Source: an uncultured Bacteroidota bacterium (GTDB lineage: Bacteria; Bacteroidota; Bacteroidia; Flavobacteriales; Flavobacteriaceae). Taken from it: DNA of 54,518 nt. The position numbers and the translations under genes are program-made. The stretch lies in the NCBI GenBank assembly GCA_902594485.1, contig CACJMJ010000002.1:1-54518 (forward strand), written 5' to 3'. Shown here piece by piece: positions 1 through 54,518 of this stretch (position 1 is the first letter of the stretch; every line of letters begins with the position of its first letter). The notes beneath the pieces were generated by a model. It ran no database searches. It saw only the letters and a program-made list of their open reading frames with translations, and was not told the origin of the DNA.

Positions 1-456
1 ACAGTTAACGACTATGATAATTGTATAAAATATGTAAATATGATTATGAAAAATAAAAATATTAAGATGAGGGAAGATCTTCAGTGCTTTACAAGAGTTT
101 TAAATTTGATTGCTCACTGGGAGGCTGGTTACGATTATTATCTTGATAAGATAATAAGGGAAACATATAACTACCTTGACAAAATGAATGATCTTCATGA
201 AGTACAAAAAACAATACTTAAATATTTAAATGGATTAGAAAATATTTATCCAGGAGAAATTAAAGGATTTTTAAGAAACCTCCATTCGGAGTTAAAAAAG
301 TTTGAGGATGATCCATATGAAAAAAGAGCTTTTTTATATTTAGATATAATATCCTGGCTTGAGAGTAAAATAAATAATAAGCCTGTTGCGCTTATAATTA
401 AAGAAAAGGCTTTACTTATAAATCGGAAGGAGAGGCATACCACAGCCCTGATTTAG
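1..456 (+). CDS. hypothetical protein, C-terminal part (5' truncated by window edge)
   Basis: Frame is open from base 1 (TVNDYDNCIKYVNMIMKNKN...), so the ORF-track ATG at 40 is probably internal; helical, no recognised domain. Confidence 0.5.
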   Translation, partial: TVNDYDNCIKYVNMIMKNKNIKMREDLQCFTRVLNLIAHWEAGYDYYLDKIIRETYNYLDKMNDLHEVQKTILKYLNGLENIYPGEIKGFLRNLHSELKKFEDDPYEKRAFLYLDIISWLESKINNKPVALIIKEKALLINRKERHTTALI

Positions 457-1141
457 GTGGTTCAGCTTTAATATTAATTTCTTCTTTAGTCACAGGATGT
501 GTAAAATAAATTTCTCTTGAGTGAAGATAAATCCCACCACCTTTATTTGACCTTTTTGAACCGTATTTTAAATCCCCTAATATTGGAAAACCAATCTCAG
601 AGAAACTACATCTTATTTGATGATGTCTACCTGTAATTAGATCTACTTCAATTTTGGAATATTTATCTAGTATTTCAATTTTTCTATAATTTAATAGTCC
701 GTGCTTAGAATTATATATCTCTTCTTTAGAGTAAAAAGATTTATTTATTTTTTTATTTTTTTTAAACCATCCTTCTAGCTTACCCTCATTAGATTGGAAT
801 TTATTAGATACAAATAGCCAATAAAGCTTTCTAATTTGTCTATTTTTTAGTTTCTCATTCATTCTAGATAATGCCTTACTTGTCTTTGCGAATATTACTA
901 TACCAGATGTTGGTCTATCAATTCTATTAACAAGACCGAGAAATACATTTCCTTTTTTATTGTATTTATTTTTAATATATTTTTTTACAATTTCAAGAAG
1001 AGGAATATCTCCAGTAATATCACTTTGAACAAGTACTCCAGCTTTTTTGTTGATGATTATTAAATGGTTATCCTCAAAGAGTATTTCAGATTCTTTTAGT
1101 TTCAAATCAGTACTGCTCTTCTTTATTAGGAAAGTCTCCAC
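416..1141 (-). CDS. RluA-family 23S rRNA pseudouridine synthase
   Basis: Motif [18 protein letters not shown] and [24 protein letters not shown] typical of the RluA family. Confidence 0.9.
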
Positions 1142-1922
1142 TTTTAATATCAGTGGAGTATTTTTTTACAGCTTCACAAATTAACGTGTTCATATCAAGA
1201 TATCTTCTTAAGAACCTTGGACTAAAATCTTTATTCATACCAAGCATATCTTGTAATACAAGAACCTGACCATCTACATCACTTCCTGCTCCAATTCCAA
1301 TAATTGGAACTGTTAATTTTGAATAAACTTTTTTTGAGAGTGTATTTGGTATTTTTTCTAATAGAACAGAGAAGCAGCCAATCTCTTCAAGTAATAATGC
1401 ATCATTTAATAATGTATCTGCTTCTTGCTTATTTTTTGCTCTAACTTCATATGTTCCAAACTTATATATAGATTGAGGAGTTAGACCTAAATGACCCATT
1501 ACAGGAATTCCAGCTTGGATAATCCTTTCTATTGAGTCTTTAGCTTGATACCCTCCCTCTAATTTAACAGCGTGAGCTCCAGACTCTTTCATTATTCTGA
1601 TTGCTGATTTTAATGCTTCTTGAGAATCTGACTGATAAGTACCAAAAGGGAGGTCGACAACTACTAAAGCTCTTTTCACAGCTCTTATTACAGAACTTGC
1701 ATGATAAATCATTTGATCTAAAGTTATAGGAAGCGTAGTCTCATGGCCTGCCATTACATTTGATGCAGAATCTCCAACTAAAATAATATCTATCCCAGCC
1801 TCATCAATAATTTTTGCGAAACTAAAATCATAGGCAGTAAGCATGGATATCTTTTCACCTTTGCTCTTCATCTGCTCAAGCACTTTAATTGTTACTCTAC
1901 TTGGATTAATTTCCTTTGTCAT
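1107..1922 (-). CDS. panB: 3-methyl-2-oxobutanoate hydroxymethyltransferase
   Basis: [65 protein letters not shown]. Confidence 0.97.
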
Positions 1923-1966
1923 TAATTAGTTTTTAGCAAAAATAGTGTAAATAAAGTTATTAGTAA

Positions 1967-1981
1967 TATGACATAATGTCA
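1967..1981. promoter_or_regulatory. palindromic element TATGACATAATGTCA upstream of dnaK
   Basis: Perfect inverted repeat TGACAT-A-ATGTCA; related TATGACAAAATGGC upstream of lon (39405-39418). Confidence 0.45.
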
Positions 1982-2031
1982 CATAATTTAAATTGGCATA
2001 AAGGTTGTCATTTATAAATAAAATTAAAATT

Positions 2032-3939
2032 ATGAGTAAAATAATAGGAATAGATTTAGGAACAACAAATTCATGTGTCTCTGTTATGGAGGGAAGTGAA
2101 CCTGTAGTAATACCTAACGCTGAGGGAAAAAGAACAACACCATCTGTAATTGCTTTTGTTGAAGACGGTGAAATTAAAGTAGGGGATCCTGCTAAAAGAC
2201 AAGCTGTAACAAACCCTGAAAAAACTATTGCTTCTGTAAAGAGGTTTATGGGTAATAAATTCAGTGAATCATCTAATGACGTTAAAACAGTTGCCTACAA
2301 AGTAGTCAAAGGAGACAATGATACTCCTAGAGTAGATATTGATGGAAGATTATATACTCCTCAAGAATTATCAGCTATGGTTCTTCAAAAAATGAAGAAA
2401 ACTGCTGAGGATTATCTTGGCCAAACTGTAACAGAAGCTGTAGTTACAGTACCTGCATATTTTAATGATTCACAAAGACAGGCTACGAAAGAGGCAGGAG
2501 AAATTTCTGGTTTAAAAGTTCAAAGAATAATTAATGAGCCAACTGCTGCAGCATTAGCTTATGGAATGGATAAAGGGGGTAAGGATAAAAAAATTGCTGT
2601 TTACGATTTAGGAGGTGGAACATTTGATATTTCAATTCTAGAGCTTGGTGATGGAGTATTTGAGGTTCTTTCTACTAATGGTGATACTCATCTTGGTGGT
2701 GATGACTTTGATCAAGTAATTATTGACTTTTTAGCTGAAGAATTTAAAAAGAACGAGCAAATTGATTTAAGAGAAGATTCAATGGCTCTTCAAAGATTGA
2801 AAGAAGCTGCCGAGAAAGCTAAAATTGAGCTATCATCATCAGCTCAGACTGAAATAAACCTTCCGTATGTAACTGCGACATCATCAGGACCTAAACATTT
2901 AGTTACTACTCTAACAAGGGCTAAATTTGAGCAGTTATCGGATAATCTAGTAAAAAGATCAATGGAACCTGTTAAGAAAGCTCTTAAGGATGCAGGTTTA
3001 ACAAAAAAAGATATAGATGAGGTAATTTTAGTTGGAGGTTCGACCAGAATACCAGTTATTCAAAAAGAAGTTGAAGCTTTATTTGGAAAGAAACCATCAA
3101 AAGGTGTTAATCCTGATGAAGTCGTTGCAGTAGGAGCTGCTATTCAGGGAGGTGTACTTTCTGGTGATGTTGAGGATGTATTACTTTTAGATGTTACACC
3201 TTTATCACTTGGAATTGAAACAATGGGTAATGTCATGACAAAATTAATAGAGTCAAATACTACAATCCCAACTAAAAAATCTCAAGTTTTTTCAACTGCG
3301 GCTGATAATCAACCTTCTGTAGAAATTCATGTTTTACAAGGAGAAAGACCAATGGCAAAAGATAATAAGACTATTGGGCGTTTTCACTTAGATGGTATTC
3401 CTCCATCTCCAAGAGGTGTTCCTCAAATTGAAGTAACTTTTGATATTGATGCAAATGGAATTATTAATGTAAGTGCTCTTGATAAAGCAACTAACAAATC
3501 ACAAGACATAAGAATTGAGGCATCTTCAGGGTTAACAGAGGAAGAAATTGAAAAAATGAAGAAGGATGCTGAAGCTAATGCAGATGCTGATAAAAAAGTA
3601 AAAGAAGAAGTCGATAAGCTTAACAGTGCTGATCAAATGATTTTTCAAACAGAGAAACAACTTAAAGAGTTTGGAGATAAATTATCTGATGATAAAAAGA
3701 AACCTATAGAATCTTCATTAGAAGATCTTAAAAAGGCACATGAATCAAAGGATCTTGATAAAATAGATGAGGCTCTAAACACCATTAATGAAGCATGGAA
3801 GAATGCGTCAGAAGAAATGTACAAAGCTCAAGCAGATGGTTCTGCACAACCAGGTGCTGAAAACCCAACTGCAGAATCTAAAAAAGATTCAAAAGATGAT
3901 GTTCAAGATGTTGATTTTGAGGAAGTTAAAGAAGATTAA
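2032..3939 (+). CDS. dnaK: molecular chaperone DnaK (Hsp70)
   Basis: [21 protein letters not shown]..., full-length Hsp70; the ATG at 2032 is the likely start rather than 2005. Confidence 0.99.
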
Positions 3940-3941
3940 TT

Positions 3942-4358
3942 TTGTTTGACAAAAATTATATTCTTAATGAAGCAAATAAACGATGCGAAGGCACCCTAGT
4001 TTCTACCCTTGGTATTATTTTTACAGATGTTGGTGAACATTTTTTAGAAGCTAAAATGGAAGTAACACCAGCTCATCATCAACCTGCTGGTGTCCTTCAT
4101 GGTGGGGCTACTGCAGCATTAGCAGAAACTGTTGGGAGCTCTGCAGCTGCTATATTTTCAAAAAAAGAAAACCAAATACTTCGAGGAGTTGAATTATCAA
4201 TAAATCATGTTAGGGGGATCAGTGAAGGTTTTATCTATGCAAAAGCTATTCCAATTCATATGGGTAGGACAATGCAACTCTGGAAAATATCAATACTAGA
4301 TGAAAATAAAAGAGATATTTCTTTTGCGAAGCTAACTACTCTTACAATTGATAAATAA
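3942..4358 (+). CDS. hotdog-fold thioesterase (PaaI-like), TTG start
   Basis: HHQPAGVLHGGATAALAETVGSSAA thioesterase signature. Confidence 0.88.
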   Translation: MFDKNYILNEANKRCEGTLVSTLGIIFTDVGEHFLEAKMEVTPAHHQPAGVLHGGATAALAETVGSSAAAIFSKKENQILRGVELSINHVRGISEGFIYAKAIPIHMGRTMQLWKISILDENKRDISFAKLTTLTIDK

Positions 4359-4421
4359 TACATAAAAAAATTTTTCTTTTAGACTCTCAGGATGTACATT
4401 TGAGCATTCAAAAAAAAAAAT

Positions 4422-5774
4422 ATGAAAAGTGTTATTATTTGTGATATGGAAGGTTTGATTACAAACATGAATGAGGGAGCTGAAAAAGTCTTTGGGTACC
4501 CCTCCAATGAGTTAGTTGGCATTAAAAGAGTGTCAATTTTTTCTCCAGGAGAGATTGTTCTTCAAAATGTTCTTGGCTGGTTAAAAGATGCTAACGAAAC
4601 AGGTGAGCACATAACCAAAACTAATTTTATTAGAAAAGATGGTTCTAAATTTGCTGCAAAGATTAAGATTACTCCAAATTTTGCAGATGGTAAGGATAAT
4701 CCCCAAACAGGATATTGTGGCATAACAGAAGTAATTGAAGAAGAAGTTAATATCAAAATTAATTGGATTACAAAAATTATTAAAGGTGTAGCAATAACTA
4801 GAGTAGGTTTTGCTTCAGCTTCATTATTTCCTGTTTTTTCAGTTGGATGTTATTATGCAGGAATTGGAGATAGCTTATTTAGTCCAATTTCGTTGACTCT
4901 AACAACATTCGGAATCTTATTTTTTCACTTATTTTCGAATCTTTATAATGACTATTTTGATGTAACACATGGAACTGATGAGGCTAACACGGAATATTTT
5001 AATGCTGGAATGGATTCAACGATACTTCAAGGTGCACAATTATCTGGAGGGAGTAGAGCTGTTGAATTAGGTTTAATTACCCTGAAGGGTACTAAAAGTC
5101 TTGCAAATGTTATGTTTATTTTAGGTTTAGCAACTGCAGCCGGTATACTGTATATGAGTTTTTTAAATACTGGATCTACAAGTAATGCCTACTATTCTGC
5201 TATTATTGCTCTAGTTGGTGTTTTAGTTGGGTATTTTTATACAGCAAAACCTATAAGATTATCCTCAAGATATGGTCTAGGGGAACTTTCAATTTTTCTA
5301 TCATTTGGACCATTATTGACACTTGGTACAGGTTTTGCTATTGCAAATGAAACAATTCTGTTATATTCAAATGAGTTTTATAATTTACTACTTCTTGGTG
5401 TTCCAATAGGACTTTTAACTACAAATATTCTATTCATCAATCAATACCCTGATCACGCTTCAGACAAAAAAGTTGGTAAGAATCATTTAGTAGTCCTTCT
5501 AGGGAAAAAAGCCTCAAGGTGGATATATGCACTTAATCTAATTTTGACATTAGGTTCTTTATATTTTATTGCAGAGAATATCTTGACCGGTACTAAACAA
5601 ATGTTATTCCTTTATTTGCTTATTCCAATTACAATGTTCTATTCATATTACTTGCTATCTGGATTATTCAAATACTATAATAGTAGAAAACTTATAAAAT
5701 ATAATATTCATACAATATATTTCCACATGTTTTTTTCATTCATTTATATGATAATTTTAGCTAATTTTCAGTAA
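4422..5774 (+). CDS. PAS domain fused to UbiA/MenA-family prenyltransferase
   Basis: N-term PAS (GLITNMNEGAEKVFGYPSNELVG...NFIRKDGSKFAAKI); C-term UbiA motifs NLYNDYFDVTHGTD, LSGGSRAVELGLIT, NQYPDHASDKKVGKNHLVV. Confidence 0.85.
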   Translation: MKSVIICDMEGLITNMNEGAEKVFGYPSNELVGIKRVSIFSPGEIVLQNVLGWLKDANETGEHITKTNFIRKDGSKFAAKIKITPNFADGKDNPQTGYCGITEVIEEEVNIKINWITKIIKGVAITRVGFASASLFPVFSVGCYYAGIGDSLFSPISLTLTTFGILFFHLFSNLYNDYFDVTHGTDEANTEYFNAGMDSTILQGAQLSGGSRAVELGLITLKGTKSLANVMFILGLATAAGILYMSFLNTGSTSNAYYSAIIALVGVLVGYFYTAKPIRLSSRYGLGELSIFLSFGPLLTLGTGFAIANETILLYSNEFYNLLLLGVPIGLLTTNILFINQYPDHASDKKVGKNHLVVLLGKKASRWIYALNLILTLGSLYFIAENILTGTKQMLFLYLLIPITMFYSYYLLSGLFKYYNSRKLIKYNIHTIYFHMFFSFIYMIILANFQ

Positions 5775-6677
5775 ATGTTTTTGTGGGATAAATCATATAA
5801 TTTAAAAGGGTTCTGGTATTATATACTAGGATCATTTATTTTAATATTTTTCAGTGTTATAGGTCAATTACCTATGATTCCTTTTTTACCTACTGAGCTT
5901 CCAAGTCCAGATGCAGACCCTATGGATCTCTTTAAGGGTATTGAATCCAATTTGAGATTATTCTTATTACTGCTAACATTTGTTGCTGTAGTACCTGGTA
6001 TATGGCTTGTTGTTAAAAAACTTCATGACCTTCCTTTAATGTCTATTCTATCAAGTAGAAAAAAGATTGATTATAAAAGAGTTATATATTCATTTACGTT
6101 GTGGGGATCGACTGTTGTCGCATTTGTGTTATTAGAATATTTTTTGAGTCCTGAAAGCTACGAACTAAACTTTAAGGTAAAAGAATTTTTAATTCTAGCT
6201 GTTATAGCAATATTATTTGTCCCAATTCAAACAACTGTAGAGGAAGTAGTCTTTAGAGGTTATCTGATGCAAGGTTTTGGTCATTGGCTTAATAGTAGAT
6301 TTATGGCTCTATTCCTTACTTCAGTAGTCTTCGGTTCACTTCATTTAGCTAATCCTGAAATAACTGCTCTAGGATATGAATTTATATTTTTATACATAAC
6401 AGTAGGATTTGTCTTGGGTATCATGACATTAATGGATGATGGACTAGAACTTGCTATTGGATTTCATGCTGCAAATAATTTAGTTGCTGCTCTTCTGGTA
6501 ACAGCTGACTGGACAGTTTTTCAGACTGAATCAATCTTAATAGATATTTCAGAACCGAGCTTAGGATTATCTGATTGGCTAGCTCCTTTTGTAGTCTATC
6601 CAATTCTAATTACAATATTTGCTAGAAAGTATTCATGGACTAATTGGAAAGAGAAGTTATTCTCAAGAGTTAGATAA
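5775..6677 (+). CDS. CPBP family intramembrane glutamic endopeptidase
   Basis: Multi-TM, EEVVFRGYLMQGF and SSVVFGSLHL, HAANN motifs of CPBP/Rce1 proteases. Confidence 0.88.
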   Translation: MFLWDKSYNLKGFWYYILGSFILIFFSVIGQLPMIPFLPTELPSPDADPMDLFKGIESNLRLFLLLLTFVAVVPGIWLVVKKLHDLPLMSILSSRKKIDYKRVIYSFTLWGSTVVAFVLLEYFLSPESYELNFKVKEFLILAVIAILFVPIQTTVEEVVFRGYLMQGFGHWLNSRFMALFLTSVVFGSLHLANPEITALGYEFIFLYITVGFVLGIMTLMDDGLELAIGFHAANNLVAALLVTADWTVFQTESILIDISEPSLGLSDWLAPFVVYPILITIFARKYSWTNWKEKLFSRVR

Positions 6678-7130
6678 TATATACTCCATTTTGATATCGC
6701 TTCTTTTATATGGAGCATCAGGATTATCTATCTTTTTAAAACCAAATTTATTATAAAGATGTATGGAGTTTTCTAGTACGGTATTTGAATATAGTATAAC
6801 AGATTTATATTCATTATTTTTTGCAAAATCAATAGTATATTGAATTAGTTGATGTCCAATACCATTACCTCTAAGCTCTTTTTTAACAGCCATTTTATTT
6901 AATTCGTAAATTCCTTCTTCTCTTGGAATTAAAGCCATTGTACCAACAACTTCTGATTTAAAAATTGCAAAAAATATATAGCCACCTTTATCAATGATTT
7001 CTTCCTTACAATTTTTTAATACTTTCTCATCATATTCTTCAACATAAAAATATTCATTAAGCCAATCATAATTAAGATCATAGAAGTAATGAGAATATTT
7101 ATCTTGAAATGGAACTATTTCAACCTTCAT
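6663..7130 (-). CDS. GNAT family N-acetyltransferase
   Basis: [28 protein letters not shown] acetyl-CoA binding motif. Confidence 0.88.
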
Positions 7131-8520
7131 TGTTTGTCATTCTATTTGGATTGACATATTCATCAAATTCTTTTTCTGATAAATAATTTAAAGTTAACGC
7201 TGCCTCTTTTAATGTAATGTCTTCTTTGTACGCTTTATTTGCAATATCTGCAGCCTTGTAATAGCCAATCTTTGAATTAAGAGCTGTTACTAACATCAAT
7301 GAATCATCAAGAAATTTCTTAATTCTTTTATTGTTAGGCTTTAGACCACTAATACAGTTGACGGCAAAACTTAACGATGCATCTCCAAGTATCTTTGAAG
7401 ATTCGATTATATTATATGCAAAAAGTGGTTTAAATACATTTAACTCAAAGTGTCCATTAGCTCCAGCAAAACTTACTGCTACATCATTTCCAAATATCTG
7501 AGCACATACCATTGAGATTGCTTCACACTGAGTTGGGTTAACTTTACCTGGCATAATTGAACTCCCTGGTTCATTAGCTGGAAGGATGAGTTCACCAATA
7601 CCTGATCTAGGACCAGATCCCATAAGTCTTATATCATTTGAAATCTTATAAATTGATGCAGCTAAAGTTTTTAAAGCACCATGAACTTCTACTATACAAT
7701 CATGAGATGCAATTCCCTCAAATTTATTTGGAGATTCTTTAAACGAAAGGCCTGAATTTTTTGAAATATGTTCAATGACTTTTTTCGAATATCCTTTTGG
7801 AGAATTCAGTCCAGTTCCAACTGCAGTTCCTCCAAGTGGAAGTTCACTTAGATGATCAAGAGAGTTTTGCAATGATTTAATCCCATGATCAATTTGAGAT
7901 ACATACCCAGAAAATTCCTGACCTAGAGTTATGGGAGTTGCATCCATTAAATGAGTTCTACCAATCTTTACTATATCTTTAAATTCTTTTGATTTTTTAT
8001 CTAGGCTATCTCTAAGATTTTTAATATTTGGAATGGTACTTTCGGTAATGATTTTCATAGCAGCAATATTAATTGCTGTTGGGAAAGTATCATTTGAAGA
8101 CTGAGAAAGGTTAACATCATCATTTGGAGATAATGTTTTATCAGATTTACCAAGTTCTTTACCTTCAATTATGTGTGCTCGATTTGAAATAACTTCATTC
8201 ACATTCATATTAGTTTGCGTACCAGATCCAGTCTGCCATATTACTAGTGGAAACTGATCATTATGCTTATTATCTAATATTTCGTCACAAACACTCACAA
8301 TAAGCTCACACTTATCTTTTGATAAAGCCCTTAGACTATAATTTGTTTGAGCTGCAGATTTCTTTAAAATTGAATATGCATGAATAATTTCAATTGGCAT
8401 TGAAGATGGATTGCCAATTTTAAAATTATTTCTAGATCTTTCGGTTTGAGCTCCCCAGAGAGAGTTTTGTGCAACTTTTACTTCTCCTAATGTATCTTTT
8501 TCAATTCTATAGTCCTTCAT
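7120..8520 (-). CDS. fumC: class II fumarate hydratase
   Basis: [16 protein letters not shown] signature; whole-length fumarase/aspartase family. Confidence 0.97.
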
Positions 8521-8570
8521 CTTTGTAATTTACTTAAAAAAAATTACTTTTGTTAAGCATTTACAAATAT

Positions 8571-8729
8571 ATGGAGTTTCAACAATACCTCGGATTTTTA
8601 GCCTTTTTAGCAATATTTACATTGGGTTTTTGGCTTATGATTTTCTTAGCACTAGTAGCACCATATTGGGCTTCATCTTATGTGTTCCAAAGAATAAAAG
8701 AGTTTATAACAAAAAAGCTTAAATCTTAA
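8571..8729 (+). CDS. small membrane protein (52 aa), not in the ORF track
   Basis: ATG ORF MEFQQYLGFLAFLAIFTLGFWLMIFLALVAPYWASSYVFQRIKEFITKKLKS; hydrophobic core plus Lys-rich tail; fills the gap between fumC and the TonB receptor, with its stop overlapping the neighbour by 4 bp. Confidence 0.55.
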   Translation: MEFQQYLGFLAFLAIFTLGFWLMIFLALVAPYWASSYVFQRIKEFITKKLKS

Positions 8730-11227
8730 TTATTAAATATAGGTTCATCGCCTCCTCCTTGATCAGAGTCTCCACGATCTCTTCTAATATTTTTTCTCCT
8801 TTGCTTATATTTATTATCATTGAATATGTAGCTAAAAGTTAGAACATAAGTCGGCTCTCTCCATCTCCCTTCACCTTTTCTATAGAATGAATCTCTAAAT
8901 GACTCATACTTCCATTGGCTTGTATTAAACAAATCACTGAATTTGAGTGATAGGGTTCCTTTTTTGTCTAATATTGATTTTTGAATTGCTCCTGTTACAA
9001 ATCCAAATGCTTCTCTAGTTGAAAAAGCACTTTCACTTGGTCCACGAACAAATCCAAAGAATTGAAGACTATAATTTTTAGGCAACCTAATGAAACCATT
9101 AAATCTCGTACTCCAATTAGTGTCATCTGAATCAAAATTTTGATCTTCATATTGACCTCTAATTGAGCTAGAATTAATTGTAAAACTTGCATTCAATCTA
9201 ACACTTCTTGAAGGTGTATACGTTAAACTTAACTCTGATCCAATACGCTTGTTAGTGGATAAATTTATTGGATATGATTCTAAAACAGGAACTTGAAGTA
9301 GAGGAGTATTTGGATCACTTCCAATAATAAGATCAACTATTTCGCCTGTCTCTTCAGTTATGCTTTCAATATTTCCATCCGATTGTCTATAGAAGATAGA
9401 TGTATTTAAAGTAAATTTATCAAACCTCTTAAGGTAGTCAACCTCTAGTGCTGTTGTAAAAGTTGGATCTAAGAAGGGATTACCTCTTCTAAAACTTGTG
9501 ACAGAATTCCTTCTTGGAAATGGATTAATATTCCATCCTCTTGGTCTTCTTACTCTCTTGCTATATCCAAATGTTAAAGACTCTTGTTCTGAAAACTCAT
9601 AAGCAAGATTTAAAGTTGGAAAAAGATCAGAATATTTTTTTATTTCAAATTGATTCGTTGTCCTTTGATCTATTTCCTGTCGTGAATTTTCATATCTTAA
9701 TCCAAATAGTGCAGATAATTTATCGAATTTTTTACCAAATTGAGTGTAAACTGAGTTTACAGACTCTTTGTAATTAAAAATATTTGATAGCCCAGGATCT
9801 GAGACGAAGTTACTACCACTTAAAAAAGAGACATCATAATCAGTTTCTCTCTCTAAAAAATTACCTCTATACCCAAATTCAAATTCAGTGTCTTTATCTA
9901 TTGGATAGATGAAATCAACTTGACCTAGTAATCTTTTTTGAAAATCAATATTTGATACTTTCTCAAAAATTGATTCTGAAATTAAAGGAAAGGTAGAAAA
10001 GTCTTCAATGTCTTCAAGTCCATCATCTTCACTTTCTTCATATGATATTCTTGCACTAAGTGTTTGTCCATCTCTATCATAATCTTTATAGAAGTCTAAA
10101 GCGTATTCAAAAGATTCATCCATCTCAGTTTCATCTCTTAATCTATTGTTTGTTGAGGATATAGACCCTCTAGATATATCATTTACAAGATTGGTAAGAA
10201 AACTAGAGTCATCACCTTTCTTGTAAAAACCACTTATTGTTAGGGAAGTGTTATCATCAAAATAGTATTCACTTCCTAAATTGAAAAAAATATTTTTATT
10301 CTCATAATCAGAATCATTTGTCTCTTCAATAGTTAAATCTTGTCTTGTATAATTAGTTTCTGAAAAAAAAGTACCTGAATTTTCAGAGTTACTTAGGTTA
10401 ACAGTTCCAAATAAATTTAATTTCTCATTTCTTACATTCAAAGTTCCGTTTATACCTTCATTCTTGGGGATACCTAAATTGACATTAAAGTTTCCATTAA
10501 AGCCAAGAAGATTTTGTTTCTTAAGAATAATGTTTAAAATACCAGCAGTTCCTTCGGCAGAATATCTTGCAGATGGTGATGTTACGACCTCAACTTTTTC
10601 AATGGACTCAGAAGGAAGTGATCTTAAGCCTTGAGGTCCAGATAGACCAACTAGACCAGATGGCTTTCCATTAATTAGAATCCTTACATTACTGTTTCCT
10701 CTCAGTGAAATATTACCATCAAAATCTACATCAATTGAAGGTATATTGGCAAGAACATCAGATACATTACCTCCCTTGACAGTTATGTCTTGTCCAACAT
10801 TATAAATCTTTTTATCAAGTCTAATTTCAACTTGTGTTCTTTCAGCTCTAACTTCAACCTCATCAAGTACAGAGACATCAAGATCTAGGGGGATATTTCC
10901 AATATCGGTATTTCCTCTTACCGAAAGATTTTGGTTAGAGTAAGAAATAAATGAAATATAATCTATTGTTAGGTCATACATTCCTGGATTAACATCGACT
11001 GAGAACTTACCGTATTTGTCAGTTATGCCTCCAAATACTTTATCAGGATTATTTTTAGCTTTTAATGAAATTGTAGCATATTCAAGTGGCTCTGAAGTCT
11101 CTGAGTCAATGACTAGCCCTGAAACTTTAAAATTCATGTTAGCATAACCTTGGAAATTCCCTCCACTATTTTGTTGAGAGAACAAAGAAAAAGATGTTAA
11201 TAGCAGAAATAAATAGACTTTATTCAT
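8726..11227 (-). CDS. outer membrane beta-barrel / TonB-dependent receptor-like protein with CarboxypepD_reg-like N-terminus
   Basis: MNKVYLFLLLTSFSLFSQ signal peptide; SGLVIDSETSEPLEYATISLK; plug-like region (NVSDVLANIPSIDVDFDGNISLRGNSNVRILINGKPS); long beta-barrel. ORF track extends to 11299. Confidence 0.87.
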   Translation of the reverse strand: MNKVYLFLLLTSFSLFSQQNSGGNFQGYANMNFKVSGLVIDSETSEPLEYATISLKAKNNPDKVFGGITDKYGKFSVDVNPGMYDLTIDYISFISYSNQNLSVRGNTDIGNIPLDLDVSVLDEVEVRAERTQVEIRLDKKIYNVGQDITVKGGNVSDVLANIPSIDVDFDGNISLRGNSNVRILINGKPSGLVGLSGPQGLRSLPSESIEKVEVVTSPSARYSAEGTAGILNIILKKQNLLGFNGNFNVNLGIPKNEGINGTLNVRNEKLNLFGTVNLSNSENSGTFFSETNYTRQDLTIEETNDSDYENKNIFFNLGSEYYFDDNTSLTISGFYKKGDDSSFLTNLVNDISRGSISSTNNRLRDETEMDESFEYALDFYKDYDRDGQTLSARISYEESEDDGLEDIEDFSTFPLISESIFEKVSNIDFQKRLLGQVDFIYPIDKDTEFEFGYRGNFLERETDYDVSFLSGSNFVSDPGLSNIFNYKESVNSVYTQFGKKFDKLSALFGLRYENSRQEIDQRTTNQFEIKKYSDLFPTLNLAYEFSEQESLTFGYSKRVRRPRGWNINPFPRRNSVTSFRRGNPFLDPTFTTALEVDYLKRFDKFTLNTSIFYRQSDGNIESITEETGEIVDLIIGSDPNTPLLQVPVLESYPINLSTNKRIGSELSLTYTPSRSVRLNASFTINSSSIRGQYEDQNFDSDDTNWSTRFNGFIRLPKNYSLQFFGFVRGPSESAFSTREAFGFVTGAIQKSILDKKGTLSLKFSDLFNTSQWKYESFRDSFYRKGEGRWREPTYVLTFSYIFNDNKYKQRRKNIRRDRGDSDQGGGDEPIFNN

Positions 11228-11369
11228 TATAATTTGTTTGGTTGCGCAAATATATTTTATAATAATTAGACTAAAACACAAGGATTTGTTAAAAGACACT
11301 AATCATTTCTTTTAAATCTCTTTCTTATTGACCTAAAAAAATAGAATAGTTGAAGTAGGATAGGGGGAG

Positions 11370-11714
11370 TTATTTTAGAGCCTTAACTATAGCTTCAAAT
11401 GCATTAGGATTATTCATTGCTAAGTCAGCTAATACTTTTCTATTAAGAGAAATATTATTGGATTTAAGCTTATAAATAAACTCACTATATGAAAGGCCAT
11501 GTTGATGTGCAGCAGCATTAATTCTCATTACCCACAAGGATCTAAAGTTTCGCTTCTTTGTTTTTCTATCTCTGTATGCATATACAAGAGCTTTTTCAAC
11601 AGCATTTTTTGCTACTGTCCAAACATTCTTCCTTCTACCGAAGTATCCTTTCGCTTGTTTTAAAATTTTCTTTCTTCTTGCTCTAGAGGCAACTGAGTTT
11701 ACTGATCTTGGCAT
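11370..11714 (-). CDS. rplT: 50S ribosomal protein L20
   Basis: [30 protein letters not shown]. Confidence 0.98.
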
Positions 11715-11724
11715 TACTGTAAAT

Positions 11725-11922
11725 TTATTTTAATCTTAATTGTCTTTTAATACTGTTCTCATCACTTTCATGAACAAGCCCAAAGTGAGTTAGCCTTAGT
11801 TTTCTTTTTTTTGACTTTTTAGTCAAAATATGATTTTTAAAGGCGTGTTTTCTCTTGATTTTACCTGAACCAGTAACTTTAAACCTTTTTTTGGCACTGG
11901 ATTTTGTTTTCATTTTTGGCAT
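11725..11922 (-). CDS. rpmI: 50S ribosomal protein L35
   Basis: [33 protein letters not shown]. Confidence 0.97.
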
Positions 11923-11933
11923 AGTTCCCTAAT

Positions 11934-12491
11934 TTAATTCTTTTTTGGTATTATGAACATTATCATCCTTTTTCCTTCTAATTGTGGCATTTGTTCAACC
12001 TTTCCAATATCTTCTAGGTCTTGTGCTAATCTTAATAGCAGTATTTGACCTTGTTCTTTAAATATTATCGATCTTCCTTTAAAAAAAACGAAAGCTTTTA
12101 ATTTTGCACCTTCATTTAAAAATTTCTCTGCATGCTTTTTCTTGAACTGATAATCATGTTCATCTGTTTGAGGCCCAAACCTTATTTCTTTGACAACAAT
12201 TTTAGTTGCCTTCGATTTTAGAGCTTTGTCTCTCTTTTTCTGTTCATACAAGAATTTTTTATATTCTAATATTTTACATACAGGTGGAGATGCTTTTGGA
12301 GAAATTTCAACTAAATCTAATTCTAAATTTCTCGCCAACCTTAAAGCCTCATTAGTAGAATAAACTCCAACATCTACATTATCACCAACTAATCTAACCT
12401 CATGAGCAGTTATCTTAGTATTGATTTTATGAGGATCTTCTTTTATTTCTCTTCGGAATCTCCTATTCGATCTTCTTCTTCTTATTGCTAT
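11934..12491 (-). CDS. infC: translation initiation factor IF-3 (non-ATG start; ORF track truncates at 12338)
   Basis: Conserved N-terminus [51 protein letters not shown] lies upstream of the first canonical start in the same frame; candidate AUA start at 12489-12491 (or 12498-12500). Confidence 0.92.
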
Positions 12492-12502
12492 AACAACTAT
12501 TT

Positions 12503-14452
12503 TTAATTAATATTAAACTTCGGAATACATTCAGAAACCTCTTTCTTAACAATATCCACGAATTCTTCAACTTTCATTTCACCTAAATCATCACCATGAT
12601 GTCTTCTTATTGAAACTGAATTATTTTTAACTTCATTTTCACCTACAACAACCATAAAAGGTATCTTTTTCATTTCAGATTCTCTAATTTTTTTTCCAAC
12701 AGTCTCATTTCTATCATCTAAGTGCGCGCGAATTTCGTGATTTTCTAAGATATTTAAAACTTTTTGACCATAATTTTTAAAGTTCTCTCCAACAATCAGA
12801 ATTTCTACTTGAATAGTTGTTAGCCATAATGGGAAAACACCAGCAGTATGCTCGATTAAAATTGCAACGAATCTTTCCATACTTCCAAATGGGGCTCTAT
12901 GAATCATTACAGGTCTTAAGTCTTCATTATTACTTCCTTTATAAGTTAGATCGAACCTTTCTGGAAGGTTATAGTCAACTTGAATTGTACCAAGTTGCCA
13001 ACTTCTACCAAGTGCATCTTTGACCATAAAGTCAAGTTTCGGACCGTAAAATGCAGCTTCTCCATATTCAACATTATATTCAAGACCTTTTTCTTTAGCA
13101 GAATTAAGAATGGCCTGCTCAGATATTTCCCAATTTTTATCAGAACCAATATATTTTTCAGGGGTATCAGGATCTCTTAATGATACTTGTGCAGAAAAAT
13201 CGTTAAACCCAAGTGAATTAAAAACATAAAGAACTAAGTCAATAGTATTATTAAACTCAGAGTCTACTTGTTCTGGGGTACAAAATATGTGGGCATCATC
13301 AACTGTAAATCCTCTAACTCTACTTAGACCATGCAATTCTCCACTTTGTTCATACCTGTAGACTGTCCCAAACTCGGCTAATCTTAATGGAAGATCTTTG
13401 TAACTATATGGTTTTGCATTATATATCTCACAGTGGTGAGGACAATTCATGGGTCTTAAAATAAAGGTTTCAGAATCATTTGGAGTAGAAATTGGTTGGA
13501 AACTATCAGCACCGTATTTTTCATAATGTCCAGATGTTTCATACAATTCTTTAGCTCCAATATGAGATGACATAACTTTTTTATATCCAGCTCTTTTTTG
13601 AGCGTCTTCAAGGAAGTCTTGTAGTCTATCTCTTAATTCTGTTCCATTTGGAAGCCATAGGGGAAGACCATGTCCAACTCTACTTGAGAACGTAAAGAGC
13701 TCGAGCTCTTTACCAATTTTTCTATGATCTCTTTCCTTTGCTTTTTCAACTAGCTCAAGATATTCAGTGAGTAATTTTTGCTTTGGAAATGAAATACCAT
13801 AAATCCTTGTTAATTGATTGTTTTTTTCATCACCCCTCCAATATGCGCCTGCAATATTTAAAAGTTTTACAGCTTTAACAATTCCAGTTGATGGGATATG
13901 GCCTCCTTTACATAAATCACTAAAGTCTGAATGATCACAAAAAGTAATAGTTCCATCATCTAGAGATTCAATTAGCTCAATCTTATATTCATTTTTTTCT
14001 TTTTTGTAAAAATCTAAAGCATCATCTTTTGACATGCTTTTCATGCTAAATTTGAAATCATTTCGTGAAAACTCAAGAAATTTAGATTCAAGTTTTTGAA
14101 AATCTTTTTCTGAAATACTTTCATCACCAAAATCAACATCATAATAAAACCCATTTTCAATTGAGGGTCCAATAGTTAATTTAGATTCTGGATAGAAAAA
14201 TTTAATAGTTTGAGCTAATATATGAGCTGAAGAATGCCAAAATGCCTGTTTTCCTTCGTTATCATCCCATGTATATAGTTTAATATTCCCATCTTTACTT
14301 AACTCGGATTCAAGTTCAAGAATTTGATCATTAAAGGATGCTGAAATAACTTTTCTTGCTAGACCTTCACTGATACTTTTAGCTACGTCAATAACTTTAA
14401 CACCTTTATCAAACTGTTTTACAGACTTATCTGGAAAAATTATACTAATCAT
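12503..14452 (-). CDS. thrS: threonyl-tRNA synthetase
   Basis: TGS domain start, [21 protein letters not shown], class II aaRS motifs. Confidence 0.98.
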
Positions 14453-14478
14453 ATTTAAAAATCTAGTTCAAAAATAAA

Positions 14479-14706
14479 TCAATTTAATTTATTCTTAGGT
14501 CCAAGTGTTCCATTTAATATATTATTAATTCCTCTATATCCGTAAAAAATAGCTAATACTAGAAGTATTGCACCTATAATTAATACAACTAAAAAGAATG
14601 GGTGGTCTTGATTATTAAATGCTTGTGAAACTGTTACTGGTGCGATAAAGCATAAAGATATTCCAATAAAAACTTGAATAAAGCCCTTTCTTAAGTATTT
14701 ATTCAT
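14479..14706 (-). CDS. DUF6095-like small two-TM membrane protein
   Basis: GISLCFIAPVTVSQAFNNQDHPFFLVVLIIGAILLVLAIF pattern seen in Bacteroidota DUF6095 proteins. Confidence 0.65.
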   Translation of the reverse strand: MNKYLRKGFIQVFIGISLCFIAPVTVSQAFNNQDHPFFLVVLIIGAILLVLAIFYGYRGINNILNGTLGPKNKLN

Positions 14707-15514
14707 TTGAATAATTATCTATGGCAGATCGGATACTTTTATGCTTTATAATAAGTTCATCAGCTTTTTGCTCATCAACTCCTAACTCTTCCATAAGTAT
14801 TCTTCTAGCGCGTTTATTAAGTTTAGCATTACTCATTTGCATATCAATCATCTTATTCCCTCTTACATGTCCGTCAAGGATCATTGAAATTGTAGAAATC
14901 ATATTTAAGATAAGCTTTTGAGCAGTTCCTGCTTTAAGTCTCGAGCTTCCAGTTAAGAACTCAGGACCAACTATTACTTCAATTTTATAATCTGCATATT
15001 TTGATAATGGAGAATTCTCATTACATACAATACATCCTGTTGAAATATTATTTTCTTGACAGGCTTTTAAACCACCAACAACATAAGGTGTAGTTCCCGA
15101 TGCTGCAATTCCAATAACAAAGTCATTTTTGTTGATATTATGATCGGAGAGATCTTTCCATGCTTGATTTAAATCATCTTCAGCAATTTCTATTGAACTA
15201 TATAGTGCAGGTATACCTCCCGCTACAAGGCCAACAACTTTTTCAGGTGGTGTTCCAAAGGTCGGAGGACATTCTGATGCATCCAAAACACCTAGTCTTC
15301 CACTAGTACCAGCTCCTATATAGAATAGTCTACCACCCTCTTTTATTTTAGGGGCTAAATTCTCAATTAAGTTAGTGATATTAGGAAGTACTTTATTTAT
15401 GGCTTTAAGAGCATTGTTATCCTCCTCATGCATAGCATTGACAAGTTCACTTACAGATTGTTTTTCTAAATCTTTATGATTTGATTCTTGTTCTGTTACC
15501 TTATAAAAACTCAT
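14699..15514 (-). CDS. murQ: N-acetylmuramic acid 6-phosphate etherase
   Basis: GAGTSGRLGVLDASECPPTFGTPPEKVVGLVAGG. Confidence 0.95.
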   Translation of the reverse strand: MSFYKVTEQESNHKDLEKQSVSELVNAMHEEDNNALKAINKVLPNITNLIENLAPKIKEGGRLFYIGAGTSGRLGVLDASECPPTFGTPPEKVVGLVAGGIPALYSSIEIAEDDLNQAWKDLSDHNINKNDFVIGIAASGTTPYVVGGLKACQENNISTGCIVCNENSPLSKYADYKIEVIVGPEFLTGSSRLKAGTAQKLILNMISTISMILDGHVRGNKMIDMQMSNAKLNKRARRILMEELGVDEQKADELIIKHKSIRSAIDNYSNE

Positions 15515-16749
15515 TACTCTTTTGAATTTAATTTTAAGTCTAAATTCTTCTTAAGTTCGGCTAAAAACTGCTGTGTAGTTAGAAAATTTGAGTCTACAAG
15601 ATCATCTCTAAATACAAGTAAAGCTAAATCCTTTGTCATTTTTCCGTCTTCTACAGTTTCTATACAAACTTCTTCTAAAGCTTTACAGAATTTAATCAAT
15701 TCATTATTATTGTCAAGTTTTCCTCTATGCATCAAACCTCTTGTCCAAGCAAAAATTGATGCAATTGGATTAGTAGAAGTTTCTTCACCTTTTTGATGTC
15801 TTCTAAAATGTCTTGTTACAGTTCCGTGGGCTGCTTCAGCTTCTAGAGTTTTTCCATCTGGTGTTACTAGAGTAGATGTCATAAGTCCGAGTGAACCAAA
15901 TCCTTGAGCTACTACATCAGATTGAACATCTCCATCATAGTTCTTACATGCCCATACAAATCCACCCTTCCATTTGATTGCAGCTGCAACCATATCATCA
16001 ATTAGCCTGTGTTCGTATGTTATATTTTCTTTTTCAAACTTCTCTTTAAACTCATTTTCAAAAACTTCCTGAAAAATATCTTTAAACCTTCCATCATATG
16101 CTTTTAATATTGTATTCTTTGTAGAAAGATAAAGAGGCCATCTTTTTGTCAAAGCCATATTCATACAAGATCTTGCAAATCCATATATTGAAGAATCAAT
16201 ATTATACATTGACATTGCAATGCCATCTTCTTCGAAATTATATACTTCCCAAGTTTTAGATTCTGAACCATCTGATGGTGTAAACTTCATCTCAAGCTTA
16301 CCTGGTCCATGAGTAGTTACATCTGTAGCTCTGTATTGATCACCAAATGCGTGTCTCCCAATACATATTGGCCTTGACCATCCTTGAACATATCTTGGTA
16401 TTGATCTACATATTATAGGTTCTCTAAAAACAGTTCCTCCAACTATGTTTCTAATAGTACCATTAGGAGATTTATACATCCTGCTAAGAGAAAATTCTTC
16501 TACTCTTTGTTCATCTGGAGTAATGGTTGCACACTTAATACCAACATTATATTTCTTTATAGCATTAGCAGCATCAACAGTGATTTGATCGTCTGTCTTG
16601 TCTCTAGACTCTATACCAAGATCATAATAAACAACATCAAGATCTATGTAATCTAAGATCAACTTCTCTTTAATAAATTTCCAGATAATTCTAGCCATTT
16701 CATCACCATCTATTTCGACTATGGGATTGGCTACTTTAATTTTTGACAT
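15514..16749 (-). CDS. icd: NADP-dependent isocitrate dehydrogenase, eukaryotic-like homodimeric type
   Basis: [27 protein letters not shown] ... [20 protein letters not shown] ... [39 protein letters not shown]. Confidence 0.95.
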
Positions 16750-16754
16750 AAGAT

Positions 16755-17099
16755 TTATACTTCTTTAATCCTTGCTTTCTTTCCTCTAAGTTCTCTAAAG
16801 TAGTAAATTCTTGATTGTTTAACTTTACCTTTCTTATTGACTTCAATTTTATTTAAAGCAGGCATATTTAATGGGAAAATTCTCTCAACTCCAACCGTAC
16901 CAGACATTTTTCTGATTGTAAATGTTTTAGATTCTCCTCTTCCTTTAATTTGAATGACTACACCTTTGAAGGATTGGGTTCTAACTTTATCACCTTCTCT
17001 AATTTCATAATATACTGTTATAGTATCACCAGATGAAAAAGCTGGAAATTCATTTTTAGTGATAAGTTTCTCTTGAACTAAATTTACTACAGATTCCAT
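16755..17099 (-). CDS. rplS: 50S ribosomal protein L19
   Basis: [42 protein letters not shown]. Confidence 0.98.
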
Positions 17100-17156
17100 T
17101 GAAGTTTATTTTATAAAGTTTGATTAATTTCAAACACGCGCAAAAATAAACCTTTT

Positions 17157-17835
17157 TTAATCATTATCAAAAAGATTTGGCCTAAGTAATTTTGTTCTTT
17201 CGATTGATTTTTCATCATTCCATTTTTGAATCTCTTTTTCATTACCTGATAGAAGAACCTTAGGGACTTGCATGCCTTTATATACATCTGGCCTTGTATA
17301 TATTGGTGGTGATAATACGTTATCTTGAAAAGTGTCAGACAAAGCAGATGATTCATCACCAATGATTCCGGGAAGAAGTCTAACTATAGAGTCACATAAA
17401 ACAGCTGCAGGGAGTTCTCCTCCAGATACAACAAAATCACCAATCGATATTTCTTTAGTAACAAGGTATTCTCTAACTCTATGATCAATTCCTTTGTAAT
17501 GACCGCAGATTATAATAATATTTTTTAATGTTGATAAGTAGTTTGATGTTTTTTGATTTAGAAGGTCTCCGTCAGGAGTTAGATAAATTATCTCATCATA
17601 ATTATTCTTCTTTTTTAGAAATTCAATGCAATTATCAATTGGTTCAATTTTTATTACCATTCCTGGAGCCCCCCCCATAAGGATAATCATCTACTTTTCT
17701 TGAATTTTCTGCAAACTCTCTTAGATTATGTGACTTAATTTTAACCTTCTTCGAATCAATTGCTTTTTTTATAATTGAGAAGGAATTAAGGTTGTCAAAG
17801 ATGTCAGGAAATAGAGTTAGAACATCAATTCTCAT
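17157..17835 (-). CDS. trmD: tRNA (guanine37-N1)-methyltransferase, disrupted by a frameshift at a G8 run
   Basis: N-terminus [16 protein letters not shown]...VDDYPYGG in one frame (17644-17835) and [13 protein letters not shown]...[21 protein letters not shown] in the next (17157-17690); the join is at C8 (17669-17676, + strand). Confidence 0.92.
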
Positions 17836-18968
17836 TAATTTGAGCTTTTTTTCAAAGTTACAATAGCTGTTTTTAATCTTCCTTCTCTTACAAAATTAAC
17901 TTCAACTTTATCACCAGGTCTTTTTGACGATAGGTATCCTGATAGATCAGAGAATCTATTGATTTTAAAACCATCAATCGATTTGATTATATCACCTCTA
18001 GTTAGACCAGCAGTATCAGCTCCAAACCCTTCTTCGATTTCATCAATATAGAAACCCTCAGTTTCATCTATATTTAATTGTCTGGAATATGAAGATTTTA
18101 AGGCTACACCTCTTACTCCTAAAAGTCCTTTTTGAACATCTCCATATTCTATAATATCTTCAAATATTTTTCTCACTGTGTTACTGGGAACAGCAAAAGA
18201 ATATCCAACATATCCTCCGGTCATTGATTGAATAAGTGTATTTATTCCAATTAATTCTCCTTGAATGTTAACTAAAGCACCACCACTATTTCCAAAATTG
18301 ACCGCAGCATCAGTTTGAATAAATGACTGATTCTTTTGATCATACTCATTTAGGTCTCTAGATTTAGAACTTACTATACCTGCTGTAACTGTTGAATTTA
18401 AATTATAAGGATTTCCAACTGCAAGAACCCATTCTCCGATTAAAGTAGAGTCTGAATCTCCAAAGAAAATATAATCAAGGTTAATATCAGATTTAATTTT
18501 AAGTACTGCTATATCTGTGACTTCATCGAATCCAATTATTTCTGCCTCATACTCTTTGTTGTCGTTTGTTGTCACGATTACTTCAGATGAATTTTCGATT
18601 ACGTGATAGTTAGTAATTATGTGACCATCAGGTGATATGATTACCCCTGAACCTGTGCCTACCTTTTTTTTAGAATCATCACCATAAAAAAATTGTAAAG
18701 CCCAGCTATCACTCTCTTCAACTATGCTTGTATTTTTTACGTGTACTACTGCATCAATTGTTTTACTTGCAGCAAAAGTTAAGTCTGGAAGTGTTGATTT
18801 GCCAAGATTTCTTTGTACCGTATTATTAATTGAGAATTCAGAGATAGAATCACTTATCAATTTAGTTTGATAATCAATTTTTTCCTCATCATTGATTGTT
18901 CTAAATAATAGCAAAGTGATAATAGAACATAGAGTAGAAATACCTAAAATTTTGAGATACAGCTTCAT
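17835..18968 (-). CDS. DegQ/HtrA-like trypsin-fold serine protease with C-terminal PDZ domain
   Basis: GTGSGVIISPDGHIITNYHVI, QTDAAVNFGNSGGALVNIQGELIGINT; single PDZ. Confidence 0.93.
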   Translation of the reverse strand: MKLYLKILGISTLCSIITLLLFRTINDEEKIDYQTKLISDSISEFSINNTVQRNLGKSTLPDLTFAASKTIDAVVHVKNTSIVEESDSWALQFFYGDDSKKKVGTGSGVIISPDGHIITNYHVIENSSEVIVTTNDNKEYEAEIIGFDEVTDIAVLKIKSDINLDYIFFGDSDSTLIGEWVLAVGNPYNLNSTVTAGIVSSKSRDLNEYDQKNQSFIQTDAAVNFGNSGGALVNIQGELIGINTLIQSMTGGYVGYSFAVPSNTVRKIFEDIIEYGDVQKGLLGVRGVALKSSYSRQLNIDETEGFYIDEIEEGFGADTAGLTRGDIIKSIDGFKINRFSDLSGYLSSKRPGDKVEVNFVREGRLKTAIVTLKKSSN

Positions 18969-19037
18969 TTTTTTTAGTAAAAATAAGATATTAAATATTT
19001 AATAATTATATTTTAACTATTGTTTAACTAGAGAATA

Positions 19038-19541
19038 ATGAATTTAAAGCTTAGAGCCCTTGAACCTGATGATTTAGATATAGTGTATGAAACAGAAAAT
19101 GACGAATCTCTCTGGATTTATTCTAATAATTCATCTCCTTTTTCAAAGCATACTCTCAAAAAATTTATACAAAATTCACATTTAGATATTATTGAACATA
19201 AACAATTAAGACTAGTAATAAGTCATGAAAATAACGCTTTAGGTTTTATAGATCTTTTTGACTATGACTTTATAAATAGAAGAGTAGGGGTTGGAATTAT
19301 TATTTTTGAAAAACACCGAATGAAAGGCATAGCTTCAAAATCTCTGGAGTTAATTGAGGAATATTTAATTAAACACGTTCCAATTCATCAACTCTATGCA
19401 AATATTTCATCTAATAATAGTGAGAGTATATCTCTTTTTGAAAAAAAATCATACAAGAAAGTTGGCTTAAAAAAAGATTGGATATATTACAATAACATGT
19501 TCTGTGATGAACTGCTTTATCAAAAAATTATAAAAAAATGA
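19038..19541 (+). CDS. GNAT family N-acetyltransferase (RimJ/RimL-like)
   Basis: LKLRALEPDDLDIVYETEND ... KHRMKGIASKSLELIEEY. Confidence 0.85.
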   Translation: MNLKLRALEPDDLDIVYETENDESLWIYSNNSSPFSKHTLKKFIQNSHLDIIEHKQLRLVISHENNALGFIDLFDYDFINRRVGVGIIIFEKHRMKGIASKSLELIEEYLIKHVPIHQLYANISSNNSESISLFEKKSYKKVGLKKDWIYYNNMFCDELLYQKIIKK

Positions 19542-20566
19542 AGTATTTAAAAGTAATAATACCTGTTTCAATCCTTTCATTAGTATTCATTATTGACTAT
19601 TACAATAAGTTTTACAAGCCAAATACTTCTTTCGAAGATGAAAGTATTTTTCTATATGTAATGGAAGATGATAGTTTAGCTTTTAGAGATTCAATTTCCA
19701 AATATATCAAATCAGAAAAAACATTTTATAAAGCTGCTGAAAAGTTAGATTACCTTGAAAATCAAAAGACAGGAAGGTATAAAATATCGAAGGATATAGG
19801 GAATAATGATATTGTTAACTCATTGAAATTTAATAATACACCAGTTAATGTCATATTTAATAATCAGGAAAGAATTGAGAACCTGGCGGGAAGAGTATCA
19901 AAGCAAATATATGAGGATAGTGCTTCATTGGTTAGAGCATTCAAGGATAAAAATTTTTTAAGTTTAAATAGCTTTAATAATGATAATGTTCTATCGATGT
20001 TCATACCAAACTCCTATGAAGTGTATTGGAATGTCAAGCCAGAAGATTTTAGAGACAAAATGTTAACCGAATACAATAAATTTTGGAATCAGCAGAGGAC
20101 TAAAAAGGCAGAACAACTTGGATTGAGTAAACTTGAAGTTATTTCATTAGCATCTATTGTTCAAAAAGAAAGTATTAAAGTTGACGAACGACCAACTATA
20201 GCAGGAGTCTATATTAATAGATTAAAAAAAAGAATGAGGCTTCAGGCTGACCCAACTGTTATATATTCTATAAAGGACTATTATAAAAATTTTGATACGA
20301 TAATTAGGAGAGTCCTTTATCGTGATTTACGTTTAAATTCTCGATATAATACCTATAGAATTAATGGACTTCCTCCAGGTCCAATTGCTATGCCAGATAT
20401 TTCAGCTATTGATGCGGTTCTTGATTATGAGAAACATAATTATATTTTTTTTGTCGCAGATCCTTACAATAGAGGTTATCACCTTTTTGCAAGAAATTTA
20501 TCAGAGCACAACAGAAATAAAAGAGTATATACTAGATGGTTAAATAGTAGAGGAATCTATAGATAA
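19538..20566 (+). CDS. mltG: endolytic transglycosylase MltG
   Basis: LASIVQKESIKVDERPTIAGVYINRLKKRMRLQADPTVIYS ... YNTYRINGLPPGPIAMP. Confidence 0.96.
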   Translation: MKYLKVIIPVSILSLVFIIDYYNKFYKPNTSFEDESIFLYVMEDDSLAFRDSISKYIKSEKTFYKAAEKLDYLENQKTGRYKISKDIGNNDIVNSLKFNNTPVNVIFNNQERIENLAGRVSKQIYEDSASLVRAFKDKNFLSLNSFNNDNVLSMFIPNSYEVYWNVKPEDFRDKMLTEYNKFWNQQRTKKAEQLGLSKLEVISLASIVQKESIKVDERPTIAGVYINRLKKRMRLQADPTVIYSIKDYYKNFDTIIRRVLYRDLRLNSRYNTYRINGLPPGPIAMPDISAIDAVLDYEKHNYIFFVADPYNRGYHLFARNLSEHNRNKRVYTRWLNSRGIYR

Positions 20567-20567
20567 A

Positions 20568-21995
20568 CTAATTAGAAAGCTTCTGATTTAAATCTTCAAC
20601 ATATTTTCTAAACTGTTTGTCAGTGAAGCTAAGGTTATCAACTGTTTTACAGGCATGAAGTACTGTAGCATGATCTCTCCTGCCAATTTGTGAGCCTATG
20701 CTAGCCAGAGATGCTTTTGTGAATTTTTTTGCAAAATACATTGCAATTTGCCTAGCTTGAACAATATGCCTTTTTCTTGTCTTAGATTGAAGTGTCTGAA
20801 TATCCATTTGGAAGTAATCAGAGACAACTTTTTGGATATAGTCAATGGATACTTCTCTTCTGTTATTTTTAACAAATTTATTGATTACTTCTTTTGCTAA
20901 TTCAACAGTAATTTCAGCTTTATTAAATGAAGACTGGGCAATCAATGAAATAATTGCACCCTCAAGCTCTCTTACATTTGAGTTGATGTTTTTTGCAACA
21001 AATTCAATAACATCGTCTTGAATTTCAACACCATCTCTATAAAGTTTGTTTTTTAGAATAGAAACTCTAGTTTCATAGTTTGGATTTTGTAATTCTGCTG
21101 AGAGTCCCCACTTAAATCTAGATAAAAGTCTTTGCTCAATATCTTGCATATCAATAGGAGCTTTATCAGAAGTTAGAATAACTTGCTTTCCATTTTGATG
21201 AAGATGATTAAATATATGGAAGAAGACATCTTGTGTACCGGATTTTCCTGATAAAAATTGAACATCGTCAACAATTAAGATATCAATAACTTGATAAAAA
21301 TGAATAAAATCATTTCTAGTGTTCTTCTTCACTGAATCAACATATTGTTGAGTAAATTTTTCAGCAGAAATATATAATACGGTTTTATCTGGATATTTTT
21401 GTTTAACATCTACTCCGATTGCATGAGCAAGGTGAGTCTTACCTAAACCTACACCACCATAAATTAATAATGGATTAAATGATGTTCCACCTGGTTTATT
21501 TGATACTGCGATGCCTGCTGATCTAGCTAGTCTGTTTGAATCACCTTCTAAAAAGTTTTCAAAAGTATAATTTGGGTTAAGTTGTGATTCAATTTGTAAA
21601 TTTCTAATTCCTGGTATTACAAAAGGATTCTTAAGTTCTGAAGCAAATGAACTAAATGGAGATTCAATTGACTGAGACTTTATACTACTGCTGGATGAAC
21701 TTGGTATTTTTTCAGTAAATGGCATTTTATTGCCAAAAGTATTTTCCATCTTGATAATGTAAACAAGTCTTGCTTCAGACCCTAACTCTTTTGTAAGAGC
21801 TAAACGTAAAATTTTTACATAATGCTCTTCTAGCCACTCGTAGAAAAATTTACTTGGAACCTGTATGCTTAGAACATCATCAGTAAGCTTAACAGGAATA
21901 ATAGGTTCAAACCATGTTTTATATGCCTGAGGCTGGATATTATCCTTGATAAAGGATAAACAATTGTTCCATACTACAGAAGGTGTTTGACTCAT
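20568..21995 (-). CDS. dnaA: chromosomal replication initiator protein DnaA
   Basis: NPLLIYGGVGLGKTHLAHAIG, DILIVDDVQFLSGK, GRRDHATVLHACKT. Confidence 0.99.
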   Translation of the reverse strand: MSQTPSVVWNNCLSFIKDNIQPQAYKTWFEPIIPVKLTDDVLSIQVPSKFFYEWLEEHYVKILRLALTKELGSEARLVYIIKMENTFGNKMPFTEKIPSSSSSSIKSQSIESPFSSFASELKNPFVIPGIRNLQIESQLNPNYTFENFLEGDSNRLARSAGIAVSNKPGGTSFNPLLIYGGVGLGKTHLAHAIGVDVKQKYPDKTVLYISAEKFTQQYVDSVKKNTRNDFIHFYQVIDILIVDDVQFLSGKSGTQDVFFHIFNHLHQNGKQVILTSDKAPIDMQDIEQRLLSRFKWGLSAELQNPNYETRVSILKNKLYRDGVEIQDDVIEFVAKNINSNVRELEGAIISLIAQSSFNKAEITVELAKEVINKFVKNNRREVSIDYIQKVVSDYFQMDIQTLQSKTRKRHIVQARQIAMYFAKKFTKASLASIGSQIGRRDHATVLHACKTVDNLSFTDKQFRKYVEDLNQKLSN

Positions 21996-22179
21996 TTTTT
22001 CTTGGCTAGATATTAATTGAATATATTTATGATATAATGTTTTAGGTTGATTACAAATATTAGTTAAAAAAAATCAAAAAAAAATAAAGATTACTATTGA
22101 TTATTAATTTTTTTTTATTTAAAATCACTCTAGATAAATTTGTAGGAAAAAATCTAAATTCCTTCATAAATCAAACAAA

Positions 22180-22572
22180 ATGAATTACACAACCGATAAA
22201 ATTAAAGTTAGATATCATGAAACTGATCAAATGGGTATTGTTCATCACAGCAATTATTTAAAATTTTTTGAATTAGCAAGAATTGAGTGGCTTGAAAAAC
22301 TAAAAATGCCATATCAGGATATCGAGAGAAATAAAATTATACTTCCAGTAGTTAATTGTGAATTAAAGTTCCTAAAACCACTTGCTTTTGGAGATTCTTT
22401 TATAGTTGAAGTTCATTGTTCCAAAAAACCTACATCATCAATTGAATTTTCATATGAAATTTTTAATAGTAAAGGAGAAAAAACAACAGAGGGAAGAACA
22501 TTACTTGCTTTTTTAAATTCTGACACTATGAAACCTGTAAGATGTCCAAAAATTATAAGTAACTTATTTTAA
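22180..22572 (+). CDS. acyl-CoA thioesterase (YbgC/4HBT family)
   Basis: KVRYHETDQMGIVHHSNYLKFFELARIEWL. Confidence 0.92.
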   Translation: MNYTTDKIKVRYHETDQMGIVHHSNYLKFFELARIEWLEKLKMPYQDIERNKIILPVVNCELKFLKPLAFGDSFIVEVHCSKKPTSSIEFSYEIFNSKGEKTTEGRTLLAFLNSDTMKPVRCPKIISNLF

Positions 22573-22577
22573 TCTAT

Positions 22578-23606
22578 CTACCTATTAATCTCATATAGAA
22601 TATCATCTCCTATATCACTTTTTAAAAATTTTGAAAAGTCTACATTAGGACTTTTAATCCCATCTTTAATATTTTTATTTGATTTAAATACTCTAATTGA
22701 ATCCCATGAATCATTATTAAGAAAATGATTTATTGTTTTTGTTCCACCTTCAATCAATACTGATTGAATTTTCATATCATAAAGTGACTTTATAATTAAT
22801 TGAATATTCTCAAAATTTGAAGATTTTGTATAATTAGGGATAAGATTGTTTTCTTTCTTAGATAATATTATTGTTTTAGAAACCTCTGATAAAACTTTGG
22901 AATCAAGTGGAATTCTAGAATTTGGATCTAATACAAACCTAATTGGATTCTTTCCATCAACAAATCTGGTAGTTAGTAATGGATCATCATCAATTATAGT
23001 TTGTACTCCTACCAAAATTGAATGTTCTTCACTTCGCCATTTGTGAGTTAGTTTTTTTGACTTTTCTCCCGAAATCCAATTGACTTTTCTTAGCGACTGA
23101 TTAGTTTTTAGAGGGCTAATAAAACCATCCTTAGACTCAGCCCACTTTAAAATTATATAAGGTCTTTTATGTTTGTGATATTTAAAAAATCTTTTATTAA
23201 GATTAGAACATTCTACTTCCATTACTCCTACAACTACATCACATCCATTTGACTTAAGTTTATCTATTCCACTCCCATCAACTAATCTATTGGGGTCTTT
23301 AGAGCCAATAACTATTCTTTTAATATTGTTATTTATTATTGCTTCTGTACATGGTGGAGTCTTACCATGATGATTACATGGTTCAAGATTAACATATAAA
23401 GTTGATTCTTTTAATAATTCTTTATTGCCAACACTGTTTATGGCATTTACTTCTGCATGACTTTCTCCATATTTCGCATGATAACCTTCTCCGATTATTT
23501 TATTATTATGGACTATTACAGAGCCAACTAATGGGTTAGGATAGGTGTATCCTATACCTTTTGATGCAAGGTCTATGCATCTCTTCATGAATTTAATATC
23601 ATCCAC
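22578..23606 (-). CDS. ribD: riboflavin biosynthesis deaminase/reductase RibD
   Basis: PNPLVGSVIV, HAEVNAI, LYVNLEPCNHHGKTPPCTEAII. Confidence 0.96.
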   Translation of the reverse strand: MDDIKFMKRCIDLASKGIGYTYPNPLVGSVIVHNNKIIGEGYHAKYGESHAEVNAINSVGNKELLKESTLYVNLEPCNHHGKTPPCTEAIINNNIKRIVIGSKDPNRLVDGSGIDKLKSNGCDVVVGVMEVECSNLNKRFFKYHKHKRPYIILKWAESKDGFISPLKTNQSLRKVNWISGEKSKKLTHKWRSEEHSILVGVQTIIDDDPLLTTRFVDGKNPIRFVLDPNSRIPLDSKVLSEVSKTIILSKKENNLIPNYTKSSNFENIQLIIKSLYDMKIQSVLIEGGTKTINHFLNNDSWDSIRVFKSNKNIKDGIKSPNVDFSKFLKSDIGDDILYEINR

Positions 23607-23657
23607 TTAACTATGTAATAAAATTAGAATTGTAAATTTAAGTCAAAAAGCTCAACT

Positions 23658-24133
23658 ATGCTTATTAGACCAATAAATGAATCTGATAACAAACAATTAG
23701 CAATTATATTGAGGGAAGTTCTAATTGAGATGAATATACCTAAAATTGGTTCTGCTTATGAAGATCCTGAGATTGACAACATGTATGACTCCTATAATTC
23801 AAATAGATCAAGATATTTTGTAGTTAGAGAAAATGATGAAATATTAGGAGGTGCAGGTATTAATCCTCTAAAGGATGGTGACCCTGATATCTGTGAGCTT
23901 CAAAAAATGTATTTTCATAAATCTTTAAGAGGTAGGGGGATTGGTGATAAGATGATTGAGCTCTGTTTAGATTTTGCGATTAAATCTAATTTTAAAAAAT
24001 GCTACATAGAGACTATGCCAAACATGATTAAAGCACAAAAATTATATTTAAAGAAAGGATTCAAATATATAGATGAACCGCTAGGCAATACTGGTCACAA
24101 CGCATGTCCTGTATGGATGATAAAAACCTTAGT

Positions 24134-24137
<4 letters not shown>
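23658..24137 (+). CDS. GNAT family N-acetyltransferase
   Basis: ICELQKMYFHKSLRGRGIGDKMIELCLDFA. Confidence 0.88.
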
Positions 24138-26969
<2,832 letters not shown>

Positions 26970-27004
26970 ACTTATATTAAATTTGCCAAAATACTTTATT
27001 CTAA

Positions 27005-27787
27005 ATGTTTAGATCTTATCTATTAATATTTATTTCATTTTTGGTTATTTCTTGTAATGATTATCAAAAATTATTGAATAGCCCAGAAAATGAAGTGGAT
27101 AAATATACTGCAGCAGAGGAATACTATGAAAACGGAGAATTTAGAAGAGCAAATGCTCTTATTGAACAAATTATTCCTAGCTACAGAGGTAAGCCGCAAG
27201 GTGAGAGACTGGTTTTCTTCTTTGCTAACTCATTTTTTGAAACAAGATCATACTACTCAGCAGCAATTCAATTTGAAAATTTTATAAAATCATATCCTAA
27301 TAGTCAAAGAATTCAAGAGGCTTATTTCATGGAAGCAAAATCGTATTCTATGTTATCTCCTTTGTATACTTTAGACCAAGAAGACACATTCACAGGTATT
27401 GATAAGCTTCAAGTTTTTATAAACCGATTTCCTAATAGTGAATATGTCGTTGAAGCATTAGAGTTAATGGAACAATTACAAAATAAGATTGAAAAAAAAG
27501 CGTTTGAAGTATCAAAGCAATATTATACTATTAGAGATTACAGCTCTGCTATAAAATCCCTAGATAATTTTATTGCAGATAACCCAGGAACAATTTTTAG
27601 AGAGGAAGCGCTTTATTATAGGTGGTTATCACAATATGAAATAGCAGTAAATTCGATTGAATCAAGAATTAATGAAAGAGTAACAGAGCTTGAAAGATCA
27701 CTTGAAAACTTTTTAAGATATTATCCAGATACTATCTTTATTGATGATTTATCTGAAAAAATTAATAATGCAAAACAACTTTTATAA
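27005..27787 (+). CDS. bamD: outer membrane protein assembly factor BamD (lipoprotein)
   Basis: Lipobox VISCNDYQKLL; TPR-like repeats; located upstream of rpoZ-coaBC. Confidence 0.9.
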   Translation: MFRSYLLIFISFLVISCNDYQKLLNSPENEVDKYTAAEEYYENGEFRRANALIEQIIPSYRGKPQGERLVFFFANSFFETRSYYSAAIQFENFIKSYPNSQRIQEAYFMEAKSYSMLSPLYTLDQEDTFTGIDKLQVFINRFPNSEYVVEALELMEQLQNKIEKKAFEVSKQYYTIRDYSSAIKSLDNFIADNPGTIFREEALYYRWLSQYEIAVNSIESRINERVTELERSLENFLRYYPDTIFIDDLSEKINNAKQLL

Positions 27788-27795
27788 ATAAACCT

Positions 27796-28128
27796 ATGAA
27801 TAAATATAGAAACACTAACGCAGCAAATACAACAAAGACATACAATAAGCATGAAATTGAAGACCCTACAAATAACATTTATGAGGCTATTTCTATAATT
27901 GCTAAGAGATCAAGCCAAATTAATTCTGAAATAAAGAAAGAACTTCATGATAAATTAGATGAGTTTGCTACACATAATGATAGTCTTGAGGAAATATTTG
28001 AAAATAAAGAGCAAATAGAAGTCTCTAGATTTTATGAGAAACTTCCTAAACCATATGCAATTGCTGTGCAGGAGTGGTTAGATAATAAAATTTACTTTAG
28101 AGATACTGAATCCGAAGCTGAGCAATAA
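27796..28128 (+). CDS. rpoZ: DNA-directed RNA polymerase omega subunit (Bacteroidota type)
   Basis: NNIYEAISIIAKRSSQIN...KPYAIAVQEWLDNKIYFR and conserved bamD-rpoZ-coaBC order. Confidence 0.82.
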   Translation: MNKYRNTNAANTTKTYNKHEIEDPTNNIYEAISIIAKRSSQINSEIKKELHDKLDEFATHNDSLEEIFENKEQIEVSRFYEKLPKPYAIAVQEWLDNKIYFRDTESEAEQ

Positions 28129-28139
28129 ACATTTAAAAT

Positions 28140-29357
28140 ATGAGTGTTTTAGCTCAGAAAAATATTCTAATAGGAGTTTCAGGTGGAATAGCTGCTTACA
28201 AAATTCCATTATTGATTAGACAGCTTGTTAAGCTTAAATCTAATGTAAAAGTTGTTATGACTCCTTCATCCAAAGAGTTTGTTACACCTCTGACTCTATC
28301 CACAGTTTCAAAAAATGATGTTTTTTCTGAATTTACAACTGAAAAAAATAATAACCCAACTTGGAATAATCATGTAGAACTTGCTGAGTGGGCTGATATT
28401 TTTATTATTGCGCCAGCAACATCCAATACAATCTCTTCAATGGCTAGTGCTCGATGTGACAACCTACTGTTAGCATGCTATTTGTCTTCTAAATGTCCTG
28501 TTTTTGTAGCCCCTGCAATGGACCTGGAAATGTATAAAAACACTCTCAATCAAACAAATATTAAAAAATTAGTATCGAATAATACTAACGTTTTACCTGT
28601 AGGTTCTGGCTCTTTAGCAAGTGGGCTGGAAGGGGAAGGTAGGATGCTAGAACCAAATGAGATAATTGATTATGTTGAAAATAAATTTAAAAAGTCTCTA
28701 CCATTAAATTCTTTAAATCTTTTAATAACAGCAGGACCTACTCATGAAAAAATTGACCCAGTTAGGTATATTGGAAATAGCTCGTCAGGTAAAATGGGGT
28801 ATTCATTGGCGAAAATTGCAAGTGAACTGGGAGCAAATGTAAAACTTTTATTAGGTCCAACTAATCTCTCAATGGATCTTTCCAACATTGAATGTATAAG
28901 AGTTAAAGACTCTGATGAAATGTATGCTCAGACAATAAAATATTTTAAAGAATCCGATATTGTAATTTTTTCTGCTGCTATATCAGATTTCAAGCCTAAA
29001 AAAATTAACAGTAGTAAAATAAAGAAAGAGTCTGGGTTAGACTCTATAGAGCTTCAGCCAACACATGATATTCTTAAAGAACTAGGGAAAATTAAAACAT
29101 CACAATTTTTAGTTGGTTTTGCTTTGGAGACAGATAATGTAATTGAAAATGCCAAAAGTAAATTAAAGTCTAAGAACCTTGATGCAATAGTAGTTAATAA
29201 AATTGGAGATTTTAACCCGATTTCAAGTGACTATAATCAAATTGATTTTATAAATTCGAATTTAGAGATAACATCCTTTGAGAAAAAGTTAAAGATTGAT
29301 GTTTCAAATGATATTATAAATCAAATTATTGAGAATGTTAACAAAACTAAAAATTAA
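28140..29357 (+). CDS. coaBC: bifunctional phosphopantothenoylcysteine decarboxylase/synthetase
   Basis: KNILIGVSGGIAAYK, LLITAGPTHEKIDPVRYIGNSSSGKMGYSLA. Confidence 0.97.
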   Translation: MSVLAQKNILIGVSGGIAAYKIPLLIRQLVKLKSNVKVVMTPSSKEFVTPLTLSTVSKNDVFSEFTTEKNNNPTWNNHVELAEWADIFIIAPATSNTISSMASARCDNLLLACYLSSKCPVFVAPAMDLEMYKNTLNQTNIKKLVSNNTNVLPVGSGSLASGLEGEGRMLEPNEIIDYVENKFKKSLPLNSLNLLITAGPTHEKIDPVRYIGNSSSGKMGYSLAKIASELGANVKLLLGPTNLSMDLSNIECIRVKDSDEMYAQTIKYFKESDIVIFSAAISDFKPKKINSSKIKKESGLDSIELQPTHDILKELGKIKTSQFLVGFALETDNVIENAKSKLKSKNLDAIVVNKIGDFNPISSDYNQIDFINSNLEITSFEKKLKIDVSNDIINQIIENVNKTKN

Positions 29358-30987
29358 TAATTACGCATTAATTGATTCTCTAGAAATTTCTTTTAATAAG
29401 GGAATGACTTCAATTACTGGAGAGACAGGTGCGGGTAAATCTATTATACTAGGTGGACTTTCAATGGTTTTAGGCTCCAGAGTTGATAATTCCAAAATTA
29501 TAAATAAAGAAAAAAAATGCTTTGTTGAGGCAACATTTGATTTAACTGATATATACATAAAGGATTATTTTAAAAAAAATGATTTAGACTATGATGAAAT
29601 AACTATAATTAGAAGAGAAGTTAATCAAAGTGGGAAATCAAGAGCTTTTATTAATGACACTCCAGTAAAACTGGATCAATTATCTGACCTTACAAACAAA
29701 CTCATTGATGTTCATTCTCAATTTAATAATCTAAGTATCCTTGACTCAAATTTTATTTTTTTGATCTTAGACTCATTGTCTAAAAATCAAGATATAATTA
29801 ATAAATACTCAAATGATTTTAAATCACTAAAATTGCTTGAGAAAGAACTTAATGATAAGGTATTATTGAGGGATAAACTAAATTCTGATTTAGACTACAA
29901 TAAATTCTTACATGATGAGTTCAATAATCTTGAAATCAATAATATTAATCTCGAGGAACTTCAAGATAAAATTAAAGAGGCCGATGACTTAGATCAAATT
30001 AAAGATGTACTATCAATTACAATAGGTCACTTAAACTCTGAAGATGTTGGAGTCTTGGATAAACTACAAGATATTTCAAGAAACCTTAATAGATTATCAA
30101 ACTCTTCAGAGAGAATCAGCTTACTCTGCAAAAGGATCCAATCAATTGTTGAGGAAATAAACATAATTTCTAGTGATTCAGAATCCATATTATCTGACAT
30201 TGATAATAATCAAGAAAACATTGATGATTTAAGGAGTATACAAGATAAGATTTACTCTCTGCAAAATAAGCACAGGGCTAATACAATTGAAGATTTATTA
30301 AAAATTAAAAATGATATTGAGTCAAAGATTTTGACACAAAATGATATAGACAATGATATAATTAAAATTGAAGAATCAATTAGAAGCCTAATGTTAAATC
30401 TTAGAGCAGATGCAGTTAAAATTCATAATAACAGAAAATCTGTTATCCCTGATTTTGAAAAATTAATGAACAAGAATTTAATTGAATTAGGTATGGAAAA
30501 ATCTGACATAAAAATTGATCTATCAGAAACAGAAATAATTCAAAAAAACGGTATAAGTATTGGTAAGCTACTTTTTAAATCTAATAAAGGAAGTGTTTAC
30601 AGTGAGTTGAAGGATATTGCATCAGGTGGAGAGATTTCAAGAATAATGCTATCCATAAAGTCTATTCTTTCTAAATACACAAAGTTGGCCTCAATAATTT
30701 TTGATGAAATAGATACTGGGATATCGGGTTCAGTCTCCTCTAAAGTTGGTGAACTGATGAAATTTATGGCACAAAATATGCAAGTAATCGTTATAACACA
30801 TACTGCTCAAGTGGCATCTAAGGGTGACTTCCATTTTAAAGTATTTAAAAGAGAGCATAATGATAAAATTATCACTGATATTAAATTGCTGTCTGATAAA
30901 GAAAGAGTTAATGAAATTGCCGAAATGTTATCTGGTGATAAATCTAACAAGTCAGCAAATGAGCTTGCAAATGAATTATTGAATTAA
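29335..30987 (+). CDS. recN: DNA repair protein RecN
   Basis: LTKLKINNYALIDSLEISFNKGMTSITGETGAGKSIILGGL; FDEIDTGISG. Confidence 0.97.
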   Translation: MLTKLKINNYALIDSLEISFNKGMTSITGETGAGKSIILGGLSMVLGSRVDNSKIINKEKKCFVEATFDLTDIYIKDYFKKNDLDYDEITIIRREVNQSGKSRAFINDTPVKLDQLSDLTNKLIDVHSQFNNLSILDSNFIFLILDSLSKNQDIINKYSNDFKSLKLLEKELNDKVLLRDKLNSDLDYNKFLHDEFNNLEINNINLEELQDKIKEADDLDQIKDVLSITIGHLNSEDVGVLDKLQDISRNLNRLSNSSERISLLCKRIQSIVEEINIISSDSESILSDIDNNQENIDDLRSIQDKIYSLQNKHRANTIEDLLKIKNDIESKILTQNDIDNDIIKIEESIRSLMLNLRADAVKIHNNRKSVIPDFEKLMNKNLIELGMEKSDIKIDLSETEIIQKNGISIGKLLFKSNKGSVYSELKDIASGGEISRIMLSIKSILSKYTKLASIIFDEIDTGISGSVSSKVGELMKFMAQNMQVIVITHTAQVASKGDFHFKVFKREHNDKIITDIKLLSDKERVNEIAEMLSGDKSNKSANELANELLN

Positions 30988-31001
30988 ACTATATTTACAT
31001 C

Positions 31002-31817
31002 ATGGGAAACAATATTTTAAAGGGTAAAAAAGGAATAATCTTCGGAGCTCTAGATAACAGCTCTATCGCCTGGAAAACTGCAGAACGTGTTTATGATGAA
31101 GGAGGCGAATTCATTTTAACAAATGCGCCGGTTTCTATAAGAATGGGAAGCATAAGTGATTTAGCAAAAAAAACAAATTCTGAGGTTATACCAGCAGATG
31201 CTACTAATTTAGAAGATCTTGAAAACTTAATTAACACAGCTACTAGCAAATTTGGTGGTAAACTAGACTTTGTTTTACACTCAATAGGTATGTCTGTCAA
31301 TGTAAGAAAAGGAAAGCATTATACAGATTTAAATTATGAATGGTTAAAAAAGGGATGGGATGTTTCTGCTGTATCTTTTCATAAATTAATGCAATCTCTT
31401 TTTAAATTGGATGCAATGAATCAGTGGGGAAGTATTGTTGCATTAACATACATTGCTGCACAGAGAACATTTCCAAATTATAATGATATGGCTGATAATA
31501 AGGCATATTTAGAATCTATTGCAAGAAGCTTTGGATATTTCTTCGGTAAGGAAAAGAATGTTCGGGTTAATACCATATCTCAATCACCAACTCTAACTAC
31601 TGCTGGTAAGGGTGTCAAAGGACTTGACGACTTTATTAAATATGCTGATTTAACATCACCATTAGGTAATGCAACTGCGGAAGATTGTGCTGATCTAACT
31701 GTTTCTTTATTTTCTGATTATACCAAAAGAGTTACTCTTCAAAACATTTTTAATGATGGAGGTTTCTCAAGTGTTGGAGTAAGCCAGGAGATTATAGATA
31801 AATTAAATTCAAAATGA
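31002..31817 (+). CDS. fabI: enoyl-[acyl-carrier-protein] reductase (NADH)
   Basis: GKKGIIFGALDNSSIAWKTAERVYDEGG; FabI-type SDR. Confidence 0.95.
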   Translation: MGNNILKGKKGIIFGALDNSSIAWKTAERVYDEGGEFILTNAPVSIRMGSISDLAKKTNSEVIPADATNLEDLENLINTATSKFGGKLDFVLHSIGMSVNVRKGKHYTDLNYEWLKKGWDVSAVSFHKLMQSLFKLDAMNQWGSIVALTYIAAQRTFPNYNDMADNKAYLESIARSFGYFFGKEKNVRVNTISQSPTLTTAGKGVKGLDDFIKYADLTSPLGNATAEDCADLTVSLFSDYTKRVTLQNIFNDGGFSSVGVSQEIIDKLNSK

Positions 31818-32392
31818 AAATTGTTGGATTAACTGGAGGTATTGGTTCTGGAAAATCTACTGTTCTAAATGAGTTTAAAGATCTTGGAATAAAGACATAT
31901 AGCGCAGATAATGTTGCAAAGACACTCATTAACACAAATAGAGCATTAATAGACTCAATAAAAAAAGTTTTTGGTAATAATATCTACCAAAAAAATAAAA
32001 TAGATACTAAACAGTTGTCTAAAATTGTTTTTCAGGATTCAGATAAATTAAAAGTGCTTAACTCAATTATTCATCCAGCAGTTTCAAATGATTTTGATTC
32101 TTTTATTAAAGCAAATGATGAAATCTATATAGTCAAAGAGGTAGCAATAATCTTTGAGACAAAATCCGAAAATGCTTATGATAAAATTATTCTAGTCAGA
32201 GCACCTTTAGAAGAAAGAATTAAAAGGGTATTGTTAAGAGATGATACCTCAAGAGATGACGTAATTAAAAGGATTAATAATCAGGTAGATGAGTCTTCAA
32301 TAATTAGTAAATGTGATTATATAATTGACAATCATAACCAATCAGACTTAAAAGATAAAGTCATTCAAATTCATGCAGATTTGATTAGTTAA
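31814..32392 (+). CDS. coaE: dephospho-CoA kinase
   Basis: MKIVGLTGGIGSGKSTVLNEFKDLGIKTYSADNVAK. Confidence 0.96.
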   Translation: MKIVGLTGGIGSGKSTVLNEFKDLGIKTYSADNVAKTLINTNRALIDSIKKVFGNNIYQKNKIDTKQLSKIVFQDSDKLKVLNSIIHPAVSNDFDSFIKANDEIYIVKEVAIIFETKSENAYDKIILVRAPLEERIKRVLLRDDTSRDDVIKRINNQVDESSIISKCDYIIDNHNQSDLKDKVIQIHADLIS

Positions 32393-32452
32393 GTACAATA
32401 CATTAACATTTCGTTAAGAAAGTTTAATTTTAAAATTGAGAATTTTATATAA

Positions 32453-34030
32453 ATGAATAGAAGATTTTACACTTCGTTGGTTTTATTGATGTCCTTCTCT
32501 TTGATTGGGATTATTCTAATGCAGGGTTATTGGATATACTCATCTTGGCAAAATAAAGAAGAGGAATTCTCACTAGCAGTAAATAGAACCCTTCGAGAGG
32601 TTGTTGATGAAATTCAAAGTAGAGAGCTTAACGATTACGTATACACATACCAAATGCTAATTGACTCAATCGGTACACCTGATGAGTCTAATTTTACAGA
32701 TGTTTTCCTTTTCTTGGATGAAGATCAGTCTTCAAATCTTTCAACATTTTTTGCATATGGAATTCTTGAGGAAGATTACAATATAAACCTTCCAAATAAT
32801 TTATCAAATAGATACGGAGATGAAGAACTTAAGGACTATAAAGCAGTTAAGACAACTATTGTAAATAAAAATATATTTGATAGAAGAGAAAATAGACTAA
32901 ATGCATCTATTTCTAAACTTAAAAGTGTAGAAGATATAGACATATTTAAATTTGAAAAGTATAAGTCTGCTTTTCAAGAATATGCTTCATCTCTTCCAAT
33001 TCATAAGAGAACAACCTCAAGAGAAATTCAAGCTCTATTAAACCAAGGCTTTAATGATAGAAATATCATAACTCCATATGAGTTTGGAATTTATAGTAAT
33101 GATTTATCTACAAAAGTTAAATCAAATAACTATTTAGAGGAGCAATCAGGCCCTAAATATTCTATTCCATTTCTTTATGATAGCTCAAGCCCTGTAAAAT
33201 ATGATTTGGTAGTTTCTTTTCCAGATAAACAAGAATATGTTTTATCTGGTATAATTGGAGTTGCAACTCTTTCTTTTATGCTTACTTTAGTCATTATTGT
33301 AATTTCAACGAGTGCTCTTTACCAAATAATTAAGCAAAAAAAGTTATCTGAAATTAAAAGTGATTTTATTAACAATATATCCCATGAATTTAAAACACCT
33401 ATCGCTACTATTAACTTGGCATTAGATGCTATGTCGAGCTCAAAAGATAATTTGAATGATAAATTTAATTCTTACCTGGGCATGATAAGAGAAGAAAATT
33501 CAAGAATGCTTTCACAAGTTGAAAATATCTTAACCATATCTCAACTTGAAAAAAGCTCTAATCCTTTTGAAATGGAAGATACTGATATTCATGAGGTTAT
33601 AGAAGATGCAATAGAACATGTAAAATTAATAGTAGATAGTCGAAAGGGATCTATCAAGATCTCTTTAAATGCAATTAATAGTCTAATAAGTGGAAATAGT
33701 AATCATTTAGAAAACATAATCATTAATATACTTGATAATGCTGTAAAGTATACGCAAGATAATCCTCATATAATTATCTCATCATCTAACTCAGAAGAAA
33801 ATATTATTATTTGTATTGAAGATAATGGAATAGGTATGGATAAAAATATTCAAAAATTAATTTTCGAAAAATTTTACAGAGAGCAAAATGGAAATATACA
33901 CGACACAAAAGGTCATGGTCTAGGTCTGTCATATGTCAAAAAAATAATTGATTTCCATAATGGTAAAATATCTTTGGATAGTAAAAAAGGAGTTGGAACT
34001 AAATTTTATTTAACATTAAAAAATATTTAA
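32453..34030 (+). CDS. sensor histidine kinase
   Basis: Two TM segments; INNISHEFKTPIATINLALDA H-box; HATPase GHGLGLSYVKKI. Confidence 0.95.
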   Translation: MNRRFYTSLVLLMSFSLIGIILMQGYWIYSSWQNKEEEFSLAVNRTLREVVDEIQSRELNDYVYTYQMLIDSIGTPDESNFTDVFLFLDEDQSSNLSTFFAYGILEEDYNINLPNNLSNRYGDEELKDYKAVKTTIVNKNIFDRRENRLNASISKLKSVEDIDIFKFEKYKSAFQEYASSLPIHKRTTSREIQALLNQGFNDRNIITPYEFGIYSNDLSTKVKSNNYLEEQSGPKYSIPFLYDSSSPVKYDLVVSFPDKQEYVLSGIIGVATLSFMLTLVIIVISTSALYQIIKQKKLSEIKSDFINNISHEFKTPIATINLALDAMSSSKDNLNDKFNSYLGMIREENSRMLSQVENILTISQLEKSSNPFEMEDTDIHEVIEDAIEHVKLIVDSRKGSIKISLNAINSLISGNSNHLENIIINILDNAVKYTQDNPHIIISSSNSEENIIICIEDNGIGMDKNIQKLIFEKFYREQNGNIHDTKGHGLGLSYVKKIIDFHNGKISLDSKKGVGTKFYLTLKNI

Positions 34031-34031
34031 T

Positions 34032-34730
34032 ATGAAATCTAATAAAAGTATTCTCTTGGTCGAAGATGATCCAAATTTTGGTAGAATTCTAAAGGACTAT
34101 TTAACAATTAATAATTACGAAGTTACTCTAGCAGTAAATGGTATAGAAGGTTTTGAAAAATTTAACAGATCCGAATTTGATCTCTGCATATTAGATATAA
34201 TGATGCCTTTTAAGGATGGTTTAACACTTGCTAGGGAGATTAGGGAGATAAATGAAATCATACCATTGATATTTTTAACAGCCAAGAACTTAAAAGATGA
34301 TGTGTTAAAAGGCTATAAGATTGGAGCAGATGATTACTTAACTAAACCATTTGATTCTGAGATTCTCCTTGCCAAGATAAAGTCAATACTTAATAGGAAG
34401 CCTAATGTAAATGTCGAAGAAAAAGATGTCTTTGAATTTGAGTTTGGAGAGTTTAGCTTTAATTCAAAGCTGAGAATTTTAACTCATAAAATGGGCGAAT
34501 CTCACAAGCTCTCTCCAAAAGAGAATCAATTACTTAAAATGCTTGTCTTAAATTTTGATGATCTTTTACCAAGAGATATTGCACTCAATAAAATATGGAG
34601 AGATGCTAACTACTTTACATCTAGAAGTATGGATGTATATATCGCAAAGCTTAGAAAATATTTAGATAAAGATATATCCCTCAAGATTATTAATGTTCAC
34701 GGTGAAGGATTTAGACTTATGCAGGAGTAG
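34032..34730 (+). CDS. OmpR-family response regulator
   Basis: ILLVEDDPNFGRILKDYL, LDIMMPFKDG, winged-helix C-terminus. Confidence 0.96.
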   Translation: MKSNKSILLVEDDPNFGRILKDYLTINNYEVTLAVNGIEGFEKFNRSEFDLCILDIMMPFKDGLTLAREIREINEIIPLIFLTAKNLKDDVLKGYKIGADDYLTKPFDSEILLAKIKSILNRKPNVNVEEKDVFEFEFGEFSFNSKLRILTHKMGESHKLSPKENQLLKMLVLNFDDLLPRDIALNKIWRDANYFTSRSMDVYIAKLRKYLDKDISLKIINVHGEGFRLMQE

Positions 34731-34732
34731 AA

Positions 34733-35629
34733 TCATTTAGACCTTGGATGATATTTTTTTAGTACCTCTTCTAAATGATATGTGTCTAAATGAGTGTAAA
34801 TCTCAGTTGTAGTAATACTTTCATGTCCAAGTATAAGTTGAATGGTTCTAAGATCAGCTCCATTTTTTAACAAATGAGTTGCAAAGGAGTGCCTTAGTGT
34901 ATGAGGGCTTATTTTTTTATCTAAACCAACCTTTTTGTAACTATCACTTATTATCTTGAATATCATAGACCTTGTTAAACCTCTTCCATATCTATTTAAA
35001 AATACTATATCTGAGAATTTGGTGTCAATGATATTTTTGTTTCTAATTTTCAAGTACTGTTTTATTTCATTTAATGCTATATTACCTAAAGGAACAAACC
35101 TTTCTTTATTACCCTTTCCTGTAATTTTCATAATATTTTCCTCAAAAAAAATATTTGATAATTTTAAGTTGATAAGTTCACTTACCCTTATTCCTGTTCC
35201 ATAAAGCACCTCAATTATTGTTCTATTTCTTTGACCAAAATTATCATTCAAATCATATGACTCGATTAATTTTGTAATTTCTGTTTCAGTCAATACTTCT
35301 GGAAGTTTTTTATCAAGTTTAGGCGATTCAATGTCTGATATAGGAGATTTTTGAATATGCCCCTCAAAAATTAGATAGTTAAAATAACTCTTTAAAGCTG
35401 AAATACTTCTAGCTTGACTCCTAGACTTTTTATTTGATAAATTGTTATATAGATAATCTTTTAGAGTATCAGATTTACAATTAATAGGTGTTTCTGAAAT
35501 ATGATTAGACTTAATATAGTTTCTAAATAAATTTAGATCATATTCATAACTTTTAATTGAGTTAATACTAAGCCCTCTTTCTAATTTTAGATAGTTTTTA
35601 AAATCCTCAAAGCTAGAGTCCCAATCCAT
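34733..35629 (-). CDS. XerC/XerD-type tyrosine recombinase
   Basis: YGTGIRVSELINLKLSN, SPHTLRHSFATHLLKNGADLRTIQLILGHESITTTEIYTH. Confidence 0.95.
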   Translation of the reverse strand: MDWDSSFEDFKNYLKLERGLSINSIKSYEYDLNLFRNYIKSNHISETPINCKSDTLKDYLYNNLSNKKSRSQARSISALKSYFNYLIFEGHIQKSPISDIESPKLDKKLPEVLTETEITKLIESYDLNDNFGQRNRTIIEVLYGTGIRVSELINLKLSNIFFEENIMKITGKGNKERFVPLGNIALNEIKQYLKIRNKNIIDTKFSDIVFLNRYGRGLTRSMIFKIISDSYKKVGLDKKISPHTLRHSFATHLLKNGADLRTIQLILGHESITTTEIYTHLDTYHLEEVLKKYHPRSK

Positions 35630-35671
35630 TTTTATTTTTTAATTAGTCTTTAAGCATTACCTTTATAATAT

Positions 35672-36091
35672 ATGAAAATAACAATAATTAATGGTCCTAA
35701 TCTTAATCTTCTTGGAACCAGAGAAACTGACATCTATGGCAGTCAAAATTTTGAGTCATATTTAGACTCACTTAAGTCTTTATTTAAAGACGTGGAAATT
35801 GATTATTTTCAGTCAAATGTTGAAGGCGAAATAATTAATTTTATTCAAAAGTCCAAAAATTCTAAGGGCATTATATTAAATGCTGCTGCATATACTCATA
35901 CATCAGTTGGAATTGCAGATGCAGTAAAGTCAATTGACTGCAGAGTCATTGAAGTTCATATTTCAAATACTTATTCAAGAGAGGAATTTAGACACAATTC
36001 ATATCTATCACCAGTTGTAGATGGAATAATAATTGGTTTTGGACTGAATAGTTATAGATTAGCTATTGATAGTATCATTAAAGATGAATAA
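35672..36091 (+). CDS. aroQ: type II 3-dehydroquinate dehydratase
   Basis: ITIINGPNLNLLGTRETDIYG; NAAAYTHTSVGIADA; EVHISN. Confidence 0.96.
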   Translation: MKITIINGPNLNLLGTRETDIYGSQNFESYLDSLKSLFKDVEIDYFQSNVEGEIINFIQKSKNSKGIILNAAAYTHTSVGIADAVKSIDCRVIEVHISNTYSREEFRHNSYLSPVVDGIIIGFGLNSYRLAIDSIIKDE

Positions 36092-37469
36092 CTTCATCAT
36101 AAGCCGCTGCAACTGCTTCCATTAAAGCTTCACTCATTGTTGGGTGAGGGTGAACTGCATTAAGTATCTCCTTACCTGTAGTTTCAAGCTTTCTTCCTAG
36201 AACTGCTTCAGCAATCATATCAGTAACTCCAGCACCAATCATATGGCACCCAAGCCACTCACCATATTTTTCATCAAAAATTACTTTTACAAACCCGTCA
36301 GAATGACCAGAGGCTTGTGCTTTACCAGAGGCAGAAAAAGGAAACTTACCTACTTTTATACCATAACCTTTTTCTATAGCCATTTCTTCAGTTAATCCTA
36401 CTGAGGCTACTTCGGGAGCACAGTATGTACACCCTGGTATATTTTCATAATCAATAGGTTCAACATCATGATTAGCTATTTTTTCAACACATAAAATCCC
36501 CTCAGCAGACGCTACATGAGCAAGTGCTTGACCTGAAGTTACATCTCCAATTGCAAAATACCCAGGGATATTGGTCTTGTAGAATTCATCAACAATAATT
36601 TTATCTTTATCTACAGCAATACCAACTTCTTCTAACCCTATATTGTCTATATTGCTTTTCACACCTACCGCAGAAAGTACTATATCAGCTTCATGTTCAG
36701 AAATTTGACCATCTGATTTAATCTGGACCCTAACACCTTTACCTTTTGTGTCAGAAGAAACAACTTCTGAGTTAGTTAAAATTTCAATTCCAGACTTTTT
36801 AAATGTTTTTTTCAGTTGATTAGAAATATCTTTGTCTTCAACAGGTAAAATCCTATCCATATATTCTACAATCTTTACTTCGGTACCCATTGAGTTATAG
36901 AAGTATGCAAATTCAATCCCTATGGCACCTGATCCAACAATAATTATCTTTTTAGGTTGTTTCTGCAATGTCATTGCTTCCCTGTATCCAATTATCTTTT
37001 TACCATCTTGGGGAATAGATTCAATAACCCTAGACCTACCTCCAGTAGCAATTATTATGTTATCAGCTTCAAAAGTTTCAGTATTACCGTCATTTTCAAC
37101 TAAGACAGCTTTGTTTGGTATAACTTTACCATAACCTGTAATTACATCAATTTTATTTTTTTTCATCAAAAAATTAACTCCTTTACTCATACCTTCAGCT
37201 ACATCTCTACTTCTCTTTACTACAGCATCAAAATCTTTATCAAAATCCTTAATTTTTAAACCATATGTATCAGCTTTCTTTAAATATTCAAAAACTTGTG
37301 CAGATTTAAGTAAAGCTTTCGTAGGTATACATCCCCAATTCAAACAAACTCCCCCAAGACTTTCCTTTTCTACTATTGCAGTTTTTAGTCCTAATTGAGA
37401 TGCTCTTATAGCCGTTACATATCCTCCAGGTCCACTTCCCAGAACAATTAAGTCATATTTCTTACTCAT
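36078..37469 (-). CDS. lpdA: dihydrolipoyl dehydrogenase
   Basis: LIVLGSGPGGYVTAIRASQLG; GGVCLNWGCIPTKALL. Confidence 0.96.
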   Translation of the reverse strand: MSKKYDLIVLGSGPGGYVTAIRASQLGLKTAIVEKESLGGVCLNWGCIPTKALLKSAQVFEYLKKADTYGLKIKDFDKDFDAVVKRSRDVAEGMSKGVNFLMKKNKIDVITGYGKVIPNKAVLVENDGNTETFEADNIIIATGGRSRVIESIPQDGKKIIGYREAMTLQKQPKKIIIVGSGAIGIEFAYFYNSMGTEVKIVEYMDRILPVEDKDISNQLKKTFKKSGIEILTNSEVVSSDTKGKGVRVQIKSDGQISEHEADIVLSAVGVKSNIDNIGLEEVGIAVDKDKIIVDEFYKTNIPGYFAIGDVTSGQALAHVASAEGILCVEKIANHDVEPIDYENIPGCTYCAPEVASVGLTEEMAIEKGYGIKVGKFPFSASGKAQASGHSDGFVKVIFDEKYGEWLGCHMIGAGVTDMIAEAVLGRKLETTGKEILNAVHPHPTMSEALMEAVAAAYDEVIHL

Positions 37470-37953
37470 TTTTATTATTTATAAAATTTATACTTGCAGA
37501 ATTTACACAATACCTCTTACCTGTCGATGTTGGTCCATCATCAAATACATGGCCTTGATGACCCCCGCAATTAGAACATATAATTTCTGTTCTAATCATA
37601 CCTAGACTAGTATCTTTTTTGTAGGTTATAGCACCTGGTAATGCACTCTCGAAGCTTGGCCAACCACAGTCAGACATAAATTTATTATTACTTTTGAAAA
37701 GTGCCTGTCCACACCCTTTACATCGATATACGCCTTCTTCAAAATGCATATTGTAAATACCAGTATGTGGTCTTTCCGTACCTTTATTTCTAAGAATATC
37801 ATATTCTTCGGGAGATAATTCCTCTCTCCATTCTTTGTCTGTTTTGCTCACTTTATAAGTTATTTTTTGTTCTTCAGGTTTTGTGTTTGTTTGACAATTT
37901 AGCATCGAAAGACTAAAAATCAGAACACTAAATAAGTGTATTTTGTTGTACAT
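37462..37953 (-). CDS. msrB: peptide-methionine (R)-S-oxide reductase, putative lipoprotein
   Basis: RCKGCGQALFKSNNKFMSDCGWPSFESA, CSNCGGHQGHVFDDGPTSTGKRYCVNSASI; lipobox-like SMLNC. Confidence 0.95.
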   Translation of the reverse strand: MYNKIHLFSVLIFSLSMLNCQTNTKPEEQKITYKVSKTDKEWREELSPEEYDILRNKGTERPHTGIYNMHFEEGVYRCKGCGQALFKSNNKFMSDCGWPSFESALPGAITYKKDTSLGMIRTEIICSNCGGHQGHVFDDGPTSTGKRYCVNSASINFINNKNE

Positions 37954-38018
37954 CTATTTTTTTGACAAATATATATATCTTTTGATTTATTTGCTTAATT
38001 TGGGAATCATTTAAATTT

Positions 38019-39341
38019 ATGTCTAATAAAAAAACCGATCATCCAAAAGGGAGTAAAAAACTAATTGGAGCTTGGGCTTTGTATGATTGGGCAAACTCAG
38101 TATACTCATTAGTTATTTCATCTGCAATATTTCCAATTTATTATTCACAGTATGTCTTTTCTCAGACAAACTCGGTAGAAATATTAAATCTTGATATCAA
38201 CAAAGATACACTGATAAGCTCTGTATCTGCTCTCTCTTTCTTATTAATTGCATTTTTATCTCCTCTATTAAGTGGGATAGCTGACTTTATTGGGAATAAA
38301 AAAATATTTATGAAGTTTTTTGTTTACATGGGTTCTCTCTCATGTATTGGTTTATACTGGTTTGAACTGGAAACAATAGAGATTAGTTTACTCTTTTATA
38401 CACTAGGCCTAATTGGATTCTGGGGAAGCCTGGTTTATTATAATTCATACCTAACAGATATAACATATCCAAATCAAACCAATAAGGTAAGTGCTAAGGG
38501 TTATACAATGGGTTACATTGGTAGTGTAATACTTTTATTGATTAATCTTATTATGATTAATTTCTATGAAACTTTTGGATTTGAATCAGAAATAGCTGCT
38601 ATGAAATCTTCATTTGCAATAGTTGGTATATGGTGGCTTGCATTTAGTCAATATTCTTTCTATCACTTGCCAAGTGGAAACAAAGGTGTTAAAGTTCCAA
38701 AAAATATTATTTGGAATGGCTTTAAAGAATTAAAAGGAGTTTACAAATTTATTAGAACTAGTAAGAGATTTACTAGATTCTTACTAGCATTTTTTATCTT
38801 TTCTTTTTCATTACAAACAGTACTCTATATAGCATCATATTTTGGTGTAAGTGAAATTGAATGGACTAGTTCATCTGAACAGACATCAGGTCTTATTATA
38901 AGCATTCTACTTATCCAGATTGTAGCCATTGGAGGTGCATATTTTTTTACAAAAATGGCACAGAAATATGGTAATATTTTAGTCTTAACCTTTGCAATAT
39001 TTCTGTGGGGAGCAGTTTGTCTCTATGCATATTTTATAAAGACACCTATTCAGTTTTATATGATTGCTGGTCTTGTTGGACTGCTGATGGGAGGCACTCA
39101 ACCAGTTGCTAGAGCTACATATTCATTATTTATACCTGAAACAAAGGATACTACATCTTTTTTTAGTTTTTATGATGTTACAGAAAAAATTGGAATTGTC
39201 TTTGGTATGATCTTCTATGCCGCTGCTGCTCAGATTACAGGTTCAGTTAGATTCTCTGTTATAATTTTCATGTTCTTCTTCTTCATGGGTGCTCTTCTAT
39301 TAACTAGAGTTCCAAGAATTGATAAAAATAAGTTGGCATAG
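38019..39341 (+). CDS. MFS transporter (UMF1/Atg22-like)
   Basis: WALYDWANSVYSLVISSAIFPIYY and 12-TM-like profile. Confidence 0.88.
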   Translation: MSNKKTDHPKGSKKLIGAWALYDWANSVYSLVISSAIFPIYYSQYVFSQTNSVEILNLDINKDTLISSVSALSFLLIAFLSPLLSGIADFIGNKKIFMKFFVYMGSLSCIGLYWFELETIEISLLFYTLGLIGFWGSLVYYNSYLTDITYPNQTNKVSAKGYTMGYIGSVILLLINLIMINFYETFGFESEIAAMKSSFAIVGIWWLAFSQYSFYHLPSGNKGVKVPKNIIWNGFKELKGVYKFIRTSKRFTRFLLAFFIFSFSLQTVLYIASYFGVSEIEWTSSSEQTSGLIISILLIQIVAIGGAYFFTKMAQKYGNILVLTFAIFLWGAVCLYAYFIKTPIQFYMIAGLVGLLMGGTQPVARATYSLFIPETKDTTSFFSFYDVTEKIGIVFGMIFYAAAAQITGSVRFSVIIFMFFFFMGALLLTRVPRIDKNKLA

Positions 39342-39432
39342 CTTTTGACCTTATTTAAGTGTCATTTAAATCATAAAAACAAATACATGTTATTCTTATG
39401 ATATTATGACAAAATGGCTTAAAATAAATTAA

Positions 39433-41883
39433 ATGAGTTTAATATTCAATAATATAGACAAAATGTCATTTGATGATCTAGGTGAGGAATCTGAGTTTAT
39501 CCCACTAATGACATCCGAAGATGAAGAAGCTTTAGAAAAAGAAAATCTTCCAGAGGTTTTACCAATACTACCATTAACAAACACAGTTCTATTCCCAGGT
39601 GTTGTAATCCCAATAAATGCTGGTAGAGATAAGTCAATTAAGCTTATTAATGATGCTAATAAGTCCAATAAGCTAATTGGTGTAATTGCTCAAAAAGATA
39701 TTAAAATTGAGAATCCATCAATCGAAAACATATTCAACATAGGAACAGTAGCCAAAATACTAAGAGTTTTAAAAATGCCTGATGGTAATACAACCGTAAT
39801 CATTCAAGGTAAGAAAAGGTTCAAAATTAAATCAGTAGTTAAAACAGACCCCTATATTCAGGCAACCATAAATTCTATAACTGATAAGAATAATAAAAAA
39901 TCAAATAGTAAATTTACGGCAACAATTGATGCGATTAAAGATATTGCACTAAAGATTATTAAGGAGAACCCCAATATTCCTTCTGAAGCCTCGTTTGCTA
40001 TCAAAAATATTCACAGTCCGGCTTTTCTAATAAACTTTGTTTGTTCAAACATGAACATAACAGTAAAAGATAAACAAGATTTGCTTTCAAGCTTAAATAT
40101 TGAAAACAGAGCGCTGAAGTGTTTAAAATTTCTAAATGTTGAATATGAAAAGCTTGCCCTTAAAAATGATATTCAGTCTAAAGTAAGAAATGACTTAGAT
40201 CAGCAACAACGTGAGTATTATCTTCAGCAACAAATGAAAACAATACAGGAAGAACTTGGAGAAAACTCATATCAAGAAGATATTCAAGAACTAATTAATA
40301 AGGCAAAGGATAAAAATTGGAGTCAAGATATTAAATCTCATTTTGAGAAAGAATTATCTAAGCTAAAAAGAATGAACTCTCAAGTGGCAGAATACTCTGT
40401 TCAGCGAAATTATCTTGATTTAATCGTTGATCTTCCATGGGAAAATTATTCAGAAGATAATTTTGATCTTGACAAAGCACAAAAAATATTAGATAAAGAT
40501 CATTTTGGGTTGGATGATGTTAAGAAAAGAATTATTGAATACTTAGCTGTACTGAAATTGAGAAGTGATATGAAATCTCCAATCCTATGTCTATATGGTC
40601 CTCCAGGTGTTGGAAAAACATCACTAGGTAAATCAATAGCAAAGTCTATAAATAGAGAATATGTTAGAGTCTCTTTAGGAGGCCTTAGAGATGAGGCAGA
40701 GATTAGAGGTCATAGAAAGACTTATATTGGAGCAATGCCTGGAAGGATAATTCAAAGTATTCGAAAATCAGGTACATCTAATCCAGTTTTTGTCCTAGAC
40801 GAGATAGATAAAATATCAAGTGGGGCTCAAGGTGATCCAAGTTCTGCTCTTTTAGAACTTCTTGACCCAGAGCAAAATAACTCATTCCATGATAATTTTC
40901 TTGAAGTTGGATATGATTTATCAAAGGTTATGTTCATTGCTACTGCAAATAATTTATCTTCAATGCATCCAGCACTTTTAGACAGAATGGAGTTAATAAA
41001 TGTATCTGGTTATACTACTGAGGAAAAAGTCTCAATTGCTTCAAAGTTCCTTATCAAAAAACAGCTTACAGAACATGGTATGAAGTTGAATGACTTTAAA
41101 ATATCATCTAATGTTTTAAAAGACATAATCAGTGATTATACAAGAGAATCTGGTGTGCGTAATTTAGAAAAGCAAATTGCTAAATTAATCAGAAATAGGG
41201 CTAAAAATATAGTATCTAATTCTAAGCTTAATAACTCAAAAGATGAAAATTTTCTCAAAGATGTTCTTGGTCCAAAAAAGTTTTTTAGAGACAAATACGA
41301 AAATAATACTGTAGCAGGAGTAGTAACAGGACTAGCATGGACATCTGTTGGTGGTGAAATATTATTTATTGAATCATCAATATCTGAAGGAAAAGGAAAT
41401 CTCTCCATAACTGGAAATCTAGGTAAAATAATGAAAGAGTCTGCAATTATTGCACTAGAATACATAAAGTCAAATCAAAATGAATTAGGAATTGAAAAAG
41501 AACTTGACTACTCCAAATACAATATTCATATCCATGTACCAGAAGGAGCTACTCCTAAAGATGGACCAAGTGCTGGTATTACAATTCTAACGTCACTGGT
41601 GTCACTGTTCACTCAAAAAAGAGTTAAAAAGAGTATTGCTATGACTGGAGAGATTACTTTAAGAGGTAAGGTTCTGCCTGTGGGTGGCATAAAAGAAAAG
41701 ATTCTTGCAGCAAAAAGAGCAAATATTAAAGAAATTATTTTAAGTTCATATAATAAAAAAGATATTCAAGAGATAAATCCTAAATATCTTAAAGGACTTA
41801 AATTTATTTATATTGATTCAATGAAAGATGTTATTTCAAATGCTATAATAAATCGAAAAGTTATTAACCCTAAGTTAATTTGA
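39433..41883 (+). CDS. lon: ATP-dependent endopeptidase Lon (start at 39433 or 39463)
   Basis: LPILPLTNTVLFPGVVIPINAGRDKSIKLI; GPPGVGKTSLGKSIAKS; PKDGPSAGIT catalytic Ser. Confidence 0.98.
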   Translation: MSLIFNNIDKMSFDDLGEESEFIPLMTSEDEEALEKENLPEVLPILPLTNTVLFPGVVIPINAGRDKSIKLINDANKSNKLIGVIAQKDIKIENPSIENIFNIGTVAKILRVLKMPDGNTTVIIQGKKRFKIKSVVKTDPYIQATINSITDKNNKKSNSKFTATIDAIKDIALKIIKENPNIPSEASFAIKNIHSPAFLINFVCSNMNITVKDKQDLLSSLNIENRALKCLKFLNVEYEKLALKNDIQSKVRNDLDQQQREYYLQQQMKTIQEELGENSYQEDIQELINKAKDKNWSQDIKSHFEKELSKLKRMNSQVAEYSVQRNYLDLIVDLPWENYSEDNFDLDKAQKILDKDHFGLDDVKKRIIEYLAVLKLRSDMKSPILCLYGPPGVGKTSLGKSIAKSINREYVRVSLGGLRDEAEIRGHRKTYIGAMPGRIIQSIRKSGTSNPVFVLDEIDKISSGAQGDPSSALLELLDPEQNNSFHDNFLEVGYDLSKVMFIATANNLSSMHPALLDRMELINVSGYTTEEKVSIASKFLIKKQLTEHGMKLNDFKISSNVLKDIISDYTRESGVRNLEKQIAKLIRNRAKNIVSNSKLNNSKDENFLKDVLGPKKFFRDKYENNTVAGVVTGLAWTSVGGEILFIESSISEGKGNLSITGNLGKIMKESAIIALEYIKSNQNELGIEKELDYSKYNIHIHVPEGATPKDGPSAGITILTSLVSLFTQKRVKKSIAMTGEITLRGKVLPVGGIKEKILAAKRANIKEIILSSYNKKDIQEINPKYLKGLKFIYIDSMKDVISNAIINRKVINPKLI

Positions 41884-41884
41884 T

Positions 41885-42541
41885 TTGGATAAATTAATTA
41901 TTGCTATTGATGGCCAAGCATCAACGGGTAAAAGTACTCAAGCAAAGAAAATAGCTGATTATTTAGGTTTTAATTATAGGGATTCTGGAGCATATTACAG
42001 AGCTATTACCCTCTACCTTTTAAATAGCAATGTAAAACACAATTTAAAAATTTCACAAGAAATCTTAAATCAAATTAGTATCAAGCAAGATTATAATGAA
42101 GGGCATTTTAGAATTTTCCTTAATGATAATGATGTCACAAATAAAATAAGAGGCCACAAGGTATCTTTAAGCGTTAGTAACTATGCAAAAAAACCAGAAA
42201 TTAGAAAGTTTGTATTTGATCAACTTAGAAATTCAGCTGAGTCAAACTCTTTAGTGGTTGATGGAAGAGATATTGGTACTGTTGTGTTTCCTGATGCCGA
42301 TTATAAATTTTTCTTAATTGCTGAGCCAAGAATTAGAGCTGAAAGAAGGCATAAACAAATAGATGATGATTCTGTTAAAGTTGATATAATTGAAGAAGAG
42401 ATTAAAATTAGAGATAAAACTGACTCAACAAGAGAAATTGCTCCATTAAGAAAAGCCGATGATGCTTTTAAAATAGATGTATCAGACCTGACAATTAATG
42501 AAGTTTTCAATAAAATACTTCAAAAAATTAAATCTGATTAG
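41885..42541 (+). CDS. cmk: cytidylate kinase (TTG start)
   Basis: IIAIDGQASTGKSTQAKKIADYLGFNYRDSGAYYRA. Confidence 0.95.
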   Translation: MDKLIIAIDGQASTGKSTQAKKIADYLGFNYRDSGAYYRAITLYLLNSNVKHNLKISQEILNQISIKQDYNEGHFRIFLNDNDVTNKIRGHKVSLSVSNYAKKPEIRKFVFDQLRNSAESNSLVVDGRDIGTVVFPDADYKFFLIAEPRIRAERRHKQIDDDSVKVDIIEEEIKIRDKTDSTREIAPLRKADDAFKIDVSDLTINEVFNKILQKIKSD

Positions 42542-42559
42542 ATAAAAAACTAATCTTAT

Positions 42560-42590
42560 TTTGCCAATAACTTAATTAATTATATTTTTG
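42560..42590 (+). promoter_or_regulatory. Bacteroidota-type promoter (TTTG-N19-TATTTTTG) for rpsA
   Basis: TTTG at 42560-42563 and TATTTTTG (TANNTTTG) at 42583-42590, 6 nt before ATG 42597. Confidence 0.65.
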
Positions 42591-42596
42591 CGCTCT

Positions 42597-44426
42597 ATGA
42601 GTGAAGAAAATACTGTGAATACTAATATTGAGGAGTCTGAAAAACCAAAGAAAGCTACTACAAAGAAAGCTACTACAAAGAAAGCTACTACAAAGAAAGC
42701 TACTACAAAAAAGACTTCAACTAAAAAAGCTGAACCTCAAGATGATTTTCTTTCAAGCTTCAATTGGCACCAATATCAAGAAGGAATTGACGAGCTTGAT
42801 GAAAAACAAATTAAAGAATTTGAAAAACTTGTTGAGAAAAATTTTGTTGATACATCAGATGACAACATAATTCATGGTGAAGTAATTCATCTAACGGAAA
42901 AAGACGTTATTATCGATATAAATGCAAAATCTGAAGGTGTTATTTCAAAAAACGAATTTAGATACAATCCAGATTTAAAAATTGGTGATAAGGTTGAAGT
43001 AATAGTTGATACCAGAGAAGACAAATCAGGACAGTTAGTTCTTTCTCACAGAAAAGCAAGAGTTATAAAAGCATGGGACAGAGTTAATGATGCTCATGAC
43101 AAAAATGAAGTTGTTCAAGGTTTTGTTAAGTGCAGAACTAAAGGGGGTATGATTGTTGATGTATTTGGCATTGAAGCTTTTCTACCTGGTTCTCAAATTG
43201 ATGTTAAACCAATAAGAGACTATGACCAGTACACTAACAAAAACATGGATTTTAAAGTTGTTAAAATAAATCATGAATTTAAGAATGTAGTTGTATCACA
43301 CAAAGCATTAATTGAGGCTGACATCGAAGAACAAAAGAAAGGTATCATAAGTCAACTTGAGAAAGGTCAAGTTCTTGAAGGGTCTGTAAAAAATATGACT
43401 TCTTATGGTGTTTTTATTGATTTAGGTGGTGTTGATGGTCTGATTCATATCACAGATTTATCTTGGAGTAGAATAAATCATCCAAGTGAAATCCTTGAGC
43501 TTGATCAAACTATTAAAGTTGTAATACTTGATTTTGATGATGACAAATCAAAAATTCAACTTGGTTTAAAACAATTGACTGATCACCCATGGGATAAATT
43601 AGGAGATGATGTCAAAGAAGGGTCTAAAGTCACTGGAAAAGTTGTTGTAATAGCTGACTACGGAGCCTTTATTGAAATTGATGAGGGTATTGAAGGTCTT
43701 GTTCATGTATCTGAGATGTCTTGGTCTACCCATCTTAGAAGTGCTCAAGATTTTGTGAATGTTGGAGATAATATTGAGGCTGTTGTCTTAAGTTTAGATA
43801 GAGAGTCAAGAAAGATGTCACTTGGTATGAAGCAATTATCAGAGGATCCATGGACTGATATAACTAAGAAGTTCCCTATTGGATCTAAACATAAAGGATC
43901 AGTTAGAAATTTTACAAACTTTGGAGTATTTATTGAATTAGAGGAGGGGATAGATGGACTTATTTATATATCTGATTTATCATGGACAAAAAAAATAAAA
44001 CATCCTTCAGAATTTCTATCATTAGAGGATAAAATAGATGTTATTATTTTAGATTTAGATGTTGAAGGAAGGAAATTGAGTTTAGGACATAAGCAGACAA
44101 AAGATAATCCTTGGGATCTATATGAAAAGGACTTTGCAGTTGACACTATTCATAAATCAGAAGTTTCTGAAGTAATTGATAAAGGTGCAATAATTAACTT
44201 TAATGATGATATCTCTGCATTTTGTCCTCAAAGACATCTAGACAAAGCCGATGGTTCTAAACTTATAAAAGGTGAAACTGCAGAATTTAAAGTCATTGAA
44301 TTTAGTAAAGAGTTTAAGCGAGTTGTTGTTTCGCATATACAGACTCATAGTAGCGATGTTCCGCCTGACGAATCTGAAAATGATAAAGTAAAGGATAAAA
44401 AATCCAAAAAAAAAGATGAAGAGTAA
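42597..44426 (+). CDS. rpsA: 30S ribosomal protein S1
   Basis: Multiple S1 repeats (GMIVDVFGIEAFLPGSQID, YGVFIDLGGVDGLIHITDLSW, ...); ATG at 42597 preferred to 42588. Confidence 0.97.
   Translation: MSEENTVNTNIEESEKPKKATTKKATTKKATTKKATTKKTSTKKAEPQDDFLSSFNWHQYQEGIDELDEKQIKEFEKLVEKNFVDTSDDNIIHGEVIHLTEKDVIIDINAKSEGVISKNEFRYNPDLKIGDKVEVIVDTREDKSGQLVLSHRKARVIKAWDRVNDAHDKNEVVQGFVKCRTKGGMIVDVFGIEAFLPGSQIDVKPIRDYDQYTNKNMDFKVVKINHEFKNVVVSHKALIEADIEEQKKGIISQLEKGQVLEGSVKNMTSYGVFIDLGGVDGLIHITDLSWSRINHPSEILELDQTIKVVILDFDDDKSKIQLGLKQLTDHPWDKLGDDVKEGSKVTGKVVVIADYGAFIEIDEGIEGLVHVSEMSWSTHLRSAQDFVNVGDNIEAVVLSLDRESRKMSLGMKQLSEDPWTDITKKFPIGSKHKGSVRNFTNFGVFIELEEGIDGLIYISDLSWTKKIKHPSEFLSLEDKIDVIILDLDVEGRKLSLGHKQTKDNPWDLYEKDFAVDTIHKSEVSEVIDKGAIINFNDDISAFCPQRHLDKADGSKLIKGETAEFKVIEFSKEFKRVVVSHIQTHSSDVPPDESENDKVKDKKSKKKDEE
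42647..42706 (+). repeat. 4 perfect tandem copies of 15-bp AAAGAAAGCTACTAC inside rpsA, encoding (KKATT)n
   Basis: Direct reading; followed by a degenerate fifth unit. Confidence 0.98.
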
Positions 44427-44430
44427 ACTT

Positions 44431-44459
44431 AAATCCTCAATTATTTGAGGATTTTTTTT
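44431..44459 (+). terminator. intrinsic terminator downstream of rpsA
   Basis: Perfect 10-bp stem AAATCCTCAA-TTAT-TTGAGGATTT followed by a T tract. Confidence 0.93.
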
Positions 44460-44485
44460 GTTTAAAACTTAAAACTTAAAATTCA

Positions 44486-44493
44486 TATTTTTG
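44486..44493 (+). promoter_or_regulatory. candidate -7 box TATTTTTG upstream of pyrR
   Basis: Matches TANNTTTG, 15 nt upstream of ATG 44509; no well-spaced -33 element. Confidence 0.45.
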
Positions 44494-44508
44494 TAGTAAT
44501 TAGTAATC

Positions 44509-45045
44509 ATGCCAAAAAAAGTTCTTCTAGACTCAAAAAAAATAGATATTATTCTAAATAGACTTGTATGTCAATTAGTTGAAAATCATAAGGACTTTAA
44601 TAATACTGTCCTAATAGGATTACAACCTAGAGGTGCCTTTTTGATTGATAAGATTTTAGAAATATTTAATAATGAATATCCTAAAATCGATATTAAAAGT
44701 GGTATTCTAGATTTTACTTTTTTTAGAGATGATTTTAGGAGATCTGAGAAAACTCTTTCAGCAAGTTCAACCCAAATAAACTTTTCAGTTGAAAATAAAA
44801 ATGTTGTCTTGATAGATGATGTTCTATTTACAGGTAGAAGCATTAAAGCTGCTATGTCATCAATGGATTCATATGGAAGACCTAATTCAATTGAGTTACT
44901 GGTATTAATTGACAGAAGATATAAAAGGGAAATACCAATTGAGGCTAATTATTGTGGAGCAAAAATTGATACTTTCAAAGGAGATAGAGTCAATGTAGTA
45001 TGGGGTAAAAATTCCAAGGATAATATAATATATATTGAAAACTAA
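44509..45045 (+). CDS. pyrR: PyrR-like phosphoribosyltransferase / pyr operon regulator
   Basis: NVVLIDDVLFTGRSIKAAMSSM PRPP motif; immediately upstream of pyrB. Confidence 0.92.
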   Translation: MPKKVLLDSKKIDIILNRLVCQLVENHKDFNNTVLIGLQPRGAFLIDKILEIFNNEYPKIDIKSGILDFTFFRDDFRRSEKTLSASSTQINFSVENKNVVLIDDVLFTGRSIKAAMSSMDSYGRPNSIELLVLIDRRYKREIPIEANYCGAKIDTFKGDRVNVVWGKNSKDNIIYIEN

Positions 45046-45989
45046 TGGATAAACTAAGTGTAGATAATCTTTTAGGCATTAAATCTCTTAAAAAGTCAGA
45101 TATTAACCTAATATTTAAGACTGCTATACATTTTAAAGAGGTAATTAATAGACCAATAAAGAAAGTACCTACTCTTAGAGATATTACAATTGCTAATTTA
45201 TTTTTTGAAAATAGTACTAGAACTAAAATATCTTTTGAATTAGCTCAAAAAAGATTAGGAGCAGATGTTGTAAACTTTTCAAGTTCATCTTCATCAGTTA
45301 AGAAAGGAGAATCTTTAACTGATACAGTTAATAATATACTTGCTATGAAAGTGGATATGATTGTTTTAAGACACCCAAACCCTGGATCTCCATTACTGTT
45401 GTCTAAAAATACTAATTCGTGTATTATAAATGCAGGAGATGGTTCCCATGAACATCCAACTCAAGCTTTATTAGATTGTTTTTCATTAACTGAGCATTTA
45501 GGTGATCTAAAAGATAAAAACATACTAATCGTTGGAGATATTCTCCATTCTCGAGTTGCTCTATCAAATATATATGCACTTAATCTTTTAGGAGCAAATA
45601 TTAAAATATCATGTCCTTTAAGTTTGATACCAAGAGAAATTGAGAGTCTTAATGTATCAATTGAGACAGATATAATAAAAGCCTTGAAGTGGTGTGATGC
45701 AGTTAATGTTTTAAGAGTTCAAAAGGAAAGAATGGAAAAATCTTATTTTCCAAATGATAGAGAATATTCAATGTTATATGGACTTGACACTACAAAAATA
45801 AATAATATAAAAAAAGATATCTTAATTCTTCACCCTGGACCAATTAATAGAGGTGTAGAAATTACCTCTGAAATTGTAGAATCAAATAATTCAATTATTT
45901 TAGATCAAGTAGAAAATGGTGTAGCCATAAGGATGGCTGTTATTTATTTACTAGCATCGAAGATGAATTTTTCAATAAGTGAACAATGA
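45045..45989 (+). CDS. pyrB: aspartate carbamoyltransferase catalytic subunit
   Basis: FFENSTRTKISFELAQKRLGADVVNFSSS; GDGSHEHPTQALLD. Confidence 0.97.
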   Translation: MDKLSVDNLLGIKSLKKSDINLIFKTAIHFKEVINRPIKKVPTLRDITIANLFFENSTRTKISFELAQKRLGADVVNFSSSSSSVKKGESLTDTVNNILAMKVDMIVLRHPNPGSPLLLSKNTNSCIINAGDGSHEHPTQALLDCFSLTEHLGDLKDKNILIVGDILHSRVALSNIYALNLLGANIKISCPLSLIPREIESLNVSIETDIIKALKWCDAVNVLRVQKERMEKSYFPNDREYSMLYGLDTTKINNIKKDILILHPGPINRGVEITSEIVESNNSIILDQVENGVAIRMAVIYLLASKMNFSISEQ

Positions 45990-46621
45990 AACTATTTAAC
46001 TATAGAAAATTTTATGATAAAGACTCATTAAGTATTAATGATGTAGGAGATGATCCCATAGAATTCTTTAAAAAATGGTTTAAAGATGCAGAAGGATCAG
46101 ATGGAATAATTGAGCCTAATGCAATGACAATTTCAACTGTTGAGGACAATGTGCCATCATCCAGAGTTGTTCTTTTAAAAGAGATTAAAGACAGAAGTTT
46201 AGTCTTCTTTACAAACTATGATAGTAATAAAGGAAGAGCAATATCAAATAACCCTAATTTATGTGCTTCATTTTATTGGCCCTCTTTAGAGAGGCAAGTT
46301 ATCTTTAAAGGAACAGCAAAAAAGTCAGATAAAAATTACTCGGATTTATATTTTAGCTCAAGACCCTTTAATAGTCAAGCTGCTGCAATAGTATCAAATC
46401 AAAGCCAAGTAATCGAGAGTCATCAAGAGCTATTAGATAGGTATAATAAATTTTTAAATGAAAATAAAGAATCAAATTTGAAAAGACCTGATAACTGGGG
46501 AGGTATAGAATTGTCAATTAAAGAAATTGAGTTTTGGCAAGGAAGGCAAAATAGACTTCATAATAGGATTATTTGTTATTTAACAGATGATTTATGGGAT
46601 ATTCAAATTTTATCACCTTAG
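45986..46621 (+). CDS. pdxH: pyridoxamine 5'-phosphate oxidase
   Basis: AMTISTVEDNVPSSRVVLLKEIKDRSLVFFTNYDSNKGRAI; FWQGRQNRLHNR. Confidence 0.95.
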   Translation: MKLFNYRKFYDKDSLSINDVGDDPIEFFKKWFKDAEGSDGIIEPNAMTISTVEDNVPSSRVVLLKEIKDRSLVFFTNYDSNKGRAISNNPNLCASFYWPSLERQVIFKGTAKKSDKNYSDLYFSSRPFNSQAAAIVSNQSQVIESHQELLDRYNKFLNENKESNLKRPDNWGGIELSIKEIEFWQGRQNRLHNRIICYLTDDLWDIQILSP

Positions 46622-47110
46622 ATGAAGGTAATTACTTTTTTAAGGCATTCTAAGTCTTCATGGGAAAATAATATAGATGATATTAATAGGCCTTTAAGTG
46701 AAATTGGTATTGAAAAAATTAAAAAAATTGCTAATTTATCAAAAGACCATTTTATTTCGTCTGAAATAATATTCACTAGTTCTGCAAATAGAGCCTTATA
46801 TACTTCTGTTTTATTATCAAGAACTTTATCAATTAACTTAAATAAAACTAAAATTTGTGATGAACTATATACTTTTGACCATAACAAGGTATTTGACTTT
46901 ATAGAGACTATTGATAATAACTACTCAGAAGTTGTATTGGTTGGTCATAACCCTGCATTTACTGAGATATCAAATTATTTTTCTGAAAATAAAATTTTAA
47001 ATTTACCAACTGCAAGATGGTTTTCATTAAAATTTGAATCTGATAATTGGTCGGATATTATAAATTTGAAACCAATATCTTATTTAAATAATTTAAAAAT
47101 TGGAATCTAA
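46622..47110 (+). CDS. SixA-like histidine phosphatase
   Basis: TFLRHSKSSW ... VVLVGHNPAF. Confidence 0.9.
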   Translation: MKVITFLRHSKSSWENNIDDINRPLSEIGIEKIKKIANLSKDHFISSEIIFTSSANRALYTSVLLSRTLSINLNKTKICDELYTFDHNKVFDFIETIDNNYSEVVLVGHNPAFTEISNYFSENKILNLPTARWFSLKFESDNWSDIINLKPISYLNNLKIGI

Positions 47111-49142
47111 ATACATAAATAGAGAGTTAAGCTGGTTAGATTTTAATGCAAGGGTACTGCAAGAGGCATCTAATGAAGATGTTCCAATATTAGAGAGGCT
47201 AAGATTTATTGGTATATTCTCAAACAATCTTGATGAATTCTTTCAAGTTAGATATGCAACAATCAAGAGAATTGCTGATGCTAGAGCCTCAAATAAAAAT
47301 AATAAGGATAATATAGCCGCGAAAGAGTTACTAGACAAGATAACTTCAAAAGTTATAAATCTTCAGTCTGAAAGTTCTTTAATACTTAATTCAATTGAAA
47401 AATCACTAAGTAAAGAAGATATAGTATTTCTAGATGAAAATAATGTTCCAGATTCACACAAAGAATTCCTAAAAGATTATTTTATTAGAAGAATTAGTCC
47501 ATCACTAGTTACAGTCATACTCTCAGATAATAAATATCATGATTTTAATGATAATAAAGCTTTTCTAATTACAAACCTTAGATTAGAAAATGTTGATGAT
47601 ATATATGCTTTAGTAGAAATCCCTAGAAATATTAGTAGGTTCGTAGTCCTCCCTAAAAAAGATAATAAGCAATATATAATGTTTATTGATGATATAATTA
47701 GATATAATTTGGACATCTTATTTAGTTTTTTTAATTACTCTAGCATAGAAGCACATATGTTGAAGATTACAAGAGATGCAGAGCTAGATATTGATGATAT
47801 GGATTTATCAAAAAGCTATATAAAAAAAATTCAACAGTATGTAGATCAAAGAAAAATAAGTAACCCGGTAAGACTGGTCTATGATGAATCTATTCCTAAG
47901 AGAACATTAAATTATCTTATTAAAAAAATTAAAATTACTTCTCATGATAGTTTAATACCAGGAGGTAAATATCATCATAGAAGTGACTATATGAACTTTC
48001 CTGATTTAGGAAGAACAGACCTTTTATATCCAAAAGATAAAGCCTTAGATATTAATAACTTTAAAATTGACTCAAACCTTTTAGATCAACTGATGGATAG
48101 AGATTACCTTATGTATACTCCATACCATTCATTTTCATATTTAATATCTATTTTAAGACAGTCAGCCATTGATCCGACAGTAAAATCTATTAAAATAACA
48201 TTGTATAGACTATCAAAGAAATCTAATGTGATAAGTTGTTTGATAAATGCAGCTAAAAATGGAAAAAAAGTTTTAGTCCAGATAGAACTACAGGCTAGAT
48301 TTGACGAAGAAAATAATATAAAGGTTTCTCAAGAGTTAAAAGCTGCTGGTGTAGATTTAATTTATGGAGTTAAAGGACTAAAAGTTCATTCAAAGATCTG
48401 TTTAATTGAAAGGTTTAAGAGTAAAAAAAATAAATACTATGGTTTTATTAGCACCGGAAATTTTAATGAGTCTACAGCAAAAGTTTATTCTGACTTCACT
48501 CTATTTACATCTAATCAAAAAATATTAAAAGAAATAAATAAAGTCTTTGATTTCCTACAATCTAATTATAAAATACTTGATTATAAACACTTGATTGTTT
48601 CACCTCACCATACATCAAAAAAACTATTTGGCTTGATTGATAACGAAATAACCAACGTTAAAAAAGGCCTTAAAGGAGGAATTATTTTAAAGTTAAATAG
48701 CTTTACCAGTTATAAATTTGTTGATAAACTATATGAGGCCAGTAGATCAGGAGTTAAGGTTAAATTGTTAGTCAGAGGAATATGTTGTCTAATTCCTAAT
48801 AAATTGGGTCTCAGTGAAAATATTGAGGTTAAAAGTGTTGTTGATAAATATCTTGAACACTCAAGAGTTTATGTCTTTGAGAATGGAGGTGATAAAAAAG
48901 TATACATTTCCTCAGCTGACTTAATGACAAGGAATATTGAAAAAAGAGTTGAAGTTGCATGTCCAGTATATCAAGAAGATCTTAAAAATCAAATACTAGA
49001 AACACTTAAAATAAGTGATAAGGATAATATAAAAACTAGATTGATTAATAATGAACCTCAAAATAAATTTGTTGATAATTCAGATAAAAAAATAAGGTCA
49101 CAATGGGACACTTATGATTATTTTAATAATATCTTAGAATAG
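47100..49142 (+). CDS. ppk1: polyphosphate kinase 1 (TTG start)
   Basis: INRELSWLDFNARVLQEA; KITLYRLSKKSNVISCLINAAKNGKKV; STGNFNE. Confidence 0.96.
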   Translation: MESKYINRELSWLDFNARVLQEASNEDVPILERLRFIGIFSNNLDEFFQVRYATIKRIADARASNKNNKDNIAAKELLDKITSKVINLQSESSLILNSIEKSLSKEDIVFLDENNVPDSHKEFLKDYFIRRISPSLVTVILSDNKYHDFNDNKAFLITNLRLENVDDIYALVEIPRNISRFVVLPKKDNKQYIMFIDDIIRYNLDILFSFFNYSSIEAHMLKITRDAELDIDDMDLSKSYIKKIQQYVDQRKISNPVRLVYDESIPKRTLNYLIKKIKITSHDSLIPGGKYHHRSDYMNFPDLGRTDLLYPKDKALDINNFKIDSNLLDQLMDRDYLMYTPYHSFSYLISILRQSAIDPTVKSIKITLYRLSKKSNVISCLINAAKNGKKVLVQIELQARFDEENNIKVSQELKAAGVDLIYGVKGLKVHSKICLIERFKSKKNKYYGFISTGNFNESTAKVYSDFTLFTSNQKILKEINKVFDFLQSNYKILDYKHLIVSPHHTSKKLFGLIDNEITNVKKGLKGGIILKLNSFTSYKFVDKLYEASRSGVKVKLLVRGICCLIPNKLGLSENIEVKSVVDKYLEHSRVYVFENGGDKKVYISSADLMTRNIEKRVEVACPVYQEDLKNQILETLKISDKDNIKTRLINNEPQNKFVDNSDKKIRSQWDTYDYFNNILE

Positions 49143-50039
49143 TTGAAAAAGATTGCTGCTATTGATATTGGATCCAATGCTATTAGAATGTTAATTTGCT
49201 ATGTGATAAAATCAGGAAATCAACAAATATTTCAAAAAAATTCTTACCTAAGACTGCCTCTAAGACTTGGAGAAGATACTTTTAGAGATGGCATAATCTC
49301 AGATAATAAGATTAAAACACTTTCTGAAGCACTTATCTCATTTAAATATATGATGAGAGTCCACAACGTTGATGAATATCAAATATATGCCACCTCGGCT
49401 CTAAGAGAGTCTAAAAATTCATTAAATGTAATTTCAGAGGTTGAAGAAACATCGGGTTTAAAAATTAATTTAATTAATGGTCTAAAAGAAGCTAAAATTA
49501 TAGCCAAAGGAAATCCATTATCTAAATTAGAATTTAACAAGACTTATTTGTATGTTGACGTTGGAGGGGGGAGTACCGAATACTCTATTTTAAGAAGAGG
49601 CGTAGATAAAAAATCTAAATCATTCAAAATAGGAACAGTGAGGCTTTTAAATAATAAAATAGATGACTCAACCATAGGTGAAATAGAGAAATGGTTAAAA
49701 TCAAATATTGACCAAAACGATAAAGTCAAGTTGTTTGCAACTGGTGGAAATATTAATAAAATACAGACAATGACAGGCACTAAATCAGGCAAACCAATTT
49801 CATATCTTTCTATAAAAGATCTATTTAACAAAATTATTCCATATAGCTTCAAAGAAAGAATGATTAAGTATAATCTAAATCCTGATAGAGCTGATGTAAT
49901 AGTGCCAGCATTAAAAATATTTATCTTGACTATGGATTCAGTAAGATCTAATAAGATTTTTATTCCAAAGCTAGGTCTCGTTGATGGAATGATTAAAGAG
50001 ATCTTTTATAAGAAAAATGGATATAAACTAAATCCTTAG
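49143..50039 (+). CDS. ppx: Ppx/GppA exopolyphosphatase (TTG start)
   Basis: AAIDIGSNAIRMLI; YVDVGGGSTEYS; pairs with ppk1. Confidence 0.92.
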   Translation: MKKIAAIDIGSNAIRMLICYVIKSGNQQIFQKNSYLRLPLRLGEDTFRDGIISDNKIKTLSEALISFKYMMRVHNVDEYQIYATSALRESKNSLNVISEVEETSGLKINLINGLKEAKIIAKGNPLSKLEFNKTYLYVDVGGGSTEYSILRRGVDKKSKSFKIGTVRLLNNKIDDSTIGEIEKWLKSNIDQNDKVKLFATGGNINKIQTMTGTKSGKPISYLSIKDLFNKIIPYSFKERMIKYNLNPDRADVIVPALKIFILTMDSVRSNKIFIPKLGLVDGMIKEIFYKKNGYKLNP

Positions 50040-51637
50040 CTTAAACTCATCAATTAAATAGCTTATACTATTGTTGCCATCTTGAATAATTTTAAGCTTT
50101 TCTTTACTATCTAAAAATATCTTTTTATCTGTGTCCTCAGATAATCTAATATCAATAGCTAAAGAATAATTATTAAGTTCTTTTGATATAAATGTTTGTA
50201 TTCTGCTCTTATACTCTTTGATTTCTTTAAAATTCATCTTATTAATTGTGTTAATAATAATGATATTATTATTGATAGATGGTAGGTTCATATTTAACAA
50301 TGAGAGAATATTATTGTTACCTTTAACTCTTTCAGATTCACAGAACTTTTTCCACGCTATTTGAAAATCATTCTCAGTAAAATCATCTTTTGGAAGCTCT
50401 AAACGTATGTCATTAGTTTCATCTTCAACAGACTTTTTAAAACTTAGACTTGCTATAGATAATGATGAAACATCTTTTTTTATAGGTTGGTTAAATAATT
50501 TTGCAGAATCTTTTGATTCAACAACTTCGATGTCAGGTATTATATCTTGAATGCTATTTATTAACTCAGTAGTCTTAATTAAAGACTTTTTTTTTTAATG
50601 CTATCTAAAGATGCTAATTTCATTAAACAGAGTTCAAGATGTATTCTTTTGTCATTAACTTTTTTATAATTGATTAAAGTATCATTAATAACTTCTATCA
50701 TTGATATTAAATCATTATTTGATATATCTTTCGAATGCTCTAAATACTTTTTGCTTAAATCGTTTTTGTAATCTGAAAGTTTATCAGATGAATTTAGACT
50801 ATAGATAAGTAACTCTCTTAAATGCTTTGATAATCCATTCAAAAAATTTAAATCATCAAATCCTTTAATATATACATCATTATATAGATTAAGAATACCT
50901 GGAATGTCTTTTTTATAAATCAATTCTGATATTTTAAAATATGTATTAAAGTCCAGAACATTTAGATTTGATGTTACTTCACTAATAGTAAGATTTGAAT
51001 CAGTGAAACTAACTAACCTGTCAAAGATTGATAAAGAATCTCTAATTGATCCATCAGATCTTTCAGCAATTAATGAGAGGGAACCATCTTCATATTTAAC
51101 CTTTTTTTCTTTACATATTTTTGATAATAGTTTTATAATAGATTCATTCTCAACTTTTTTAAAATCATAGATTTGACATCTTGACAAAATTGTGGGTAAA
51201 ATTTTATTTTTTTCTGTAGTTGCAAGTATAAAAACAACATGCTCAGGTGGTTCCTCTAAAGATTTGAGAAACGCATTAAATGCTTGATTAGACAGCATAT
51301 GAACTTCATCTATTATATAGACTTTATATCTTCCAGTTTGAGGAGGTATTCTAATTTGATCGGTTATATTTCGTATATCTTCTACTGAATTATTCGAAGC
51401 AGCATCTAATTCAAAAATATTATACTCAAAGTCATCGTCTAAATTGTTAATTGTTTTTGCAAGAATTCTAGCACATGATGTTTTACCAACCCCTCTAGGC
51501 CCACAAAAAAGTAAAGCTTGAGGTATATTATCATTTTTTATTGCATTATTCAATGTCTTCACAATCGCATCTTGACCTATCATATCATTAAAGTCTTTAG
51601 GCCTATATTCTGAAGCAGATGAAGTTGAATTAATCAT
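50028..51637 (-). CDS. dnaX: DNA polymerase III subunit gamma/tau; 0-frame product 50579-51637 (352 aa), -1 frameshift/slippage product extends to 50028 (about 536 aa)
   Basis: EYRPKDFNDMIGQDAIVKTL, CGPRGVGKTSCARILAKTI, DEVHMLSNQAFNAFLKSLEEPPEH; the -1 frame after A10 is open (KSLIKTTELINSIQD...FTENDFQIAWKKFCESERVK...LIDEFKLRI). Confidence 0.93.
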
Positions 51638-51642
51638 TTAAA

Positions 51643-51650
51643 CAAATATA
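51643..51650 (-). promoter_or_regulatory. candidate -7 box TATATTTG for dnaX
   Basis: Matches TANNTTTG on the minus strand; 5 nt from the dnaX ATG at 51637. Confidence 0.5.
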
Positions 51651-51712
51651 AAGATTGAGAAAATTTAATCATCAATTGACATCTTTTTTTTAATAAAATT
51701 ATCAACAAATCT

Positions 51713-51720
51713 TATATTTG
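51713..51720 (+). promoter_or_regulatory. candidate -7 box TATATTTG for rnpB
   Basis: Matches TANNTTTG; ends 3 nt before the inferred 5' end of RNase P RNA. Confidence 0.6.
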
Positions 51721-51722
51721 CT

Positions 51723-52007
51723 AAGCAAGCCTTCTTATCGCTGATTATTCAGAGGAAAGTCCGGACACCAAAGAGCAATGTAGCGGGTAACACCCGTCAT
51801 CTGTAATGGATAGGAATAGTGCAACAGAAAGTATGTACAGGTAATGCTGTAGTGGAATCTTGTAAACTCTACATGGTGAAACGCCAAGTATATCTACAGT
51901 TTAAAACTGCTCGTTTTATGTAGAAGGGTAGGCGGTATGAATGTAATAGTAATATTACATCTAGATAAATGATAAGACTAGACAGAATCCGGCTTATAGG
52001 CTTGCTT
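51723..52007 (+). ncRNA. rnpB: RNase P RNA (bacterial class A)
   Basis: GAGGAAAGTCCGGACACC near the 5' end, ACAGAATCCGGCTTATAGGCTTGCTT at the 3' end; termini AAGCAAGCC/GGCTTGCTT pair as P1; followed by a T run. Confidence 0.96.
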
Positions 52008-52539
52008 TTTTTATAAAGCTTAAAATCGAACTTCCATATTTCCTTTCATCAATATTATTATTTTTTTCTATTAAAGAAATATTTGAACTATGTTCGATAA
52101 TTATTTCCCCATTTTCAAATAGAAGATCTCTTTGCTTAATAATATTTATCAAATCAAGGTATTGATCCATTGAGAAATTATAAGGTGGATCCAAAAAAAT
52201 GATATCAAAATTTTCGTTAGTATTTAGTAAAAAGTCTTTAGAATTATTTTTTTTTGTAACAATATCAAATCCATGTTTTATTGCGGTATCACTAATAAAC
52301 TTTATACACTTAAAGTTATTATCAACTGAAAATATCTTCTTACATCCTCTTGAAGAAAATTCATATGATATATTTCCTGTGCCTGCAAATAAGTCTAAAA
52401 CTTTAAGTTCATCAATTATAAACTTATTTGATAATATATTAAACAGAGATTCTTTTACTTTGTCAGTAGTGGGCCTACTTGGAAGATCTTTTGGAGCCCT
52501 AATTAATATACTCTTTTTAGTCCCTGATATTATCCGCAT
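51994..52539 (-). CDS. rsmD: 16S rRNA (guanine966-N2)-methyltransferase
   Basis: MRIISGTKKSILIRAPKDLPSRPTTDKVKESLFNIL; DLFAGTGNISYE; IIFLDPPYN. ATG at 52539 preferred. Confidence 0.95.
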   Translation of the reverse strand: MRIISGTKKSILIRAPKDLPSRPTTDKVKESLFNILSNKFIIDELKVLDLFAGTGNISYEFSSRGCKKIFSVDNNFKCIKFISDTAIKHGFDIVTKKNNSKDFLLNTNENFDIIFLDPPYNFSMDQYLDLINIIKQRDLLFENGEIIIEHSSNISLIEKNNNIDERKYGSSILSFIKKASL

Positions 52540-53266
52540 GTATAACTGAAAAAAAATTTTCTTCAAAATTTAATATAAAATGAGTATCATCTTCAATAAA
52601 GTCAATACTTGAATATTTGGATGCTAGGTTATAATAATTATCAAACATTTCATGTTTACCTATAAATATAATTTTATCTTTTTTAATTGAACTTTGGTAG
52701 TTCTTCAGAACAAAGAAGGTATAATACAAGAACTCATTTTCATCAACTATTTCAAAGGAGTTAAAAAATACAAACTCATTTTTATTAAATATCATTATTT
52801 CAAAAAACCCACTACTAATCTTTATGAAAAATGATAATCCATCAGAATTATCAACTACTCCAGCTAAATAATTATATAACTGAGTAAAATGATTTATATG
52901 AGTAACTTTTTGTTTATCTAAACCTAAAGTCTTTGATAAATCTTTATTTTTCGAATAGACAACTTTAATTTTTTGATCAGCAGATATATCTTCGTCAATA
53001 TTTTTAATTGAGGCTGTATTAGTCTTTAAATACTTATCCTTAATATCTTTATCGTAAAATTTAACTGGAATTATTGATGGAGCTGAATTAAAATGTATAA
53101 CCTCTAACGAGTTTACAGATGAATTTTTAAAAATTTTTGAAATTTTAGACAATTTGACTTTATCAATGTAAGTTGATGAGATCCCCTCATTTAAAAAGTT
53201 TAAATGAAAGAATGATTTAAATTGATAAATAGATGCTTTACTAATCTTAATTTTTGTTTTTTGCAT
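52517..53266 (-). CDS. DUF3822-like protein (adjacent to rsmD)
   Basis: Position next to rsmD and C-terminal FNKNEFVFFNSFEIVDENEFLYYTFFVLKNY resembling Bacteroidota DUF3822 proteins. Confidence 0.65.
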   Translation of the reverse strand: MQKTKIKISKASIYQFKSFFHLNFLNEGISSTYIDKVKLSKISKIFKNSSVNSLEVIHFNSAPSIIPVKFYDKDIKDKYLKTNTASIKNIDEDISADQKIKVVYSKNKDLSKTLGLDKQKVTHINHFTQLYNYLAGVVDNSDGLSFFIKISSGFFEIMIFNKNEFVFFNSFEIVDENEFLYYTFFVLKNYQSSIKKDKIIFIGKHEMFDNYYNLASKYSSIDFIEDDTHFILNFEENFFSVIHADNIRD

Positions 53267-53903
53267 CAAAAATTGTGGGCCAATTTCCACTTGTGCTCAC
53301 ATCACTCATTGATCCTAAAATAATTTCAGGTCCATTAACTCCATCTACAGATACTACCTTGTTTTCTTGATCAAGTAAATCTTTGTTTTGGTCAAATAAA
53401 ACAACATCTTTTTTCACTTTAACTTCAAAAACAGGAACTTGGTATCCATTCTTATCAATTATGTCAGCTTTTATTGAAAACTCTGAGTCAGTCCCTTCAA
53501 TTGGAACCTTAGCCATCATTTTGTATGACTCATTATCTCCGAATAAAGAGTCTTTAACCGAAACAAACCCTAAAGTGTCAACAATCTCTACTTCTTTTAA
53601 CATATCAATTCTGTAGGTTCTATTATATTCTAGATAGGATGAGTCCCTTTTCTCAATTACTGTAAAAATACCATTATCAATAAAACTGACTAAACTGTCA
53701 AAATTATTTGCATAAAACCCATTGACATCTTTGTGTGCAATTTGAGCAGTCCTAATATCTTTAAGTCTGTCAATTACTTGAGTATATCTATCGTTTTTTA
53801 CTTGATTAAATTTTATTGGTCCATTAATAGAGCTGTATATTTGTGAGGCGAAAAATATTGATAGAGCCCATAAAAATAATTCTAATGCACGTTTTTTATT
53901 CAT
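53247..53903 (-). CDS. membrane-anchored hypothetical protein with pseudopilin-like N-terminus
   Basis: Single N-terminal TM (ALELFLWALSIFFASQIYS) followed by RYTQVIDRLKDIRTAQIAHKDVNGFYANNFDSL. Confidence 0.5.
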   Translation of the reverse strand: MNKKRALELFLWALSIFFASQIYSSINGPIKFNQVKNDRYTQVIDRLKDIRTAQIAHKDVNGFYANNFDSLVSFIDNGIFTVIEKRDSSYLEYNRTYRIDMLKEVEIVDTLGFVSVKDSLFGDNESYKMMAKVPIEGTDSEFSIKADIIDKNGYQVPVFEVKVKKDVVLFDQNKDLLDQENKVVSVDGVNGPEIILGSMSDVSTSGNWPTIFDAKNKN

Positions 53904-53994
53904 CTTTGGTATTATTTTGATTTAAACAAATCTACAATTTTTTTTTTTTCGTTAAACAATATATAAATGAATTATATTAGAAAAATATTTATAA

Positions 53995-54518
53995 ATGAAA
54001 ACTATAGCCTTAATCCCTGCAAGACTAGAGTCTAAAAGGTTTCCTAATAAATTAATTCAGGAAATAAATGGGGTACCTATTATTCTTAAGACACATAATG
54101 CTGCAATAGATACTGATCTTTTTGATGAGGTATATGTGGTAAGTGGTAATGACGAAATACTTAGAATGATTCAATCGGTTGGTGGTAAGACATTTAAATC
54201 TATTAATAATCATCAATCAGGAACAGATAGAATTGCTGAGGCGTCTATTGATATAGACTGCGATATTGTTGTTAACCTTCAGGGTGATGAACCATTTATC
54301 AATAAAATTGCACTAAAGGAACTAATTAAATCCTTTGATGACCCAAAAGTCAAAATTGCTTCACTTATGACAAAGTTTAAATCCTTCAATGAGATAAATA
54401 ATCCAAATAATGTAAAAGTAATAATTGATAATCATTCTGATGCTTTGTGTTTTTCAAGGTTACCCATTCCACATGGATCAAAAAAAATTAATGATTATAA
54501 TCGTCATGTTGGTGTTTA
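53995..54518 (+). CDS. kdsB: 3-deoxy-manno-octulosonate cytidylyltransferase (truncated by window end)
   Basis: MKTIALIPARLESKRFPNKLIQEINGVPIILKTHNAA ... NLQGDEPFI; no stop before the window end, so absent from the ORF track. Confidence 0.95.
   Translation, partial: MKTIALIPARLESKRFPNKLIQEINGVPIILKTHNAAIDTDLFDEVYVVSGNDEILRMIQSVGGKTFKSINNHQSGTDRIAEASIDIDCDIVVNLQGDEPFINKIALKELIKSFDDPKVKIASLMTKFKSFNEINNPNNVKVIIDNHSDALCFSRLPIPHGSKKINDYNRHVGV

Follow-up and report, generated by a model that had tools for sequence, protein, structure and literature searches.

A conserved A-run at the gamma/tau junction of Bacteroidota dnaX is a probable site of transcriptional slippage at which the tau reading phase toggles

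In this uncultured marine Flavobacteriaceae bacterium, dnaX, a clamp-loader gene of DNA polymerase, reads in frame only into the short gamma product, and the C-terminal part of tau lies in another frame behind a run of ten A's. Is the run a programmed slip site, or is the interrupted frame an error or the remnant of a decayed gene? We addressed this question in the window, by which we mean the whole 54,518-nt stretch of DNA that was analysed (contig 2 of an 860-kb assembly in 42 contigs, estimated to be 58% complete). On the minus strand, the junction reads AGC ATT AAA AAA AAA AGT CTT TAA, continuing from A10 onward as GTCTTTAATTAAGACT, and the gamma product ends KKKSL-stop. The part upstream of the run corresponds to DnaX domains I-III and matches the first half of PRK14971, the Bacteroidota gamma/tau model, with E 1e-138. 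The -1 (= +2) frame stays open from the run for 186 codons, to 50028, and the tail encoded there matches positions 474-612 of 614 of the same model (E 7e-15). Past the run, the two non-tau frames stop after 2 and 3 codons, the +1 frame within 3. The sequence, the open reading frames and the profile matches thus bear out the geometry and coordinates of the original prediction, in which a 352-aa gamma is read in frame and tau is reached through the -1 frame (Table 1).

Table 1. Features at the dnaX junction of the window, with the evidence for each.
Feature	Position	Strand	Evidence
dnaX gamma ORF, 352 aa (AAA+ ATPase, lid, domain III)	50579..51637	-	TIGR02397 374 bits; PF12169 over cut-off
Putative slip site (A10), gamma/tau junction, at codon 347	50587..50596	-	Sequence; at least ten A's at the same place in relatives
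TAA closing gamma in the unslipped frame, two codons past A10	50579..50581	-	Sequence
tau-specific C-terminal extension, -1 (+2) frame, ~186 codons, TAG at 50028-50030	50028..50588	-	PRK14971; omega
Small hairpin AGTCTT-TAATT-AAGACT just after the run, 6 bp, no spacer	50571..50587	-	Folding

The surroundings of the gene agree with this layout. The tau frame ends 12 bp inside the convergent ppx gene (49143-50039), whereas taking the gamma stop at 50579 as the gene end would leave a convergent gap of ~540 nt, as had been pointed out before. In a homopolymer scan of the whole window, the dnaX A10 was the only run of at least ten within a gene. The A8 runs inside other ORFs keep their frames, which had also been claimed, and so does an A9 run in the rsmD-like ORF. 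The longest run of the window, a T12 (A12 on the minus strand) at 53938-53949, is intergenic and lies beyond 53903. Between dnaX and the rsmD-like ORF there is an RNase P RNA (RF00010, 201.6 bits; 51722-52012, plus strand), which overlaps the 3' end of that ORF (51994) by ~19 bp on the opposite strand.

Because homopolymers are error-prone and the assembly is an incomplete draft, one possible explanation is that the genome really carries A11 (or A8) and a single ORF, or that the gene has decayed and tau is lost. However, three other species (L003, L004 and L005; 93-95% identity) carry the identical A10 and the identical frame offset, and a whole other genus of the family (g129) is in the same inverted state, with tau out of frame in 10/10 loci. 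The tau tail is moreover under purifying selection in out-of-frame species. Its omega was 0.17-0.35 between the window and the three nearest species and 0.10-0.35 between the window and other out-of-frame species, compared with 0.22-0.23 for pairs of in-frame species; the out-of-frame tail is thus selected as a protein in its own frame. Since the same A10 and offset recur in three species and the tail is under selection, we regard the frame offset as genuine and a sequencing error as very unlikely, in agreement with the earlier argument against a simple error. For error and decay taken together, we retain only a very small probability.

The original prediction proposed to check the A-run in an alignment of dnaX from sister genomes. 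From 25 genomes of the genus, which include single-cell and metagenome assemblies of uncultured marine Bacteroidetes and the 'Cryomorphaceae bacterium MED-G11' group, we obtained dnaX from 22, and a run of A10-A12, mostly A11, was present at the same codon in 22/22, with the offset of the window in the three nearest species. A wider sample of 147 loci from other Flavobacteriaceae genera contained A10-A13 in 142 and A9 in three; the run of L059 is only A8. At L136 (genome G044), tau is out of frame and only A4 stands at the junction (CTCTCCATTTCGTGGAAAAGTAAGG); there the run seems to have been lost while the frame offset remained, or the assembly is wrong. Taken over the family, at least ten A's occurred at the junction in 164/169 loci, and away from the junction, 213 kb of coding sequence from these genes contained zero runs of that length. 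AAA/AAG usage ruled out a demand for lysines in the protein as the only reason for the run: lysine codons elsewhere in these genes are AAA in 75% of cases, and the probability of the all-AAA runs by codon choice alone has a log10 of about -47 when relatedness is ignored.

The run extends well beyond the family. Runs of at least nine were found at the junction in 33/38 loci from other families of the order, in 14/14 at the level of the class and in 23/36 at that of the phylum. It is missing from a number of other lineages at phylum level, many of which are rich in GC, and from some members of the order with tiny genomes. In one 0.6-Mb endosymbiont-like genome (G291, locus L290), the C-terminal part of dnaX comes to lie in +1 through an A11, and in L288 and L289, from the same genus, dnaX reads through without a long run.

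The original prediction called the logic of the window inverted; among relatives, however, the run does not go with one frame, and the majority of other genera have tau in frame. Within the genus, 8 species have tau in frame and 14 have it in the +2 frame (n = 22); in the other genera it is in frame in 127/147 loci, +2 in 16 and +1 in 3. Parsimony on trees requires at least 5 switches of the tau frame among 29 species around the genus, and at least 18 for the family sample. Phase changes confined to a single tip may include assembly errors, but those common to several species cannot easily be explained in this way. Part of the lengthening of the run went through substitution at its edge with the frame kept (L006 A10-g versus L007 A11). 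In 22/22 loci of the genus and in 84% of those of other genera, each of the two wrong frames meets a stop codon within 5 codons, compared with 28% and 16%, respectively, at control positions in the tau tail; any slip would therefore yield either a gamma-sized protein or tau. Judging from these relatives, the 'inverted' arrangement is one of the settings between which a switch toggles.

From these patterns, we consider it likely that A10 is a programmed site of RNA-polymerase slippage, through which dnaX yields both gamma and tau irrespective of the genomic phase. RNA polymerase would slip on the ten template T's and produce mRNAs with varying numbers of A. Unslipped and +3n messages would give gamma, ending KKKSL-stop, and those that had gained one A (or lost two) would join the tau tail frame and give tau of ~61 kDa, while the remaining register would again give a gamma-like protein. 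The genomic phase corresponds to gamma in the lineage of the window and usually to tau elsewhere in the family, and the same products would be expected from both. We infer that the slippage takes place at transcription rather than on the ribosome, and likewise the ratio of the products and the need for both. We prefer transcriptional slippage because ten and not seven A's are kept, because the phase drifts, because some lineages need a shift other than the -1 ribosomal one and because no spaced downstream stimulator is conserved. The three +1 lineages could not be served by a -1 ribosomal shift, although each of them rests on a single assembly and could be an assembly error. For the ribosome, seven A's are enough; the conservation of ten therefore fits a 9-10 bp RNA-DNA hybrid. 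Slippage by bacterial RNA polymerase is known to be efficient on 9 consecutive A or T (PMC5009743, PMC1088944).

Under programmed -1 ribosomal frameshifting, by contrast, the mRNA would be uniformly A10 and tau would arise from it on the ribosome, which would be the E. coli dnaX mechanism in inverted form. A_AAA_AAA stands in phase in the gamma frame, and some -1 ribosomal shifting is possible there. A shift of -1 is just what nearly all out-of-frame lineages require (30/33 out-of-frame loci lie in the direction that such a shift would also serve), and in the window as well as the three species nearest to it, the run is followed immediately by a small hairpin (-5.4 kcal/mol in L002, L003 and L005 and -4.3 in L004). 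This hairpin, however, lacks a spacer, and in the remaining 18/22 genus-mates it is weak, of another form or missing, so that we rejected it as a general frameshift stimulator; it is probably not a functional stimulator. The E. coli heptamer was claimed for this site by the original prediction, and the string AAAAAAG is indeed present, but it is out of phase, being split AA-AAA-AG in the gamma frame; with zero-frame codons AAA AAA AAA AGT, A_AAA_AAG was rejected as the slip site. No Shine-Dalgarno-like purine stretch was found ~10 nt upstream of the run in the window (ATCTTTAGATAGCATT), and the Rfam dnaX element gave no match. Together with tau in the +1 frame in three lineages and the conservation of ten A's instead of seven, these observations make ribosomal frameshifting as the source of tau unlikely, if still worth keeping in mind.

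Replication slippage could also act on the DNA itself, varying the run length between cells and switching tau on or off in subpopulations. In favour of such phase variation, homopolymers mutate readily, and the phase did toggle during evolution. Yet the run length is tightly held at 10-11, some lengthening by edge substitution keeps the frame, as in the L006 and L007 pair, and the tau C-terminus, which links polymerase and helicase in well-studied replisomes, is expected to be necessary in every cell. To this explanation we assign even less probability than to error or decay.

A further structure was seen in the relatives of the window. In other genera of the family, the 26 nt up to the run had a mean folding energy of about -7 to -8 kcal/mol, with 86% at -4 or below, compared with about -0.5 to -3.5 kcal/mol at other positions. 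The typical stem, CTCTATCA-CTTT-TGATGGAG-A10, lies flush 5' of the run. This stem-loop is conserved with compensatory changes in other Flavobacteriaceae (e.g., L102, L190, L036 and L059). When synonymous codons were permuted between species in each column, the energy rose from -7.3 to -5.3 (sd 0.19) and 0/200 permutations reached the observed value, relatedness being ignored. In a fixed 8-bp geometry, again ignoring relatedness, we counted 417 standard pairs versus 378 in shuffles (sd 7.5) and 60 two-sided changes versus 40 (sd 5). The GGAG that precedes the run in other genera is less likely to be a Shine-Dalgarno sequence, because the hairpin persists without it, as in L080 (TTCAATTT...AAATTGAA) and L094 (CATCATT...AATGATG). 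In the genus of the window, only 1/22 loci fold at -4 or below and the window itself at -2.1 kcal/mol; the flush upstream hairpin has been lost in this genus.

Annotation pipelines can call such a dnaX gene truncated or split it into two genes, while both halves look functional. The relatives offer natural comparisons between two species of unlike phase, or with and without the hairpin, by which the determinants of the gamma:tau ratio and the need for gamma in the phylum become directly testable. Our results support the idea that recoding sites can persist over very long times even as the direction in which they recode drifts.

The window shares with E. coli dnaX the gene, the junction, the two products and a poly-A-rich slip site. 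It differs from it in having neither the in-phase A_AAA_AAG nor a Shine-Dalgarno-like stimulator nor, apparently, a conserved, spaced downstream stem-loop, and in the reversed roles of the shifted and unshifted products. Another related case is Thermus thermophilus dnaX, for which transcriptional slippage was measured (Larsen et al. 2000, as presented in PMC1088944 and PMC5009743). According to these papers, the Thermus gene also has an A-run at the gamma/tau junction, stops close by in both other frames and two products from slipped and unslipped mRNA, the last being for the window a proposal from sequence. Thermus, as described there, has A9 and tau as a single ORF, whereas the window has A10, gamma as the unslipped product and tau in +2; the uninterrupted tau ORF is found in 127/147 other-genera loci and not in the window.

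The 'inverted logic' emphasized in the original prediction is present in the window but had been described before. Antonov et al. 2013 (PMC3711429) gave 17 two-ORF dnaX genes from 12 genera, nine of them with 10 A's, and proposed transcriptional slippage, a finding repeated in the review PMC5009743. As in the window, the gamma ORF comes first in those genes, tau is in the -1 frame and a poly-A of 7-10 A stands at the junction; conserved coding downstream of the shift is likewise seen in the window (omega 0.17-0.35). What our analysis adds to that study is phase toggling within a genus and a family, quantified stops, selection and the phylum-wide spread. The dnaX of the window is thus a genuine instance, spread across the phylum, of a mechanism already described for Thermus and a small number of other bacteria. 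Two results go beyond those papers: the phase changes as mapped over the clade and, in relatives, the hairpin flush with the run, which is apparently undescribed; in the literature searched, we found no description of such a hairpin for dnaX or Bacteroidota, a weak negative as subscription papers were largely outside the search.

The nearest counterpart of this hairpin is in the Roseiflexus IS630 element, in which a stem-loop directly 5' of the slip motif stimulates transcriptional slippage (PMC5009743). The relatives, not the window, have an inverted-repeat stem-loop in the same position (~86% of other genera). The Roseiflexus element slips on T5C5 with one deletion only, whereas the dnaX motif is a homopolymer and the genus of the window is without the stem. 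Putting these systems together, we lean slightly towards regarding Bacteroidota dnaX as a phase-indifferent transcriptional switch, in which slippage on A9-A12 would be efficient enough to make the tau phase nearly neutral, with at least 18 toggles in Flavobacteriaceae. In most of the family, a conserved nascent-RNA hairpin flush against A10 would tune the slippage, joining the Thermus homopolymer to the Roseiflexus stem-loop, and the genus of the window would have lost the hairpin and carry mostly A11.
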